From positions 310,001 to 374,000 of the forward strand of contig NZ_ATUV01000002.1 of assembly GCF_000420385.1 (NCBI RefSeq): a DNA stretch of 64,000 nt, read 5' to 3'. The notes under the pieces were generated by a model. The model worked only from the letters and a program-made list of their open reading frames with translations, was not told the DNA's origin and searched no databases. Below are positions 1-64,000 of the stretch, piece by piece (the stretch's first letter is position 1; every line of letters starts with the position of its first letter). Made by a program: the position numbers and the translations under genes. This DNA is from Hippea alviniae EP5-r (GTDB taxonomy: Bacteria; Campylobacterota_A; Desulfurellia; Desulfurellales; Hippeaceae).

Positions 1-946
1 TCCGCCGGGCAGAAGAGAGATAGGGCATGGCAATCTTGCAAAAAGGGCTGTTGAGCCGATGTTGCCAACCGAAGAGGAGTTTCCTTATGCTATAAGAGTG
101 GTCTCTGACATACTTGAGTCAAATGGCTCAAGCTCAATGGCAACGGTTTGCGGTGCAACACTCTCTTTGATGGATGCTGGTGTACCTATAAAGAAACCGG
201 TAAGCGGCGTTGCAATGGGCCTTATAAAGTATGAAGGTGGTTATGCAATTTTGACTGATATACTGGGTGATGAAGACCATTACGGCGATATGGACTTCAA
301 GGTTGCAGGCACGAAAGATGGTATAACAGCTCTTCAGATGGATATAAAGATAACGGGTGTTGATGCAAACCTTCTCAAAGAAGCGCTTGAAAGGGCAAGA
401 AAAGCAAGACTGTTTATACTTGACAAGATGCTTGCCGTTTTGCCTTCACCAAGGCCGTCAATCTCCAAATATGCACCACAGATTAGAAGCTTAACTATAA
501 ATCCAGAGAAGATAAAGGATTTGATAGGGCCTGGTGGAAAGACGATTAAATCGATTATAGATAAGACGAATGTTAAAATAGATATCAATCCAGACGGTAA
601 AATAAATGTGTTTGGAACACTTGAGTCAGACCTTGATGGTGCTGTTGAGCTTATTAGGGAAGTTACAGCAAGCCTAAAAGAAGGCGATGTGATAGAAGGC
701 GTTGTAACGCGTATAGAGAAGTATGGAGCATTTGTAAAGATTTTACCCAACAAGGAAGGTTTACTGCACATCTCCCAGATTTCAAACGACAGGATAACCA
801 ACATAGCCGATGTTTTGCACATAGGCGATAAGGTAAAAGTCAAGGTTATGAACATCGATGAGTTCGGTAGAGTGGCTTTAAGCAGAAAAGTCCTTCTTAA
901 CAACACTTCAACAAGTCCATCCAATGAAGATAAAAAGGATAGCTAA
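1..946 (+). CDS. pnp: Polyribonucleotide nucleotidyltransferase, C-terminal part (5' truncated)
   Basis: Exoribonuclease that degrades RNA phosphorolytically from the 3' end. The reading frame is open from base 2 to the TAA at 944-946, so only the C-terminal part is inside the window. The first residues (PPGRREIGHGNLAKRAVEP) are the signature of the second RNase PH domain. The metal/active-site segment TDILGDEDHYGDMDF follows. A KH domain has the GxxG loop GPGG, and a C-terminal S1 domain begins near EGDVIEGVVTRIEKYGAF. The protein ends shortly after the S1 domain. The M16 protease gene starts inside the last 23 bases, so the two are probably translationally coupled. Identification is secure; the N-terminal PH domain lies upstream of the window. 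Confidence 0.97.
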   Translation, partial: PPGRREIGHGNLAKRAVEPMLPTEEEFPYAIRVVSDILESNGSSSMATVCGATLSLMDAGVPIKKPVSGVAMGLIKYEGGYAILTDILGDEDHYGDMDFKVAGTKDGITALQMDIKITGVDANLLKEALERARKARLFILDKMLAVLPSPRPSISKYAPQIRSLTINPEKIKDLIGPGGKTIKSIIDKTNVKIDINPDGKINVFGTLESDLDGAVELIREVTASLKEGDVIEGVVTRIEKYGAFVKILPNKEGLLHISQISNDRITNIADVLHIGDKVKVKVMNIDEFGRVALSRKVLLNNTSTSPSNEDKKDS

Positions 947-2117
947 GGATACAAAGAGCGTTTCCGTGGGTATCTTTGTGCCCACAGGAAGCGCCTTTGA
1001 AACAGAAGAAGAGCAGGGTTTAGCCCATTTTATTGAACATATGCTCTTTAAGGGCACAAAAAATAGAACATACAAAGAGATAGCCGCAGATATAGACAAG
1101 ATTGGCGGCGTTATAAATGCCTTCACTTCGGCTGAATATACAGGCTTTTACATAAAGGTTTTGAGAGATTATTTAGAAGAAGGCTTTGATGTGTTGGCTG
1201 ATCTGATAAAGAATTCACTTATTGATGAGAAGGAGCTTGAAAAAGAGAAGGGTGTAATTATTGAAGAGATAAACATGGTTGAAGACAATCCAGATGAAGC
1301 CGTTTACGAAGCGTTTACAAAAAACGCTATTGAAGGCAGTTATGGAAAGCCGATTCTTGGCAGCAAAGAGAAGGTCTCTTCATATACAAGGGACGATTTG
1401 CTCAATTTCTTGGGCAAGTTTTACAATCCGGATAAGATTATTGTCTCTGCTGTAGGTGGTGGTGTTGAAGGGTTTGATTTTAACTTAGAAGGTGATTTTT
1501 TCTTTGATGAGTATAGACAAGATTATTCATTTGAGCCCACTTTTAAATTTAAGCCGGGTATAGATGTTATTAGACGGGATATATTTCAGACGAATGTGGT
1601 TATGGGATGCGAGCTGTTTGATGTGTATGATGAGAGAAAATATGCAGCTTACATATTGAACGATAGCTTTGGCGGGATGATGAGCTCTCGTCTGTTTCAA
1701 TCTATAAGGGAAGATAAGTCGCTCTGCTATAGTATTTACTCATCCATAAGGCTTTATAAAAAAGGCGGGATGTTTGTTGTCTCTGCTGCAACATCAAACG
1801 AAAAGGCTCAAAAGCTTTTAGATGCTGTGAAGAGTGAGCTTTTGAAGTTAAAAAAGCAAGGTTTAACAAAACAAGAGCTTGAAGATGCAAAAACGCATTC
1901 GCTCGGCTCTTATGCATTGGGACTTGAATCTAACTATTCTGTAATGGTCAAGCAGGCTGTTGATACGATACTGTATGGCGATTACATTGATGAGAAGATT
2001 ATTATGGACAAGATTAAGTCTGTTAACATGGACGATATCAATGAGATTATTGAACTTATAGATTTAGATAGGTTTCATATAACATGTCTTGGAAATATTG
2101 ACTCCATAGATTGGTAA
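924..2117 (+). CDS. M16 family zinc protease (processing-peptidase-like)
   Basis: Zinc metalloprotease of the pitrilysin/insulinase family, 397 residues, often found beside pnp. The inverted zinc motif HFIEH is at residues 35-39 and the third ligand is in the EEIN segment near residue 115, the usual distance. A second, inactive-type M16 lobe covers about residues 160-390. The ATG at 924 overlaps pnp and has no clear Shine-Dalgarno sequence. The same frame is open back to 882 and its translation (TTLQQVHP before the Met) looks like the missing family N-terminus, but no standard start codon lies there. The first strand is therefore shorter than usual. No signal peptide is seen, so it is probably cytoplasmic. 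The natural substrate is unknown. Confidence 0.9.
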   Translation: MKIKRIAKDTKSVSVGIFVPTGSAFETEEEQGLAHFIEHMLFKGTKNRTYKEIAADIDKIGGVINAFTSAEYTGFYIKVLRDYLEEGFDVLADLIKNSLIDEKELEKEKGVIIEEINMVEDNPDEAVYEAFTKNAIEGSYGKPILGSKEKVSSYTRDDLLNFLGKFYNPDKIIVSAVGGGVEGFDFNLEGDFFFDEYRQDYSFEPTFKFKPGIDVIRRDIFQTNVVMGCELFDVYDERKYAAYILNDSFGGMMSSRLFQSIREDKSLCYSIYSSIRLYKKGGMFVVSAATSNEKAQKLLDAVKSELLKLKKQGLTKQELEDAKTHSLGSYALGLESNYSVMVKQAVDTILYGDYIDEKIIMDKIKSVNMDDINEIIELIDLDRFHITCLGNIDSIDW

Positions 2118-2128
2118 AGGAGCAGAAA

Positions 2129-3245
2129 ATGAAAAGGTATCTGATGACGCCGGGTCCTACTCCTGTTCCAGAAGATGTGGCTCTTTACATGGCAAAACCC
2201 ATCGTTCATCACAGAACAGACGAGTTTAAGAAGGTGTTTGATGAGACAAAACAGCTAATCAAGCGTCTATTCAAGACAGAAAACGAGATTGTTATGTTTG
2301 CATCAAGTGGAACAGGAGCTATGGAAGCCGCAGTTAGCAATGTATTGAATGAAGGTGAGAAGGCTATCTCTATAAATGCGGGTAAATTTGGCGAAAGATG
2401 GGGAAAGTTGATAAGGGCTTTTGGTGGAGTTAATCTTGAGCTGACTTATGAGTATGGTGATTATGCGAAGGTTGAAGATATAAAGGCTTTGATTGAGAAA
2501 AACCCGGATGTAAAGGCTGTTTATATTCAGGCGAGTGAAACTTCGACAGGCACATTTCATCCTATCGATGAGATTGGCTTGATGCTTAAAGAGAAGTATC
2601 CTGAAGTGGTTTTTGTTGTTGATGGTATAACGGCTTATGGTGCAATTGATGTTGAGACGGATAAGTGGAATATAGACATAGGCATAACGGGTTCTCAAAA
2701 AGCATTGATGCTGCCACCGGGTTTGAGTATTTTGTCTGTGAGCGAGAAAGCCCTTAAGAAGATAGAAAAAAGCAATAACAGGTTTTACTATTTTGATATC
2801 TTGGGTGAGTTAAAAGCCAAATGGGGTAACTATACACCTGCTGTCTCTTTGGTTTTTGGACTTAACGCTGCAGTTAAGAAGATTCTTGATGAAGGTTTAG
2901 AGAATGTTTTTAAAAGACATAAGTTGCTTGCAAAGGCTACAAGGGAAGCGGTTAAATCCTTAGGTTTGAAGCTTTTAAGCAGAAGACCTGCAGACTCTTT
3001 AACTGCCGTTTATTCTCCCGAAGGGATAGACTCATCTGAGATTATAAAGTTGATGAAGTCTTACGGTGTTGAGATATCAAACGGTCAGGCTCATCTAAAG
3101 GGTAAAATATTCAGGATAGCTCATCTTGGATACTTCGATAAAGCTGATATATTGATGGTGATTTCTGTTCTTGAAATTGCCTTGAAAAAGCTGAATGCAA
3201 ATGGTAATTTTGGCGAAGGAATCAAAAGAGCAATGGAGATATTGA

Positions 3246-3253
<8 letters not shown>
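2129..3253 (+). CDS. Class V aminotransferase (alanine-glyoxylate / serine-pyruvate type)
   Basis: PLP-dependent aminotransferase of the COG0075 family, 374 residues. It begins MKRYLMTPGPTPVPE, the family's substrate-binding N-terminus, and the PLP lysine lies in GITGSQKALMLPPG (about K191). The ATG at 2129 is preferred over a TTG at 2111 because AAAGGAG at 2116-2122 is well spaced from it and the protein then starts like its relatives. Family members act as alanine-glyoxylate, serine-pyruvate or serine-glyoxylate aminotransferases, and some lineages use them in serine synthesis. A serA gene elsewhere in this window makes a phosphoserine or serine role possible, but the sequence alone does not fix the substrate. 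The gene sits between the protease and hisZ, overlapping hisZ by 8 bases. Confidence 0.85.
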
Positions 3254-5419
<2,166 letters not shown>

Positions 5420-5422
5420 TCC

Positions 5423-5758
5423 ATGTGTGTATTCTGCAAAATCGTGAATGGTGAGCTACCAGCTGATAAAGTTTATGAAGATGAGAAGTACATGGCTTTT
5501 AAGGATATAAATCCAAAGGCTCCTGTGCACATCTTGATAATTCCTAAGGAGCATATTGAGTATCTTGCAGATATAGACGAGACAAACAAACATATAATTG
5601 CTGATATGGCTGTTATTGCAAACAAGATAGCCAAAGAGCTTGGTATAGATAAGACAGGCTATAGGGTTTTGATAAACAATGGACCAGATGCCGGCCAGGA
5701 AGTGTTCCATATACATATGCACTTGCTTGGCGGCAAGAAGATGGCGTTTACGGTTTAG
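5423..5758 (+). CDS. HIT family purine-nucleoside phosphoramidase (HinT-like)
   Basis: A 111-residue histidine-triad hydrolase of the HinT/PKCI branch, acting on nucleoside phosphoramidates or related adenylated compounds. The triad HIHMH is at residues 96-100, with H98 the expected nucleophile. The N-terminal CVFCKI pair of cysteines is a typical zinc-like feature of this branch. It follows purA by three bases, with AGGAGG overlapping the purA end as its ribosome-binding site. Physiological substrate unknown. Confidence 0.92.
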   Translation: MCVFCKIVNGELPADKVYEDEKYMAFKDINPKAPVHILIIPKEHIEYLADIDETNKHIIADMAVIANKIAKELGIDKTGYRVLINNGPDAGQEVFHIHMHLLGGKKMAFTV

Positions 5759-5761
5759 AAG

Positions 5762-6193
5762 ATGAAGATTCTTGTTATAAATGGACCTAATTTGAATCTA
5801 CTGGGTGAAAGGGAAAAGTCTATATATGGTGATATCTCGCTTGACTCAATAGAGCAGCGTCTTATAGACAAGGCAAGGATGCTCAATGTGGAAATTGAGT
5901 TTTTTCAGTCTAACTCAGAAGGTGAGATTGTAAACAGGATACAGGAAAAGGATTATGATGGAGTTGTGATGAATGCTGCAGCCTATGCGCATACAAGCAT
6001 AGCAATAAGGGATGCACTCCTTGCCGTCTCTGTGCCGTTTATTGAAGTTCATATCTCTAATGTTTACAAAAGGGAGCCTTTTAGACATAACTCTTATTTG
6101 TCAGATATAGCTTTGGGTGTTATTGTTGGGTTTGGTATTTATGGCTATGAGTATGCATTGGATTATCTTGTTAAGGTTCTAAGACGAGCCTAA
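5762..6193 (+). CDS. aroQ: 3-dehydroquinate dehydratase, type II
   Basis: Dehydrates 3-dehydroquinate to 3-dehydroshikimate in aromatic amino acid synthesis. The 143-residue protein is the usual length. It has the N-terminal INGPNLNLLGERE motif, the flexible-lid tyrosine Y22, the NAAAYAHTSIAIRDAL segment, and the catalytic histidine in EVHISN (H97). It is the last gene of the operon that starts at or before pnp. Its last 23 bases overlap the convergent gene on the other strand. Confidence 0.96.
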   Translation: MKILVINGPNLNLLGEREKSIYGDISLDSIEQRLIDKARMLNVEIEFFQSNSEGEIVNRIQEKDYDGVVMNAAAYAHTSIAIRDALLAVSVPFIEVHISNVYKREPFRHNSYLSDIALGVIVGFGIYGYEYALDYLVKVLRRA

Positions 6194-7274
6194 AACCAAT
6201 AAACTCTTCCCTTAAACCCGGCAGATAATTGCTTCGAGCTGAGAGTCTGTTGTCTTCAAAGGCGTTAAACCAGTTGCCACCTCTTACTACCTTTACTAAG
6301 ATGTAAGGTGTTATATATACAGGGTCTTTCTTGTTGTTCATGTATTTGTATGCTTTATTGTAATAGGTGTCATAGCACCACTCTGCAGCATTGCCCAACA
6401 TGTCGTATAGCCCAAAGTTGTTAGGTAGGAAACTTCCTACGGGTGCTGTTCCTACATAACCATCTTTGCATGGGAAATGCTTTTTTGAAACCTTGTATTT
6501 GTTTAGTTTATTGTAGGCTGTCTCGTCGTAAACATTGGCATATTTGCATGCATCTTTTGGGTTTGTCCAGTATGTGTCTCTTTTTAGGCCTGCTCGTGCT
6601 GCATATTCCCACTCTGCTTCGGTTGGCAACCTATAAACTTCACCGGTTTTTGCTATAAGCCACTTTATATATTGTTGAACTTCGTCCCATGATACATTAA
6701 CAACAGGCTGATTGGGTTTATCAAGTGTGTATAGTTTACTGCTTCCACTGTCATGTTTTGGGTCAAACATCCAAAATTGTTTGTTTGTTACTTCATATTG
6801 TCCTATAAAATATCCACTTAAACAAACCTTGTGCTGTGGTTTTTCGTCTTTTCTTGCTAACTTATCATTTGGGTTTGCTCCCATCATGAAGCATCCACCA
6901 GGTATATAAACAAACTTCATGCCTAAGGCGTTTGTATAGTGGGTTGGTCTTACAAGCAAAGACCATTTTGAGTTGGCAGGCAAACCCTTTGGGAAATCTT
7001 TAAAGACATCCCAGTATATTCTCTTGTTGTTACCAACATTTACAAGGCCTATATCTCCCTGCAAGTGCAGGTTTCGTGTTGTGTATATCTTGCCATCCGG
7101 TGTTTTTATTTCTATGCCAACAACAGCTTCCTGATTGGGATTACCTATAAGGTCGTAGTAAAAAACCAAGTAATTGCCGTCTTGTTTAACCTGAGCATTT
7201 TGATACTCTAAAGCAAAAGCGTTATTATGAAGACTAAATATAATTGCTACTAAAAGAAAAACAAGCCTTCTCAT
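6171..7274 (-). CDS. Secreted formylglycine-generating-enzyme-like (SUMF1) domain protein
   Basis: A 367-residue protein with a signal peptide (about residues 1-21, cleavage after AFA). A beta-rich N-terminal region covers roughly residues 25-110. A SUMF1/FGE-sulfatase fold domain covers about 115-367. Motifs of that fold are clear: FVYIPGGCFMMG, GYFIGQYEVTNKQFW, PVVNVSWDEVQQYIKWL, YRLPTEAEWEYAARAG, NNFGLYDMLGNAAEWC and VVRGGNWF. Most bacterial members of this fold are not sulfatase activators. Neither the cysteine pair of true FGE nor a sulfatase is evident here, so I infer a periplasmic structural or carbohydrate-related role. It is last in an operon with the STAS and RsbW-like genes and has no obvious ribosome-binding site. 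Confidence 0.8.
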   Translation of the reverse strand: MRRLVFLLVAIIFSLHNNAFALEYQNAQVKQDGNYLVFYYDLIGNPNQEAVVGIEIKTPDGKIYTTRNLHLQGDIGLVNVGNNKRIYWDVFKDFPKGLPANSKWSLLVRPTHYTNALGMKFVYIPGGCFMMGANPNDKLARKDEKPQHKVCLSGYFIGQYEVTNKQFWMFDPKHDSGSSKLYTLDKPNQPVVNVSWDEVQQYIKWLIAKTGEVYRLPTEAEWEYAARAGLKRDTYWTNPKDACKYANVYDETAYNKLNKYKVSKKHFPCKDGYVGTAPVGSFLPNNFGLYDMLGNAAEWCYDTYYNKAYKYMNNKKDPVYITPYILVKVVRGGNWFNAFEDNRLSARSNYLPGLREEFIGFRLVLEP

Positions 7275-7306
7275 TTTATTTTAATTCGGCCAATTTCTGA
7301 AAATCT

Positions 7307-7699
7307 TTATATGTTTATCTTTAGAATGTTCATTCCGTTTACTCTTTCGTATGACAGTTTTTTTGCAAAGTTGAATACGAGAAACAGACCAAGCCCGCCT
7401 TCTTTTCTCTCTTTTAAAGGTAATTTGTTCTCTTTTGTTTTATACTTTGTCGGGTCAAATTCACCGCCATCGTATTCGATAATTAAGATTATTGTGTCTT
7501 TGTCTAACTCTGCTTTTACATTTGTATATGTTGCGTTGAGTTTTGTTGCGTGAAAGAAAACATTTGTAATTAGCTCTTCATAGATCAGTCTAAAGCGATA
7601 GCATAATCTCTCATTGTTTATTATTTTACAAGCCTTATCGGTAAACAGAAGTGCTTTTTCCAAGTTTTCCTTCTCTAAAGTAAATCTATCTTCTATCAT
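7307..7699 (-). CDS. RsbW-like anti-sigma factor / histidine-kinase-type ATPase
   Basis: A 130-residue GHKL ATPase domain protein of the RsbW/SpoIIAB type, which binds a partner and phosphorylates a STAS antagonist. Visible boxes are the N box IYEELITNVFFHA (near residues 43-55), the G1 box EYDGGEFDP and the G2 box GGLGLFLV. It directly follows the STAS gene by three bases, the usual arrangement of a partner-switching pair. No sigma factor or SpoIIE-type phosphatase is nearby, so the controlled target is unknown. Confidence 0.85.
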   Translation of the reverse strand: MIEDRFTLEKENLEKALLFTDKACKIINNERLCYRFRLIYEELITNVFFHATKLNATYTNVKAELDKDTIILIIEYDGGEFDPTKYKTKENKLPLKERKEGGLGLFLVFNFAKKLSYERVNGMNILKINI

Positions 7700-7702
7700 T
7701 TT

Positions 7703-8008
7703 TTATTCCATCTTTTTTAAAAACGAGTAAAATCCAGAGATTTTTAACACTTCATCGACCATGCTTTTTGGTTTTGAGATATAGGCTGAAAATCCTTTGG
7801 CGTCAACCTTTTTTGCTGCCATGAGAAGAACCTGAAGGCCTGCTGAGCTTATATATTCAAGTTTTTCAAGGTCAAAAATGATATCACCTTCAAAAGAGTT
7901 TAGCTGATTTTCTACTTCTTTGTATATCTCTTCGGCATTCAAAGAGTCGAGACTTCCTTCTATCGATATTGTGAGTTTGTTATCTTTTGTTTCGAAATTA
8001 ACCCCCAT
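7703..8008 (-). CDS. STAS domain anti-sigma factor antagonist (RsbV/SpoIIAA-like)
   Basis: A 101-residue STAS domain. The phosphorylatable serine is expected in LEYISSAGLQVLL, the conserved site modified by RsbW-type kinases. I take the ATG at 8008, not a start 48 bases upstream, because AAGGAGGG lies just before it and the protein then begins in the normal way for the family (GVNFETKDNKLTISIEG). It is first of a three-gene operon (STAS, RsbW-like, SUMF1-like). When unphosphorylated it would free the partner bound by the kinase. Confidence 0.88.
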   Translation of the reverse strand: MGVNFETKDNKLTISIEGSLDSLNAEEIYKEVENQLNSFEGDIIFDLEKLEYISSAGLQVLLMAAKKVDAKGFSAYISKPKSMVDEVLKISGFYSFLKKME

Positions 8009-8061
8009 TGCTCCCTCCTTAACTGTTCGGTGAATTCCTACGCTTAATTCTATCATAAATC

Positions 8062-8090
8062 ATAATCTGTTTAAAGTAAAGATAAGTCAA
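8062..8090 (-). promoter_or_regulatory. Putative sigma-70 promoter of the STAS operon
   Basis: On the minus strand, TTGACT (8085-8090) and GATTAT (8062-8067) are separated by 17 bases. This places the start about 45 bases before the STAS ATG. The match is reasonable but is based on sequence alone. Confidence 0.5.
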
Positions 8091-8180
8091 GGTATTTGAA
8101 TTTTTGATCAATTAGGCCATTTTATATAAGGAACGATTTTTGCTTAAAATTAGAAAGAATTTTGTGGAAAGGAGTTGTTT

Positions 8181-8558
8181 ATGAGAAAGTTTATTGGTTT
8201 ATTGATTTTTGTGTTGGTTTTGACATTTACTTATGGATGTAATTCTAAAACAGAAAGACATACTTTGAAAAAGAGCGTTATTAAAAATTATGGCATACTT
8301 GTTGGGCTTGTTGAAGTTTATGGGAAAGATGTGTACATCGTTTCTAATTATACTTCTCGCTCAAGGGTGAGTTATTATGTTGAAGGTAGACTCAAAAACG
8401 ATATTGCAAGACTCAACGGAAAGGTTGTAGAAGTTAAAGGTGAAACTCAAAGAATAGGCTGGTCAGGAACTATTAAGGTTGAGAAAATCATTAGGGTTAT
8501 AGGAAGTGCAGAAGAGAAAGACTTTATTTACAAGGGAATTCAACCGAAAGGCAGGTAG
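8181..8558 (+). CDS. Small hypothetical lipoprotein
   Basis: A 125-residue protein with a lipoprotein signal (hydrophobic stretch then a lipobox ending in TYGC, about residues 16-20). The mature part is a small beta-rich domain (YGILVGLVEVYGKDVYIVSN, and LNGKVVEVKGETQR), reminiscent of an OB-type fold, though no family is recognised. The ATG at 8181 is chosen over a TTG at 8175 because GGAG at 8171-8174 is correctly placed. It is followed after three bases by the sialidase-fold gene and may be the first gene of the surface-sugar region, but a functional link is only inferred from position. Confidence 0.7.
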   Translation: MRKFIGLLIFVLVLTFTYGCNSKTERHTLKKSVIKNYGILVGLVEVYGKDVYIVSNYTSRSRVSYYVEGRLKNDIARLNGKVVEVKGETQRIGWSGTIKVEKIIRVIGSAEEKDFIYKGIQPKGR

Positions 8559-8561
8559 GTT

Positions 8562-9491
8562 ATGATTTTGGCAAAGAAGGAAAAGGGCAGATATAAAGCG
8601 TTTCCGACTGTTGTAAAGGTTGAAGATAAGATAATTGTTGCCTATAGAGATGGAGAAACTGAAATTACAAAACCGCACGGCAAGAATGGCAAAGTAAAAA
8701 TTTTGAAAAGTAAGAATCTTAAAGAGTGGACAGAATTTGACACGCCGTTTAACGATAATGAGCTTGATGCTATACTTTCCGGTCCTTTTGATGATGAAAT
8801 TATTTTGGTTACGAGAAGTTTTGAGTACAAAAAGAGAAATGAAAGTTATGTTTCGAGATTTAAAATAGATAGTCTGCCTACAGAAAGAAGTAAAGTCCAG
8901 ATAGAAAATGTTGTTTTAAGCGCATTTTTTGGCCATATGTTTGAGTTTGAAGGAGAACTTATAGCTTCGGCTTATGGTTTGATTGATGGTGTTCCCTTAC
9001 CTTTGGTTTTGTCGTCTTCTGACAAAGGAAAAAGCTGGAAATTTAAAAGTGTCGTAGCAAGTAAAGATTTTGAGCCAAAACTGAATGAGATGTCCATAGC
9101 GAACTTGAATGATAGGTTTATAGCTGTAATTAGATCTTACACTGATACCTATGACCTTTTTTGCTCTTTTAGTGATGATTTAATCCGCTGGAGCAAGCCA
9201 AGAAAGCTTGATTTTGTTGGTCATGCGCCGAGTTTAAGAAGTTTATCAGATGGCAGAGTCTGTATGTCGTTTAGGGATTTAAATGAATCTCTGCCAGGAT
9301 TTGGTTTGGCTATAACAGAAGATGGCAGAAAATGGGAAAGAATTAAAATAGGAAGTTATACTGGCGGTTTATACGAGGGTGGATATACGGACTTTGTTGA
9401 GCTTGATGATGGCAGACTTTTTGTTGTTTATTACACCTGTGATGAGGATAATGAGCCATGGATAGAAGGAAAAGTTATATCTCTAAGATAG
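8562..9491 (+). CDS. Sialidase-fold (BNR/Asp-box) beta-propeller protein
   Basis: A 309-residue protein with repeated blades and Asp-box-like turns (SSDKGKSW, TEDGRKW), the pattern of the sialidase/neuraminidase superfamily. No signal peptide is present, so it should be cytoplasmic, unlike secreted sialidases. The arginine triad of true sialidases cannot be assigned with confidence. Location at the head of a nonulosonate-like gene cluster suggests binding or hydrolysis of a related sugar or glycoside. The next gene overlaps its last 34 bases. Confidence 0.65.
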   Translation: MILAKKEKGRYKAFPTVVKVEDKIIVAYRDGETEITKPHGKNGKVKILKSKNLKEWTEFDTPFNDNELDAILSGPFDDEIILVTRSFEYKKRNESYVSRFKIDSLPTERSKVQIENVVLSAFFGHMFEFEGELIASAYGLIDGVPLPLVLSSSDKGKSWKFKSVVASKDFEPKLNEMSIANLNDRFIAVIRSYTDTYDLFCSFSDDLIRWSKPRKLDFVGHAPSLRSLSDGRVCMSFRDLNESLPGFGLAITEDGRKWERIKIGSYTGGLYEGGYTDFVELDDGRLFVVYYTCDEDNEPWIEGKVISLR

Positions 9492-10321
9492 GCATAGGCA
9501 CCGCCCAGTTTGGTATGGATTACGGTATAAACAACCGCTCGGGTAAGGTTTCTGAAGGTGAAGTCTATAAAATACTAACCTATGCTTTAGAAGTGGGTAT
9601 TGACCTTTTGGACACGGCTTCAAGCTATGGAAAAGCCGAAGTTGTATTGGGTAGTTTTGATGATATAGATAGATTTAAAATTATTTCGAAGTTTTTAGAT
9701 AATGAAGAACCAGAATTGAGCTTAAAAAAGAGCTTGAAAAGGTTGAATGTAAAAAATATTTATGCGCTTTTGGCTCACAGATTTGAATCTATTAAAGACA
9801 ATAGTGTTTTGGATAAACTCAAGGATTTAAAAAGAAAAGGGTTGGTTAAAAAAATTGGAGCTTCTCTTTATTATCCTTATGAACTTGAGTATATTTTGAA
9901 AAACAGTATTGACATTGACTTAATTCAAGTGCCCTATAATGTGTTTGATAGAAGATTTGAAAAATACTTTCCCGTTTTAAAGGAAAAGGGTATCGAAATT
10001 CACACAAGGTCGGCTTTTTTGCAGGGTTTGTTTTTTATAAAGTCAGAGAATCTGCATAGTTGGTTTGATAGTGTTAAGGATAAGATAAAGTTAATACAAG
10101 AATATGCCGATAAAAAGGGAGTAGAGTTATCTAAGCTTCTGCTTGTATGGGTTTTGAGAAATGATTTTGTTGACAAAGTAATTATTGGAGTTGACTCATA
10201 TGAGCAATTTTTGAGTAATATTGATTTAAATGATGAAGTTTTTGAGCTTGTTGATTTTTTGGATGATTTTTCTGTTAATGATGAGAAAATAATAGTTCCA
10301 TCATTATGGAGACTAAAATGA
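9458..10321 (+). CDS. Aldo/keto reductase
   Basis: A 287-residue NAD(P)H-dependent oxidoreductase of the aldo/keto reductase TIM-barrel family. Family signs are the GIGTAQFG start, the active-site block DLLDTASSYGKAE with D and Y of the tetrad, the LLAHR histidine, and the IIGVDSYEQF cofactor segment near the end. It is translationally coupled to the preceding propeller gene and shares an ATGA stop/start overlap with the next SDR. Such reductases occur in surface-glycan clusters where they reduce a sugar carbonyl, which is the inferred role here. Confidence 0.85.
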   Translation: MDRRKSYISKIGIGTAQFGMDYGINNRSGKVSEGEVYKILTYALEVGIDLLDTASSYGKAEVVLGSFDDIDRFKIISKFLDNEEPELSLKKSLKRLNVKNIYALLAHRFESIKDNSVLDKLKDLKRKGLVKKIGASLYYPYELEYILKNSIDIDLIQVPYNVFDRRFEKYFPVLKEKGIEIHTRSAFLQGLFFIKSENLHSWFDSVKDKIKLIQEYADKKGVELSKLLLVWVLRNDFVDKVIIGVDSYEQFLSNIDLNDEVFELVDFLDDFSVNDEKIIVPSLWRLK

Positions 10322-11082
10322 ATGTCATGGATAGTTTTAGGCTTGATGGCAGGGTAGCTGTTATTACAGGTGGGTATGGACATCTTGGAAAAGCTATGAG
10401 TATGGCTTTGAAAGAAGCAAATGCTAAAGTTTTTGTTGCTGGAAGAAATAAAGAAAAGTTTTTGAATGCTTTCAATGACACCGACATTAAATTCGTAGAA
10501 ATGGATATTTTAAATACGAAAAGTATCAAAAATGCATTTGAAACTATTGCTTCGAAAGATAACAAAATAGACATTCTCATCAACAACGCCGTAAACCTTG
10601 CTTGGGGTGATGCATTCATGGATGATAAGACTTGGAATAGTGGCGTTGATGGTGTTTTGAGTAGTGTTTTTAGGTGCATTAGAGAAGTTGTTGAGTTTAT
10701 GAAAAATGGTGGGAGTATAATTAATATCTCATCGATGTATGGTTTTGTCTCACCAGATTTTAGAATCTATAAAGGCTTTGAAAACTACACAAACCCGCCG
10801 CATTACGGTGCTGCAAAAGCAGGAGTCATTCAATTGACTAAATATTACGCAGTAAGACTTGCTCCAAAGATAAGGGTAAACTGCATATCACCAGGGCCTT
10901 TCCCGTCTAAAGAAGTGCAAAAGTCAAAAGGCTTTATTGAAAATCTAAAGAATAAGGTGCCTTTGGGCAGAATTGGTTTACCTGATGAGCTAAAAGGTGC
11001 TGTGGTGTTCTTGGCGTCTGATGCTTCATCGTTTATAACAGGACATAATTTGATTGTTGATGGTGGGTGGACAATATGGTGA
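10318..11082 (+). CDS. Short-chain dehydrogenase/reductase, PtmA-like
   Basis: A 254-residue SDR. The cofactor motif is TGGYGHLG, the NNA motif is INNAVN, the catalytic serine is in NISSMYG and the YxxxK pair is in YGAAK. The stretch from SSMYGFVSPDFRIY through VNCISPGPFP resembles Campylobacter flagellin-modification protein PtmA, which belongs to the legionaminic acid pathway. The ATG at 10318, preceded by GGAG at 10308-10311 and overlapping the upstream stop, is preferred to one 12 bases earlier. Its substrate is presumably an activated sugar. The PtmA link is recall-based similarity, not a computed alignment. Confidence 0.85.
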   Translation: MNVMDSFRLDGRVAVITGGYGHLGKAMSMALKEANAKVFVAGRNKEKFLNAFNDTDIKFVEMDILNTKSIKNAFETIASKDNKIDILINNAVNLAWGDAFMDDKTWNSGVDGVLSSVFRCIREVVEFMKNGGSIINISSMYGFVSPDFRIYKGFENYTNPPHYGAAKAGVIQLTKYYAVRLAPKIRVNCISPGPFPSKEVQKSKGFIENLKNKVPLGRIGLPDELKGAVVFLASDASSFITGHNLIVDGGWTIW

Positions 11083-12086
11083 AAAATGAAAGAGTTGTTG
11101 CATTTATAGTCGCAAGACTTTCATCGTCGAGATTACCTAAAAAGCATCTTAAAATGATAGGCGACAGAAGAATGATAGATTGGACTATTTACTTTACAAA
11201 ACAAATTAAACACTTAGATGAGATAGTAATAGCCACAACGAACGAAGAAGAGAATCGAGAGCTTGTTGGTGTAGCAAAAGAGCACAATATAAATATCTTT
11301 CTCTACGATGGAGATGTTGATGATGTTGTGGGAAGACTTACAAAAGCCGCGATAGAGTTTGACGCTGATGTTCCAGTTTTGGTTAGTGGAGATTGCCCTT
11401 TAATATGGCCTGATGCAACAAACAGAAGGATTGAAAAAATTTCGGAAGATAAAGAACTTGATTATGTTGGTTTTTGTCAGAAAGATGGCAAGTATCCGAT
11501 TCATTCAAGTGTAGGTGTTTTTAGAAAAAAAGCATGGATTTTGGCTGATAAATTATCGAACAAGTCCAATTTAAGGGAGCATCATTTTCCTATTATAGGA
11601 TTAAAGAAAGATTTATTTAAGATTGATTGTATTTTGTGTGATGATATTTTTTATAAGATAAATCATAGAATTTCTGTGGATACGCTTGCTGATTTGGAGT
11701 TTATGAATGCCGTATTCAATGAACTTAAAAAACGGGGTAAAGGTTTCAGTTTAAGAGATGTGGTGGAATTGTTGAGTGAAAAACCGGAACTTATGGAAAT
11801 AAACAAGGATGTGCATCAGATAAGAATAGATGAGAGACCTAAAAAGGCTCTATTTATTGTTGAAAGCGATGAAAGTCTAAATTTATTTTTTGATATAGCT
11901 TACGATTTAACGAAGAAGGGAATGGGTGTTAGATTTTATTCAAAACATAGGAATATCAAAGATAGTATTATTTCAAAAGGTTTTGGGGTTATAGAGAACA
12001 TTGAAAAGGCAAAATATGACTTTGTTATCAGTGATAAAAAGATGAATTATGAGTGCCCAGATGCTTCCGGGGTGAGAAACTTATAG
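11076..12086 (+). CDS. SpsF-like cytidylyltransferase with a truncated C-terminal domain
   Basis: A 336-residue nucleotidyltransferase of the COG1861/SpsF family, which activates sugars such as nonulosonates as CMP forms. The N-terminal 230 residues hold AFIVARLSSSRLPKKHL, the LVSGDCPLI metal site and the KYPIHSSVGVFR segment. A second segment (about 255-336, from KALFIVESDESLNLFF) looks like the first half of an SpsG/PseG-type Rossmann domain and stops abruptly. After the TAG the same frame continues for 10 codons before another stop, and 89 bases separate it from the next gene, suggesting 3' decay. ATG 11076 overlaps the upstream stop. Confidence 0.8.
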   Translation: MVKNERVVAFIVARLSSSRLPKKHLKMIGDRRMIDWTIYFTKQIKHLDEIVIATTNEEENRELVGVAKEHNINIFLYDGDVDDVVGRLTKAAIEFDADVPVLVSGDCPLIWPDATNRRIEKISEDKELDYVGFCQKDGKYPIHSSVGVFRKKAWILADKLSNKSNLREHHFPIIGLKKDLFKIDCILCDDIFYKINHRISVDTLADLEFMNAVFNELKKRGKGFSLRDVVELLSEKPELMEINKDVHQIRIDERPKKALFIVESDESLNLFFDIAYDLTKKGMGVRFYSKHRNIKDSIISKGFGVIENIEKAKYDFVISDKKMNYECPDASGVRNL

Positions 12087-12175
12087 AAAAGAATGGAAGA
12101 ATATCTGTTTAAGGGCTAAGGTAGTGGGAAAATTAATTAGAATGGGGTTAAAGAACTAGTTTAGACGAGGAATTT

Positions 12176-13048
12176 ATGGATAAGGTCAAATTCATTGCTG
12201 AGGTTTCCAGTAATCATAATGGAGATTTGGATAGATGTTTAAGGTTTGTGGAAGCAGCCAAAGATTGCAGTTGTGATGGTGTCAAGTTTCAGCTATTTAA
12301 GATTGAAGAGCTGTTTGTTCCTGAAATACTCACAAAGAGTGAAGAACACAGGAAGAGAAAGAAATGGGAATTACCCATTGAATTTTTACCCGAAATATCA
12401 AGGAAGTGTAAAGAGCTTAGCATAGAGTTTATCTGCACACCTTTTTATCTTGATGCTGTTGATGAGTTAGAGCCTTATGTTGATGCTTATAAGATAGCAT
12501 CTTATGAACTTTTGTGGCATGATTTGTTTAGAAAATGTGCAAAGACTGGCAAGCCTGCGATAATTTCAACAGGTATGGCGACTCTCGATGAAGTCAAGTC
12601 GGCTGTTAATGTTTTAGTTAAAGAAGGTTGCAATGACATAACCGTTCTCCAATGTACTTCAAGTTATCCTACACCGCCAGAACAGTGCAATCTATCCGCC
12701 ATTGAAACTATGAGAAAAGCTATAAAAGTGCCAAAAGGTGTAAATCTTAAATTTGGTTGGTCTGACCACTCTGTGAATGAAGGCGTGATTTTAAGGGCGA
12801 TTCATAAGTGGAATGTTCAAATGGTTGAGTTTCATTTTGATTTGGAAGGTGAAGGTGAAGAGTTCGGCTTTGGTCATTGTTGGCTACCTGATAGGGTAAG
12901 AAGGATGATTCAGATGGTAAAGGATGGTTTTTTAGCCGATGGAGATGGTAAAAAGGAGCCGCAGCCAAATGAAATAGATGAGAGACTCTGGCGAGCAGAC
13001 CCAGAAGACGGCTTAAGGCCACTAAAGAAAATAAGAAGTCAGTTTTAA
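12176..13048 (+). CDS. NeuB/SpsE-like sugar synthase without SAF domain
   Basis: A 290-residue TIM-barrel synthase of the N-acetylneuraminate synthase family, which condenses phosphoenolpyruvate with an amino-sugar to form a nine-carbon keto acid. Family motifs visible are IAEVSSNHNGDLDR, GVKFQLFK, FICTPFYLDAVDEL, YKIASYEL, ISTGMATLDEV, LQCTSSYPTPP and GWSDHS. Normal members are about 340-350 residues and end with an antifreeze-like SAF domain that reaches into the partner active site; here the protein stops after the barrel. ATG 12176 has GAGGA upstream. A shift in substrate or loss of activity are both possible. Confidence 0.88.
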   Translation: MDKVKFIAEVSSNHNGDLDRCLRFVEAAKDCSCDGVKFQLFKIEELFVPEILTKSEEHRKRKKWELPIEFLPEISRKCKELSIEFICTPFYLDAVDELEPYVDAYKIASYELLWHDLFRKCAKTGKPAIISTGMATLDEVKSAVNVLVKEGCNDITVLQCTSSYPTPPEQCNLSAIETMRKAIKVPKGVNLKFGWSDHSVNEGVILRAIHKWNVQMVEFHFDLEGEGEEFGFGHCWLPDRVRRMIQMVKDGFLADGDGKKEPQPNEIDERLWRADPEDGLRPLKKIRSQF

Positions 13049-13109
13049 GCAGGAATTTATAAAATTGTCGATATGTTACTTAATTGGTTGAATGGTTTGT
13101 GTTGAGAGT

Positions 13110-13143
13110 TTGACATTCTAATCACTGCAATATATATTGCAGT
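13110..13143 (+). promoter_or_regulatory. Promoter with overlapping 20-bp perfect palindrome before the ATPase cassette
   Basis: TTGACA (13110-13115) and TATATT (13133-13138) are 17 bases apart, a good sigma-70 promoter. A perfect 20-base palindrome (half-site ACTGCAATAT, 13124-13143) covers the -10 box. This layout fits an operator bound by a dimeric repressor. Transcription would start near 13145, about 35 bases before the GTG of the ATPase gene. Confidence 0.6.
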
Positions 13144-13178
13144 AATGATGGTTGCAATTCAAAGTGATAAGGTAAAGT

Positions 13179-14487
13179 GTGAAGTTTTATGATAGAAAAC
13201 CCGAATTAAGTATCTTAAAAAGAGCAAAAGAGCTGTCTGAAAAATCGTCTATTATGACCTTTGTAATAGGCAGAAGAAGGGTGGGTAAAACTCGATTGAT
13301 AAAAGAAGCTTTTAAGGACGACAATTTAGTGTATTTTTTTTGTATCAAAAAAGAATGAAAAACTGTTGTGCGAAGAATACTCTTCTATCATAAAAAACAC
13401 CCTAAACACAAAAATCATCGGCAAACTTTTATCATTCAAAGATATTTTTGAATATATTATGATGATAAGCAGAAGAAGACAGATAAACCTTGCGATAGAC
13501 GAACTTCAGGAATTTATGAGTATAAATCCGTCTATATATTCCGAGATGCAGAATGTATGGGATTCATATAGAGAAAATAGCAGGGTTAACCTTATTTTGT
13601 CTGGTTCTATATATTCTATCATGCACAAGATTTTTGAAGATAACAAAGAACCTTTGTATGGAAGGGCGGATAAAAAGATAGTTCTTTATCCTTTCGATGT
13701 AAATACACTGAAAGAAATATATAAGGACTACGAAAAATTTGACCCATACAATTTTATAAGCTTTTACGCCATTACCGGCGGTATAGCAAAGTATGTTGAA
13801 TTGCTATGTAAAGAACAATCTTTAAAATTTGATGAAATGATTGATACGGTAATTTCTGACGGCTCGTTTTTCTTGAGCAAAGGAAGAGATGTTCTCATAG
13901 ATGAGTTTGGGAAGGATTATCATAACTATTTTTCAATTTTATCTTTAATAGCCAACTCAAAAACATCAAGGAGCGAAATTGAAAGTATTTTAGAAAAAAG
14001 TGTCGGTGGCTATCTTGAAAATCTTGAAAAGGAATACATGATAATCAAGAAAATACGCCCAGTGTTTTCTAAGGAAAAGACAAAAAATATTAAATATGTT
14101 ATAGACGATAACTTCCTGAATTTCTGGTTTAGATTTGTATATAGAAACTCATCCGCCGTAGAGATAAAAAATTTTGATTATGTAAAGAGATATATAAAAG
14201 AAAACTTTAACACCTTTTTGGGTAAAGTTTTGGAGAGATATTTTAAAGAAAAGCTAATGCTTTCTGGCAGATTTTCGTATATAGGCTCTTACTGGGATGA
14301 AAAGGGAGAGAATGAGATTGATATAGTTGCTTTAAACGAGATGGAAAAGCATGTCTTGATTGCGGAAGTTAAAATGAATAAAGACAGAATAAACATAAAC
14401 ACCTTAAAGCGAAAAGCGGAAAAAATTTTTCCTTATTTAAAAGGGTATGAAATAGAATATAAAGGTTTTAGTTTAGAAGATGTATAA
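13179..14487 (+). pseudogene. AAA ATPase with DUF234-type C-terminus, frameshifted
   Basis: A P-loop ATPase of the archaeal-type ATPase family (PF01637) with a C-terminal nuclease-like domain (DUF234). The first 59 codons from GTG 13179 contain the Walker A segment GRRRVGKTRLIKE, then hit a TGA at 13356. The second frame runs to 14487 and holds the Walker B AIDELQEF, a sensor SGS, FWFRFVYRN and a PD-(D/E)xK-like NEIDIVALN ... IAEVK. The two frames join cleanly if one T is removed from the T8 run at 13334-13341 (giving YFFVSKKNEKLLCEE). It may be a mutation, a phase-variable tract or a sequencing error. The downstream frame could only start from a poor TTG at 13366. The function of the family is unclear. 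Confidence 0.8.
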
Positions 14488-14808
14488 ATAATGCTAAGAC
14501 AAGATTGGTTTTTATGTTGTGCATTGAGTTTTCTTTTATTTGATGAAAAGAAGCTGCAAAGACATTGCCGTTTTTCATATCCTATATTGTTGAATCTGAG
14601 CAACCTGGCTGACATGGATAAAAAGCCCGACGAACCAACCCGGAAAATAGCTTAAAATCGTTGAGCAAGACAAAAAAGTTGGCTTTATACCCTTTTGTTA
14701 AAATATAGTAAAATTGGTTAATGTAGTCAACAGTTAAATGACGGTGTCGAATTTATTGTTTATAAGGAATGCATCTTGCTAAAAGAAATATGAGCGTGGA
14801 GATGGATT
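14488..14808. other. Intergenic stretch after the ATPase cassette
   Basis: About 320 bases with no credible gene on either strand. A slightly more GC-rich patch lies near 14605-14645. There is no terminator, no palindrome like the one at the cassette's left end, and no recognisable insertion sequence end. GGAG at 14796-14799 is the likely ribosome-binding site for the next gene. It probably contains the right junction of the inserted ATPase segment. Confidence 0.5.
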
Positions 14809-15711
14809 ATGTTTAAAATGGATTTGAAAGTTATAAAAGACAATTACTGTAAACTTTTGGGTAATAGTGTAGTTTTAAAGCTTAAAGCGTCTGAAGATGT
14901 GGGTCTTGGTCATCTGTCTCGGATGATAACACTTGCAAGCTTTATAAAAGAAGAGCAAAGAGATGTATTGTTTGCTATAAACGATTTCGATTATGCAAAA
15001 AAACGATTAAAAGATGAAGGGTTTGAGTTTGAAGTTAATCGGTTCGATAACGATGAGAGATTTGTTGATTATTTGATTGAGAAATATAAACCAAATACGC
15101 TTGTTATTGATGAAAAGCAGTGTTATTCAAAAAGTTCATTGCTAAAATGGCAAAAGTCAACAAAAATAGTCATAATTGATCATGTTTGCGAAAATTACAG
15201 AGTTGTTGATAAAATCATCGTACCCAATGCTCACTTCCAACCCAAAAAGTATGCAGGGTTTAAGAATATAGAATGGGGCTGGAATTGGGTTTTGATAAAT
15301 AGGGAAATTTTGAAGTTAAAGCCGAAAGAAAAGCTACCCGAAAAGATAAATAAGATTGTTATTACAACAGGCGGCTCAGACCCAAAAGGGATGCTGTTTG
15401 ATATAATTGATAAAATTAAAAATACCGACAAAGAAGTTTTGATTTTAATTGGTGATTCGTTTAAGCATCGTGAGAGATTAGAAAAATTAGACTTGCCAGA
15501 GAATTTTAAGATTGAGCCGTATCATCCGACTAAATTGTTAAAAGGCGATGTGGCAATTGCCACATTTGGTGTAAGTGTTTATGAGTTGATTTATTTAAAT
15601 GTGCCTGTGTATTGTGTGGGACATACGAAAGAGAATGAAGAAGGGTGTAGGGTGTTGGCTAAAAGGTGTGAGATGGTAAGAGAATTTTTGAAATGGTATA
15701 GGAAAATATGA
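14809..15711 (+). CDS. SpsG/PseG-like UDP-sugar hydrolase or glycosyltransferase
   Basis: A 300-residue GT-B-like protein of the COG3980 family. PseG members remove UDP from the amino-sugar precursor before the NeuB/PseI condensation. It has the N-terminal substrate loop ASEDVGLGHLSRM, the VVIDH/TLVIDE strands, ITTGGSDPKG in the hinge to the second domain, and the TFGVSVYELIYLNVPVYC donor-site block. It is translationally coupled to the following ATP-grasp gene by a 4-base overlap. With the SpsF-like and NeuB-like genes upstream it completes a spsF-spsE-spsG-like set, now separated by the ATPase cassette. Confidence 0.82.
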   Translation: MFKMDLKVIKDNYCKLLGNSVVLKLKASEDVGLGHLSRMITLASFIKEEQRDVLFAINDFDYAKKRLKDEGFEFEVNRFDNDERFVDYLIEKYKPNTLVIDEKQCYSKSSLLKWQKSTKIVIIDHVCENYRVVDKIIVPNAHFQPKKYAGFKNIEWGWNWVLINREILKLKPKEKLPEKINKIVITTGGSDPKGMLFDIIDKIKNTDKEVLILIGDSFKHRERLEKLDLPENFKIEPYHPTKLLKGDVAIATFGVSVYELIYLNVPVYCVGHTKENEEGCRVLAKRCEMVREFLKWYRKI

Positions 15712-16784
15712 TAAGCCAAAAAGACATAATTGTGAGTGTTGGAGCTGGTAAGAATCAAATCCCATTAATAAAAGAAATACGTAAGCAAGGTTATAAGTGT
15801 TTATCGTTCGATAGAAATAAAAATGCCGAAGGGTTTTTAATATCAGACTATTATGCTCCTATAAGTTCTTATGATTTTAGGAGCATAATTGAGTATATAG
15901 AGAAGAATGGTTTTGCCGATAGGCTTGCTGGTGTGTTAACAAGGTCAACAGGTATGCCAGTTTACTCTACTGCCATGATAGCGAAACATTTTAACCTGAA
16001 ATATATAACTCCAGAAATAGCGAAGCTTTTAACAGACAAATCTTTATTAATAAGAAAACTAAATGAGTTGAACATTCCGTCCCCCAAGTTAATAATTAGT
16101 GATGGTTCTATACCGGATGATGTTGAATTTCCCGTTTTTGTTAAGCCGTCAAAAACAATTAAGTCACATGCTGGAATGTCGTTGTGCTTTAATGAGTTTG
16201 AACTGAAAGAAGCAATAGCTAAAGCTGTAGCAGTATCTGACAATGGAAAGGCTAACATCGAAGAATATTTAACTGGCTATGATATTGTTTCTATAGATTT
16301 TGTTAATAATGGAAAAATTTTTCATGTTTGCTACTTAGGAGAGCTAAATAAGGGCAAACCTGATTTTGTTGGTGCTGGCTGGTATATTCCACCTGAAGAT
16401 TTTACTTTTGCAGTAAAGAAGACTGTTCATAAGTTTGTTGAGGAGCTCAGTATAAAGAATGGTTTTTTTCAGATAGCTACGAAAGTAAGCAAAGATTTTC
16501 AGCATGCCAAAATATATGAAATTCATGGAGAGATAGGTGGTGATTACACTTCTGATGTTTTTATACCTTCATGTTTCGATGGATACAATTTATTTAAGGA
16601 GAATATAAACTTTGTTTTAGGTAAACCTTTGGAAAAAACAAAACTCAAAAAGAAGTGCGCTATTATTTTTGATTGTAATCAGAAGGGAAGGTATGAAATA
16701 GCTTGTTTTAAAGGTTGGAAAGAGCTCCTGAAATTTGTGGGAACCAAGCGACAGGAAGGAATATATTTCTGTAATGATGATTAA
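15708..16784 (+). CDS. ATP-grasp ligase (first of three)
   Basis: A 358-residue protein with a Rossmann-like pre-ATP-grasp domain (IIVSVGAGKNQIPLIKEIRKQG) and an ATP-grasp core. The core shows LLTDKSLLIRKLNELNIPSPK, the FPVFVKPSKTIKSHAGMS ATP-binding lysine region, NIEEYLTGYDIVSIDFV, and IYEIHGEIGGDY where metal ligands are expected. Such enzymes form an acyl phosphate and then an amide or ester. The order of motifs is as in PurK/CarB-type enzymes. The amino acid or sugar it joins is unknown. Its position within the sugar cluster points to decoration of the sugar. Confidence 0.8.
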   Translation: MISQKDIIVSVGAGKNQIPLIKEIRKQGYKCLSFDRNKNAEGFLISDYYAPISSYDFRSIIEYIEKNGFADRLAGVLTRSTGMPVYSTAMIAKHFNLKYITPEIAKLLTDKSLLIRKLNELNIPSPKLIISDGSIPDDVEFPVFVKPSKTIKSHAGMSLCFNEFELKEAIAKAVAVSDNGKANIEEYLTGYDIVSIDFVNNGKIFHVCYLGELNKGKPDFVGAGWYIPPEDFTFAVKKTVHKFVEELSIKNGFFQIATKVSKDFQHAKIYEIHGEIGGDYTSDVFIPSCFDGYNLFKENINFVLGKPLEKTKLKKKCAIIFDCNQKGRYEIACFKGWKELLKFVGTKRQEGIYFCNDD

Positions 16785-16878
16785 ATTTACTCTGTTATTA
16801 GATTGGAAATTGAAAATAGTTGATGGGGTAGGAATTGAAAGTTTGTTTGAAAGAGAAGAGTAAAGGTAGGGATTAAAA

Positions 16879-16968
16879 ATGGATTTGAAAGAGCTATGCC
16901 AGAAAAAGGTGTCAGGAAAAGATAAATATGTTTCGTTATATCTAAATAAAAGAAATAGTAGGCTGTGA
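16879..16968 (+). other. Short open frame, probable detached start of the methyltransferase
   Basis: ATG 16879 opens 29 codons ending at TGA 16966-16968, with AAAGGTAGGG upstream. Removing one A from the run at 16948-16951 would fuse it to the next frame (SLYLNKEIVGCDLKGVNIDLGSG), giving a normal methyltransferase N-terminus. This suggests a frameshift, but a chance small frame cannot be excluded. Confidence 0.45.
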
Positions 16969-16969
16969 T

Positions 16970-17455
16970 TTGAAAGGCGTAAACATAGATTTAGGAAGCG
17001 GTGATAAAGGGTTTAGTGAATATTGCAAGAGTATAGAAATAATTTCTTATCCATGTGATTATCCTAACTTTGATATAGAAAAGGATTCTATTCCTCACGA
17101 AAGTGAGAGTGTAGATTTTATTACAATGAATGCAGTCATAGAACATGTAGAAAATCCAAGTAATATTCTTAGTGAATCATTTAGAGTTTTGAAAAAAGGA
17201 GGGTTTATTTTTATAAGAACTCCTAATTGGAAAATGGATTGGAAAGATTTTTATAACGATCCTACGCATGTAAAGCCTTATTCGCCCGAGACATTAAAAA
17301 ACACATTAGAATTATTCAATTTTGATGTTATTTTTCTGGAGCCAGGATTGATTGAAAAAAGTTGGTTTTGGAAATTGCCTAATTTTTTAAAGTGGAAAAT
17401 AGCGGCAATAATAAAAGGTGGAACTAAATCTATTATAGCGGTAGGTAAAAAATGA
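16970..17455 (+). CDS. SAM-dependent methyltransferase (type 11), probably missing its start
   Basis: A 161-residue class I methyltransferase. It begins at a TTG directly at motif I (VNIDLGSGDKGF), so it has almost no sequence before the SAM-binding strand, which is unusually short. Motif II-like DFITMNAVIEHVENP and the post-core SFRVLKKGGFIFIRTPN are present. The start is doubtful: no ribosome-binding site precedes it, and an adjacent 29-codon frame fits as the missing N-terminus after a one-base correction. It overlaps the transketolase gene by ATGA. In this cluster a sugar O- or N-methylation is plausible. Confidence 0.7.
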   Translation: MKGVNIDLGSGDKGFSEYCKSIEIISYPCDYPNFDIEKDSIPHESESVDFITMNAVIEHVENPSNILSESFRVLKKGGFIFIRTPNWKMDWKDFYNDPTHVKPYSPETLKNTLELFNFDVIFLEPGLIEKSWFWKLPNFLKWKIAAIIKGGTKSIIAVGKK

Positions 17456-18243
17456 AAGGAATTTCTAATAAAATTAGGAAGCATTTACTTATGTCTATCT
17501 ACCACGCTGGTTCTGGTCATCCTGGCGGTTCTTTATCTGTCGTTGATATTCTGGCTTATCTTTACTTTGAAGAAATGAACATAAAAAGCCCTGATGACCC
17601 TGAAAGGGATAGATTTATTTTGTCTAAAGGCCATGCATGTCCTGCTTTGTATGCTGTTTTGGCTCTAAAAGGATTTATATCTAGAAGAGAATTATGGAGA
17701 CTTAGAGAAACTAATGCTCTGCTTCAGGGCCATCCAGAAGTTGGCATTCCCGGAATTGAAGTTGCTTCTGGTTCTTTGGGTCAGGGTTTTTCTGCTGCTT
17801 TAGGTATTGCACTTGGAGCAAAAAGACTGAATAAAAAATTTAGAACCTATGTTATTTTGGGTGATGGTGAGTGCAACGAAGGTCAAGTGTGGGAAGGTGC
17901 AATGTTTGGAGCCTTTCATAAGCTTGACAATCTTGTCGCAATTGTAGATTACAACAACCTTCAAAGCGACAATACCTGTGATAATGTTACGGCTTTGTCT
18001 CCATTGGTTGATAAATGGAAAGTATTTGGATGGCATGTTATTGAGATAGATGGGCATAATTTTGAACAGATAAGAAACGCGTTTAGGGAGGCAAAATCTG
18101 TAAAAGGTAAGCCAACCTGCATCATTGCCCATACCATAAAAGGCAAGGGTGTTTCTTTTATGGAGAATAATCCTGCATGGCACGGCAGTAGAGGGCTAAC
18201 AAAAGAAGAGTTGTTGCAGGCGTTAAAGGAGCTGAAGTCGTGA
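17452..18243 (+). CDS. Transketolase, N-terminal (TPP-binding) subunit
   Basis: A 263-residue separate subunit equal to the first third of transketolase. It binds thiamine diphosphate: the TPP/metal motif GDGECNEGQVWEGAM through DYNNLQ is complete, and the GSGHPGGSLSVVDIL and SKGHACPALYAVLA substrate loops are present. It overlaps its partner subunit by four bases (GTGA). Two-part transketolases occur either in central metabolism or in sugar and secondary clusters. The location inside the glycan region suggests a dedicated two-carbon transfer in unusual-sugar synthesis. Confidence 0.92.
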   Translation: MKGISNKIRKHLLMSIYHAGSGHPGGSLSVVDILAYLYFEEMNIKSPDDPERDRFILSKGHACPALYAVLALKGFISRRELWRLRETNALLQGHPEVGIPGIEVASGSLGQGFSAALGIALGAKRLNKKFRTYVILGDGECNEGQVWEGAMFGAFHKLDNLVAIVDYNNLQSDNTCDNVTALSPLVDKWKVFGWHVIEIDGHNFEQIRNAFREAKSVKGKPTCIIAHTIKGKGVSFMENNPAWHGSRGLTKEELLQALKELKS

Positions 18244-19157
18244 TACCACTAAGAGAAGCGTTTGGAAAATATTTATTAGAGTTGGCGGAGAGGCGAAAAG
18301 ATTTTTTTGTGCTTGATGCCGATGTTGCAGGTGGAACATTTACGCATTGGTTTAGAGATAAATATCCTGATAGATTTGTGCAGTGTGGTATCGCAGAGCA
18401 AAACATGTTTGGCGTAGCTGCAGGACTTTCAACGCTTGGGATAATACCGATAGTTTCAACCTATGCGATTTTTGCATCCTTAAGAGCAATAGAGCAGGCA
18501 AGAAATTCAATTGCTTATCCTAATTTTAATGTAAAGATTATAGCATCTCATCCTGGAATTGATGTTGGGCCGGATGGTGCAACTCATCAAGCTATTGAAG
18601 ATTTGGCTGTTTATAGGGCAATTCCTAATTTTGTTGTCTTGTCGCCCGCCGATGAGATAGAATTAAAAAAATGTTTGGATTTTGCCTTAGATTATAAAGG
18701 TTCTGTTTATATGAGAACGGGAAGAAGCCCTGTGCCAAACATTCATGAGCACAATTATGAGTTTAGATTTAAAGAGCCGAATGTTTTGAAAGATGGCGAT
18801 GGTATTGTTATTTTTGCAACAGGTATCGAAACTCACAGAGCCTTAAAGGCAGCTGAAGAATATAATGTATCCGTTGTTAATGTCCCAACACTTAAACCTG
18901 TGGATAAATATAGTTTTGCTGAAATTCTAAAAGGCAAAAAGTTTGCAATAACTTGCGAAGACCACAATATAATTGGCGGTTTGGGTTCTCTGATTGATTC
19001 TATTGTTGCAGAATTTGGTTTACCTGTAAAGGTTGTAAAAATAGGAATTATGGATAAGTTTGGTAAGTCTGGAGACCCAAAAGAGCTTGCTGAAGTTTTT
19101 AAAATAGATGAAAAGGCCATAAAAACGGAGATAAAAAAATGCTTAGAACAGCTTTAA
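18240..19157 (+). CDS. Transketolase, C-terminal subunit
   Basis: A 305-residue partner carrying the pyrimidine-binding and C-terminal transketolase domains. The catalytic glutamate lies in CGIAEQNMFGVAAGLS, and the phosphate or substrate segment GPDGATHQAIEDLA and the VYMRTGRSPVP block are intact. It starts with GTG at 18240 within the stop of the N-terminal subunit, ensuring equal expression. Its last 19 bases overlap the SDR gene. Both halves look functional. Confidence 0.92.
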   Translation: MIPLREAFGKYLLELAERRKDFFVLDADVAGGTFTHWFRDKYPDRFVQCGIAEQNMFGVAAGLSTLGIIPIVSTYAIFASLRAIEQARNSIAYPNFNVKIIASHPGIDVGPDGATHQAIEDLAVYRAIPNFVVLSPADEIELKKCLDFALDYKGSVYMRTGRSPVPNIHEHNYEFRFKEPNVLKDGDGIVIFATGIETHRALKAAEEYNVSVVNVPTLKPVDKYSFAEILKGKKFAITCEDHNIIGGLGSLIDSIVAEFGLPVKVVKIGIMDKFGKSGDPKELAEVFKIDEKAIKTEIKKCLEQL

Positions 19158-19888
19158 TAACTGGTGGTAGTCGTGGAATTGGAAAAGCAATAGTTAAAAG
19201 GTTGGCAGAAGAAGGTTATAAAGTTGCTTTTACATACAGAACAAACAAAGAATCTGCTTTAGAATTAGAAAAGCAGTTAAGCAAAAAAGGTTATGGTGTA
19301 AAATGCTTTTATCTTGAGCAATCAGAAAGAGAAAGTGTTAAAGAGCTAATAAAGTCTGTTGCAGAATATTTTGGTTCAGTTGATATTCTTGTAAATAATG
19401 CGGCTATGTCTCAAGAAAAACCTTTTGAAACTATAACAGACGATGACTGGGAAAAGATGTTGAAGGTAAATCTTCAAGGACCTTTTATGCTTATACAAGA
19501 AACTTTACCTTTTATGTTAAAGCAGAAATGGGGAAGAATAATAAACATAACATCCATCGGCGGTCAGTGGGGTGGTTTTAATCAAGTCCATTATGCTGCA
19601 TCAAAGGCAGCTTTGATAAATCTTACGCACTCTATCGCAAAGATTTATTCAAGATATGGTATAACATCAAACGCAGTAGCTCCGGGACTTGTTGAGACTG
19701 ATATGTCTGCTTATGAGCTAACAACCGAAGCAGGTAAGAAGAAGGTCGAAAATATACCTGTTGGTAGAGTTGCAAAACCTGAAGAAGTGGCGGCAGTTGT
19801 CTCATTTTTAGCAAGTGAAAAAGCAGCTTACATTACAGGTCAAACGATTAATGTGAATGGTGGAATGCTATTTAGTTTCGGAGTGTAG
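19139..19888 (+). CDS. Short-chain dehydrogenase/reductase, FabG-like
   Basis: A 249-residue classical SDR: TGGSRGIG cofactor loop, NNAAMS, catalytic serine in NITSIGG, YAASK, and the C-terminal ITGQTINVNGGM. It resembles 3-oxoacyl-ACP reductases, but the coupling to the split transketolase points to a sugar ketone substrate. Its final 34 codons are partly repeated in decayed form at 21218-21322, on the far side of the following ATP-grasp gene. Confidence 0.85.
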   Translation: MLRTALITGGSRGIGKAIVKRLAEEGYKVAFTYRTNKESALELEKQLSKKGYGVKCFYLEQSERESVKELIKSVAEYFGSVDILVNNAAMSQEKPFETITDDDWEKMLKVNLQGPFMLIQETLPFMLKQKWGRIINITSIGGQWGGFNQVHYAASKAALINLTHSIAKIYSRYGITSNAVAPGLVETDMSAYELTTEAGKKKVENIPVGRVAKPEEVAAVVSFLASEKAAYITGQTINVNGGMLFSFGV

Positions 19889-19914
19889 CAAAATAAATAA
19901 AACGAGGTGAATGA

Positions 19915-21195
19915 ATGGATAAAGCGGTTTATTTGATAGGGGTTGGAAAATTAGGGTTAAGGATTTTAGAGTGGGCAAAAGAATTGGGGTTGAAAATAAT
20001 TTTAACAGACAAGAATAAAAGTGCTCCAGGATTAGGTCTTGCTGATGAAGTTCTTATAGCTGATGGTTCTGATGTTGATGCACATCTGCAGTTTTCGGAA
20101 AGAATAAAGAGAAAGTATAGAATAGTTGGGGGGTATTGTAGTGGAGAATTTTGCATAGAGACATTAAATAGGGTTCTCAGTTTCTTTGGTGTAAAAGCCA
20201 ATGACAATGAATCTGTATACAATGTATTAAACAAGGAGAGGATGAAAAAAATATGGGAGATAAACAACATTCCTACTCCAAAATGGGTATGTTCAGATGA
20301 TAAAAGTGAGATAATAGATTTTATTAAGTCTAATTCTGAAGTGATTATTAAACCATCAAAAGGTTCTGGAAGCAGGGGGGTTAGGTTTGTAAGAACAGAA
20401 ACAATGGAAGATTTTTACCATGAATATAATACGGATTTGGGAAAAATTATAGTTGAATCTTTTATAAGGGGGCGTCAAATAGATGTAAATGGAGTGTATA
20501 TAGATGAAATTTTTTATCCCTGTGGCGTTCTAGAAAAATTTATTACACCTCTTCCGAATTTTCTGCCGATAGGAGGATATGATCCAGCAAATATTTCTGA
20601 GAGAGAAGTTGTAAAAGTTTATGATTTGTTAGATAAGGCATGTAGGGCTATAGGAATAAAACATGGACCTGTCAAAGGGGATTTTATCAGGACTGACGAT
20701 GGAAAATATTTTGTTTTAGAAGTTTCAGCGAGGTTTCATGGTAATGTTACAACAGTAAATACCTTACCGTTTGGTTCAGGGATAAATCCTATAAAATTTT
20801 ATTTTAATTATTTAGCAAAAGAAGAGATAGATATTTCTTTTCTTAAAAGTGAAGATAGAAAGTATGCTACATGGAGAGTATTAGCTTTTCCGCCAGGCAA
20901 AGTTATTGATATTCAATGGCCGTCTGAGATCTCTGATAAAATAACGATGTTGTGGTTTAATGAGAAATGCAAACGTAGTATTGATAAATATGTAGATACG
21001 ACAAAAATCCCGGGATATATTTGTGCGTATGGTAATGACAAAAATGATGTTGAGAATTTATTGATTGATTTTTTCTATGAATCTCGAATCAATATTTTGC
21101 CAGATAAAAGTTATATAAATTGGTACAAAAGTATAGGAAAAAAGATAGAAGAGATAGGTTTCTCAAAGAAAGGGTGTGGTTTTATAGAAATATAA
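19915..21195 (+). CDS. ATP-grasp ligase (second of three), probable acquired gene
   Basis: A 426-residue enzyme with a Rossmann pre-domain (YLIGVGKLGLRILEWAKELG) and an ATP-grasp core. The core has NKERMKKIWEINNIPTPKW, VIIKPSKGSGSRGVRFV (ATP-binding loop), and KGDFIRTDDGKYFVLEVSARFHG with the acidic metal ligands. A C-terminal cap follows. Base composition looks more AT-rich and codon use less like its neighbours. It lies between the intact SDR gene and a decayed copy of that gene's 3' end, a sign that it arrived by duplication or recombination. GAGGTGA precedes the ATG. Substrate unknown. Confidence 0.8.
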   Translation: MDKAVYLIGVGKLGLRILEWAKELGLKIILTDKNKSAPGLGLADEVLIADGSDVDAHLQFSERIKRKYRIVGGYCSGEFCIETLNRVLSFFGVKANDNESVYNVLNKERMKKIWEINNIPTPKWVCSDDKSEIIDFIKSNSEVIIKPSKGSGSRGVRFVRTETMEDFYHEYNTDLGKIIVESFIRGRQIDVNGVYIDEIFYPCGVLEKFITPLPNFLPIGGYDPANISEREVVKVYDLLDKACRAIGIKHGPVKGDFIRTDDGKYFVLEVSARFHGNVTTVNTLPFGSGINPIKFYFNYLAKEEIDISFLKSEDRKYATWRVLAFPPGKVIDIQWPSEISDKITMLWFNEKCKRSIDKYVDTTKIPGYICAYGNDKNDVENLLIDFFYESRINILPDKSYINWYKSIGKKIEEIGFSKKGCGFIEI

Positions 21196-21217
21196 CAAAT
21201 TTGGAGATATAAAGAGT

Positions 21218-21322
21218 ATGGTAGCAGTTGTTTCGTTTCTGGTAAGTGAAAAGGCATCTTGCATAACCGATCAAGCAATAAATGTAAATGGTGGAATGCT
21301 GTTTAGCTTTGGAGTAGCTTAA
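21218..21322 (+). pseudogene. Decayed duplicate of the SDR 3' end
   Basis: The 34 codons encode MVAVVSFLVSEKASCITDQ followed by an INVNGGMLFSFGV-type tail. This matches the end of the FabG-like SDR (codons from 19787 on: AAVVSFLASEKAAYITGQ, then the same tail) with several substitutions, including loss of the ITGQ glycine. No upstream part of an SDR is present. It is a gene remnant and a diverged direct repeat of 19787-19888. Confidence 0.85.
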
Positions 21323-21479
21323 AAGCTAAATCAACCAATAGGAGCTTAGGGAACATCGAACAGACTCCTAAAGAAGCTTGTTGGCTAAACAACAGCTTAG
21401 GTAAAATGAGATTCTTCTGTTCCCTTGAGTTTTATCATGATGTTGAATTATTTTACAAGAAATGTTGGTAGGAGTGTAA

Positions 21480-22694
21480 ATGAATTCCCTTCTCATTCTT
21501 GGAACAGGTGCTGACCAGATTTTTGGCATAAAAAAAGCAAAAGAAATGGGTTTATATACAATCGGTCTTGATGCAAATGCCGAATCCTGTGGTGTTAAGT
21601 TGGTTGATGAGTTTCATCAGGTAAGTGTAAAGGATTTAGAAGCTGTTGAAGGATTTGTTAGAAATTATAAGGGTAAGATTGATGGTGTTATAGCATTTGG
21701 TGTTGATATACCTGAGATTTTAGCAAAGGTTGCAGAAATTAGGAGTTTGCCTTTTTATACAAGTTTTGAAAAAGCCGCTTTATCAAAAGATAAGTTTCTT
21801 GCAAAAGAGATTTTGAGTAAATATGGCGTAAGGTTGCCTAAGTATAAAAAAATCGAAACATTTGAAGAACTTAGGAAAGCAATAAAAGAGTTTGGTTATC
21901 CTGTTGTTTTGAAACCTGTCGACAACAGCGGCGCAAGGGGGGTTTTAAGACTAACCCACAAGACAGATTTAAAATGGACCTATGAGTTTTCGAAGAGTTT
22001 TTGCTCTAAGGATTACTTGATAGTTGAGCAGTTTTTGGATGGCTTGCAGATTAGCTCAGAGAGTTTTGTTGTTGATGGCAGAGTTTATACAATCGGACTG
22101 TCAGCAAGAAATTATGAATTTTTGGAAAAGTTCTCACCTTTCATTATAGAAAACGGTGGAGATTTGCCGCCTGATTTGGATGATAGTCAAAGAGAATTGA
22201 TCGATAAAGAGATTAAAAAGTGTGCCGAAGCCTTTGGTGTGAAAAACGGCGTTATAAAAGGAGACCTTGTTGTAAAAGATGGCAAGATTTTTGTTATAGA
22301 AGTTGCTTTAAGGTTGTCAGGCGGACATTTCTCTTCTGTTGAAATTCCAATGAATACGGGTGTTGATTTTTTAAAATATGCAATTTTGATAGCATTAGGC
22401 GAAAAAATTGATACAAAAGTGTTGGAGTATCAATCTAAAAGATTTGTAAGCTTGCGTTATATCTTCCCGTATAAGAAGGGCATTATAAGAAAGCTTAAGT
22501 TTCCCGATTGGATGGAAAATGATAAGAATGTTGTTGCAAAGGGCTTTTATTTTAAGGAAGGTGATATTGCAAACTATCCTGTTAAGTCTCACCCAGAAAG
22601 ATTGGGCTATTTTATAGTTGTTGCCGATAAAAGAGAAGAAATTGAGAACAAGATAGATAGAGTTTATAAAGAGACAGTTGTAGAGATAGAGTAA
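21480..22694 (+). CDS. ATP-grasp ligase (third of three)
   Basis: A 404-residue ATP-grasp enzyme. Residues 1-100 are the Rossmann pre-domain (LLILGTGADQIFGIKKAKEMG). The ATP-grasp core has LSKDKFLAKEILSKYGVRLPK, YPVVLKPVDNSGARGV, DYLIVEQFLDG, and the metal site KIFVIEVALRLSGGH. The C-terminal 100 residues form a cap domain. TAGGAG at 21469-21474 serves ATG 21480. The GH57-like gene starts on its stop codon. It likely catalyses ATP-dependent amide formation on a cluster intermediate; the substrate is unknown. Confidence 0.82.
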   Translation: MNSLLILGTGADQIFGIKKAKEMGLYTIGLDANAESCGVKLVDEFHQVSVKDLEAVEGFVRNYKGKIDGVIAFGVDIPEILAKVAEIRSLPFYTSFEKAALSKDKFLAKEILSKYGVRLPKYKKIETFEELRKAIKEFGYPVVLKPVDNSGARGVLRLTHKTDLKWTYEFSKSFCSKDYLIVEQFLDGLQISSESFVVDGRVYTIGLSARNYEFLEKFSPFIIENGGDLPPDLDDSQRELIDKEIKKCAEAFGVKNGVIKGDLVVKDGKIFVIEVALRLSGGHFSSVEIPMNTGVDFLKYAILIALGEKIDTKVLEYQSKRFVSLRYIFPYKKGIIRKLKFPDWMENDKNVVAKGFYFKEGDIANYPVKSHPERLGYFIVVADKREEIENKIDRVYKETVVEIE

Positions 22695-24604
22695 TGCTTA
22701 ATCTTTATCTTATTTTCCACCTAAATCTTATGTATTCTTCAATCGAAGAAGAGCAGAGAAAAGATGTAATTAAAAAGTGCTATTTTCCTTTGCTTGATAT
22801 TGCCGAAAATTTTGCGCCTGTTGGCATAGAAGCAACTGGGTTGACGCTTGAAATAATAAACTCCATTGAGCCATCCTGGATCGATAAGTTAAAGAAGCTT
22901 GTTGAGCTTAAAAGGGTTGAGTTTGTAGCAAGTGGTTATTCTCAAATTATTGGCCCGTTGATGCCAAAGGTTTTGAATATAAAAAACCAGGAGATTGGAC
23001 TTGAAGTTTACAAAAGTCTTTTAGGGATAAAACCGAAAATTGTTCTTGTAAACGAAATGGCTTATTCTAAAGGACTTGTTGATATTTATGCTGATTTTGG
23101 ATTCAAAGCTTTTATTATGGAGTGGAATAATCCTTATAGGTTTCATAAGGAGTGGGATAAAGAGATTAGATACTATCCTTGCATGGTTGAAGGAGTAAGA
23201 AAGAATCTGCCTGTCATCTGGGCTGACTCAATAGCGTTTCAGAAGTTTCAACGATATGCACACGGAGAGATGTCGCTTAAGGAGTATGTTGAATATATTT
23301 CATCGCACAATTCGGAAAAACCGAGATTCTTTCCTTTGTATGCTAATGATGCTGAGATTTTTAACTTTAGGCCAGGAAGATATAAAACGGAAGGTTTGGT
23401 GGAACATGATGAGTGGAATAGGATTAAAAGGCTTCTGTGTGTTTTAGATAAAAAAAAGGAGTTTGAGTTTGTTTTGCCTTCTGAGTTAACTGAACATGTG
23501 ATTAATAAAGCCATACGACTTGAATCGCCTCAGCAACCTATTCCTGTGAAAAAACAGGAAAAATACAACATAAACCGTTGGGCTTTGACAGGTAGAAATG
23601 ATTTGGAAATTAATACCGATGTCTTTAGGCTTACAAAAGCCTTGATTAGTGGCAATGCAAACAATGAAGAGTGGAAGAAACTTTTGTATTTTGCATCGAG
23701 CGATTTTAGAACGCACATAACAGACAAAAGATGGAAAAGGTTTAGGCAACGGATTGAAAGGTTTAAAGAAAAGTTTTCTGTTTATATTGAGCCATTAAGT
23801 TTACCTTTGAAAGAGATTGAAAATTTAAAGGTTAAAAACGACAGGTTTAATCTTGAGATTGAAACGGACAGTATAGGTTGCGTTTTTAACAAAATCAAGG
23901 GTTTAACGGCAAAAAGTGTTGTATTTAAGGATATTTCAAATAAGCCTTTAATTGGCACGATTCAGCACGGCTATTATGATGATATTTCGCTTGGAGCCGA
24001 TTTCTTCTCATTTCATAGTATTATAGAAAGGCCAGGTGAACATAAATTTACGAATTTAGGTGAAACTGAGTTTGTGATTGAGCAGAGTGATGATTTTGTG
24101 AAAATAGAAGATACACAGCAGGATAAAGGGATAGTTTTCAAAAAAAGTGTTTGTATTCTGAAAGATGCCATAAGGATTGGCATAAAAATTGAGCTTCCAA
24201 ATAGAAAATTGGCAAGGATTCACCCATTCAATATAACATTTATTCCTGATGCATGGGATAGGGAGTCGCTCTTTTTTGCAACACACAACGGCTCGGATAA
24301 AGAGATTTTTTATCTGAAGAATGTTGAAGTTAATCATGCAGAGAGTTTATCTGCTTTAATATCTGCCAAATACGGGCTTGGCGCAACAGAAGGTATAATG
24401 TTTATTGGTGATAGATACAAGACACTTCAAGTTATCCATAACCCATTAAGAAGCGCTTTGATTCCTTTTGTATTTTTTAAGCCTATGAATGATACATTTT
24501 TCTTAAGACTCGAATATTCAGCCTGCGAAATGGATGATACATTTAAGGAGAGTAAAGAGTCTCAGAATATAGAGTGTGAGTTTATTATTAGAGCGGCAAA
24601 ATAG
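22694..24604 (+). CDS. Glycoside hydrolase family 57-like protein
   Basis: A 636-residue protein whose first 300 residues follow GH57: an N-terminal FHLN histidine, a nucleophile-type glutamate in LVNEMAYSKG (E121), and an acid/base-type aspartate in YANDAEIFNFRPGR (D219). The C-terminal 240 residues are a beta-rich domain (IGTIQHGYYDDISLGADFFS), as in related alpha-mannosidase/GH57 enzymes. No signal peptide is visible, so it is cytoplasmic. GH57 members act on alpha-glucans or alpha-galactosides; here a role in processing or remodelling the cluster's sugar is inferred. It is the last gene of the region and no clear terminator follows. Confidence 0.78.
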   Translation: MLNLYLIFHLNLMYSSIEEEQRKDVIKKCYFPLLDIAENFAPVGIEATGLTLEIINSIEPSWIDKLKKLVELKRVEFVASGYSQIIGPLMPKVLNIKNQEIGLEVYKSLLGIKPKIVLVNEMAYSKGLVDIYADFGFKAFIMEWNNPYRFHKEWDKEIRYYPCMVEGVRKNLPVIWADSIAFQKFQRYAHGEMSLKEYVEYISSHNSEKPRFFPLYANDAEIFNFRPGRYKTEGLVEHDEWNRIKRLLCVLDKKKEFEFVLPSELTEHVINKAIRLESPQQPIPVKKQEKYNINRWALTGRNDLEINTDVFRLTKALISGNANNEEWKKLLYFASSDFRTHITDKRWKRFRQRIERFKEKFSVYIEPLSLPLKEIENLKVKNDRFNLEIETDSIGCVFNKIKGLTAKSVVFKDISNKPLIGTIQHGYYDDISLGADFFSFHSIIERPGEHKFTNLGETEFVIEQSDDFVKIEDTQQDKGIVFKKSVCILKDAIRIGIKIELPNRKLARIHPFNITFIPDAWDRESLFFATHNGSDKEIFYLKNVEVNHAESLSALISAKYGLGATEGIMFIGDRYKTLQVIHNPLRSALIPFVFFKPMNDTFFLRLEYSACEMDDTFKESKESQNIECEFIIRAAK

Positions 24605-24663
24605 TAAATTTATCATATCATTATCGTAACATAATATGTCAGATTATCAGAAGTTTGTATAAA

Positions 24664-24692
24664 TTGATTATCGGTGGATTGTTTTGTATAAT
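24664..24692 (+). promoter_or_regulatory. Putative sigma-70 promoter of the Crp/Fnr regulator gene
   Basis: TTGATT (24664-24669) and a consensus TATAAT (24687-24692) are 17 bases apart. The predicted start near 24699 gives a leader of only about eight bases before ATG 24707, and the ribosome-binding site is weak. Confidence 0.6.
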
Positions 24693-24706
24693 TTGGCTTA
24701 GAAGAA

Positions 24707-25381
24707 ATGAGTGATATAAGAGTAATCAAGAATATAGAGATATTCTCTCATCTCAATAATGAGACTCTAAGAGAAATCGACAGGTATATAAAGATAAAAA
24801 ATTATATAAAAGGAGAGATAATATTTATAGAAAATGATGTTGTAGATAAACTTTTAATACTTAAAGATGGTAGAATTGAAGTTTATAAAAATAATGAAAA
24901 TGGTAAGAAATTCACACTTTGGTATATAAGACCCTTTGAACCGTTTTGTCTTGCTGCTTTTACTCTTGGTAAAGCTATATCTAATGTAAGAGCTGTGGAA
25001 AGAAGTAGTGTCTATTACATTCACAAAAAAGATGTCGAGAGAATATTTAAGAAATATCCGGATGTTTATGCTAAGGTTCTCGATATAATGGCTCATAGAT
25101 TTCTTATAAAGTCAAGAATTCTTGAGAATGTTGCACTGAATGATACAAAAATGAGAATATTCGACATATTGACAGATAACAATTATATGTTTACTGCTGA
25201 AGAGAGATGTGTTATTCCGCTTACTCAAAACGAGATAGCATCCCTAAGTGGTGTGTGCAGAGAGACTGTCTGTAGAATTTTATCGCGCCTAAAAAAAGAA
25301 GGTATATTGGATATAGGTCAAAAACAGATAGTAATAAAGGATTTAAAAAAACTTCAGGATTACTGCTCGAACAGGTCTTAA
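24707..25381 (+). CDS. Crp/Fnr family transcriptional regulator
   Basis: A 224-residue regulator: cyclic-nucleotide-binding-fold N-domain (about 1-115), dimerisation helix (KKYPDVYAKVLDIMAHRFLI) and winged helix. The recognition helix GVCRETVCRILSRLKKEG keeps the R-E-x-x-x-R residues with which E. coli CRP reads TGTGA. The phosphate-binding cassette is not CRP-like (the RS pair is absent), and there is no N-terminal FNR cysteine cluster, so neither cAMP nor an FNR-type iron-sulfur cluster is expected. A matching TGTGA-N6-TCACA site lies just after its stop. It probably controls the sulfur-respiration genes downstream; the signal is unknown. Confidence 0.88.
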   Translation: MSDIRVIKNIEIFSHLNNETLREIDRYIKIKNYIKGEIIFIENDVVDKLLILKDGRIEVYKNNENGKKFTLWYIRPFEPFCLAAFTLGKAISNVRAVERSSVYYIHKKDVERIFKKYPDVYAKVLDIMAHRFLIKSRILENVALNDTKMRIFDILTDNNYMFTAEERCVIPLTQNEIASLSGVCRETVCRILSRLKKEGILDIGQKQIVIKDLKKLQDYCSNRS

Positions 25382-25385
25382 TTCA

Positions 25386-25431
25386 AGATGTGATTTAAAT
25401 CACATCTATTAATTTTCTCTCTCTATATAAT
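25386..25431 (+). promoter_or_regulatory. CRP-type palindrome with class II promoter for the rhodanese/psr genes
   Basis: A perfect 22-base palindrome (25386-25407) contains TGTGA-N6-TCACA, the E. coli CRP consensus. A TATAAT box is at 25426-25431 with no good -35 box. With transcription starting near 25438, the palindrome centre (25396.5) falls at -41.5, the standard class II activator position. The site follows the regulator gene stop by four bases. Leader length to ATG 25470 is about 30 bases. Confidence 0.8.
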
Positions 25432-25469
25432 TGAAACCGAAAATGAAAACTTGTAAAGGGAGGTGCTTT

Positions 25470-25925
25470 ATGAAGAGATTTTTTGTGTCAATGGTAGCAG
25501 CTTGTATGTTCATCTTTACTGCAAGCTTTGGTGCTCATGCTGGAACGCCTGTCTCAAAAAAGAAGATGGAGATTGCTAAGCAGCACATCCAGCAGGTAAC
25601 ACCGCAGAAGGCAGCAGAGATGAAAGGTGCAATCTTTGTTGATGTAAGAAGCTTGCCAGAGTATAAGGCTGGCCACATTCCTGGTGCAATATGGGCTCCA
25701 AGAGGATTGCTGGACTTTAAAGCTCTTAAATGGTTCAAGGATAAGTCCAAGACTTACATCGTTTACTGCAAAACTGGCGGAAGAGGCTCAATCTCCACAT
25801 ACGATATGGTTCAGCTCGGCTATAAAGCTTACAACTTAAAGGGTGGTTTTCTTGCTTGGAAAAAGGCTGGTTTACCAATCGAGAAAGGTGCTCCTGCTGG
25901 CTTGGGTAAAGGTGTAGAGAAATAA
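25470..25925 (+). CDS. Periplasmic rhodanese-like sulfurtransferase (Sud-like)
   Basis: A 151-residue protein with a signal peptide (about 1-24, cleavage after AHA) and one rhodanese domain. The active-site loop is YCKTGGRGS with C100 as the expected persulfide carrier. In Wolinella the periplasmic rhodanese-type Sud protein binds polysulfide sulfur and passes it to polysulfide reductase; the position here, directly upstream of psr-like genes, supports the same role by inference. ATG 25470 is chosen because AAAGGGAGGTG precedes it and the signal peptide then begins normally. A terminator follows, so this gene can be transcribed alone at high level. Confidence 0.85.
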   Translation: MKRFFVSMVAACMFIFTASFGAHAGTPVSKKKMEIAKQHIQQVTPQKAAEMKGAIFVDVRSLPEYKAGHIPGAIWAPRGLLDFKALKWFKDKSKTYIVYCKTGGRGSISTYDMVQLGYKAYNLKGGFLAWKKAGLPIEKGAPAGLGKGVEK

Positions 25926-25944
25926 GAAAGAAACAGTAAAGACC

Positions 25945-25982
25945 AAGCCCTTCTTCTGTTTAATCAGGAGAAGGGCTTTTTA
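25945..25982 (+). terminator. Rho-independent terminator after the rhodanese gene
   Basis: A 13-base stem (AGCCCTTCTTCTG with CAGGAGAAGGGCT, one T-G wobble) and a six-base loop are followed by a T tract. No promoter is obvious between it and the next gene at 25993, so the psr genes probably depend on read-through. Confidence 0.9.
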
Positions 25983-25992
25983 AAGGCAAAAC

Positions 25993-26532
25993 ATGAGTGA
26001 GCTTTCCGAAGCCTTAGGGATTTGTGCGGATTTGCTTTATTATCCAGAAGAAGAGATAAAACATGAGTTTGCAAGGTTGTTTTCTCTTGTAGGGTCCACA
26101 AATAAGGTGGATGAAATCTTGGAAGGTAAGAGTTTGAGTGACTTGCAAAGTCATTATATTAGCATGTTTGATGTAAAGTTTGGTGGTGTTGAGTGTGTGC
26201 CTTATGAGTCTTGGTGGTCTAAAAAGAGACTTATGGGTAATGAAGCTTTGAATGTTGAAAAATTCTATGAAAGGTGTGGTTTTAGATACAATAGGGATGA
26301 GTTTAAGATGCCGCCAGACCATATCTCTATAGAAATTGGATTTCTTTCGCTTCTTATAGAAGAGAAAAGATTTGAAGAAGCGTGTAAGATGGTTAGAGAA
26401 CATCTCGGATGGGTGAATAAGTTTTATGAGTGCGTAAAGGATAAAAGTAAAATATACGGGGAAATTTTGTCGATACTTGTAAATTTTCTAAACAAGATTA
26501 AGAAGGGGGAAGTATGTCTCAGCGAATCTTAA
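25993..26532 (+). CDS. TorD/DmsD-family chaperone for the molybdoenzyme
   Basis: A 179-residue all-helical cytoplasmic protein of the TorD family, which binds the twin-arginine signal of molybdoenzymes and helps cofactor insertion before export. The signature MPPDHISIEIGFLSLL (near residues 102-117) matches the family's PDH-x-x-x-E-L-x-F pattern. It directly precedes and overlaps the membrane-subunit gene, and the catalytic subunit two genes on has the twin-arginine signal it would bind. Cysteines are not arranged as a cluster. Confidence 0.85.
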   Translation: MSELSEALGICADLLYYPEEEIKHEFARLFSLVGSTNKVDEILEGKSLSDLQSHYISMFDVKFGGVECVPYESWWSKKRLMGNEALNVEKFYERCGFRYNRDEFKMPPDHISIEIGFLSLLIEEKRFEEACKMVREHLGWVNKFYECVKDKSKIYGEILSILVNFLNKIKKGEVCLSES

Positions 26533-27671
26533 AAAAGCAGTTTGCCATTGATGGCTGGGTCGTGTTTTATCTGTTACTTGCTGCTGTCGGTGGCATAGGT
26601 ATGGCTTTGGTATTTTTTAACGGTCAGGAAGCAAGCTATAATGTAACGCGCGAGATTTCTTGGGGTCTTCTCATTATAGGCTATTCGTTTTTTGTCGGAA
26701 TAACAACCGGCCTTTCTTTGCTTGCAGCCTTTGGCCATCTGTTTGGTTTTGAGAATTTTCATGTATTAAGTAGAAAGATTATGTGGATGGCTTTAAGTGC
26801 CTTGATTGCTGGATTTTTTATAATTTTTTGGGATTTGGGTGGACCTTTTAGATTGCAAATATTGAGATTTGTGGTAAATATCGTTCCATTTCACTGGACT
26901 TCTCCTATCTGGTGGATGTCTGTTTTGTATGCTATGGAGTTGCCTATCCTTATAGTTGAAGTTCTCCTACTTCTTGCCAATAAGGAAAAATACACCTTTA
27001 TTGCAAGTATTCTGGGTTTTATTGTTGGAATAAGCGCATATAGCAACATGGGATTTGTTTTTTCTGCAAATGTGGCAAGGCCGTTCTGGCATGGCCCATT
27101 TATTCCGATGTTCTTTATTCTTTCAGCTGTTGGTCTTGGAGCTGCCTTTGCGATTATTGTTCTGTTTATAAGTAGAAAAGAGCTCTCTGATGAAAGATTT
27201 GAAATAACATTAAAGATATTCTCGAAAACTTTATTCTTGGTGCTTCTTACTGTTATATTTGCAAAAATCTGGAGAACGATAGCGCTACTTTATGGAAGAG
27301 AGCCCATGACCTATCAGGCAGTAAAGGAGCTTGTTGCGGGTTCTATGGCATTTAATTTCTGGTTTTTCGAGATATTGGTTGGCATTTTAATTCCTTTCTT
27401 TGTTTTGATTTTTTCAAGGTTTAAGTCTTTGTGGGCGTCGCTTTTTGCTGCTTTCTGTGTGATAGTTGGCGTATTCTTCATGAGATACGATGCCGTTATT
27501 GCAGGCCAGATTATTCCTGAGAACTCTGTATATTTTGACAAAGTTGAAGTTTTACACTATTTTCCGTCGATTGCTGAGATAAGCCTGTTTATCTCAGCTG
27601 CAGGTGTTATGGGTCTGTTGTATGTTTTAGGAAGTCGGATTCTCCGATTAGAGGAGGAAAACCATGGCTAA
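26514..27671 (+). CDS. psrC: NrfD/PsrC-type quinol-oxidising membrane subunit
   Basis: A 385-residue integral membrane protein with eight or nine predicted helices, of the NrfD/PsrC family. It takes electrons from menaquinol and passes them to the PsrB iron-sulfur subunit. Family-like features are the early GGIGMAL helix, the GLSLLAAFGHLFG segment, and the FHWTSPIWWMSVLYAMELP stretch. It has no haem ligands, as expected for PsrC. Gene order C-A-B differs from the common A-B-C. It overlaps both the chaperone gene and the catalytic-subunit gene. Ribosome-binding site AAGGGGGA precedes the ATG. Confidence 0.88.
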   Translation: MSQRILKKQFAIDGWVVFYLLLAAVGGIGMALVFFNGQEASYNVTREISWGLLIIGYSFFVGITTGLSLLAAFGHLFGFENFHVLSRKIMWMALSALIAGFFIIFWDLGGPFRLQILRFVVNIVPFHWTSPIWWMSVLYAMELPILIVEVLLLLANKEKYTFIASILGFIVGISAYSNMGFVFSANVARPFWHGPFIPMFFILSAVGLGAAFAIIVLFISRKELSDERFEITLKIFSKTLFLVLLTVIFAKIWRTIALLYGREPMTYQAVKELVAGSMAFNFWFFEILVGILIPFFVLIFSRFKSLWASLFAAFCVIVGVFFMRYDAVIAGQIIPENSVYFDKVEVLHYFPSIAEISLFISAAGVMGLLYVLGSRILRLEEENHG

Positions 27672-29970
27672 AATAACAAGAAGAGCGTTTATAAAAACTG
27701 CTGCTATAACGACTTCTGCTTTAGCGGCAGGTAGCGTGTTTTCTAAGAGTTCGTCTGCTAAATCTAAAAAAGAGCTGTATGATGAGAAAATGACACATTA
27801 CGACAAAGGAAAAACGAGTTTTACATACTGCGAAATGTGTTTTTGGAATTGCGGCGTTATAGCTCATACAAGAAACGGTGTTGTTCACAAACTTGAAGGT
27901 AATCCTTTTAATCCAAACAACAGAGGACATCTCTGTGCAAAAGGAAACTCTGGAATTATGTCTTTATACGACCCTAACAGGCTCAAATATCCGCTTATAA
28001 GGGTTGGGAAAAGAGGGGAAGGAAAGTTTAAAAAAGCAAGCTGGGATGAAGCGTTTGACTATGTAGCTAATAAGCTTAAAGAGATAACCAGCAAGTATGG
28101 TGCAAAAAGCGTTGCAAGCTTCTTGCACGGAACGGGAGAAGAGCCATTTATTATTCTTTCTCATGCCATAGGAACACCTAATGTTGTTATACCAGCTTAC
28201 TCTCAATGTATGGGTTCAAGAGAAGTAGGTTGGGTTTTAACTTATGGAACTGGTGTTTCAGGGCACTCGACTTTCGATTTTAAAAACTCAAAATATATAA
28301 TCTCTTTCGGAAGAAACCTGCTTGGTGCTTTGCAAGTAAGGGAAGCAGAAGATGTGACGGAAGCTTTAGCAAGAGGGGCGAAATTAGTTTACTGCGACCC
28401 AAGATTTTCTGAAACTGCTGCAAAAGCCTATAGATGGCTTCCTGTAAGACCGGGAACAGACCTTGCTCTTATTTTAGGTATTATACATGTAATGATAAGA
28501 GATGGGCTGGTTAATATGGATTTCGTCAATAAGTATTGCTTTGGTTTTAGTCAGCTTGCAGAACATGTTAAACAATATACGCCAGAGTGGGCAGAGAAAG
28601 AGACTGGTATAGACGCAACAACGATAGAAACAGTTGCTTGGGAATTTGCAAAATACGCTCCTAATGTTGTTGCTGTTCCGCCAAGACGATTCTCAAGGTA
28701 TGGCAACGATACTCAAACATCAAGGGCTATAGCCATACTTAACGCGCTTGCAGGAAATTGGGGTGTTCCAGGCGGTATATGGGTAAGAAGCAAGTATGCC
28801 TATATATTAGCAGAATACAACAGAGGCGAATGTGATGTTAGGGAGATAGAGTTTAGAGAACCAAAAGAAGGGGAGCCGCCAAAGCCAACCGATGAGAGAG
28901 CTGATGGAGCAGGAACATTATTCCCGCTTGCTCCAAAAAGCTTGGGAAGAGAAAATGGAATGATAGAAGCAACAAGGATGCAAAAGCCTTATCCTATCAA
29001 GGCTTGGCTTCTTTATGGGACAAATCCAATAGGCTCTTCTTCCATAGGTAAGAACAAGCTCGTTGAAGAAGTTATACCTAACCTTGACTTTATAGTTGAT
29101 ATAGACATAATACCAAACGACATCAGTATGTATGCAGATGTTATATTGCCTGAATCTGTTTATCTTGAGAGATACGACTTGCCACACATTCAGAAAGATG
29201 CTTATCCGTTTATCGCAATAAGAGAACCTGCTGTAAAACCACTGTTTGATACGAAGGGTGCATGGGATATAGCAAAGGGCATAGCAGAAAGATTGGGTCA
29301 CGGTAAATATTTTGAAAAGAGCGTCGAAGGGAGAATAGAAGAGATATTGAAAGAGTTACCAGAAGAGCAACGAAAAGAGCTTAAAGAAAAAGGTGTTGTG
29401 GTGTTTGAAGGCACGCAACCTTTCCCCCAGGCTGCAGGAGAAGAGCTTAAATTTAAAACGCCTTCTAAAAAGGTTGAGCTTTACTCCACGAAGCTTGCCA
29501 AGTTTTACGAAGAGAAGAAGGATGAGTATTACTATCCATTGCCCAAATATGTTCCACCTGTTCAGCCGAAAGAGAGTGGAGCTTATAGATTGTTATTTGG
29601 AAGGGTACCTATGCATACTCATGCAAGAACCCAAAACAACAAGATGCTTGCAGAAATATATCCAGAGAACGAGTTGTGGATAAACGAAGAAGAAGCCAGA
29701 AAGCTCGGACTCAAAGAACACGATAAGGTTGTTCTTCATAGTCTTGAAACTGGTGTTGATTCTGAACCTATAAAAGTGAAACCTACAGCAAGAATAAGAA
29801 GGGATTGTGTGTTTATTGCTCATGGGTTTGGACATATCTCCAAATTCCTTGAAGTCGCATATAAGAAAGGAGCTTCTGACTCATCTCTGTGTAGTGACGG
29901 CGTTGACAGAATTAGTGGGGCAGCGGCTTTAAACAACGCTTTCGTCAAAATAAAGAAGGTTAGGGGTTAA
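27664..29970 (+). CDS. psrA: Molybdopterin oxidoreductase, polysulfide/thiosulfate/sulfur reductase catalytic subunit
   Basis: A 768-residue Mo/W-bisPGD enzyme. The twin-arginine signal TRRAFIK is at residues 5-11, so the enzyme is exported folded. A [4Fe-4S] site is formed by C56, C59, C63 and C91 (CEMCFWNC, then CAKG). C182 in YSQCMGSREVGW is the likely metal ligand; Cys ligation is typical of the PsrA/PhsA group. The molybdopterin-binding domain with FIAHGFGH ends the protein. Whether it prefers polysulfide, thiosulfate, tetrathionate or S0 cannot be read from the sequence. Chaperone, PsrC and PsrB genes flank it. Confidence 0.9.
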   Translation: MAKITRRAFIKTAAITTSALAAGSVFSKSSSAKSKKELYDEKMTHYDKGKTSFTYCEMCFWNCGVIAHTRNGVVHKLEGNPFNPNNRGHLCAKGNSGIMSLYDPNRLKYPLIRVGKRGEGKFKKASWDEAFDYVANKLKEITSKYGAKSVASFLHGTGEEPFIILSHAIGTPNVVIPAYSQCMGSREVGWVLTYGTGVSGHSTFDFKNSKYIISFGRNLLGALQVREAEDVTEALARGAKLVYCDPRFSETAAKAYRWLPVRPGTDLALILGIIHVMIRDGLVNMDFVNKYCFGFSQLAEHVKQYTPEWAEKETGIDATTIETVAWEFAKYAPNVVAVPPRRFSRYGNDTQTSRAIAILNALAGNWGVPGGIWVRSKYAYILAEYNRGECDVREIEFREPKEGEPPKPTDERADGAGTLFPLAPKSLGRENGMIEATRMQKPYPIKAWLLYGTNPIGSSSIGKNKLVEEVIPNLDFIVDIDIIPNDISMYADVILPESVYLERYDLPHIQKDAYPFIAIREPAVKPLFDTKGAWDIAKGIAERLGHGKYFEKSVEGRIEEILKELPEEQRKELKEKGVVVFEGTQPFPQAAGEELKFKTPSKKVELYSTKLAKFYEEKKDEYYYPLPKYVPPVQPKESGAYRLLFGRVPMHTHARTQNNKMLAEIYPENELWINEEEARKLGLKEHDKVVLHSLETGVDSEPIKVKPTARIRRDCVFIAHGFGHISKFLEVAYKKGASDSSLCSDGVDRISGAAALNNAFVKIKKVRG

Positions 29971-29972
29971 TC

Positions 29973-30554
29973 ATGGATGCAAAGAAGAGAAAACATAGAT
30001 ATACCATGGTTATAGTGCAGGATAGGTGCATAGGATGTATGGCATGTTATAGTGCCTGCAAATTTGAATGGGAAGTGCCGATTAATAAAGAGATGTTTAG
30101 AACGCAGGTTTTAGAGATTGAGAAAAAAGGAGTTGATGGCAATCCCGTTGTAACCTTTCTTCCTATACTGTGCAACCACTGCGATAACGCTCCGTGCGTT
30201 GATGTCTGTCCTACAGGTGCAAGTTATAAAAGGGAAGAAGATGGCATTGTGCTGGTTGAGCCATCTATGTGTATAGGCTGTAAGGCATGTATGGAAGCTT
30301 GTCCTTATAATGCAAGATATTATAATGAAGAATTGACAGCTGTTGATAAGTGCACATTCTGCTTGCCGAGAATAAGCAATGGCCTTGAGCCTGCATGCGT
30401 TGCAACTTGCGTGGGCGAAGCAAGGAATTTTGGTGATTTAAATGACAGAAACAGTAAGGTTTACAAACTGCTAAAAGATGCTAAAAAGGTTTGGAGACTT
30501 CAGGAAGATAAAGGTACATTGCCTAATGTTTATTATGTAAGTATGAATGATTGA
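29973..30554 (+). CDS. psrB: PsrB-type iron-sulfur electron transfer subunit
   Basis: A 193-residue ferredoxin-like protein with four [4Fe-4S] cysteine clusters. They are CIGCMACYSAC, CNHCDNAPCVDVCP, CIGCKACMEACP, and CTFC with a later CVATC. This is the DmsB/PsrB/NrfC pattern; it carries electrons from PsrC to PsrA. It has no signal of its own and would be exported as a complex with PsrA. It starts three bases after psrA and overlaps the next frame by a few bases. Confidence 0.92.
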   Translation: MDAKKRKHRYTMVIVQDRCIGCMACYSACKFEWEVPINKEMFRTQVLEIEKKGVDGNPVVTFLPILCNHCDNAPCVDVCPTGASYKREEDGIVLVEPSMCIGCKACMEACPYNARYYNEELTAVDKCTFCLPRISNGLEPACVATCVGEARNFGDLNDRNSKVYKLLKDAKKVWRLQEDKGTLPNVYYVSMND

Positions 30555-30568
30555 AAGGAGAGAAAGCC

Positions 30569-30931
30569 ATGAAGAGAGTATGGGTTGTTGTAAGTGTGAT
30601 AGCAATATTCTTGTTTGTTGTGGGTGGTTTACAGATAAGGGCAAGTCAGTCTGACTATTACAGAATGGATAAGGCTCTATGCGAGAAATATGTGGAGATG
30701 TCCCAGAAAGCTTTGCAGGATAACGATTTATACTCGGCTAAGCTGTATGCACAGAAAGCTGTTCAGGCTAATCCTTGGAGTAAAAAAGCATGGAATAATT
30801 ACAATATGATTATCGTAAGAATTACTGGCGGTAATCCAGATATTACTCTTGAGCCAAAGAAAGAAAAGGCTGAATTGCCACAAGAAGCACCTTCTGCTGA
30901 AGGTGAAGGAGAAGAGATAGAAGGCTGCTAA
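30569..30931 (+). CDS. Small membrane-anchored or secreted protein with TPR-like helices
   Basis: A 120-residue protein of no recognised family. Residues 4-24 are one hydrophobic segment (signal anchor or uncleaved signal). Residues about 38-72 (ALCEKYVEMSQKALQDNDLYSAKLYAQKAVQANPWSKKAW is this region's pattern of paired helices) look like a single TPR-type unit. The tail is acidic and ends in Cys. ATG 30569 has AAAGGAGAG upstream, so an in-frame TTG 18 bases earlier is rejected. Its place between psrB and the Rieske gene suggests a role in assembling or docking the complex; not proven. Confidence 0.7.
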   Translation: MKRVWVVVSVIAIFLFVVGGLQIRASQSDYYRMDKALCEKYVEMSQKALQDNDLYSAKLYAQKAVQANPWSKKAWNNYNMIIVRITGGNPDITLEPKKEKAELPQEAPSAEGEGEEIEGC

Positions 30932-30937
30932 ACAGAT

Positions 30938-31327
30938 TTGAATAGAAGAGACTTTTTAGGGAAGGCTTTAGTTTATATGCCTGCTTTAGGCGTTTTGGCT
31001 TTAGCCTTCCCTTTTTATTATTTTATAAATTCCTTATACAGCAAAAGAAGAGTCGAGATCCCGATAAACAAAATAAACAAAAGAGTTGTGTTTTTTAAAG
31101 ATTACGATATTTTTATTGTAAAGGTGGAAAGCGGATTTAAAGTTTTTGACGCTCACTGCACTCACATGGGATGTATATTGAATTACAACAACAAAGATAA
31201 GCTGTTTGAATGTCCTTGTCATGGAAGCGTATTTGATTTAAGCGGAAAAAGACTTAAAGGACCTGCCAGAAAGCCGCTTAACAGATTGACTTTTAAAATT
31301 GTTAATAATAGTTTAATCATAGGATGA
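30938..31327 (+). CDS. Rieske [2Fe-2S] protein
   Basis: A 129-residue Rieske protein. Ligands are C74 and H76 (CTHMGC) and C92 and H95 (CPCHGS); C79 and C94 would form the usual disulfide. The N-terminus has a twin-arginine-type motif (NRRDFLGK) and one hydrophobic anchor (about 10-33). It starts with TTG. Short Rieske proteins of this kind partner cytochrome b subunits; the cyt b gene follows with a 4-base overlap. Its place after a psr operon rather than in a bc1 operon is unusual. Confidence 0.92.
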   Translation: MNRRDFLGKALVYMPALGVLALAFPFYYFINSLYSKRRVEIPINKINKRVVFFKDYDIFIVKVESGFKVFDAHCTHMGCILNYNNKDKLFECPCHGSVFDLSGKRLKGPARKPLNRLTFKIVNNSLIIG

Positions 31328-32136
31328 AGATAGATTATGTAATATCATGGATATGCCAAGCTCTGTTTATTGTTGCTTTGTTGAGTGGCATACCACTTGT
31401 CTTTGCCTATTATCCACAACACGCTTTTGAAAGTGTTCAGAAAATAACATATTTAACACCGTTTGGCTTATTTTTTAGAAAACTTCACTATTTCTCTTCA
31501 GAGCTTCTTTTGTTTTTCATCGTTTTTCATGTGATTATAGAACTTTTTTTGTCTTATAAGAGCAAAAGAAAAACAGAGTCTGACTATCTATTTGGCAGTT
31601 TAGCTTTTATTGCCGTGATTCTTTTAATGTTTAGCGGATATGTTTTAAAAGCCGACCAGAATGGTCAATCTGCGGCTTTGGTTGCTCAAAATATAATGAA
31701 GGATAGTGTAATTTTGAAGTATTTTAGTTCGTTTTTGAGTGATTCTTCTGTCTTTTATTGGAAGTTTTTTTTGTGGCATGTGATATTTTTGCCCTTCTTC
31801 TTTTTTTTGTTTGTTTTTTATCACGCAAAAAGAGTTTTACCAAGGATTGAGTTTGTATCTATAGCTTTATCGCTGAGTGTTATTTTTATGCTGTTTTTTA
31901 AAATGCCAAAGGACATTCCGTTTAATTTGACTTCAAAGCATTTGACAGGTCCTTGGTTTTTTGAAGGTGTTGAAAATATGTTAAAGATGAATGTAAATGT
32001 TGATATTGCCGTTTTTCTTGGTTTTTTTCCGTCTATTGCCCTTATGTTTTATAAAAATGAGTCAAAGTTCAAAACAGTTATAAACATACTGCTTATTCTT
32101 TGGGTTATATTTTATGTTGCGATTAGCTTGGTTTAG
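31324..32136 (+). CDS. Cytochrome b6-like dihaem membrane subunit
   Basis: A 270-residue protein with about six membrane helices. Two haem-ligand pairs are visible: H55/H69 (spacing 14) and H152/H167 (spacing 15, the b6-type spacing rather than 14 as in mitochondrial cyt b). After the four-helix core, the segment LTGPWFFEGVENMLKM stands where the quinol-site PEWY motif occurs; the glutamate is replaced. It would oxidise or reduce quinone with the Rieske protein just upstream. It overlaps the 12-haem cytochrome gene by 23 bases. Confidence 0.85.
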   Translation: MKIDYVISWICQALFIVALLSGIPLVFAYYPQHAFESVQKITYLTPFGLFFRKLHYFSSELLLFFIVFHVIIELFLSYKSKRKTESDYLFGSLAFIAVILLMFSGYVLKADQNGQSAALVAQNIMKDSVILKYFSSFLSDSSVFYWKFFLWHVIFLPFFFFLFVFYHAKRVLPRIEFVSIALSLSVIFMLFFKMPKDIPFNLTSKHLTGPWFFEGVENMLKMNVNVDIAVFLGFFPSIALMFYKNESKFKTVINILLILWVIFYVAISLV

Positions 32137-33877
32137 GTGGATTGCCGTTATATCCGCTCTGTTTGTTGTAGTTGTTGTTCTGTTTGAGTTTGGTTTTGAG
32201 AAAAAGAGAAAGGCTCCAAGAACTGTTGATTCTTGCGTTGCATGCCACAACGATATAAAAACCGTTGGAAAATCTCATCCAATCTCTGTTTTTGGTTGCG
32301 CAACCTGTCATGGCGGAAACAGATATGCAACAGATAAGGATGTGGCTCATAAGGGAATGGTGAAAAATCCTGCCAGACTTGAATATGCATCTAAGTATTG
32401 TGCTAAGTGTCATTCTGATGTTATTGATAGAGTAAAAAAATCTATAATGGCAACCAATAAGGGTATTATTGGCGTTTTAAATAGGAAGTATTTGGGTATT
32501 GATAGCTATCCTTCTATTGAAGAGATTAAAAGTATAAAAACGGATAATCTTACGGTTAGCTATTTTAGAAAGATGTGTGCAGCATGCCACATAAATCAGC
32601 TTCAATCTATTTTCCCGAAGCAAAGAGTCAGGGGTGGTGGCTGTATCGACTGTCATGGCGTAAAGGAAAAAAATAATCCACATACAATTTTAACTACACG
32701 CATACCATCTTCAAACTGCCTAAAGTGTCATAATCGTTCCAACAGGATAGGGCTTGCATACTTTGGTCAGTTTCAATCGGCAGGATATGGAACACCCTAT
32801 AAACATGGTGAGTTTTCGCATGTAATTAAGGGTGGTGGTAGATATTATTTGAAACTACATGCTGACATTCATTGGCAGAAGGCTCAACTTGAGTGTATAG
32901 ATTGCCATACAGAACACGGCATAATGGGTGATGGTTATGAACATAAGAGATTTGAAGAGCAAGTTGTAATACAGTGTGAAGATTGTCATAGTCCGCAGTT
33001 TGGCAAACCCAACGAATTGGCTAAGTTGCTTGCACAGACAAATGCAAAGATACCGTTGAAGGATGATATAGAAGTAGCTTATACGCACAAGGATTTTAGA
33101 CCTATCTATAACCTTCAAAAAGACAGAAGTGGTAGAATACTTTTTTATAGAAAGCTTGATGGAAAGCCTATAGAGATGAAACTAATGTCAAATAAACCCT
33201 ATCATACACTCGACATACACAAAAAACTCTCCTGTCAGGCTTGTCATTCTGAATGGATGCCTTCCTGTTATGGCTGTCATGTTGCAAACTTTGAAGACAA
33301 AAAGCAATTTGATTGGCTCTTACACAAACCAACAAAGGGCGCATTTAGAGAGTTTAGCTCGTTTAATAGGTTTTCTCATCCAACACTTGGAATTAGTTGG
33401 AAGGGTAAAATTATGCCGTTTGCACCGGGTTGTCAGTCGTTTGTTACGGTCTATTCTGGCAAAATAAAACCCAAAAATCAATTTCATAGGCTCTTTTTTG
33501 CATCGTGGGACCCACACACAACACAACTAAGATCAAGAAGCTGCACAGATTGCCACTTCAATCCTGCAACAATCGGCTTAGGCAGAGGCTCACTTCACAT
33601 AAAAAACGGAAAAATAGTCTTTAATCCTGTTTATAATTCTAAACTCTCGGGTTTGCCAATAGATTTCCCGCTTGATGCGTTTGTGAATATTGAAGGAAAA
33701 CAGCTTCAGGGTGTATCCATAAAGAGCGAAATGGCTTTTAATAAAAAAGAGATAAAAACGATTATTTCTGCATATAGCTGCATTTTGTGTCATGGCAGTT
33801 ATTCTGATAAGATTTATCAGGATTTTGAAAGTTCGAAAAAGCTATTTTTGGAAGGTAAAACGCCATGCTCAAGGTGA
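32114..33877 (+). CDS. Membrane-anchored dodecahaem c-type cytochrome
   Basis: A 587-residue protein with an N-terminal membrane helix (about 9-28) and twelve CxxCH haem-binding sites: CVACH, CATCH, CAKCH, CAACH, CIDCH, CLKCH, CIDCH, CEDCH, CQACH, CYGCH, CTDCH and CILCH. No closely related named family is recognised. The single helix suggests a periplasmic protein attached to the inner membrane, replacing cytochrome c1 in the Rieske/b complex. It overlaps the preceding cyt b gene and the next multihaem gene, so all are likely one complex. Haem lyase CcsBA is encoded next door. Confidence 0.88.
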   Translation: MLRLAWFRWIAVISALFVVVVVLFEFGFEKKRKAPRTVDSCVACHNDIKTVGKSHPISVFGCATCHGGNRYATDKDVAHKGMVKNPARLEYASKYCAKCHSDVIDRVKKSIMATNKGIIGVLNRKYLGIDSYPSIEEIKSIKTDNLTVSYFRKMCAACHINQLQSIFPKQRVRGGGCIDCHGVKEKNNPHTILTTRIPSSNCLKCHNRSNRIGLAYFGQFQSAGYGTPYKHGEFSHVIKGGGRYYLKLHADIHWQKAQLECIDCHTEHGIMGDGYEHKRFEEQVVIQCEDCHSPQFGKPNELAKLLAQTNAKIPLKDDIEVAYTHKDFRPIYNLQKDRSGRILFYRKLDGKPIEMKLMSNKPYHTLDIHKKLSCQACHSEWMPSCYGCHVANFEDKKQFDWLLHKPTKGAFREFSSFNRFSHPTLGISWKGKIMPFAPGCQSFVTVYSGKIKPKNQFHRLFFASWDPHTTQLRSRSCTDCHFNPATIGLGRGSLHIKNGKIVFNPVYNSKLSGLPIDFPLDAFVNIEGKQLQGVSIKSEMAFNKKEIKTIISAYSCILCHGSYSDKIYQDFESSKKLFLEGKTPCSR

Positions 33878-35505
33878 TTGTTATTCTTGTTGCTTTGACT
33901 ATATCTTCTTATGCAGAAGGCATAAGGGATTGCACAAGTTGTCATAAGATAGAAAAGATTGACAATGTTCACAATTTGAGTTGTGTAGAGTGTCATGTTT
34001 TGAAAGAGAATCGTGATAATATTTATTCGCACAAGGTTGTTATAAAAAATCCGTCATCCTTTGAGTATGTTGATAAACAATGCGCAAAGTGCCATAAAGC
34101 AGATATAGAAAGAGTAAAAAACTCGCTTCATGGAACGCTCTCTTCAGCTATAAACATAACCAGATTTGTATGGCATGCGCAAGGCAGTTATAAACCGATT
34201 TATGGTATCTTTAAAGCAAAATACTTAAAAGCCATACCAGAGCCAAAGGAGAAAATAGAAAAGCCGGCCGATTTGGTTGACGATTTGTTAAGGAGAAAGT
34301 GTCTAAGATGTCATATTCAAAACAACTCTTTTGGAACTGTTGGAACATACAGGGCAAAAGGATGTGCAGCCTGCCACATGGAGTATTCAAAATTTGGCAG
34401 ATACGAAGGTATGGATGCTACAATTTACGGCAAGAAGGGTTTTTCAAAAACACATAGATTCTTTAAACATCCGAAGATGTCGAGTTGTCTTGCGTGTCAT
34501 AACAACGAATTTGTGGGAAGCGATTATGTTGGGCTGTTTCCACAGGATTATGATAAATCATTCCGTTCTCCTATAGAAAAAAGTGGCTATTTCAAGATGA
34601 GACTATACGGCATAGGTCAGCATCATCTAAGCAGCGATATTCATTTTAAGAAGGGTTTGACATGTGTCGATTGTCATAAAAAGTCCGATGTTATGGGTAA
34701 TTATAAGCTTTACGAAAGAGAGCTTGATGCAGTAAAGATAAGGTGTGCTAATTGTCATGGTGGATACAAAAAAAAGCCTAACAGCCGTTTTGTTAAAAGG
34801 GTTGGTAAAGGATATATTTTTAGGTCTGTTAGCGGTAAAAATTTTTATGTAAAGCAGTTTGATAAAACATTAGATGCACATAAGTATCACAAAAATGTCT
34901 CGTGTAGCGCTTGTCATTCTCTTTGGCAGTCAAACCACTTTCAGCTAAATCTCTATCTTGATAAAACCAAAAATTATGCAATGTGGAAAAATTTGATTTA
35001 TCAGGAAGATCCATATCTTGAGCGGTTTTTGAAAAAGGCTTTAAAAGACCCAAGCTTAAAACCTATAATGCCAGATTATATAGACAACAAACTTAAGAGT
35101 GGTATCTGGTATTCTGGCTGGCTTGCAAGGCGATGGATGCCTTTTGTTTTGGTTAAAGATAGGGATGGTATCTATAGGATAGGAAGGCCGCTTTTCCAAT
35201 ATAGACTCACCTATAAAGATAGAAATGGCAAAATTGTATTTGATGATATTGATAATATGTCTGTTATAATGCCATATTCGCCACATACGATATCACTTTA
35301 CGGCAAAAGCTGTGAGCAGTGTCATAACAATAGATTTATGTTTGATGAGAATGCCTTAAAAGGTTCTGCAGAAGAACTATTTTTTCAAGGTAAGGTTCTG
35401 TTTGGAAGAAAGGTTGATAATAAAAGCCTTATAAATACCGAAAAATACAAAAAGGTCAGATTCGAAGAGCTAAGAAGATTTTTTATTGATGCCAACAGTA
35501 AATAG
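33865..35505 (+). CDS. Periplasmic decahaem c-type cytochrome
   Basis: A 546-residue secreted protein (signal peptide about 1-17, cleavage after SYA) with ten CxxCH sites: CTSCH, CVECH, CAKCH, CLRCH, CAACH, CLACH, CVDCH, CANCH, CSACH and CEQCH. Its layout and several segments (KNPSSFEYVDKQCAKCH here, KNPARLEYASKYCAKCH in the neighbour) are similar to the upstream 12-haem protein, suggesting an old duplication. It is likely the soluble or loosely bound electron acceptor of the complex. Its 3' end overlaps the convergent ccsBA gene by 36 bases. Confidence 0.88.
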   Translation: MLKVIVILVALTISSYAEGIRDCTSCHKIEKIDNVHNLSCVECHVLKENRDNIYSHKVVIKNPSSFEYVDKQCAKCHKADIERVKNSLHGTLSSAINITRFVWHAQGSYKPIYGIFKAKYLKAIPEPKEKIEKPADLVDDLLRRKCLRCHIQNNSFGTVGTYRAKGCAACHMEYSKFGRYEGMDATIYGKKGFSKTHRFFKHPKMSSCLACHNNEFVGSDYVGLFPQDYDKSFRSPIEKSGYFKMRLYGIGQHHLSSDIHFKKGLTCVDCHKKSDVMGNYKLYERELDAVKIRCANCHGGYKKKPNSRFVKRVGKGYIFRSVSGKNFYVKQFDKTLDAHKYHKNVSCSACHSLWQSNHFQLNLYLDKTKNYAMWKNLIYQEDPYLERFLKKALKDPSLKPIMPDYIDNKLKSGIWYSGWLARRWMPFVLVKDRDGIYRIGRPLFQYRLTYKDRNGKIVFDDIDNMSVIMPYSPHTISLYGKSCEQCHNNRFMFDENALKGSAEELFFQGKVLFGRKVDNKSLINTEKYKKVRFEELRRFFIDANSK

Positions 35506-37794
35506 TGTGTACAAAACAAGAACGAACCATATAGCTATACCGGCTTTTATTGCATAAAACCAAACTGGAGATGCTTCTCCTTTTCCATAACTGTGAAGGC
35601 CTAAGGCTAAATAAAAGTTTACGCCAAAATATGTCATAAGGATAAAGAAAAAGCTAAATATGTAAAGAAAAGCCATAAATGTGCCGCTAACTCTTTTTGT
35701 TGCTTTTAGGTGGAGTATAGTTGAGTATGCAAGAATAGATATTAAACTCCAAGTCTCTTTCGGATCCCAAGACCAGTATCTTCCCCAGCTTTCATTTGCC
35801 CAGATGGCTCCCAAAATGGTTCCAATCGATAAAAGAAGAAGGCCTATGTAAGCCGAAAGGGATGATATACTCTCCGTTTGTTCTCTGTTTTTTGTCTCTA
35901 TGATATATATAATGGCTGATACCGAAGAGATAGCCAAGAATCCATACCCAACAGTTATGACTGCAACATGAAATAGAAGCCAATATGATTTTAAAACGGG
36001 TATTATGTTTATTATCTGTGGGTCTATGTCGCTTAGGCGGGCTGTGAGCATAAACATGCCAGAAACAAAAAAGCCAGCTCCTAAAATTGAGATGTTTCTT
36101 TTGAATACAACAAGGGATACCAAAGCTATGCTCCATGCTATAAACACAATGGATTCGTAGGCATCAGACCAGGGCATGTGTCCTGATATATACCATCTTA
36201 AAATTAGATTTGCAGAATGAAGTAAGACAAGAGAAATTCCAGTAAAAATACATGGTTTGTATAATTTTGAGATGATTCTTTTGCTTGAAAATCCGATTAT
36301 TATTAAAACCAAGCCAAAAATTGGATAGAGTATCGCAAGCTTTGAAAAAATTGATAGGCGATTATATATAATCTCTGCTTCTATTTTTATTTTTGATGGT
36401 ATTAGTTTTGGTGAGTATATCTTTTGGATTGTGTATATTATTTTTATCAACTCTTTTTCTTTTTTAGTGTCGTAATTCGATATAGATTTAATCAGAAGTT
36501 TAAAGATGTTTAAGTAGTATGCATTTTGCAAGTCTTGGACAGAGAGCCAATCTGAGTTATTGAATTCAGAAGGAAACATTTTAAAGATAGAAGCATTATA
36601 CACTTCGTTTGCTATAAATACTCTCTCTGCTATTTTTAGCCATTCTTTATCTTCTCTGCTTCTTTGGTTGGGTGGCTTTCTTAAGGCTCTGTTTATTTCA
36701 TCAGAATAAGCAAAGAATCCTGTTAAACTAAAAAAGTCGTTGAATGATGCATACCTTCCTTTTATCTTGAGTTTTTCTCTTATCTGTTTGTTGCCAATAT
36801 AAATCATTTTGATGTTCTGAAACAGGTTTGGATGTGTTAACATTCCTGTTATTATCTGGTTATAATTCATTCCGTATAAGCTGCTTTTCTTTGTCAGTTT
36901 ATATACGATGTTTTTGTCAAGCGTGTCCATTGACTCTATTCTTCCGTTGTTTTGAACGAGTATTCTGCTCCATAGCTCGCTGACTTTTTTTGATTTTTTA
37001 GCCCACTCTTTTATGGTTGCGGAGTTGGATATGTTTTGGGTTGAGTGTATTATTAAAAAAAGCATAAGGGTTATTTTTGAAAGTTTTTTCAAGGTCTCTT
37101 TTAGTTGGGCAGGTGGAAATAGTATAAGCAGAAAAGAACCTATCGAGAATAGCAGGTATCCGAAGTATGTTATGTAAATTCCTGGGTCGTATCGGATAAA
37201 CAGAACAGAGCCTTTTTCATCCGGGTCATAACTCATCTGATATATTCTGAGCCCTTTAAATTTTATCGGATGGTTCATGTAGATGTGATAATAAAAAGAC
37301 TTGTTTCTGTCCGTTATTACTATATAGCTATCATAGCTTTTTGGTTGATTGCTTCCTAAGTATTTCTCTATGACAAAATTTGTTAAAGTTATCTCAAAAC
37401 CGAGCGGCTTTGTCTCTTCTTTAGAAGGATTTGACCTGAAAGTTTCTAAAAAATTTGATGATGTTTGGCCAATTCTTAAATGAAGTATGCCTTCGAATGC
37501 CTTGTGTCTTGTTATCCCTGCTCCTATAAGCATTACGAGTATGGAAAGATGAATTAGAATTAAGGGTGGCTTTTTGTATAGCTTGTATCTTAGGATGGTT
37601 AGCGTTAGATTTATTCCTAAAATCCAAAATATGAACTCAAACCAATCTGTTCCATAAACATTAACCCATGCTTGTTTGTCTGAAGAAAAATATAGTGTTG
37701 CACTCATAAAGTATATCATTAATGCGATAAAAATTACAATAGTTAGTTTAAGGGAAGAGAGCATGTTGTAAAATTTTTTCATTACTGAAACCAT
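35470..37794 (-). CDS. ccsBA: System II cytochrome c biogenesis protein, fused ResB-CcsA
   Basis: A 774-residue fused haem transporter and cytochrome c synthetase. The N-terminal ResB part has four hydrophobic segments around a large periplasmic loop. The C-terminal CcsA part holds the tryptophan-rich haem-handling motif WGRYWSWDPKETWSL, flanked by conserved membrane histidines. Fused CcsBA is typical of Campylobacterota and relatives. A start at an internal ATG 12 bases later (MKKFYNML) is equally possible; neither has a good ribosome-binding site. It would attach haem to the 22 CxxCH sites of the convergent cytochrome genes. Confidence 0.92.
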   Translation of the reverse strand: MVSVMKKFYNMLSSLKLTIVIFIALMIYFMSATLYFSSDKQAWVNVYGTDWFEFIFWILGINLTLTILRYKLYKKPPLILIHLSILVMLIGAGITRHKAFEGILHLRIGQTSSNFLETFRSNPSKEETKPLGFEITLTNFVIEKYLGSNQPKSYDSYIVITDRNKSFYYHIYMNHPIKFKGLRIYQMSYDPDEKGSVLFIRYDPGIYITYFGYLLFSIGSFLLILFPPAQLKETLKKLSKITLMLFLIIHSTQNISNSATIKEWAKKSKKVSELWSRILVQNNGRIESMDTLDKNIVYKLTKKSSLYGMNYNQIITGMLTHPNLFQNIKMIYIGNKQIREKLKIKGRYASFNDFFSLTGFFAYSDEINRALRKPPNQRSREDKEWLKIAERVFIANEVYNASIFKMFPSEFNNSDWLSVQDLQNAYYLNIFKLLIKSISNYDTKKEKELIKIIYTIQKIYSPKLIPSKIKIEAEIIYNRLSIFSKLAILYPIFGLVLIIIGFSSKRIISKLYKPCIFTGISLVLLHSANLILRWYISGHMPWSDAYESIVFIAWSIALVSLVVFKRNISILGAGFFVSGMFMLTARLSDIDPQIINIIPVLKSYWLLFHVAVITVGYGFLAISSVSAIIYIIETKNREQTESISSLSAYIGLLLLSIGTILGAIWANESWGRYWSWDPKETWSLISILAYSTILHLKATKRVSGTFMAFLYIFSFFFILMTYFGVNFYLALGLHSYGKGEASPVWFYAIKAGIAIWFVLVLYTLFTVGINKKSS

Positions 37795-37875
37795 CTACTA
37801 TCTATATACAACTGTTGACTTAAAATCAATTGGTTTGCTTTTTGCTAAAAGTTTAAAAAACAAAAGGGAGGCAAC

Positions 37876-38874
37876 ATGTTTAATGACAAAACAATTTTAA
37901 TAACAGGCGGAACAGGAAGCTTCGGTAGAAAGTTTACTGAGCTTCTGCTCAAGAGATATAAACCCAAAAAGATTATTATCTATTCGCGAGATGAATTTAA
38001 GCAATTCGAGATGAGCAAGGTTTTCAACGACAAGTGCATGCGATACTTTATTGGCGATGTAAGGGATAAAGAGCGTCTTAAAAGGGCTTTTGAAGATGTT
38101 GATTATGTCGTTCACGCAGCGGCATTAAAGCAGGTTCCAGCAGCAGAATACAACCCGATGGAAGCAATAAAAACAAATGTGCTTGGTGCAAATAATGTAA
38201 TCGATGCAGCATTAGACAGCGGTGTAAAGAAGGTTATTGCCCTTTCAACTGACAAAGCTGTTAATCCTATCAACCTATATGGAGCAACAAAACTTGCAGC
38301 GGACAAGCTATTTATCGCAGCAAACAAAATGAAAGGCAAAAGGGATATAAAATTTAGTGTTGTTAGATACGGTAATGTCATGGCATCTCGTGGTAGTGTT
38401 ATACCATTTTTTATGAGATTGACAGAAGAAGGAGCAAAAGAGTTGCCTATAACCCATCCAGAGATGACACGCTTTTGGATAACATTGGAAGAAGCCGCAG
38501 AGTTTGTTATGAGTTCGTTTGAAACGATGAGGGGTGGTGAGATTTTTGTGCCTAAGATTCCATCTATGAGAATTACTGACCTTGCAAAAGCTATAAATCC
38601 TGATGCCAAATTTAAGATAATCGGCATAAGACCCGGCGAAAAATTACACGAGACGCTTGTATCTATTGATGAGTCTTACAATACAATAGAGTTTGAAAAT
38701 TATTATGCCATTCAGCCATCCATAGATGTTGCAGAGAGCGAAGAATACCTAACAAACGCATGGAATGAAAAGGGCGAAAGAAAGGAGTATGGTTTTAGCT
38801 TCAGGTCAGATAACAATGGCTGGTGGCTTACGGTAGATGACTTAAAAAAGAAGCTAAAGGAGATTTATGGATGA
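37876..38874 (+). CDS. pseB: UDP-N-acetylglucosamine 4,6-dehydratase (inverting)
   Basis: First enzyme of pseudaminic acid synthesis: removes water from UDP-GlcNAc and inverts C5. A 332-residue extended SDR with NAD loop TGGTGSFG, the RDEFKQFEM segment, HAAALKQVPAAEYNP, STDKAVNPINLYGATKLAADK (catalytic T, D, K and the YxxxK pair) and VRYGNVMASRGSVIP. These are specific to the PseB/FlaA1 family. Ribosome-binding site AAAGGGAGG precedes ATG. It overlaps pseC by ATGA. It is divergent from ccsBA. Confidence 0.95.
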   Translation: MFNDKTILITGGTGSFGRKFTELLLKRYKPKKIIIYSRDEFKQFEMSKVFNDKCMRYFIGDVRDKERLKRAFEDVDYVVHAAALKQVPAAEYNPMEAIKTNVLGANNVIDAALDSGVKKVIALSTDKAVNPINLYGATKLAADKLFIAANKMKGKRDIKFSVVRYGNVMASRGSVIPFFMRLTEEGAKELPITHPEMTRFWITLEEAAEFVMSSFETMRGGEIFVPKIPSMRITDLAKAINPDAKFKIIGIRPGEKLHETLVSIDESYNTIEFENYYAIQPSIDVAESEEYLTNAWNEKGERKEYGFSFRSDNNGWWLTVDDLKKKLKEIYG

Positions 38875-40016
38875 TTCCATACTCTCATCAGGTTATAGAT
38901 GAAGACGATATAAAAGCTATTATTGAAGTCTTAAAAAGCGATTTTTTAACGCAAGGCCCAAGGTTAAAAGAGTTTGAGAATGCTTTAGCTGATTATTGTA
39001 AAGTAAAATATTGCGTTGCATTTAACTCTGCCACGACGGCTTTATATGCTTCATGTTTCGCCTTAAATTTAAAAAAAGGAGATAAATTTATAACAACACC
39101 TATAAGCTTTGTTTCAACGGCAAATGCCGGTGTCTGGTGTGGAAGCGAGCCTGTTTTTGCGGATATTGAACTAAAAACGGGTAATATCGATATAAATTCT
39201 GTTGAAAGTTTGGTTGACGATAAAGTTAAACTTGTCATAGGTGTTGATTATGCTGGCAATCCTTTAAAATGGGATAAACTAAAAGAGCTATCAGAAAAGT
39301 ATGGTTTTAAGCTTATCGATGATGCATCTCATGCGTTAGGTGCAGAGTATAAGAAAAAAAAGATAGGTTCATGCGATTTTTCTGATATTACTGTTTTTAG
39401 TTTTCATCCGGTAAAACCTATAACAACCATTGAAGGTGGTGCTGCTTTGACAAACGATGAGAAAATTTACAAAAAGCTTTTGATGTTTAGAAATCATGGA
39501 ATTACAAAAGATGAAAGCGATTTTGTGTTTAGAAGCGATGGTGATTGGTATTATGAGATGCAGTTTTTATCCTTTAATGGCAGAATGAGCGATGTTCAAG
39601 CTGCTTTGGGTTTGTCTCAACTAAAAAAACTTGATGGTTTTATTGAAAAGAGAAGAAAAATTGTTTCGCTTTACAGAAATGAATTTAAAGATAAAGGTTT
39701 TTTTGAGTTTTTAGAAGAGACAGAAGATACAAAAAGTGGTTATCATTTGCTTGCTGTTTTGCTCAAAGACGGTTTTATTCAAAAAAGGCGAGAAATTTTT
39801 AAGAGATTAAGAGATAAAAATATCGGAGTTCAAGTGCATTATATTCCAATTTATAAACAGCCCTTTTATAGGAGTATATTAAAAAATGAGCCCTATTGTC
39901 CCACTGCCGAAGAATTTTACAAAAGAGAGTTGAGTCTGCCTGTCTATCCTTCGCTTCCTACAAAAGAGTTGAACTATATTTTTAACTCTATTTATGAGAT
40001 TTTTTCAAAAGAATAA
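38871..40016 (+). CDS. pseC: UDP-4-amino-4,6-dideoxy-N-acetyl-altrosamine transaminase
   Basis: PLP-dependent DegT/DnrJ/EryC1-family aminotransferase, 381 residues, acting after PseB to make the 4-amino sugar. The PLP lysine is K182 in FSFHPVKPITTIEGG, a PseC-type motif. Other family segments are FNSATTALYASCFAL and VDYAGNP. It has no frameshifts and ends in a strong terminator. PseH, the acetyltransferase, and clear PseF/PseI genes are not adjacent; related NeuB, SpsF and SpsG-type genes lie at 11-16 kb. Confidence 0.93.
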   Translation: MIPYSHQVIDEDDIKAIIEVLKSDFLTQGPRLKEFENALADYCKVKYCVAFNSATTALYASCFALNLKKGDKFITTPISFVSTANAGVWCGSEPVFADIELKTGNIDINSVESLVDDKVKLVIGVDYAGNPLKWDKLKELSEKYGFKLIDDASHALGAEYKKKKIGSCDFSDITVFSFHPVKPITTIEGGAALTNDEKIYKKLLMFRNHGITKDESDFVFRSDGDWYYEMQFLSFNGRMSDVQAALGLSQLKKLDGFIEKRRKIVSLYRNEFKDKGFFEFLEETEDTKSGYHLLAVLLKDGFIQKRREIFKRLRDKNIGVQVHYIPIYKQPFYRSILKNEPYCPTAEEFYKRELSLPVYPSLPTKELNYIFNSIYEIFSKE

Positions 40017-40047
40017 AAAAGGGAGACTTTTGAAAGTCTCCCTTTTT
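40015..40047. terminator. Bidirectional rho-independent terminator
   Basis: A symmetrical stem (AAAAAGGGAGACTTT with AAAGTCTCCCTTTTT) and a two-base loop lie between the convergent pseC and flagellin genes. A- and T-runs on both sides let it stop transcription from both strands. It begins inside the pseC stop codon. Confidence 0.93.
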
Positions 40048-40064
40048 GTGTGCTTGAGTTTTTA

Positions 40065-41870
40065 TTACTGCAGCAGTCTGAGAACATTCTGCTGAACTGC
40101 ATTTGCCTGAGCAAGAGCATAGGTACCAGACTGAGCAAGAATCTGCAGTTTGGAGAATGTTGAAGACTCTTGTGCGAAGTTTACGTCTCTAATTGTGGAT
40201 TCTGCACCGTCAATATTAATCTTCGTCACTGAGATGTTTTCGACGGTTGCCTGAATCTGGTTCTGGATAGCACCGAGAGAAGACCTGACAGCGTCAAGGT
40301 CGCTTAGGGCAGATTGAGCAATCTTGATTGCGAGCTCAGCACCTTGAGTTGTCATTACATTGACGTCATCGAGTTTATTGTTAGGTGCGATAACGCCGCT
40401 TTTGAATCCGCCAACACTTGGCTTGTCTCCGCCTACAGTTATGTTATCCGTTGATGTAAGGATTACTTTTCCTCTGTGTGATTCATTGGCAAGATAATAA
40501 TTATCGTGATTTGCATTTGTATCGTCAAGGCCTAAGAATTGTAAGTGGCTTGCGGCAGCATTATTAACAGTGCCAGGACTACTTGCAACATAGATATTTA
40601 AATCTTCACCATCTCTTACTATAATCTTTAAATCATATTGACCCGCAGTAGTAGTCGAAACATAACTTGCCCTTATATTATTTGTGCTTATACCCGCTGC
40701 CTGAAGCTGGGTATTAATAGACTGAGCCGCAGTTTTACCAGATGCATTAGCTGCTACCGTTAATTTTATACCATTTAAATAGAAGCTGAATCCAGTTAAA
40801 ACTTGATTTTTTGTTCCTTTAATGGCTGTTTCAGCTGTACTTAATCCTGTTATGGCTGCGGCATTGCCATGCGTCTCTATAGCTATATTTCTTCCATCAA
40901 TGGCCGTAAGAACAAGCTGACCACTCTTGTTTACACTTGCAACAACACCAGTCTGGTCTGTGTATTTATTGATTGCATTGACTAACGCACCGTTTGAATC
41001 GTTTGCTCCAACATTAACCTGACCGATGTTAACACCGTTTATCCATAAATCACCAGCATTAATTGTTCCAGCCTGAATTGCAGCAGTTCCGGTTACAACA
41101 TTAGATGCCCTTGCTTCAACACCACCAGTGTCAAGCTGAACAGCGTTGATTGCAGCAGCAACTGTTTTTGCATCAAGCTGTCTGAGCCTGTCTATTCCAG
41201 CTATATCCTGACCTACACCAACACCATTGATTGTTAAGTCGTTATCTTTTAATTCAATGAGATTTGTCTTGCTATTGTAGGTAAGTATATTACCTGTAGT
41301 ATTGCTTGCTTCCTGTTCTGGCTCAAGCCAATCTGCTGTCAATGTCCCATTAGCCACCCAACCGATAGAGTCTGCTGCTGTTCTTCTTGCTCCTATTGAA
41401 ATCGTCTGGTCCATATATGCGCCAATGTGGACTATCTTGTCAGTAAATGTTCCATCAAGTAGCTTTGTGTCTTTATAGGATGTTGTCTCTGCAATGTTGT
41501 TTACTTCCTGAATGAGTTTGTTAATTTCTGCCTGAATAGCTTGTCTTGAAGATGGGTCTTCTGTTGCGTTTGCAGCCTGTGCTGCCTTCTGTGCGATTGT
41601 CTGAACGATGTCGATGGATTTCTGCAGAGCCATGTCTGCAATCTGAATGAGTTTGATAGCGTTATTGCCGTTGTTTATAGCCTGATTTAAGTTCATGGAC
41701 TGAAACTTAAGACCGTCTGCGATTGTCATGCCTGCTGCATCGTCTGCAGCCTTTGTAATTCTTAAACCTGTTGAAAGTCTGTTTAAAGAGAGTGATAGTT
41801 TGTTGTTCGTGTTGTTAAGGTTGAATACTGCATATTCAGCAGCGATGTTGGTATTGATTCTAAGTCCCAT
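40065..41870 (-). CDS. fliC: Flagellin
   Basis: The flagellar filament protein, 601 residues. The N-terminal D0/D1 coils (MGLRINTNIAAEYAVFNLNN through AETTSYKDTKLLDG) and the C-terminal coils (from VRSSLGAIQNQIQATVENI to VLRLLQ) are conserved. The variable middle (about 170-490) contains two Flagellin_IN-like repeats (LWINGVNIG and FYLNGIKLTV), the surface-exposed part that is likely glycosylated. AAAGGAGGTAAG gives a strong ribosome-binding site. A sigma-28 promoter lies 115 bases upstream. Nearby pseB, pseC and Maf genes support glycosylation by nonulosonates. Confidence 0.97.
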   Translation of the reverse strand: MGLRINTNIAAEYAVFNLNNTNNKLSLSLNRLSTGLRITKAADDAAGMTIADGLKFQSMNLNQAINNGNNAIKLIQIADMALQKSIDIVQTIAQKAAQAANATEDPSSRQAIQAEINKLIQEVNNIAETTSYKDTKLLDGTFTDKIVHIGAYMDQTISIGARRTAADSIGWVANGTLTADWLEPEQEASNTTGNILTYNSKTNLIELKDNDLTINGVGVGQDIAGIDRLRQLDAKTVAAAINAVQLDTGGVEARASNVVTGTAAIQAGTINAGDLWINGVNIGQVNVGANDSNGALVNAINKYTDQTGVVASVNKSGQLVLTAIDGRNIAIETHGNAAAITGLSTAETAIKGTKNQVLTGFSFYLNGIKLTVAANASGKTAAQSINTQLQAAGISTNNIRASYVSTTTAGQYDLKIIVRDGEDLNIYVASSPGTVNNAAASHLQFLGLDDTNANHDNYYLANESHRGKVILTSTDNITVGGDKPSVGGFKSGVIAPNNKLDDVNVMTTQGAELAIKIAQSALSDLDAVRSSLGAIQNQIQATVENISVTKINIDGAESTIRDVNFAQESSTFSKLQILAQSGTYALAQANAVQQNVLRLLQ

Positions 41871-41984
41871 TGCTTACCTCCTTTTAAGTTTTAAGGTTAA
41901 ACATAGATTCCCGAACCCTTAACCTTTAGGTTTTGATTTCTCCTAAAGGGCATCACCTCCTTACTTCTTTTGTTGCCTATCTAT
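41871..41984 (-). promoter_or_regulatory. Flagellin mRNA leader with overlapping hairpins and a second Shine-Dalgarno
   Basis: The leader of about 105 bases has two inverted repeats on the minus strand. One pairs CCTTTAGG (41942-41949) with CCTAAAGG (41923-41930). The other pairs AAGGTTAA (41919-41926) with TTAACCTT (41893-41900). They share 41923-41926, so they cannot form together. An extra AAGGAGGTGATG (41951-41962) precedes them and repeats the real ribosome-binding sequence, but without a normal gene after it. GGA triplets in the first loop could bind CsrA. Confidence 0.55.
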
Positions 41985-42012
41985 TTAGTCGGCAGCTTTT
42001 AAGAAAACTTTA
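41985..42012 (-). promoter_or_regulatory. Sigma-28 (FliA) promoter of flagellin
   Basis: On the minus strand TAAAGTTT (42005-42012), 11 bases, then GCCGACTAA (41985-41993) closely match the FliA consensus TAAAGTTT-N11-GCCGATAA. It is correctly oriented for the flagellin gene. This is the best promoter match in the window. Confidence 0.93.
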
Positions 42013-42084
42013 GCCTTTTGTCTAACTTTTTTAGGAATGGGTATTGCTAAAAGATTAAAGCAATTACAGTAGTGGGGGTCAAAG

Positions 42085-44844
42085 ATGCTTGAAAAAAACA
42101 GATTGGCTTTAAAAGAAAAAGGAATTTTGGAGATAATAGAAAACTGTGAAGACGACCCAAATATAAAAGTAGAGGACGATAAGCTATTTTACGGTGATAT
42201 TGAACTGGATGAAAAAAGGAAGGTAAAAGAAAATGTTAAACCTATTGACACAATTTTTTTGCACGGGTTTGGATACGGCAATACATTAAAGATTTTAAGA
42301 GAAGCCTTTCCTGAAACGGTAATTGTTGTTCTGGAAAGTAACCCTTGTATTATAAAGAAAACGCTCGAGCATAAAGATTTGTCTGAAATTATTCTGGATA
42401 AAAAAGTAATAATAGCTATAATAAAGAATATAGAAATAGCACAAAAAAATATAACAACGGTAATAAAAATACTTAATCAACGCCTAAACTGGAGCGATGT
42501 AATACAATTTACTTCGCCAAACTACGACAAAGTATCGTTTTACAAAATAAAGGAAATAAGAGACATACTAAAGAAAGAACTATCTTTGATAATCGTAAAT
42601 AGAAACACCTTAATCAACAGATCCGTGCATATGAGTGAAAATATCTTGTATAACATACCTTCCTTAGCCAAAGGTGGATACATAGAATATTTTAATGATA
42701 GATTCAAAAACAAACCGGCTGTAATTGTTGCAAGCGGTCCTTCTTTGTCAAAAAATGTTGGACTGCTAAAAGAAATACAAGATAAAGCAGTGATTATAGC
42801 CGCAGACAGCGTAATATCTGTATTGAAGGATATAGATGTTGAACCCGATTTTGTATGTGGCGTTGATCACCAACAAATTAACGAGAATAAATACTCTCCA
42901 ATATTAAAAGAGAAAAAAAGAAGAAAGTCGCATTTTGTAGGAGCCGATGGTATATACTTTTCCATACCAAAATTATTTAAACACTCATTTTTTGAACTTT
43001 CAGGTGGGTCTATAGGCTACCTTTACTCGGATATTTTTGAAAAACCCAAAAAGAAACATTTCTCTTTAAACAATGTTGCCAACATAGCTATTCAACTTGC
43101 ATATATAATGGGTGCAAATCCGATAATATTTATTGGTCAGGATTGGGCTTACTCTGGTGGTCAAGACCATGCAAAGGGCGTATTCTTATCTGGTGGTTTA
43201 CCTAAGAATGTTATCTGGGTTAAAGGAAATTATGAAGAGAAGATTCCAACGACTGAAACCCTTTACTCTGGACTTAAAATCGTAGAAGAGATTATAAAAA
43301 GCACAAAGAATGAAGGGTTTAAATATGTTAATGCAACGGAAGGTGGTGCATATATTGAAGGGACAGAAGTTATAAGTTTTAAAGAAGCGATTGATAAGTA
43401 TTTAAAAGAGCGCATAGACAAAAGTTTTATAAAAAAACCACGAATTGAACTAAAACATGATGCATTTATTAGAAAAACGGAAAAAATAAGCAAATCACTT
43501 GAGGACATTATTAAAAAAGCGACAAAAGCGCTGGCAATTGACAACAAGGTTTTAAAGAGATGGATAAGAAATAAAAATGTTGAAGAAATCAGAAAAGATG
43601 TAGATGAAGTTAATAAAATAAATGATGAAATAACTTTTGATAATGTGTTCTCTTCGGCGGTTGCAATATTTTACTTTAAGGATTTCTTCTACTTTTACAG
43701 AGAAGAGATGTATATAGAAGGACAAGACACAAAAAAAAGAATTGAACAGTCCATCAAATATTTCAAACTTATAAAGAGCAAAAGTGTTTTGGTTAAGAAA
43801 AGAGTTGATAAATTGCTTGAGTTTCTGAAACTTGAGCACGATTTTATTGTTGATAAAGAAAAATTTGTTAAGAAACTCGATAGAATAATAAGACTTGCCG
43901 AATTGTATTTTGAATTTAAAGATACATACTCTGGACTTGAGCTTGTTGATTATGCTTTGAGTATCTATCCAGATTCTGCTGATTTGTATTACTGGAAGGC
44001 AAAATTACATACATTAAACAGATTTATGCATAAAGAAGCACTTGAAAGTTTTGAAAAAGCAATCGAATTAAGGCCTGATTTTGAAAAGGCAATTTTTGAC
44101 TATGAAGTTGAAAAGAAAATGGTTATGTCTCACATGATACTTGCAAAAAATTCTGTTGAAAAAAAGGAGTTCCCAAGAGCTAAACTGCTTTTGAAAAGAG
44201 CGCTTGATTACGAACCGGATAACGAAGAGATAAAAAGATGGATAAAAATCGTTGATGAAATCGCGAAACTTGATCAAAATGTCCAAAGGCAAAACTTACT
44301 ATTTGAACAATTAAAGATAGAAGATGAATCCTTTGATATGTACAAAAAGGCAATAGATTTTGTGAAAAAAGAAGAGTTTGATAAAGCGTTTGATATACTA
44401 AAAGAGCTTTACGATAAGCATGGTGCGTTTGGCGATATTCCATTTTTACTTGGTAGTATTCATGTGGACAGAAAGGAGCTCGACGAAGCCGAAAAATATC
44501 TAAAAGAAGCCGTTGAGCTTATTCCGTATCAGCCTTTGGTTTATCTTGCGTTGGGTAAACTTTACATAGAAAAGGAAGAGTATCTCTTGGCAAAAGAGAA
44601 TCTCGAGAAAGCAATCGCAATGAATCCGAACTTAAAACCGGGCGTTTTAGATACACTCGGCAATCTCTATTATGAGTTTGGAGAGTATGAGAAAGCTTTT
44701 AAAGCGTTTGAAGAGTTTTTAGAGTATTCAGATGATAAAATAAAAACATTAACTAAACTTGCTTTGTGCTACAAAGAGATGGGCATGATTGAAGAGTATA
44801 ACAAGCTTATGGAAAAAATACGAACAATTACAGAAGCGAATTAG
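42085..44844 (+). CDS. Maf-type flagellin glycosyltransferase (DUF115) with TPR tail
   Basis: A 919-residue motility accessory factor. Maf proteins transfer pseudaminic or legionaminic acid to flagellin. An N-terminal domain (1-200) precedes the MptE-like/DUF115 domain with KPAVIVASGPSLSKN near residue 210, AADSVISVL, PDFVCGVD and IFIGQDWAYSGGQDH. After a coiled middle region (about 450-600), residues from about 605 to the end form TPR repeats (SADLYYWKAKLHTLNRF, AEKYLKEAVELIPYQPLVYLALGKLY). The TPR extension is unusual and may dock flagellin or its chaperone. It is divergent from flagellin. Confidence 0.88.
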   Translation: MLEKNRLALKEKGILEIIENCEDDPNIKVEDDKLFYGDIELDEKRKVKENVKPIDTIFLHGFGYGNTLKILREAFPETVIVVLESNPCIIKKTLEHKDLSEIILDKKVIIAIIKNIEIAQKNITTVIKILNQRLNWSDVIQFTSPNYDKVSFYKIKEIRDILKKELSLIIVNRNTLINRSVHMSENILYNIPSLAKGGYIEYFNDRFKNKPAVIVASGPSLSKNVGLLKEIQDKAVIIAADSVISVLKDIDVEPDFVCGVDHQQINENKYSPILKEKKRRKSHFVGADGIYFSIPKLFKHSFFELSGGSIGYLYSDIFEKPKKKHFSLNNVANIAIQLAYIMGANPIIFIGQDWAYSGGQDHAKGVFLSGGLPKNVIWVKGNYEEKIPTTETLYSGLKIVEEIIKSTKNEGFKYVNATEGGAYIEGTEVISFKEAIDKYLKERIDKSFIKKPRIELKHDAFIRKTEKISKSLEDIIKKATKALAIDNKVLKRWIRNKNVEEIRKDVDEVNKINDEITFDNVFSSAVAIFYFKDFFYFYREEMYIEGQDTKKRIEQSIKYFKLIKSKSVLVKKRVDKLLEFLKLEHDFIVDKEKFVKKLDRIIRLAELYFEFKDTYSGLELVDYALSIYPDSADLYYWKAKLHTLNRFMHKEALESFEKAIELRPDFEKAIFDYEVEKKMVMSHMILAKNSVEKKEFPRAKLLLKRALDYEPDNEEIKRWIKIVDEIAKLDQNVQRQNLLFEQLKIEDESFDMYKKAIDFVKKEEFDKAFDILKELYDKHGAFGDIPFLLGSIHVDRKELDEAEKYLKEAVELIPYQPLVYLALGKLYIEKEEYLLAKENLEKAIAMNPNLKPGVLDTLGNLYYEFGEYEKAFKAFEEFLEYSDDKIKTLTKLALCYKEMGMIEEYNKLMEKIRTITEAN

Positions 44845-44889
44845 AGTATTAAGACTCTTTTGGGATTTAGGGTTTAAGGTTTGAGATGA

Positions 44890-44928
44890 GATAAAAAGAA
44901 AAAGGGCGGAAAACAAATGCCACCCTTT
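44890..44928 (-). terminator. Rho-independent terminator after serA
   Basis: Read on the minus strand, AAAGGGTGG pairs with CCGCCCTTT (one U-G wobble) around an 11-base loop (44901-44909 with 44920-44928), and a T-rich tail follows (44890-44900). It begins one base after the serA stop and ends the long minus-strand operon. Confidence 0.85.
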
Positions 44929-44929
44929 G

Positions 44930-46519
44930 TTAAAGCCTAACCTTAGATATGGAAATTGCACCGTCTATATTCCATATCTCTTTAAGTATGGCTTCGCTAA
45001 CATCTTGGTCAACTTTGATAAAAGAGAGCGCTTCGCCAGTCTCTTTCTTTCTGCCAAGTCTAAAGTCTGCTATGTTTATGTTGTGCCTTCCTAATATCTC
45101 ACCAACTTTGCCAATAATGCCTGGTTTGTCGTGGTTTCTGAAAACTATTATGTTTCCTGTTAACTCTATCTCCATGTCAAATCCGTCCATATAGACAATT
45201 CTTGCCTTGTTTGGCTCAAAAACTGTTCCGCCTATCTCAAGAGTCTTATCGTCGTCGTATTCTGCACTTATGAGAAGATAATTTTTGAATTCGGTGGCTT
45301 TGTCGTATATTTTTGTTTCTATTTCTAAGCCCCTCTCTTTGGCAAGGTATGGAGCGTTAACATAATTCACATGTTCATCAACCATATTCTTCAATATTCC
45401 AACTGTCGTAAATAAGCCGAGAGAGTTTGTGCAGCTTTCTATCTCACCATGTGCGTAAACGGTAATTTTTCTGATAAAGCTTTTAACATATTGGGATAAA
45501 AACGAGCCCATTCTCTCTGCCAAACCGAGAAACTGTTTGCCGAGTTCGGTTATCTCTTCTTCTTCCATCTTGATGTTTACGGCGTTTTCATATCCCCTAC
45601 CTTTTAGGGCATCGATTACAGACTTTGCTATACCTTCTCCAACCCTTACCTGAGACTCGTAAGTATTAGCACCTAAATGCGGTGTTGCTATAACATTGTC
45701 AAACTCAAGAAGTGGATGATTGGGTTGCGGTTCATTCTCGAATACATCAATTCCCAAAGCTCTTATTTTTCTACTCTTTAGACCTTCATATAGAGCCTTT
45801 TCGTTGTATAAGCCACCACGGGCACAGTTTATCAGTATGACACCATCTTTCATCTTTTCTATCTCTTCTTTATCTATCATGTTGTATGTTTCGTTTGTCT
45901 TTGGCGTGTGAATAGTGATTATGTCGGCATTTCTAATTAGTTCGTCCAAATCATCAACGATTTTTGCACCTATTTTTGTTGCTTTCTCCTTAGGAATATA
46001 CGGGTCATAAACAATAACATTTGCACCAAAACTCATTACCCTTATGGCAACCCTGGTTCCTATTCTTCCCATACCTATAATACCAACGGTTTTGCCGTAT
46101 AGCTCTATACCCATCCACTTTTTTCTATCCCATATATGTTTATATTTAAGCTCGTAATTGGCATTGGGCATAAATCTCAAGCAGTTTAAGATGAATGTCA
46201 TTGTATGTTCTGTTGCAGCAAGCGTATTACCTGTTGGCATATTTAAAACGACAATACCCTTTTTGCTTGCTTCTTCTAGATCTATATTATCGACACCAAC
46301 ACCCGCCCTTCCAATAACTTTTAGATTTTTGCAATAGGATAGGAACTCTTTGTCTATGGTTGTTGAACTTCTTGTTATTATGGCATCTGCATCTTCTAAC
46401 TGCTTGGGCAACTCCTTTTTGTCCACATCGCTTTTTATTTCAACTTCTATGTCTGGTTCGTTTCTTAAAATATCTATGCCAGCTTCGGAAATGTTATCAC
46501 ATATTACTACTTTGTGCAT
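44930..46519 (-). CDS. serA: D-3-phosphoglycerate dehydrogenase
   Basis: First enzyme of serine synthesis, 529 residues, long form. NAD loop GMGRIG (about 148-153), catalytic R in NCARGGL, E in VFENEP and H in TPHLGANT. The middle intervening domain (about 320-450) and a C-terminal ACT domain (from IIVFRNHDKPGIIGKVGEIL) are present, so feedback by serine is expected from the family. It overlaps the TlpA-like gene by 13 bases. Transamination could use the class V enzyme at 2129, as no classical serC is in the window. Confidence 0.95.
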   Translation of the reverse strand: MHKVVICDNISEAGIDILRNEPDIEVEIKSDVDKKELPKQLEDADAIITRSSTTIDKEFLSYCKNLKVIGRAGVGVDNIDLEEASKKGIVVLNMPTGNTLAATEHTMTFILNCLRFMPNANYELKYKHIWDRKKWMGIELYGKTVGIIGMGRIGTRVAIRVMSFGANVIVYDPYIPKEKATKIGAKIVDDLDELIRNADIITIHTPKTNETYNMIDKEEIEKMKDGVILINCARGGLYNEKALYEGLKSRKIRALGIDVFENEPQPNHPLLEFDNVIATPHLGANTYESQVRVGEGIAKSVIDALKGRGYENAVNIKMEEEEITELGKQFLGLAERMGSFLSQYVKSFIRKITVYAHGEIESCTNSLGLFTTVGILKNMVDEHVNYVNAPYLAKERGLEIETKIYDKATEFKNYLLISAEYDDDKTLEIGGTVFEPNKARIVYMDGFDMEIELTGNIIVFRNHDKPGIIGKVGEILGRHNINIADFRLGRKKETGEALSFIKVDQDVSEAILKEIWNIDGAISISKVRL

Positions 46520-46998
46520 TGTTCCTCCTTTATAAGCTGTTTTAGTGTTTCTTCTATTGTAATTATTGGCCTTTTGCCTATAAATTTTTTTACTATTTTG
46601 CCTTTTTTATCAAGTATTACAATTGTCGGTGTTGCTAATATTCCTCCGATACTTCTTAAATCGCTTTTTGAGTGTATTCTCCAGATTGGATAAATAACAT
46701 TTAAATCCTTTATAAAATCACCAATATCGTATCTATCCCTACTCAAGCTTATGCCCAAAATAAAGACCTTATCCTTGTATTGTTTGTATAGTTTATTTAT
46801 CTCTTTTGCTTCATGTTCACATGGTGTGCAGTCAGGGTAAAAAAATACAAGCACGACAGGCCTTTTGCCAATATAGTTTGCTACATTTGTTGTTGTGTCG
46901 TTGTCAAAGTATGGAGCGTCAAGTCTTATGCTTATTTTTGCAAAGGCAACTGGAGAAAGGATAAAAAAAGCTAATAAAATAATAAGGGTTTTTTTCAT
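46507..46998 (-). CDS. TlpA/ResA-like periplasmic thiol-disulfide protein
   Basis: A 163-residue thioredoxin-fold protein with a signal peptide (about 1-20, cleavage after AFA). The redox motif is CTPC (C57, C60) and the cis-proline loop is LATPTIVIL. TlpA/ResA-type proteins keep cysteines reduced for cytochrome c maturation, so it could serve the CcsBA system elsewhere in the window. This is inferred, as it is not linked on the map. It lies between glmM and serA. Confidence 0.88.
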   Translation of the reverse strand: MKKTLIILLAFFILSPVAFAKISIRLDAPYFDNDTTTNVANYIGKRPVVLVFFYPDCTPCEHEAKEINKLYKQYKDKVFILGISLSRDRYDIGDFIKDLNVIYPIWRIHSKSDLRSIGGILATPTIVILDKKGKIVKKFIGKRPIITIEETLKQLIKEEQCTK

Positions 46999-47001
46999 GG
47001 C

Positions 47002-48354
47002 TTACCCCTTTAAGCTTTTTTCTGCGGCTTTTTTGACTATTTCCAAACACCTATCCACCATAGCGTTTTCAAACGCTTCGGCAGTAATTCTTAGAAGCGG
47101 TTCTGTTCCTGAGTATCTTACTATTAATCTTCCAGCATCCTTTAGAATACTGTTTGCCTTTTTGATGGCTTCCTGCATCTCTTCTATCTCTTCCAATGGC
47201 GGCTTGCTCTTTACCATCACATTAACCGTCTTTTGTGGGATTGTTTTGAAGTTCTGAGTTAATTCAGATAATTTGGCCTTCTCCTGCTGCATTATAGACA
47301 GCACCGCCAAAGCTGTCACGATACCATCACCGGTTGTGTTGTTATCCCACAAAACTATATGTCCGGACTGCTCACCACCTAAATTATAACCCTTTTCAAT
47401 CATTCTCCTTACGATATTCTTATCTCCAACATCAACCCTTTCAAGATTAACGCCCATATTTTTCAAAAATACTTCAAGACCATAGTTGCTCATCACTGTT
47501 CCAACAACCGTGTCGTTTTTAAGCTTTTTTTCCCTTTTAAAGTTTGAAGCAAGTATGGCAAGTATGGCATCGCCATCAACAAGATTGTATCTCTCATCAA
47601 CCATCAAAACCCTATCACCATCACCATCAAAGGCTATGCCCACATCTGCCCTGTATAATTTTGTGGCTTCGATTATCGTCTTTGGGTATGTAGAGCCGCA
47701 CTTATCGTTTATGTTCGTGCCATTTGGCTGATTGTTTATTGCGATAACTTCTGCTCCAAGTTCTTCAAATATCATGGGAGCAACTTTATATGTAGAGCCA
47801 TTTGCGCAATCAAGCACAATCCTTAAACCTTCCAAACTGACACTATAAGGTATTGTATCTTTTGCAAATACAATATACCTTCCCAGTGTATCCCTGATTC
47901 TGTATGCCCTTCCGATTTTGTCTCCTGTTGCGCCTTTCTTATCCAATGTATCGCTTAAAATCAAGTTCTCTATTTTTTCTTCAAGCTCATCGTCAAGCTT
48001 TAGACCATCTTTTGAGAATATCTTTATGCCGTTATCATCATAAGGGTTATGACTCGCTGATATTACAACACCTGCATCACATCTCATACTTCTTACCAAA
48101 AAGGCTATTGCAGGTGTTGGCATAGGCCCTACAAGGTAAGCATCAGCACCCATAGATACAACGCCGCTTGTTATGGCGCTTTCAAGCATATATCCAGATA
48201 GCCTTGTGTCTTTGCCTATGATTATTTTTCTTTTTCTATCCGTTTGCCCATCAAGCGCATAAACCAAAGCCTTGCCAAGTTTATACGCTAAGTCTCCAAC
48301 CATCGGATAGATGTTGGCTTTTCCTCTTATTCCGTCTGTTCCAAATAGCTTCAT
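47002..48354 (-). CDS. glmM: Phosphoglucosamine mutase
   Basis: Interconverts glucosamine-6-phosphate and glucosamine-1-phosphate on the way to UDP-GlcNAc, the substrate of peptidoglycan and of PseB. The 450-residue protein has the phosphoserine motif ISASHNP (S101), the metal loop AFDGDGDR, the sugar-binding loop GGEQSGH and the phosphate-binding RYSGTEPLLR. It is full length. It overlaps mgtE by four bases. Confidence 0.96.
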   Translation of the reverse strand: MKLFGTDGIRGKANIYPMVGDLAYKLGKALVYALDGQTDRKRKIIIGKDTRLSGYMLESAITSGVVSMGADAYLVGPMPTPAIAFLVRSMRCDAGVVISASHNPYDDNGIKIFSKDGLKLDDELEEKIENLILSDTLDKKGATGDKIGRAYRIRDTLGRYIVFAKDTIPYSVSLEGLRIVLDCANGSTYKVAPMIFEELGAEVIAINNQPNGTNINDKCGSTYPKTIIEATKLYRADVGIAFDGDGDRVLMVDERYNLVDGDAILAILASNFKREKKLKNDTVVGTVMSNYGLEVFLKNMGVNLERVDVGDKNIVRRMIEKGYNLGGEQSGHIVLWDNNTTGDGIVTALAVLSIMQQEKAKLSELTQNFKTIPQKTVNVMVKSKPPLEEIEEMQEAIKKANSILKDAGRLIVRYSGTEPLLRITAEAFENAMVDRCLEIVKKAAEKSLKG

Positions 48355-49724
48355 AGCTTTACTCCAAAATACCTAATTGTGAATGTTGCTATGCTTAGAT
48401 AAATCAGAAGACCCATTATATCGTTCATTGCCGAGATAAAAGGCGATGCAGCAACAGCCGGGTCAACATTGAGCTTTTTTAATCCCAAAGGCAAAAGAGC
48501 ACCTATCATGGTTGATAAGAACATTGAAATAAAAAGCGAAGCGCCAACGACTAACGCCAAATAGAAGTTTCTCTGAAACACCATCGCCATAGCAAACCCT
48601 AAGATGGCAAAGAGCGTTCCTATGGATATTGCCGTCTTTATCTGCCTTCTTATTATCTCCCATATCCCATGTTCGTCAAACTTGCCAAGCGCCAATGCCC
48701 TTACAACGATTGTCTGAGACTGCTGACCCGTATTACCACCCAAAGCCATGATTAACGGCATAAAAAACGAGAGCGATATAGCAGTCTTCAATGTCCCATC
48801 AAAAAACTTAAGCACACTTCCCGATATAGACTCACCAATCAAACTCATAATAAGCCACGGAGCTCTGTATTTTATAATGTTGATAATTTTTGTCTCTTCA
48901 AACTCTTCACCCGATGTACCGATTAATTTATAGATGTCTTCTGTTGTCTCTTCCCTTATAACATCGATTATGTCGTCAACAGTGATAATTCCGACAAGCC
49001 TATTTTTATTATCTACCACAGGAACACAAAGCAAGTCGTATTTTTCAACAAGCTTTGCAACTTCTTCCTGGTCCATATCCGTTCTTACAGAGATTATATT
49101 TGTGTTTGTTATATTCTCTATCTTCTCGTTTCTATCTGCTGTTATTAACGCTCTCAATGTTACGACGCCTATAAGATGCCCAAATTTATCAACAACATAG
49201 ACATAGATTATCTTTTTCTCTTTGCTTGCCTTTCTTATCTCTTCTAAGGCTTCTTCAACGGTTAAATCCTTATCTATAGCAAAGAAATCTGGGTTCATTA
49301 TGCCGCCTGCTGAATCTTCTGGATACTTTAGCAGGCTGGCTATCTCGTTTTTAAACTGCTCATCAAACAGAGACTCAACTTTATCTGCAAACTCTTCGTT
49401 TAGCTCTTCCAATATGTCAACAGCTTTGTCGATAGATATGTTTTGAAGTATCTTTGCCGCTTCTTCTGGCGATAACTCTTCAAGCAGCATTGCGGCTATC
49501 TTGTAATCGTCAAGATACTCAATTGCTTCGGCTTTTAGTGGCAAATCCTTAAGCGCTTTTATAGCGTAAATTCTCTCATCAGGTGCTAAATTCTGAATAA
49601 CTTTTGCTATGTCGGCAGGATGGAGTTTGCTTAAGATATTTCTAACATTATCTATCGCTTCTTTTCTTATGAATTTTCTTACTGTTTGGACAATTATACC
49701 TGTGTTTGCATGCTCTTTTGTCAT
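48351..49724 (-). CDS. mgtE: MgtE-type magnesium transporter
   Basis: A 457-residue Mg2+ channel of the inner membrane. It has a cytosolic N-domain of superhelical repeats (LSPEEAAKILQNI, PEDSAGGIMNPD), two CBS domains (about 130-255, with VVTLRALI and GIITVDDIIDVI), and a transmembrane domain with five helices (about 285-457, including MPLIMALGGNTGQQSQT). The N and CBS domains sense cytosolic Mg2+ in known homologues. No Mg riboswitch is seen because the gene is internal in the operon. Confidence 0.95.
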   Translation of the reverse strand: MTKEHANTGIIVQTVRKFIRKEAIDNVRNILSKLHPADIAKVIQNLAPDERIYAIKALKDLPLKAEAIEYLDDYKIAAMLLEELSPEEAAKILQNISIDKAVDILEELNEEFADKVESLFDEQFKNEIASLLKYPEDSAGGIMNPDFFAIDKDLTVEEALEEIRKASKEKKIIYVYVVDKFGHLIGVVTLRALITADRNEKIENITNTNIISVRTDMDQEEVAKLVEKYDLLCVPVVDNKNRLVGIITVDDIIDVIREETTEDIYKLIGTSGEEFEETKIINIIKYRAPWLIMSLIGESISGSVLKFFDGTLKTAISLSFFMPLIMALGGNTGQQSQTIVVRALALGKFDEHGIWEIIRRQIKTAISIGTLFAILGFAMAMVFQRNFYLALVVGASLFISMFLSTMIGALLPLGLKKLNVDPAVAASPFISAMNDIMGLLIYLSIATFTIRYFGVKL

Positions 49725-49725
49725 A

Positions 49726-50619
49726 TTAGAACCTTGGGTCTATGTATTCTTTAATTAGTGCTTCTTTCTTCGTCCAGTGCTCTTTTATTTTAACCCACAA
49801 CTCTAAATACACTTTGCTCTTTAAGAAGTTTTCTATCTCAAGTCGTGCCTGTTTACCTATCTCTTTTATCTTTTTACCGCCAGAACCAATAATAATCATC
49901 TTGTGTGCTCTTCTCTCAACAATTATGTTGGCTTTGATATAGTATAAATTTTTCTCTTCTCTGTATTTGAACTCTTCAACCGTAACAGCTATGTGATAGG
50001 GTATTTCCTGCCCTACGCTGTTCATTATCTTTTCTCTGATTATCTCGGCAATAATAAACCTTTCTGTTTCTGTGCTTATAATGTCATCTTCATAATATCT
50101 TGGTCCTTCGGGTAAGAGTTTCAGGATTGCTTCCAATATTTTCTCTTTTGCATCGGGTTGATTGGTCAGAGAGACTTCCAAAATCTCTTCAAAGTCAGCA
50201 ATGGATGTAAACTTTGATTTTATATCTTTTATCTGCTCTTTGTTCATTAAATCTATCTTGTTAATGACAAGTATCGCTTTTTTGTTTTTCTCTTTTATTT
50301 TGTTTAGGTATTCTTCCAAAACTTCGTCTAACTCACCGTTATTATCTGTCATAACAACAGCCAAATCAAAATCTTCCAATGCTTCGTCTATGTATTTTTT
50401 CATCACCTGATTGAGCTTTTTTGCAGACTCATGAACACCGGGTGTATCAACAAATATTATCTGGTAATCTTCTCCGTTCAAAATACCTTTAACGGACTTT
50501 CTTGTTGCCTGTGGCTTGTGCGAGACAATAGCTATCTTTTCACCAATTAACAAGTTCAACAATGTCGATTTTCCAACATTTGGCTTTCCCAATATAGCAA
50601 CAAACCCGCTCTTAAACAT
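49726..50619 (-). CDS. era: GTPase Era
   Basis: A 297-residue essential GTPase for 16S rRNA maturation and 30S assembly. G motifs: GKPNVGKS (11-18), DTPGVHE, and NKID. The C-terminal KH domain carries GSGGKKIKEIG and the RAHKMIIIG strand. It is full length. Rnc and era are neighbours, as in many bacteria, and overlap here by eight bases. Confidence 0.96.
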   Translation of the reverse strand: MFKSGFVAILGKPNVGKSTLLNLLIGEKIAIVSHKPQATRKSVKGILNGEDYQIIFVDTPGVHESAKKLNQVMKKYIDEALEDFDLAVVMTDNNGELDEVLEEYLNKIKEKNKKAILVINKIDLMNKEQIKDIKSKFTSIADFEEILEVSLTNQPDAKEKILEAILKLLPEGPRYYEDDIISTETERFIIAEIIREKIMNSVGQEIPYHIAVTVEEFKYREEKNLYYIKANIIVERRAHKMIIIGSGGKKIKEIGKQARLEIENFLKSKVYLELWVKIKEHWTKKEALIKEYIDPRF

Positions 50620-51289
50620 TTCCTTCTCCCTTTAGTCTCTCAACAGCCTTTTTAGCTGCGTTTTTTTCTGCTTCTTTCTTGCTTTTGCCAATTCCAGAAC
50701 CATATTCTATGTTTTTTATGTAAACATTGCAATAGAAGGTTTTATTATGCTCTTCACCTTCTTCTTTCACTATTACATACTCAGGCAGACAGCCAAACCT
50801 TTTCTGCGTTATCTCTTGAAGATGCGTCTTATAGTCGAAAATAACGCCATTCTCAACAATCTCTCTAATCGTATCTGCAAGCATCGTCTCAACAAATCTC
50901 CTTGCAGCATCGAGTCCTTTATCCTGATATATCGCACCAACAATTGCTTCAAATGTATCTTCAAGTATGCTGTCATTATTCGTTATGCCTTCCTTCTTCT
51001 CACTTCTCCCAACAAGTATATACTCAGACAGTCCAAGCCTTCTTGCAATTTGAGACAGAGTTTTTGTGTTTACGCTTGCTGCCCTAATTTTTGATAGCCT
51101 GCCTTCGTCGATTGTCGGATAGTTTTTTAGCAGAAATTCAGTTATCACAAGCTCCAAAACTGCATCACCTAAAAACTCAAGCCTTTCGTTTGATAATCTT
51201 TTGTCTTTGACATACGACCTGTGCGTTATTGCCTGCTTTAGGAGATTTTTGTTTCTGAAGGTGTATTTTAGTTTCTCTTCCAAGTCCAT
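50612..51289 (-). CDS. rnc: Ribonuclease III
   Basis: Double-strand-specific endoribonuclease for rRNA processing, 225 residues. The catalytic signature NERLEFLGDAVLELV is at about residues 34-48, and the second acidic site is in LEDTFEAIVGAIY (about 109-121). A C-terminal double-stranded RNA-binding domain ends at GKSKKEAEKNAAKKAVERL. The ATG at 51289 (MDLEEKLKYTF) is chosen because the protein then begins like its family and clears the cysteine synthase gene by seven bases. A longer frame from 51358 would overlap that gene and adds a non-family extension. Confidence 0.95.
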   Translation of the reverse strand: MDLEEKLKYTFRNKNLLKQAITHRSYVKDKRLSNERLEFLGDAVLELVITEFLLKNYPTIDEGRLSKIRAASVNTKTLSQIARRLGLSEYILVGRSEKKEGITNNDSILEDTFEAIVGAIYQDKGLDAARRFVETMLADTIREIVENGVIFDYKTHLQEITQKRFGCLPEYVIVKEEGEEHNKTFYCNVYIKNIEYGSGIGKSKKEAEKNAAKKAVERLKGEGNV

Positions 51290-51296
51290 AAGCCTT

Positions 51297-52145
51297 TTAA
51301 ATGTATCTGTCCATTGAGTCTGGGAATATGGCGAGAATCGTTTTCTTGGGATACTCATCTTTCAACTTCAAAGCAGCACAGTAAGCTGCACCACTTGATA
51401 TTCCTGCAAATATGCCTTCTTCTTTTAGAAGTTTATCATTAAACAAAAATGCTTCTTCGTCTGTGATTTTCTCAACTCTATCAATCAATCTAACATCTAA
51501 AACTCTCGGCAAAAAACCTGCTCCTATCCCTTGAATCTTGTGTTGTCCAGCCCTGCCTTCACTCAAAAATGGGCTGCCTGCTGGTTCAACAGCAACAACG
51601 GTTAAGTTTGGATTCGTCTTCTTTAGTCTTCTTGCTATGCCCGTTAAAGTTCCGCCTGTCCCAACGCCACATACAAGTATATCTATTTTTAACTCTTTTT
51701 CAATTTCAACGGCAGTTGTTAGTTCGTGTATCTTTGGATTTGCAGGGTTTGAAAACTGGTCTAAAAGCAGATAGCCTTCTTTCTTTAGCTCTTCAGCTTT
51801 TTTTAAGCTTCCTTTCATTCCTTCTTCTGCATTTGTTAGAACAACTAATGCACCAAAGCTCTCCATTATTGATATTCTCTGTTTACTAAAATTCTCAGGC
51901 ATCACAATTGTTATAGGAATATTCAAGTATGCACCCAAGAATGCAAGCGATATACCCGTGTTGCCGCTTGTTGGTTCAACAATGCCCTTTTCTGTTATCA
52001 AACCTTTCTTAATTGCATCGTCAAGCATGCCAAGGGCTGTTCTATCCTTTATCGAGCCCGTTGGGTTGAAATATTCAAGTTTTGCGTATATTCCTGTTTT
52101 TAGTTTGACTATTGGCGTGTTGCCTATTGTGTCAATTACTCTCAT
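51297..52145 (-). CDS. Cysteine synthase (O-acetylserine or O-phosphoserine sulfhydrylase type)
   Basis: A 282-residue PLP enzyme of the CysK/CysM family, making cysteine from an activated serine and sulfide. The PLP lysine is in NPTGSIKDRTA, and the PTSGNTGISLAF and GVGTGGTLTGIAR loops bind substrate and phosphate. It is somewhat short at the C-terminus (about 300 is common). CysK versus CysM cannot be settled from the sequence. It overlaps nadB by four bases. Confidence 0.92.
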   Translation of the reverse strand: MRVIDTIGNTPIVKLKTGIYAKLEYFNPTGSIKDRTALGMLDDAIKKGLITEKGIVEPTSGNTGISLAFLGAYLNIPITIVMPENFSKQRISIMESFGALVVLTNAEEGMKGSLKKAEELKKEGYLLLDQFSNPANPKIHELTTAVEIEKELKIDILVCGVGTGGTLTGIARRLKKTNPNLTVVAVEPAGSPFLSEGRAGQHKIQGIGAGFLPRVLDVRLIDRVEKITDEEAFLFNDKLLKEEGIFAGISSGAAYCAALKLKDEYPKKTILAIFPDSMDRYI

Positions 52146-53698
52146 AACTCATCCTGTAATTTTCCTATGTTTATAGTTATATGCTCTTTATTCTCGTATG
52201 CGTGTGGCGTATCAACGCAGTAGTGTGCTCCTACGCTGCCCTTTCTCGATATGCCGCTGTATGCTATGGCAGAAGCAAGCAGCGATATGTTTCTCAGTAT
52301 TATACCTTCTTCACAATAATAAAGCCCATCCTGTTTTAAAAATAGTGCCCAGCTGCATTCCAATATCTCTTCCATCTCGCTTATACGCCTTACAACACCC
52401 AGCTTTTTGAAAACAGTTTCCCTTAAATCCGCTATGCGTTTTTTCAAAAACTGTCTGTTGCATCTTCTTATATTGGATAAGTCAACATCTATCCTTTCTA
52501 TCTCTGCATCTTTTGCAAACTCCATCGCACTATCTGCTGCTCTTTTACCAAAAACCAGGCCTTCAAGCATCGAGTTGCTTGCGAGTCTATTTGCGCCATG
52601 CACACCATTGCAGGCCGTCTCACCCGCAACAAACAGTCCATATATATTCGTTCTTCCGTCAATATCGCTTTTTATACCGCCCATCGTATAGTGTGCAGCA
52701 GGTGCAACGGGTATTGCTTCCTTCGTTATGTCAAGGCCGTATTTTAGACATTCGTTGTAAATGGTTGGAAAACGCTTTTTTAAGAACTCTACTCCCATTT
52801 TTGTTGCATCTAAATAGACTTTGTCTATGCTTCTTTCTCTCATCTCAAATATTATCGACCTTGCAACAACATCTCTTGGTGCCAACTCCTTAAGCCTATG
52901 GTATTTTTCCATAAAACGCTCGCCTTTATCGTTTACAAGAATCGCACCTTCGCCGCGCATAGACTCGCTGATTAAAAACTGTGGCGCATTGTATCGCTTT
53001 AAAGCCGTTGGATGAAATTGGACAAACTCCATATCTTCAAGTTCTGCACCCGATAAGAATGCAGCAGCTATACCATCGCCCGTTGTTATCTCTGGGTTTG
53101 TTGTATTTTTGTATATAGCCGCATAACCACCCGTTGCGAGTATCACAGCTTTTGCAAAGTATGTCTCGTATTTCTGCTCTTTCGTGTTAAATGCCAACAC
53201 GCCTATAGCTCTGTTGTCCTTGGTTAGAAGTCTCGCAACTGTTCTGTTCTCAAGCAGTTTTACATTGTCAAATCTCTTCAGTCTCTCTATCAAGGTTCTT
53301 TCTATCTCGTGCCCTGTCGCATCGCCTAAGGCATGCAGAATTCTGTTTACGGAGTGTGCTGCTTCCTTTGTGAAGTCGAGTCTGCCTTCTTTGTCTTTGT
53401 CAAAGTTTGCACCCCACTCTATAAGTTCCTTTACCCTTTCTGGGCCTTCTTTTACGAGCACTTCAACAGATTCTCTTCTGCATAATCCAGCACCGGCTTT
53501 GAGTGTGTCTTCTATGTGTTTTTCAAAACTATCGCTTTCGTTTAGAACAACTGCTATTCCACCTTGAGCTTTATCCGTATTGCAGTAATTTATCTCTCTT
53601 TTTGAAAAGAGTAAAACTTCAAAACCATTGTTTAGCAACTCTATTGCTGCCCTTAGACCAGCAACACCACTACCCACGACTATAACGGGATTTTTCAT
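52142..53698 (-). CDS. nadB: L-aspartate oxidase
   Basis: FAD enzyme that oxidises aspartate to iminoaspartate, the first step of NAD synthesis. The 518-residue protein has the FAD fold GSGVAGLRAAIEL near residue 8, HSVNRILHALGDATGHEIE (active-site region), MEFVQFHPT, APAAHYTMGG and NSMLEGLVFGKRA. Fumarate can replace oxygen as acceptor in anaerobes. AAAGGAG before the ATG overlaps the end of a small upstream lipoprotein gene. NadA and NadC are not in this window. Confidence 0.95.
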   Translation of the reverse strand: MKNPVIVVGSGVAGLRAAIELLNNGFEVLLFSKREINYCNTDKAQGGIAVVLNESDSFEKHIEDTLKAGAGLCRRESVEVLVKEGPERVKELIEWGANFDKDKEGRLDFTKEAAHSVNRILHALGDATGHEIERTLIERLKRFDNVKLLENRTVARLLTKDNRAIGVLAFNTKEQKYETYFAKAVILATGGYAAIYKNTTNPEITTGDGIAAAFLSGAELEDMEFVQFHPTALKRYNAPQFLISESMRGEGAILVNDKGERFMEKYHRLKELAPRDVVARSIIFEMRERSIDKVYLDATKMGVEFLKKRFPTIYNECLKYGLDITKEAIPVAPAAHYTMGGIKSDIDGRTNIYGLFVAGETACNGVHGANRLASNSMLEGLVFGKRAADSAMEFAKDAEIERIDVDLSNIRRCNRQFLKKRIADLRETVFKKLGVVRRISEMEEILECSWALFLKQDGLYYCEEGIILRNISLLASAIAYSGISRKGSVGAHYCVDTPHAYENKEHITINIGKLQDEL

Positions 53699-53711
53699 CT
53701 GTTTTTCTCCT

Positions 53712-53822
53712 TTAGTGGAGAAGTAAAACTTCCTTTGGTGGGACTATGTCCGTTTTGTGTCCGCAAGAGTATAAACTTACAATAGCTACAACAAGAGACA
53801 GTGCAATTATTAACTTTTTCAT
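53712..53822 (-). CDS. 36-residue lipoprotein, LptM-like
   Basis: ATG at 53822 opens 36 codons ending at TAA 53712-53714. The product has a hydrophobic signal and a lipobox LYSC with the lipidated Cys at about residue 20, followed by a short polar tail GHKTDIVPPKEVLLLH. The start of the tail resembles the small LptM-type lipoproteins, whose Cys is followed by Gly and then a Pro-containing segment, but the similarity is weak. AGGA precedes the start at a normal distance. It is the first gene of the nadB operon, 13 bases before nadB. Confidence 0.65.
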   Translation of the reverse strand: MKKLIIALSLVVAIVSLYSCGHKTDIVPPKEVLLLH

Positions 53823-53879
53823 GCCGAAATCCTACAAAAAAGATTGAATAAAATCAAGCAGAGAAGATGTAAAATTCTC

Positions 53880-53908
53880 TTGACAAAAATCTCAAAATAG
53901 TGATTATT
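53880..53908 (+). promoter_or_regulatory. Putative promoter of the DksA-type gene
   Basis: A consensus TTGACA (53880-53885) is 17 bases from ATTATT (53903-53908), with TATTCT (53905-53910) as an alternative at 19. The -10 box is therefore poor. GGAGGGAAAGG follows as a strong ribosome-binding site before ATG 53939. Confidence 0.5.
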
Positions 53909-53938
53909 CTTGTAGTTTTTTAGCTGGAGGGAAAGGAT

Positions 53939-54283
53939 ATGGATGCAGCTACACTTGAAGAGTTAAAAGATAGGTTGTTAAGTCTAAAAAAAGAGATAAG
54001 TGCAAGAATAAAAGAGAATCTACAAAAGGTTAACTCTATCCAGCTAAAGGGTGATGAAGGCGATTTCTCATCTGCTGTCTATTCCAGGCAGGTTATATAT
54101 GACCTTATAGAGAAGGATAGAGTTCATTTAAGAGAAATAGAAGAGTCGCTATACGATATAGAAAAGGGCACATACGGTATCTGCAAAAGGTGTGGCAAAG
54201 AGATAGAGATAGAGAGAATGAAGGCAAAACCAACGGCAAAATACTGTATCGAGTGCAGAAAGATTATTGAGTCTGGCAGATGA
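53939..54283 (+). CDS. DksA/TraR-family zinc-finger regulator
   Basis: A 114-residue protein with an N-terminal coiled-coil (about 3-75) and a C-terminal four-cysteine zinc finger. The finger is CKRC (near residue 82), then 17 residues, then CIEC. DksA-type proteins enter the RNA polymerase secondary channel and modulate stringent and ribosomal promoters. The coil is shorter than in E. coli DksA and the tip lacks an obvious DxxDxA, so it may be a DksA-like protein of the TraR/YocK type. It overlaps the ComF-type gene. Confidence 0.85.
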   Translation: MDAATLEELKDRLLSLKKEISARIKENLQKVNSIQLKGDEGDFSSAVYSRQVIYDLIEKDRVHLREIEESLYDIEKGTYGICKRCGKEIEIERMKAKPTAKYCIECRKIIESGR

Positions 54284-54959
54284 GATTGTAAATCTCGTAT
54301 TCCCACATAGATGTATCGTATGCAAAGCAAAGAGTAAGTCTTTTTTATGCGATGAGTGTTTCTCAAAACTTGACATAAATTTCCCGCGATGCAGGTTCTG
54401 TTCTCGTCCTGTTGCTTCTGAAAATTCGATTTGTATTGACTGTTTAAAAGGCGATAGGCAGTTTTCAAAAGGCTTTGTACTTTTTAACTATAGAGACGGT
54501 ATATCAAACAGGATTGTTGAGTTTGCTAAATTTTACGAGCAACCAAGGGTTTTTGACATTCTTTTTTATTTCTCAAGCATCATAAAAGATTTAGATGTGT
54601 TTGAAGGTGTTGATTTTATTATCCCTGTTGCCATGCATAGAAAAGATATAAAAGCAAGAAGCTATAATCAATCGGTTGTCTTAGCAAAAACTATAAGCAA
54701 AATAACAGATATAAAGGTGTGTTTTGATTGTGTTGAAAAGATTAGACAGACAAAGAAACAGGTAGGTTTATCCGCCAAAGAGAGAAAGAGAAACCTAAAA
54801 GGAGCATTTAGAATTACAAAAGAGTTGAAATGTAAAAAGGTTATAATTGTCGATGATGTGTTTACCACTGGTTCAACAATAAATGAGATAGCTTCTCTAT
54901 TTAAAGCAAAAGGTATTGAGACAAACTTCTTCACTTTTGCTGCAACGCCGCAAAGTTAA
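54267..54959 (+). CDS. ComF family phosphoribosyltransferase-like protein
   Basis: A 230-residue protein with an N-terminal zinc-ribbon of four CxxC pairs (CIVC, CDEC, CRFC, CIDC, about residues 16-60) and a C-terminal PRT domain whose PRPP-type loop is VIIVDDVFTTGSTINE (about 191-206). ComF proteins assist natural DNA uptake in competent bacteria, but many non-competent species have them and the reaction is not defined. It starts with a TTG at 54267 inside the previous gene's stop. Confidence 0.85.
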   Translation: MSLADEIVNLVFPHRCIVCKAKSKSFLCDECFSKLDINFPRCRFCSRPVASENSICIDCLKGDRQFSKGFVLFNYRDGISNRIVEFAKFYEQPRVFDILFYFSSIIKDLDVFEGVDFIIPVAMHRKDIKARSYNQSVVLAKTISKITDIKVCFDCVEKIRQTKKQVGLSAKERKRNLKGAFRITKELKCKKVIIVDDVFTTGSTINEIASLFKAKGIETNFFTFAATPQS

Positions 54960-54961
54960 AG

Positions 54962-55028
54962 TTGATTTTTTCTTTCATTTGTATATCATAACAAGGCTAT
55001 ATCCTTGCTTTCCACAGGCGTGGAAAGC
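54962..55028 (+). promoter_or_regulatory. rpsF upstream region: weak promoter and hairpin leader
   Basis: TTGATT (54962-54967) and TATCAT (54984-54989) are 16 bases apart. Downstream, CAAGG (54992-54996) can pair with CCTTG (55003-55007), and GCTTTCCAC (55007-55015) with GTGGAAAGC (55020-55028) around a four-base loop. rpsF leaders in many bacteria bind the S6:S18 pair and repress the operon; this hairpin may be such a leader, though the conserved CCG bulge is not evident. Confidence 0.4.
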
Positions 55029-55052
55029 CAAAAGTCCAGAAGGAGGGTGTTG

Positions 55053-55400
55053 ATGAAGTATTACGAGCTGTTGTATGTGTTGCAGCCCACGATGTCAGAA
55101 GAAGAGCTGAACAAGTTTATTAACGAAGTGGGCGAAAGGATTAAATCAGAAGGCGGAGAGATTTTCAAAAACGAGCTGTGGCAGAAGCGCAACCTTGCCT
55201 ATCCGATTAAAAAATTTAAGCAGGGTTATTATGTGCTTGTTCATTACAAGGCAGAGCCAACCGTTCCAAAGAAGATTGAAGACTATCTGCGCATCAAAGA
55301 AGCGGTGCTTAGGTGGATTAATGTTAATATGTTAAAGAAGGATATGAAGCAGTATCAGCAGGCAGAAGCAAAGAAGGAAGACAATGGCAAATCTGAATAA
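55053..55400 (+). CDS. rpsF: 30S ribosomal protein bS6
   Basis: A 115-residue ribosomal protein that pairs with bS18 on the 30S platform. It begins MKYYELLYVLQPTMSEEEL, as the family does, and has the LWQKRNLAYPIKKFKQGYYVL core and an acidic-polar tail. AAGGAGGG at 55040 places the start at 55053; a longer frame from 55005 lacks a ribosome-binding site and family sequence. It overlaps ssb by 17 bases. Confidence 0.95.
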   Translation: MKYYELLYVLQPTMSEEELNKFINEVGERIKSEGGEIFKNELWQKRNLAYPIKKFKQGYYVLVHYKAEPTVPKKIEDYLRIKEAVLRWINVNMLKKDMKQYQQAEAKKEDNGKSE

Positions 55401-55785
55401 GATTATGCTCATAGGCAATCTAACACGAGACCCAGAGCTTAGATACACGCCGGCAGGTTTGGGTATTGCAACATTTGGCATAGCTGTCAACACGCCTGTT
55501 GGTAAGGATGAACAGGGCAACAGGAAAACAGAGACGCTCTTTGTTGATGTTGTTGCATTCGGCAGACAGGCAGAGACAATTGCAGAGTATCTAAAAAAGG
55601 GTTCTCTGATCTATTTAGAAGGCAGGCTTAGATACAGAACATGGGAAGATGCCAACGGTTTGAAAAGGTCTAAGCATGAGATTGTTTTAAACAACTTTCA
55701 GTTTTTATCTTTAAAGGCTAAGGATGAGACAGCAGAAGATATAAGCATGCCAGCACCAGATGAAGATGAAGATATACCATTTTAA
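55384..55785 (+). CDS. ssb: Single-stranded DNA-binding protein
   Basis: A 133-residue OB-fold protein that coats single-stranded DNA during replication and repair. It has the NKIMLIGNLTRDPELRYTPAG start, the FVDVVAFGRQAETIAEYLKKG core, and an acidic tail ending DEDIPF, the site that recruits partner proteins. It lies between rpsF and rpsR as in many bacteria. GAGG (in tagcAAAG-type context) is not needed because it is translationally coupled to rpsF. Confidence 0.96.
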   Translation: MANLNKIMLIGNLTRDPELRYTPAGLGIATFGIAVNTPVGKDEQGNRKTETLFVDVVAFGRQAETIAEYLKKGSLIYLEGRLRYRTWEDANGLKRSKHEIVLNNFQFLSLKAKDETAEDISMPAPDEDEDIPF

Positions 55786-55810
55786 AAAAGAGAGTGGAGG
55801 TCAAACTTAA

Positions 55811-56074
55811 ATGAGCACAGACAATAAAAAGAAAAAGAGATATTTCAGATACCCAAGAAAGAAGGTTTGCCAGTTTTGTGCAAACAAGGTTGAAGAGATA
55901 GATTACAAGGATGTTGATACATTAATGAAGTATGTTACAGAAAGGTATAAGATAATCGGCAGAAAGACAACATCAACATGCGCAAAACATCAGAGAATGC
56001 TCACAAGAGCCATCAAAAGAGCCCGTGTAATGGCACTAATGCCATTTACAATCAGCAGGAAACTTAAGGGCTAA
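55811..56074 (+). CDS. rpsR: 30S ribosomal protein bS18
   Basis: An 87-residue ribosomal protein partnering bS6. RRKVCQFC-type motif (KKVCQFCAN, residues about 18-25) and [25 protein letters not shown] are the family core. The three or more cysteines with a histidine suggest the zinc-binding form. GAGTGGAGG is the ribosome-binding region. It is part of the rpsF-ssb-rpsR-rplI block. Confidence 0.95.
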
Positions 56075-56087
56075 AAAGGGGGAAACA

Positions 56088-56543
56088 ATGAAAATCGTTC
56101 TATTGGAAGATGTTGAAAATTTGGGATACGCAGGTGATATAAAGGAAGTAAAAGACGGATACGCAAACAATTACCTTATACCTAAGGGTTTAGCTTTGGC
56201 TGCAACAAAGAGCAACTTAAAGCTTGTTGAAGAGAAAAGAAGAGCTATCTTGAGAAAGATAGAGAAGAAGATTGCCCAAGCAAATAAGATAAAGGAAGCT
56301 TTGGATGGTGTTGAGATAGAGATAAAAGCCAGAGCAGGAGAGAAAGGCAAGCTGTTTGGCTCTGTTACGGCAAACGAGATTTTTGAGCAGCTAAAGGATA
56401 AGGCTGAAGGCATAGATAAGAAAAACATAAGACTTCCAGAAGGTGGCATAAGGGAAGTTGGCGAATATACAGTTGAGATAGCAATTTACAGAGACATTAA
56501 GGCTTCTGTTAAAGTTAAAGTCAGTCCATTAGATGAGCAGTAA
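56088..56543 (+). CDS. rplI: 50S ribosomal protein bL9
   Basis: A 151-residue ribosomal protein with two globular RNA-binding domains joined by a long helix. The N-terminal VENLGYAGDIKEVKDGYANNYLIPKG motif is diagnostic, and GKLFGSVTANEIFEQL lies in the C-terminal domain. AAAGGGGG precedes the ATG. Its last 11 bases overlap dnaB. Confidence 0.96.
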   Translation: MKIVLLEDVENLGYAGDIKEVKDGYANNYLIPKGLALAATKSNLKLVEEKRRAILRKIEKKIAQANKIKEALDGVEIEIKARAGEKGKLFGSVTANEIFEQLKDKAEGIDKKNIRLPEGGIREVGEYTVEIAIYRDIKASVKVKVSPLDEQ

Positions 56544-57936
56544 TGCAATAAGGTCTTACCCGCAATCAATCGAAGCAGAGAGAGCGCTTTTGTGCTCTCT
56601 CTTTCTTGATAATTCCAAAATCAGTGAAGTTTTAGAGATAGTTAGTGAAGAAGATTTTTATGATGAGAAGAATGCGGCTATTTTTAAGGTTTTAAAGGAG
56701 CTTTATGCAGACGGTATTCCTTTTGACTTCGTTACCGTTTCAAACGCTTTAATAGAAAAGGATTTGTTTGAAAAGATAGGTCCTGATTATTTAACCAGCA
56801 TAACAGAGTTTTTACCTGCACCTGCAAACACAAAATACTACGCTGAGATAATCAAAAAGAAGTCTATTCTAAGGCAGCTTATCTCCATGTCCAACGAAGT
56901 TGCGACTATCTGTTATGATGAGCCTGAAGATATTGAAGATGTGCTGAATATTGCAGAGAAAAGGTTGTTTGAGATAGTCGGAAAAAGAGCCGGCAGGTAT
57001 AAAGGGCTTGATGATTTGGCAGAAGATACGCTTGAGTTTTTGCTTAAGCTAAAAGAGAGAAAGACTGTTCTAACAGGCGTTCCAAGTGGGTTTATAGATT
57101 TAGATAGGCTAACCAACGGTTTTCAGGAAGGAGATTTAATAATCATTGCTGGAAGACCGGGCATGGGCAAGACATCATTTGTCTTGAATGTGGCTTTGAA
57201 TGCTGCTTTGGATTACTCAAAGAGTGTTGGCATTTTCTCGCTTGAAATGGCATCAAGACAGCTTGTGATGAGAATGATAGCAACACTGTCTGGCGTTGAC
57301 ATGGGAAAGCTAAGAACAGGCTTTTTTGATAGCGAAGAGTGGGATAGGGTTGTTAAGGCTTTAGATAAACTTAAACATGTCAAGATTTACATAGACGACT
57401 CGTCGCTTCTTACTTCTATCGATATAAGAACAAAGGCAAGAAAGCTTAAAATGGAGAAGGATATAGACCTTCTCATTATTGACTATCTTCAGCTCATAGA
57501 AGGCAAAAATGCGTCTGTAAATAGGACTCAGCAGATTTCTGAAATCTCCCGTTCTTTAAAAATCCTTGCAAAAGAGCTTAACATACCTGTTATAGCTTTA
57601 TCTCAGCTAAACAGAGCCGTTGAAAATAGAGAAGATAAAAGGCCAACTCAGGCAGATTTAAGGGAGTCTGGCTCTATTGAGCAGGATGCAGATTTGATTA
57701 TCTTTATATATAGAGACGAAGTGTACAACAAGAATTCTCAGGATAAGGGTAAAGCAGAGATAATCATAGCAAAGCAGAGAAATGGCCCACAGGGAACGGT
57801 TAAACTGCAGTTTGAAAGCAGGATAGCCACATTCAGAAACCTTGCCAAAACAGCCGAAGATTACGGATACACACTAAATCAGGAATACGACTCTAACGAA
57901 GACTTAGAGATTGAAGACCATACAGACTCTCTGTAA
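56533..57936 (+). CDS. dnaB: Replicative DNA helicase
   Basis: Hexameric 5'-3' helicase of the replication fork, 467 residues. The N-terminal primase-interacting domain (about 10-110) is followed by a RecA-type motor: Walker A GRPGMGKTS (207-215), LEMASRQLVMRM, Walker B LLIIDYLQL, SQLNRAVENR, and LRESGSIEQDADLI. There is no intein. It starts inside rplI and the next gene, uvrA, follows its stop without a gap. Confidence 0.96.
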   Translation: MSSNAIRSYPQSIEAERALLCSLFLDNSKISEVLEIVSEEDFYDEKNAAIFKVLKELYADGIPFDFVTVSNALIEKDLFEKIGPDYLTSITEFLPAPANTKYYAEIIKKKSILRQLISMSNEVATICYDEPEDIEDVLNIAEKRLFEIVGKRAGRYKGLDDLAEDTLEFLLKLKERKTVLTGVPSGFIDLDRLTNGFQEGDLIIIAGRPGMGKTSFVLNVALNAALDYSKSVGIFSLEMASRQLVMRMIATLSGVDMGKLRTGFFDSEEWDRVVKALDKLKHVKIYIDDSSLLTSIDIRTKARKLKMEKDIDLLIIDYLQLIEGKNASVNRTQQISEISRSLKILAKELNIPVIALSQLNRAVENREDKRPTQADLRESGSIEQDADLIIFIYRDEVYNKNSQDKGKAEIIIAKQRNGPQGTVKLQFESRIATFRNLAKTAEDYGYTLNQEYDSNEDLEIEDHTDSL

Positions 57937-60729
57937 ATGAAGTTCATAAAAATCAGAAAAGCAAAGGTTCATAACCTAAAAAACATAGATGTTGATATAC
58001 CAAAAGGCAAGATAACCGTAATAACAGGACCTTCTGGAAGCGGCAAATCAACACTTGCCTTTGATGTGCTGTATGCAGAAAGCCAAAGGAGATATCTTGA
58101 GTCTTTAAGCGCTTATGCCAGACAGTTTCTTGAGAAAATAGAGAAACCCGATGTCGAAAGCATCGAAGGTTTATCACCGGCTATAAGCATAGACCAGAAG
58201 AGTATATCAACAAACCCACGCTCAACCGTTGGAACGATAACAGAGATTTACGACTATATGAGACTTCTATTTGCACACATAGGTGAAGTTTACTGTTATC
58301 AGTGCGGAAGAAAGATAGAAAAACAAGACCCGCAATCAATCGTAAACGAGATAATGAAAAAAGAAGGAAGGAAGATTCTAATTCTTTCGCCTATTGCCAT
58401 AAACAAAAAAGGCACATTCAAAAACGAGTTTGAAAAATTAAGAAAAGAAGGGTTTGTAAGGGTTATTGTTGATGGCGTTGAAAGGTTTTTGGAAGAAGAG
58501 ATTGAGCTTGATAAGAACAAAAAACACGATATCTATCTTGTTGTTGACAGGTTGAAGGTTAAAGAAGATGCAAGGCTAAGGGTTTCAGAGTCTGTTGAGC
58601 TTGCATTAAAAATCGGCAAAGGTATTGTGAATGTTAAAGATATAGATACAGGTGAGATGGAGTTATACAGCGAGCATTTTGCCTGTCCATACTGCGGTAT
58701 AAATTACAAGCCGATAACGCCACAGAGCTTCTCTTTTAACTCGCCGCTTGGTGCATGTCCAGAGTGTTTTGGACTTGGCAAGAGACATCAGCTTGATTTG
58801 GATAAGGTTATACCGGATAAGAGTTTATCCGTCAGAGAAGGTGTTGTGAAGCTGTGGAGAAAACCAAGATATTACTATTATCAAAAGTTTTTAATGGAAG
58901 CATGCAAACAGTTTGGCATTGACATATACACGCCGTTTGAAGAGCTTTCAGAAAGAGAAAAAGATATAATCCTGCTTGGTAAACCAGACGAAGTTGTTGT
59001 GTTTGAGATTTCGCCGGGCAAAAAGGTAAGAAAAGTTTGGAAAGGTGTTATAGGTTTGATTCAGGAGCAGTTTGCTGAGACTGATAGCATCAAGGTAAAA
59101 AGCGAGATAACCGCCCTAATGAAGGAGATAACATGTCCTGCATGCAACGGTGCTCGTCTAAATAGAGAGAGTCTATCTGTCAAAATACTCTCAAAGAACA
59201 TTATCGATGTTACGCGCATGAGAATCTCAGATGCCCTTGATTATTTCAAAAGGGTTGAAGAGAGCTTAACAGAACAGCAAAAACAGATAGCTAAAAGAGT
59301 GTTGAACGAGATAAAGACAAGACTTCAGTTTCTTGTGGATGTTGGACTTGACTATTTGACACTTGATAGGACAGCCAATACACTCTCTGGTGGTGAAGCT
59401 CAGCGTATTAGACTTGCAACGCAGGCTGGTAGCGGTTTGAGTGGTATAACCTATGTGCTTGACGAACCATCCATAGGCTTGCATCCAAGGGATACCGATA
59501 GGCTTATAAAAACACTGAAGAGATTAAGGGATAACGACAATACAGTTGTTGTGGTTGAACATGATACGAATATTATCGAATCTGCAGATTACATAATAGA
59601 CATGGGTCCTGCAAGTGGCAGGCTTGGTGGCGAAGTTGTGGCTTTTGGAACACCCGAAGAGATAAAAAGCAACGACAACTCTTTAACGGGCAAATATTTA
59701 AGTGGAAAATTGAAAATAGAATCGCCAAAAGCATACAGAAAGCCAAAGGATTTTATCAGGATAAAAGGTGCAAAAGTGCACAATTTGAAGAATATTGATG
59801 TCGAACTGCCACTTGGCGTATTTGTTTGTGTTAGTGGTGTTTCTGGCAGTGGGAAGAGTAGTCTTATTTTTGACTGTTTTTACGAGTATGCAATGGCTTA
59901 CAAGATGGGTAAAAAATTAAATGTATGCGAGACGATAGAGAATCTGAACAAGATTGACAAGATTATAAAAATCGACCAGACACCCATAGGCAGAACTCCA
60001 AGAAGCAATCCTGCAACATACACTTCTGTCTTTACTGACATAAGGGAGCTGTTTGCCCAAACGGAAGATGCAAAGGTTGCAGGTTTTACTCCTTCGCGGT
60101 TTAGCTTTAATGTCAAAGGTGGTAGGTGTGAGAAGTGTAAAGGTGAAGGGTATATAAAGATTGAGATGCAGTTTTTGGCCGATGTGTATGTCAAATGTGA
60201 TGTGTGCGACGGCAAAAGATACAATGAAGCGACGCTGTCGGTTAAATACAAGGGTAAAAACATATACGATGTACTTCAGATGACGGTTAATCAGGCTTAT
60301 GAGTTTTTTGAGAATGTGCCCAAGATAAGAAAGAAGCTTGAGATTATAAGGGATGTTGGGCTTGGTTATATTCAGCTTGGCCAACCCGCAACGACGCTGT
60401 CTGGTGGTGAAGCTCAAAGAATCAAGATTGCAAAATACTTAATAAGCCCGCCTGTTGGACATACATTGTATCTGCTTGATGAACCTTCCGTTGGACTGCA
60501 TTCAGACGATGTGAAGAAGTTGATAGAAGTTCTGAAAAAACTTGTTGAAACAGGAAATAGCGTAATTGTAATTGAACATAACTTGGATATTTTGAAGAGT
60601 GCAGACTACATCATTGACTTAGGTCCTGATAGTGGAGATAAAGGCGGCCAGATTGTTGCATCCGGCACGCCTGTTGAAGTTGCTAATTCAAACTCTTTTA
60701 CTGCCTTTTACTTAAAGAGAGTTATTTAA
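57937..60729 (+). CDS. uvrA: UvrABC excinuclease subunit A
   Basis: DNA damage sensor of nucleotide excision repair, 930 residues. Two ABC ATPase modules: Walker A GPSGSGKSTLAF near residue 32 and GVSGSGKSSLIF near 635; signature sequences LSGGEAQRIRLA and LSGGEAQRIKIA; Walker B YVLDEPSIGLH and YLLDEPSVGLH. Zinc modules use CPYC ... CPEC and CEKC ... CDVC pairs. An extra CYQC pair is near residue 117. The ATG follows the dnaB stop directly. Its last four bases overlap the convergent Fur-type gene, leaving no room for a terminator. Confidence 0.97.
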   Translation: MKFIKIRKAKVHNLKNIDVDIPKGKITVITGPSGSGKSTLAFDVLYAESQRRYLESLSAYARQFLEKIEKPDVESIEGLSPAISIDQKSISTNPRSTVGTITEIYDYMRLLFAHIGEVYCYQCGRKIEKQDPQSIVNEIMKKEGRKILILSPIAINKKGTFKNEFEKLRKEGFVRVIVDGVERFLEEEIELDKNKKHDIYLVVDRLKVKEDARLRVSESVELALKIGKGIVNVKDIDTGEMELYSEHFACPYCGINYKPITPQSFSFNSPLGACPECFGLGKRHQLDLDKVIPDKSLSVREGVVKLWRKPRYYYYQKFLMEACKQFGIDIYTPFEELSEREKDIILLGKPDEVVVFEISPGKKVRKVWKGVIGLIQEQFAETDSIKVKSEITALMKEITCPACNGARLNRESLSVKILSKNIIDVTRMRISDALDYFKRVEESLTEQQKQIAKRVLNEIKTRLQFLVDVGLDYLTLDRTANTLSGGEAQRIRLATQAGSGLSGITYVLDEPSIGLHPRDTDRLIKTLKRLRDNDNTVVVVEHDTNIIESADYIIDMGPASGRLGGEVVAFGTPEEIKSNDNSLTGKYLSGKLKIESPKAYRKPKDFIRIKGAKVHNLKNIDVELPLGVFVCVSGVSGSGKSSLIFDCFYEYAMAYKMGKKLNVCETIENLNKIDKIIKIDQTPIGRTPRSNPATYTSVFTDIRELFAQTEDAKVAGFTPSRFSFNVKGGRCEKCKGEGYIKIEMQFLADVYVKCDVCDGKRYNEATLSVKYKGKNIYDVLQMTVNQAYEFFENVPKIRKKLEIIRDVGLGYIQLGQPATTLSGGEAQRIKIAKYLISPPVGHTLYLLDEPSVGLHSDDVKKLIEVLKKLVETGNSVIVIEHNLDILKSADYIIDLGPDSGDKGGQIVASGTPVEVANSNSFTAFYLKRVI

Positions 60730-61145
60730 CCCTGCGACTTATTTTTACACTTGCTGCAGATACCGTAGCAGTATATATCACAGCTTGATATTTCAAAATC
60801 CCTTATCTCTTTAAGTTGTTTCTCTAAAAATGATGTGTCAAGCTCTATATCTATGACATCGCCACAAACCTTGCATATAAGATGGTGATGTGGCTTTTGA
60901 AATGCTATCTCATACTTGCTTTTTGCTCCACTGATGGCAAGCTCTTTTATAAGACCGTATCTCTTGAGTGTGTGGATATTTTTGTAAACCGTGGCAAGGG
61001 ACATAGATGGGAAATGTTCAGAAATGTTTTTGTATATTGTTTCCAAGTCTATATGCCCTGCCTTTTTAATCTCTTCCAAGATAGCTAATCTCTGAGGAGT
61101 TGCTTTAAGGTTAGTAGCCCTTAACATCTCTTTTATTTCGTCCAT
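60726..61145 (-). CDS. Fur/PerR-family metalloregulator
   Basis: A 139-residue repressor. The winged helix (about 8-70; LKATPQRLAILEEI, SLATVYKNIHTLKRYGLI) and a dimerisation domain with HHHLICKVCGDVIDIE are typical. Structural zinc would be held by CKVC and CSKC; an extra CDIYCYGIC adds cysteines. The first regulatory site looks PerR/Fur-like, but peroxide versus iron sensing cannot be fixed. No regulated operon is adjacent. It has its own promoter and an AAAGGAGGGC ribosome-binding site. Confidence 0.88.
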   Translation of the reverse strand: MDEIKEMLRATNLKATPQRLAILEEIKKAGHIDLETIYKNISEHFPSMSLATVYKNIHTLKRYGLIKELAISGAKSKYEIAFQKPHHHLICKVCGDVIDIELDTSFLEKQLKEIRDFEISSCDIYCYGICSKCKNKSQG

Positions 61146-61174
61146 CAGATATGCCCTCCTTTTAATTTTAAAAT

Positions 61175-61203
61175 ATAATAATCACACCCGCTTCTATTGT
61201 CAA
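61175..61203 (-). promoter_or_regulatory. Promoter of the Fur/PerR-type gene
   Basis: On the minus strand TTGACA (61198-61203) and TATTAT (61175-61180) are 17 bases apart, giving a start near 61168 and a short leader. An AT-rich region around it could hold an autoregulatory box, but none is clear. Confidence 0.65.
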
Positions 61204-61219
61204 GTAATATTTTTTATTC

Positions 61220-61247
61220 TTGACTAATAGATGGGTTTTGGTATAAT
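61220..61247 (+). promoter_or_regulatory. Strong plus-strand promoter before a small RNA or leader
   Basis: TTGACT (61220-61225) and a perfect TATAAT (61242-61247) are 16 bases apart. Expected start is near 61254. It is back to back with the Fur-type promoter; the two -35 boxes are about 16 bases apart. Confidence 0.7.
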
Positions 61248-61253
61248 TAATAT

Positions 61254-61340
61254 GCCCATCAATAAGACTCTTTGATTGCCCACCTTTAGCATCGCCTGGG
61301 TTTTTCTCCTTCCGTCAAACTTAGGTGATGCTTCTTTTTT
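61254..61340 (+). ncRNA. Candidate small RNA or attenuated leader
   Basis: From the predicted start near 61254 the transcript can form a small hairpin (ATCAA with TTGAT, about 61258-61276) and then a long stem, AGCATCGCCT (61288-61297) with AGGTGATGCT (61323-61332, one wobble). A T6 tract (61335-61340) follows, as in a terminator. The length is about 87 bases. No known riboswitch or RNA family is recognised. It may be an independent small RNA or a terminator-controlled leader for the marR-emrA-emrB operon. Confidence 0.45.
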
Positions 61341-61356
61341 AGCATAATTATAAATT

Positions 61357-61372
61357 AGTTGCAATTGAAACT
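61357..61372 (+). promoter_or_regulatory. Probable MarR operator with promoter
   Basis: AGTTGCAATTGAAACT is a near-perfect palindrome (one mismatched pair), typical of a MarR-family operator. A -10-like TATACT (61380-61385) follows, so a repressor here would block the promoter. The start would fall close to ATG 61395, leaving little or no leader. Confidence 0.55.
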
Positions 61373-61394
61373 TTTTTTATATACTATTCACAAT

Positions 61395-61844
61395 ATGAAA
61401 AGAGAGCCTTTGGGTAAATGGATTTCCATACTTTACAGGCACTCTATGATGTATGCCAACGAGTTTTTAAAGGATTATGAGATAAATGCAGGTCAGCTAC
61501 CATTTTTTATAAATATCATAGAAAACCCCGGCATAACGCAGGAAGAGTTATCAAAGAAGCTAAGAATAGATAAAAGCACAACGGCAAAATCTATAAAGGT
61601 TCTTATAAAAAAGGGTTATTTGACAAGAAAGGTTAGCAGGGAAGATAAGAGAGTTCATCTGCTTTATCCAACAGAAAAAGCCATACAGGTTAAGGAAGTT
61701 ATATTTAAAAGAGCTTTTGAGTGGGATGAAGATGTTCTGCTTAAGGGTTTTAGTGAAGATGAGAAGAGATGTGCATACGATTTGCTTAGAAGAATAACCC
61801 AGAACTGCCTTGAATACTTTGAGAAGAAGGAGATGGAAGGATGA
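61395..61844 (+). CDS. MarR-family regulator of the efflux operon
   Basis: A 149-residue winged-helix repressor, typical length. The core ITQEELSKKLRIDKSTTAKSIKVLIKKGYLTRK is the DNA-binding helix pair and the wing has REDKRVHLL. It directly overlaps emrA by ATGA, so it likely represses its own operon and responds to a substrate of the pump. ATG 61395 is chosen because it begins the family fold; no Shine-Dalgarno is present, so translation may be leaderless or weak. Confidence 0.88.
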   Translation: MKREPLGKWISILYRHSMMYANEFLKDYEINAGQLPFFINIIENPGITQEELSKKLRIDKSTTAKSIKVLIKKGYLTRKVSREDKRVHLLYPTEKAIQVKEVIFKRAFEWDEDVLLKGFSEDEKRCAYDLLRRITQNCLEYFEKKEMEG

Positions 61845-62806
61845 GCAAGAAGAAACTTATCGTTTTGGGGATTTTTTTGATTTTTGGTATTGCCACTTTT
61901 ATCTTTATTCAATACAAAAAAACGCATATTTCAACCGACGATGCATACATAACAAACGATATATACTGGGTTAACCCAAAGGTAAGCGGCACTATTGAGA
62001 AGGTGTTTATGGGAGATAACGAGTATGTAAAAAAAGGTAAAGTGCTTGCAGTTATAGACCAGAAGCCTTACAGAATAGCTCTTCAGAGAGCAGAAGCCAA
62101 TGTATCGCTGTATGAAGCAAAAATAGAAGAAGCAAAAGCGGCTATAGAAGCTGCAAAAGCAGAAGTAAACCTTGTAGTTGCAAAGTTAAAAAAAGCAGAG
62201 TGGGATTTTAAAAGGGCAAAAAAGCTGTTCAAAAACAGGGTTATATCAAAAGATGCTTATGAGAAGTATCTAACGAATTACAATGTTTTGAAGGCAACCT
62301 TAAAGGCAAAACAGGATGCTCTAAAAAGGGCTGAAGTATCCTTAAATAGCTTAAAAGAAGCTCTAAAAGCGGCAAAAGCAGCCGAGCATCAGGCAGAACT
62401 CAATCTCTCCTATACTTACATAAAAGCGCCAGCAGATGGTTTCATAACAAAGAAAAACATAGAAGTTGGCAAGTTTGCATCACCACAGCTGCCTATCTGC
62501 GCCATTGTTCCGAAGAGTGGTGCATGGATTGTGGCAAATTACAAAGAGTCTCAAATCGGCAAAATAAAACCAGGTATGAAGGTAAAAATAGAGATAGATG
62601 CCTATCCTTCGAAGGAGTTTGAAGGCAGGGTTGCATCAATTCAATACGGAACGGGCGAAGTGTTTTCTCTATTTCCGCCGGAGAATGCATCAGGTAATTG
62701 GATAAAGGTTGTCCAAAGAGTGCCGGTAAAGATTGTGTTTGACAAAAAACCAGATGTGCCGTTAAGGGTTGGTATGTCTGTTGAGACAACTGTTCTGGTG
62801 AAGTAA
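61841..62806 (+). CDS. HlyD/EmrA-type membrane fusion protein
   Basis: Periplasmic adaptor of a multidrug efflux pump, 321 residues. One N-terminal membrane helix (about 5-24), then a biotinyl-lipoyl-like domain (PKVSGTIEKVFMGDNEYVKKGKVLAVID), a long alanine-rich coiled-coil hairpin (about 75-190), a beta barrel (SYTYIKAPADGFITKKNIEVG) and a C-terminal region. EmrA links an inner-membrane EmrB pump to an outer-membrane channel. It overlaps marR, and the pump gene follows at once. Confidence 0.92.
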   Translation: MSKKKLIVLGIFLIFGIATFIFIQYKKTHISTDDAYITNDIYWVNPKVSGTIEKVFMGDNEYVKKGKVLAVIDQKPYRIALQRAEANVSLYEAKIEEAKAAIEAAKAEVNLVVAKLKKAEWDFKRAKKLFKNRVISKDAYEKYLTNYNVLKATLKAKQDALKRAEVSLNSLKEALKAAKAAEHQAELNLSYTYIKAPADGFITKKNIEVGKFASPQLPICAIVPKSGAWIVANYKESQIGKIKPGMKVKIEIDAYPSKEFEGRVASIQYGTGEVFSLFPPENASGNWIKVVQRVPVKIVFDKKPDVPLRVGMSVETTVLVK

Positions 62807-64000
62807 ATGCAGAAAAATCAGCAGCCCAGCAAGTGGATTATAGCCTTAGCCGTTATACTGCCTACCTTGATGGAGATTGTTGATACAACGATTGTCAATG
62901 TTTCACTTCCACACATTCGTGGAGCTTTGAGCATCTCGCTTGATGAGTCAACTTGGGTTTTGACATCCTACATGGTTTCAAACGCCATTATCATACCTAT
63001 AACAGGCTGGTTAGCTATAAAGTTTGGCAGAAAAAAGTATCTAATGTTCTCTATTTTTGCTTTTACCTTCTTCTCGTTTTTGTGCGGATATGCGCCATCT
63101 TTTTACTTTTTGGTTTTGTCAAGGTTTGTTCAGGGTATAGCAGGTGGTGGCTTGCAGCCTTTGTCTCAAGCTATTCTGCTTGAGAGCTTTCCAAAAGAGC
63201 AGCGTGGTATGGCAATGGCAATATTTGGTATGGGTGTTGTTGTTGGGCCTATCTTAGGACCTGTGCTTGGTGGTTGGATTACAGATAACTGGGGCTGGAG
63301 ATGGATATTCTTTATCAATATACCCGTTGGAATACTATCAATACTTCTTATAGAGCTGTTTGTGTTTGACCCGGAGTATCTGAAGAAAGCAAAAGAAAAA
63401 ATAGAAAGCATAGATTATATGGGACTTGCATTTTTAGCAATTGCCGTTGGAGCATTACAGATTCTGCTTGATAACGCACAGAGAAAGGATTGGTTTGAAA
63501 GCAGATTTATAACCACTCTTGCCATAATTTCAGCTGTTGGCTTTATTATGTTTATATACAACGAGCTTAAGGTTGAGCATCCCGTTGTGAATCTTAAAAT
63601 TTTCAAGGATAGAAACTATTCACTCGGTAATCTTGTTATGTTTTTGGGCTTTTTTGGATTTTTTGGAACAATTGTTCTTCTGCCTTTATACCTTCAAAAC
63701 CTGATGGGTTATACGGCATTTTTGGCGGGATTGGTGCTCGGACCTGGAGCCTTAACGACCTTAATCGGTATGCCTTTGACGGGAAAACTGCTTGAGAAGG
63801 GTTTTGACCCAAGAAAACTGCTTCTTGGAAGTCTAATCATAAATGCTATTGCTATAAACATTATGGCTCATTTCAATCTGCAGGCTGACTTTTGGAATGT
63901 TATATACCCACGAGCATTGCAGGGATTTGCTATAGCGCTCTTCTTTGTGCCACTTGCTGCTGCCACATTTGCCAATATCAGCAATGAAGACATGGGTAAT
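62807..64000 (+). CDS. DHA2/EmrB-type MFS multidrug transporter (3' truncated by window)
   Basis: A 14-helix proton-driven drug exporter of the EmrB/QacA branch. The first 398 codons are in the window and the frame is still open at the end. It begins MQKNQQPSKWIIALAVILPT; the DHA2 motif TLMEIVDTTIVNVSLPHI and motif A-like WLAIKFGRKKYLM are clear, as is GPVLGGWITDNWGWRWIFFINIPVG. ATG follows the emrA stop directly. It would work with the adaptor upstream. Confidence 0.93.
   Translation, partial: MQKNQQPSKWIIALAVILPTLMEIVDTTIVNVSLPHIRGALSISLDESTWVLTSYMVSNAIIIPITGWLAIKFGRKKYLMFSIFAFTFFSFLCGYAPSFYFLVLSRFVQGIAGGGLQPLSQAILLESFPKEQRGMAMAIFGMGVVVGPILGPVLGGWITDNWGWRWIFFINIPVGILSILLIELFVFDPEYLKKAKEKIESIDYMGLAFLAIAVGALQILLDNAQRKDWFESRFITTLAIISAVGFIMFIYNELKVEHPVVNLKIFKDRNYSLGNLVMFLGFFGFFGTIVLLPLYLQNLMGYTAFLAGLVLGPGALTTLIGMPLTGKLLEKGFDPRKLLLGSLIINAIAINIMAHFNLQADFWNVIYPRALQGFAIALFFVPLAAATFANISNEDMGN

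Follow-up and report, generated by a model that had tools for sequence, protein, structure and literature searches.

The Geobacter cluster extHIJKLMNOPQS (PMC5877670) brings together a 12-haem cytochrome (ExtM), a 10-haem cytochrome (ExtN), a Rieske protein (ExtO), a cytochrome b (ExtP) and a rhodanese (ExtH), and its cytochromes, which are highly conserved, have mostly been discussed as electron conduits. Elsewhere, Rieske/cytochrome b units occur in nap clusters (Caldithrix, PMC5317091) and clade II nos clusters, where, as in the locus described here, a quinol-cytochrome c module is dedicated to one reductase operon; those units serve other reductases and lack the ExtM/ExtN pair. Here, we describe a locus at positions 25470-35505 of a 64,000-nucleotide window of the genome of Hippea alviniae EP5-r, a sulfur-respiring vent bacterium. 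Judged from its predicted products, the locus combines a molybdoenzyme of the PsrABC/PhsABC type, accompanied by its chaperone and a rhodanese, with a module of the ExtMNOP type, and a Crp-family regulator with one conserved site precedes it. A literature search, with most subscription papers outside its reach, found no paper on the coupling of Psr to a Rieske/multihaem module.

The locus contains ten genes, all on the plus strand. The first encodes a secreted rhodanese (25470..25925; Pfam Rhodanese, 3e-19), which is conserved as first gene and for which the ATG at 25470 is preferred to the TTG at 25431; this gene was not named in the first-pass annotation. It is followed by genes for a TorD-like molybdoenzyme chaperone (25993..26532; Pfam Nitrate_red_del, 1.5e-21; NCBIfam TorD under its cut-off), the NrfD-family membrane quinone subunit PsrC (26514..27671; Pfam NrfD, 2.5e-25), the Mo-bisMGD catalytic subunit PsrA/PhsA with a twin-arginine signal (27664..29970; 2vpw and NCBIfam PhsA), the 4Fe-4S ferredoxin-type subunit PsrB (29973..30554; Pfam Fer4_11, 3e-33), and a small membrane-anchored TPR-like protein with one N-terminal hydrophobic segment (30551..30931). 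The distal genes encode a Rieske 2Fe-2S protein with an N-terminal RR anchor (30938..31327; Pfam Rieske, 4.8e-12), a b6-like cytochrome b (31324..32136; Pfam Cytochrome_B, 1e-10), an ExtM-like 12-haem cytochrome with an N-terminal membrane anchor (32114..33877), and a 10-haem cytochrome that takes the position of ExtN and is a paralogue of the 12-haem protein (33865..35505). The open reading frames and the Pfam and NCBIfam matches agree with the first-pass annotation on the named genes, their order and strand, and the CxxCH counts of 12 and 10. The genes had also been called fused and overlapping or nearly so; the frames are separate, and all neighbours in the stretch from TorD through the 10-haem gene overlap or lie no more than 6 bp apart, while 67 bp separate the rhodanese gene from TorD. 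The TPR-like gene is present as reported, but its family label comes from inspection, and the 126-residue product has no match in Pfam or NCBIfam.

A Crp/Fnr-family regulator (24707..25381, plus strand; Pfam HTH_Crp_2, 3e-16, and cNMP_binding, 2e-14) precedes the locus, as it does directly 5′ of the operon in genomes G009, G004 and G001. The gap between regulator and rhodanese contains the palindrome TGTGATTTAAATCACA (25389..25404), an exact TGTGA-N6-TCACA that is the likely activator site of the operon; exact copies occur in the same gap of four genomes and three times in the 917,599 bases of the Hippea genome examined. By inspection, TATAAT at 25426..25431 (plus strand) is a candidate −10 box, and the palindrome centre, about 32 bp upstream of it, would lie at about −41.5. 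Promoter and terminator scans within the operon body gave signals near background. The ten genes likely form one operon with this single conserved Crp-type palindrome in front.

The Psr half resembles Thermus PsrABC (2vpw) and Salmonella PhsABC in its subunit set, the twin-arginine signal of its A subunit, its NrfD anchor, and its active-site residues. Specifically, 2vpw is the closest solved structure to PsrA (571 bits), and a pairwise alignment matches C173, H145 and R332 of 2vpw, which we take to be the Mo-ligand Cys and the active-site His and Arg. With the NCBIfam PhsA model, PsrA scores 513 bits, under the cut-off of 694, and it is therefore filed as PsrA/PhsA-like rather than as PhsA. 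Genes for the A, B and C subunits all lie in the one likely operon, but their order is C-A-B, they are coupled to the Rieske/multihaem module, and polysulfide or thiosulfate is a putative substrate. Florentino et al. 2017 (PMC5317093) entered a Hippea gene as PhsA, which, matched by position and gene number, is presumably this one.

The other half shares with cytochrome bc and b6f complexes four haem-ligating histidines at b6-like spacing (14 and 15) and the Rieske ligands. In particular, the cytochrome b pairs H55/H69 and H152/H167 are invariant in the alignment, and its profile matches cytochrome b6 structures (5e-24). The Rieske protein, the only one in the genome, carries invariant ligands in the motifs CTHMGC (residue 74) and CPCHGS (residue 92). 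It retains S97 but has Phe99 in place of the usual Tyr; because a Rieske protein with the same Phe has been measured at +335 mV (PMC12954380), its potential is not readable from sequence. Unlike bc and b6f complexes, the Hippea set has GPWFF (invariant in 12 cytochrome b sequences) in place of a PEWY-type Qo motif, lacks a conserved haem-ci Cys and a monohaem c1 or f, and has the 12/10-haem pair as its presumed acceptor.

All 12 CxxCH motifs of the 12-haem protein are invariant across eight aligned sequences, as are the 10 of the 10-haem protein across seven; the latter has no non-haem Cys. The 12-haem protein scores 305 bits with the ExtM model NF040943, whose equivalog cut-off is 800, the 10-haem protein scores 173 bits with the same model across residues 4-318, and the cytochrome b scores 77.6 bits with ExtP (cut-off 290). 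Searching PDB sequences with a profile of the 12-haem protein gave no match, and neither did its AlphaFold model (pLDDT 79.6, pTM 0.76) at E ≤ 0.001. Genes for the two multihaem cytochromes, the Rieske protein and cytochrome b stand together, and by these sequence comparisons this half is related to Geobacter extMNOP, its 12-haem protein being a relative of ExtM and not ExtM itself; true ExtM is present in genomes G314, G177 and G249. The first-pass annotation had not noticed extMNOP (PMC5877670) as a close existing counterpart of the set. Compared with the Geobacter cluster, in which the order is 12-haem, 10-haem, Rieske, cytochrome b, the Hippea order is Rieske, cytochrome b, 12-haem, 10-haem; the Hippea cluster lacks the ExtI porin, the ExtKL selenocysteine pentahaem cytochrome and ExtS; its cytochrome b has 270 residues against 204 in the Geobacter-type locus L229; and the module is joined to PsrABC.

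These comparisons bear on the first-pass proposal that the multihaem pair carries electrons to or from the cell surface. The 22 haems would suit such a branch, and the Geobacter-type locus L229 has an outer-membrane porin next to ExtMN. However, the N-termini of the two haem proteins are plain anchors or signals, no ExtI-type porin is found in the cluster (one is present in L227 and L229), and a search of about 99% of the genome turned up no outer-membrane multihaem partner, the only other protein with at least two CxxCH motifs being valyl-tRNA synthetase. The cell-surface reading is thus disfavoured and, in our estimate, highly improbable. A module for selenite or tellurite reduction, which would owe its position next to Psr to chance or to shared regulation, is suggested by the NCBIfam names ExtM, ExtN, ExtO and ExtP and by the implication of porin ExtI in selenite and tellurite reduction by Geobacter (PMC5877670). 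We consider it very unlikely, since the cluster has no ExtI, every match in the operon falls short of its Ext cut-off, and rearranged loci again show the link to Psr, rhodanese and TorD.

The order regulator, rhodanese, TorD, PsrCAB, TPR-like, Rieske, cytochrome b, 12-haem, 10-haem is kept across the family and Desulfurellales and recurs in additional lineages of this class. It is therefore not unique to the strain, the finding that the first-pass annotation had said would count against its model. The order recurs in other genomes at 34-92% protein identity, which places the arrangement far beyond chance. Except in Desulfurella, psrAB loci of this class keep the TPR-like gene behind PsrB. Where the genes are reshuffled they still pair up, indicating that the coupling is real: TorD adjoins Rieske in Desulfurella and genome G021, and in G019 PsrAB-TPR-rhodanese faces the cytochrome b and 12-haem genes. 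Furthermore, locus L227 (ExtI-ExtM-ExtN-PsrA-PsrB-NrfD) and locus L232, in which Rieske-cytochrome b-12-haem-10-haem adjoins a Psr/rhodanese cluster, appear from their gene order to be independent joinings of Psr and multihaem genes in other lineages. With the single conserved Crp-like site, these arrangements uphold the earlier view that the two halves are one unit. The three pieces of the set lie apart from each other in Desulfurella, which also fits loose coupling; cytochrome b and 12-haem genes were looked for and not found in G021, which has PsrAB and TorD-Rieske; and most 12-haem relatives in Desulfobulbaceae stand alone.

The 12-haem protein also contains a conserved non-haem cysteine, Cys440, in the motif PGCQ (TGT codon, 33431..33433, plus strand), which aligns with an in-frame TGA in the loci of 26 distant relatives forming one clade. 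SelB was above cut-off in 22 of 22 TGA genomes tested and below it in G000, G001, G004, G016 and G020; tRNA-Sec was found in 16 of the 22 at 72 bits or more, the only scores counted, as the search responds weakly to other tRNAs. A SECIS-like stem 3′ of the TGA has 86.5% of its cells paired and 13 double changes (0 of 500 shuffles, counting the named stem). The hairpin is shifted in three TGA loci, RNAalifold gave no consensus for the TGA set, and single-sequence fold z-scores were weak. The in-frame TGA, the downstream stem-loop and SelB together indicate that Cys440 corresponds to selenocysteine. We rejected chance and frameshift as explanations of the TGA, the same codon being present in 26 genomes of one clade with conserved flanks. 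Loci L060 and L233 seemingly lack an equivalent of Cys440. The residue, which the first-pass annotation had missed, probably marks a catalytic site, and its Cys/Sec identity suggests that the 12-haem protein does chemistry rather than acting as a wire alone.

In an alternative reading, the multihaem pair, with cytochrome b and the Rieske protein, is only a wire: it would link PsrAB to the menaquinone pool in parallel with PsrC, and Cys440 would be structural or a plain haem ligand. This arrangement would account for the psrAB genes without directly adjoining psrC in Desulfurella, G021 and G023, which need another membrane partner there, and for psrAB facing the cytochrome b and 12-haem genes in G019. 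However, the potential of a Rieske protein normally lies far above those of polysulfide and thiosulfate (about −0.26 and −0.4 V), so that electrons passing to PsrA would run uphill, and replacement of Cys by Sec points to reactivity rather than structure. We therefore regard a wire-only role as unlikely.

Our leading reading, held tentatively and at somewhat less than even confidence, is that the products of the operon make up a periplasmic system of two enzymes for sulfur respiration, with the multihaem pair as a sulfur-compound reductase alongside PsrABC. Menaquinol would be oxidised at cytochrome b, and the Rieske protein would hand the electrons on to the 22 periplasmic haems. The 12-haem protein, using Cys440 beside a haem, would act as the reductase of an S-S or chalcogen compound with a fairly positive potential, our best guess being a polythionate such as tetrathionate; the resulting thiosulfate or polysulfide would then be reduced by PsrABC, with PsrC supplying the electrons. 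Both the substrate and the direction of electron flow are what we infer. The proposed scheme resembles the Salmonella Ttr-then-Phs relay, with a multihaem enzyme in the place of Ttr. We count in its favour the conserved gene order, the persistent pairs and independent joinings, the alignment of Cys440 with TGA together with the stem and SelB, the match of PsrA to the Thermus active-site residues, and the finding of no other multihaem cytochrome in about 99% of the genome; against it we count the gaps in G021, the scattered Desulfurella pieces, the lone Desulfobulbaceae 12-haem genes, and the apparent lack of the Cys in L060 and L233. PsrABC could instead run in reverse, feeding menaquinol from sulfide or polysulfide oxidation while the Rieske/multihaem branch passes electrons to a more positive acceptor (a metalloid, polythionate or nitrogen compound). 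Such a flow is thermodynamically downhill, and the reductive step could fall to another NrfD-linked PsrA-like enzyme that is common to G000, G001, G004 and G008; but the known representatives of Hippea and Desulfurella gain their energy from sulfur reduction (PMC5317093), and a search covering Mo-enzymes, Rieske proteins, cytochrome bd and CxxCH proteins found no suitable acceptor enzyme except cytochrome bd, making reversal quite unlikely.

Under the two-enzyme reading, sulfur respiration in Hippea would include a quinol-cytochrome c step with the potential to conserve energy. The Cys-to-Sec exchange and the repeated linkage to Psr/Phs lead to a testable claim, that ext-type cytochromes are sulfur or chalcogen enzymes. 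It is possible, and we put it a shade below the two-enzyme reading itself, that the ExtM/12-haem family is a new catalytic multihaem class, driven by Rieske/cytochrome b, with a Cys/Sec active site by a haem, and acting with PsrABC in a two-step sulfur respiration. Its Sec form would then be an undescribed selenoprotein family; Sec in the ExtM family is absent from a 2026 selenoproteome review (PMC13188914). The ExtKL selenocysteine cytochrome is likewise a multihaem c-type selenoprotein from the same Geobacter gene neighbourhood, but is a different protein. Finally, a convergent gene for a CcsBA-type cytochrome c assembly protein (35470..37794, minus strand) overlaps the 3′ end of the operon by 36 bp; its product scores 187.9 bits with TIGR03144 (cut-off 187.6), and its counterpart in G000 is above the cut-off too.

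The ORF list and Pfam/NCBIfam scans of the window recover every gene named in the first-pass annotation, and the counts of 12 and 10 CxxCH motifs in its two multihaem cytochromes agree. The window lies within contig C2 of the genome (1.75 Mb, four contigs), whose closest relatives with a name are MAGs of Desulfurellales. The first gene of the operon encodes a rhodanese, with an ATG start at 25470 preceded by the Shine-Dalgarno-like sequence AGGGAGGTG; all junctions from TorD through the 10-haem gene (33865–35505) overlap or are at most 6 bp apart. The TPR-like protein has no family match in the Pfam/NCBIfam scans. A TGTGA-N6-TCACA palindrome is positioned between the regulator and rhodanese genes in all four genomes inspected, with a TATAAT ~32 bp downstream of it in the window. 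Because this palindrome is conserved and has only three exact copies in 917,599 bases of the genome, it supports a single promoter for the operon, to which internal promoters might add. A further exact Crp-type palindrome is present at L197:12961 (contig C1, ~1,189,961), within an ORF resembling, by eye, hydrogenase maturation HypD.

The complete operon order is also found in genomes G009, G004 and G001 and in L045, from a MAG labelled Campylobacterales, and, truncated by contig ends, in G003, G013 and G020. The Psr and Rieske halves are divergent neighbours in L046, cytochrome b and the 12-haem gene face psrA-psrB-TPR-rhodanese in G019, and Desulfurella (G016) carries three loci (TorD-Rieske, psrAB, and cytochrome b with the 12-haem gene). 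G021 has two loci (TorD-Rieske and psrA-psrB-TPR-rhodanese); neither cytochrome b nor the 12-haem protein was found there, a counter-example to coupling, and the whole module is absent from G008 and G010. The operon parts are associated, and, because the same partners recur in different pairings, a shared function of the Psr and Rieske parts is argued for better than by a frozen order.

The Rieske/multihaem half matches Geobacter extMNOP, encoding 12-haem ExtM, 10-haem ExtN, Rieske ExtO and cytochrome b ExtP, and the ext cluster likewise has a rhodanese, ExtH (PMC5877670). In the NCBIfam scan the window proteins score below the Ext equivalog cut-offs; therefore the 12-haem protein (32114–33877) is, by score, a relative of ExtM, not ExtM itself. 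G314, G177 and G249 carry true ExtM genes. Psr linkage outside the class is seen in two lineages: in G314 (L227), PsrA, PsrB and NrfD follow ExtI-ExtM-ExtN, and in L232, rhodanese, transporter, NrfD and PsrA genes adjoin Rieske-cytochrome b-12-haem-10-haem. Psr-free copies of this four-gene set are present at L040/L059, L049 and L052. In the alignment, H55/H69 and H152/H167 of cytochrome b (31324–32136) are invariant, and GPWFF occupies the place of the expected PEWY. The genome encodes no Rieske protein other than the one in the window. The 416-position NCBIfam model NF040968 carries the name FeS_ExtO; it hits the multihaem cytochrome at 32114–33877, not the Rieske protein, so name and model seem mismatched. 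A separate Rieske/cytochrome b pair (207 and 407 aa, respectively) lies in a nos-like maturation cluster (NosD) at L234:3000-13000 (G001) and in L235, followed in G001 by a TorA-type reductase (978 bits).

Among 61 aligned sequences of the 12-haem family, the non-motif Cys440 (codon 33431–33433) is conserved in 84%; those lacking it mostly end early, and many of these split exactly at this position. TGA replaces the codon in 26 of 80 loci, in the context PG[TGA]QD. Past the TGA the frame stays open and conserved and takes in the final two haem sites; each read-through product has 11 haem sites. The TGA sequences form one clade within a Cys background (support 97). A stem 3′ of the TGA (columns 17–22/28–33) has 86.5% of cells paired and 13 two-sided changes (0/500 shuffles). 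All 22 TGA genomes examined have a SelB above its cut-off; G000 (this genome), G001, G004, G016 and G020 do not. Full-score tRNA-Sec is present in 16 of the 22. At the sequence level, position 440 is a Cys/Sec site. PGCQ also occurs in true ExtM proteins, and ExtM is not among the Sec cytochromes of a 2026 review, namely ExtKL and an octahaem protein (PMC13188914). Since Sec is described in PMC1794560 as occurring in oxidoreductase active sites, Cys440 probably serves as a catalytic residue or as a reactive haem ligand. In the predicted 12-haem fold (model m2112c986a629, 32114–33877), a beta-rich domain (~residues 382–464) contains Cys440; no PDB match is found at E≤0.001.

We infer the substrate, direction and electron path as follows. 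Cytochrome b/Rieske would oxidise menaquinol and supply electrons. Electrons from menaquinol by this route are too positive for polysulfide or thiosulfate reduction, and adequate for polythionates, selenite or tellurite. S–S bond cleavage suits a thiol or selenol beside haem, as in TsdA. The thiol or selenol of the 12-haem protein, next to haem, would cleave S–S bonds, forming thiosulfate that PsrABC could reduce. For the electron path to or from the cell surface proposed earlier, no multihaem partner was found: the only other protein with at least two haem sites in the sequence read is a valyl-tRNA synthetase. On C2, and on C1 beyond 817 kb, the ORFs were searched; the part of C1 below 817 kb was covered mainly by a CxxCH pattern list. 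The sequence read comprises all but ~8 kb on contig C3 and a few hundred bases in other places. A cytochrome bd oxidase is encoded at C2:74962–76248 in this presumed anaerobe, and also in the other Hippea-type genomes searched.

The Hippea 'PhsA' gene number of PMC5317093 agrees with the position of this operon's PsrA in G004 (220 kb, gene 0227), so that study already seems to list the locus, as a thiosulfate reductase minus the Rieske half. Its 'PsrA' agrees with a 933–938-aa enzyme common to G000, G001, G004 and G008. This enzyme is a second NrfD-linked molybdoenzyme, found in this genome at L206:3204-7512 (C1, ~810 kb; 933 aa, ~32% identical over 305 aa), and probably the one that published work calls PsrA.
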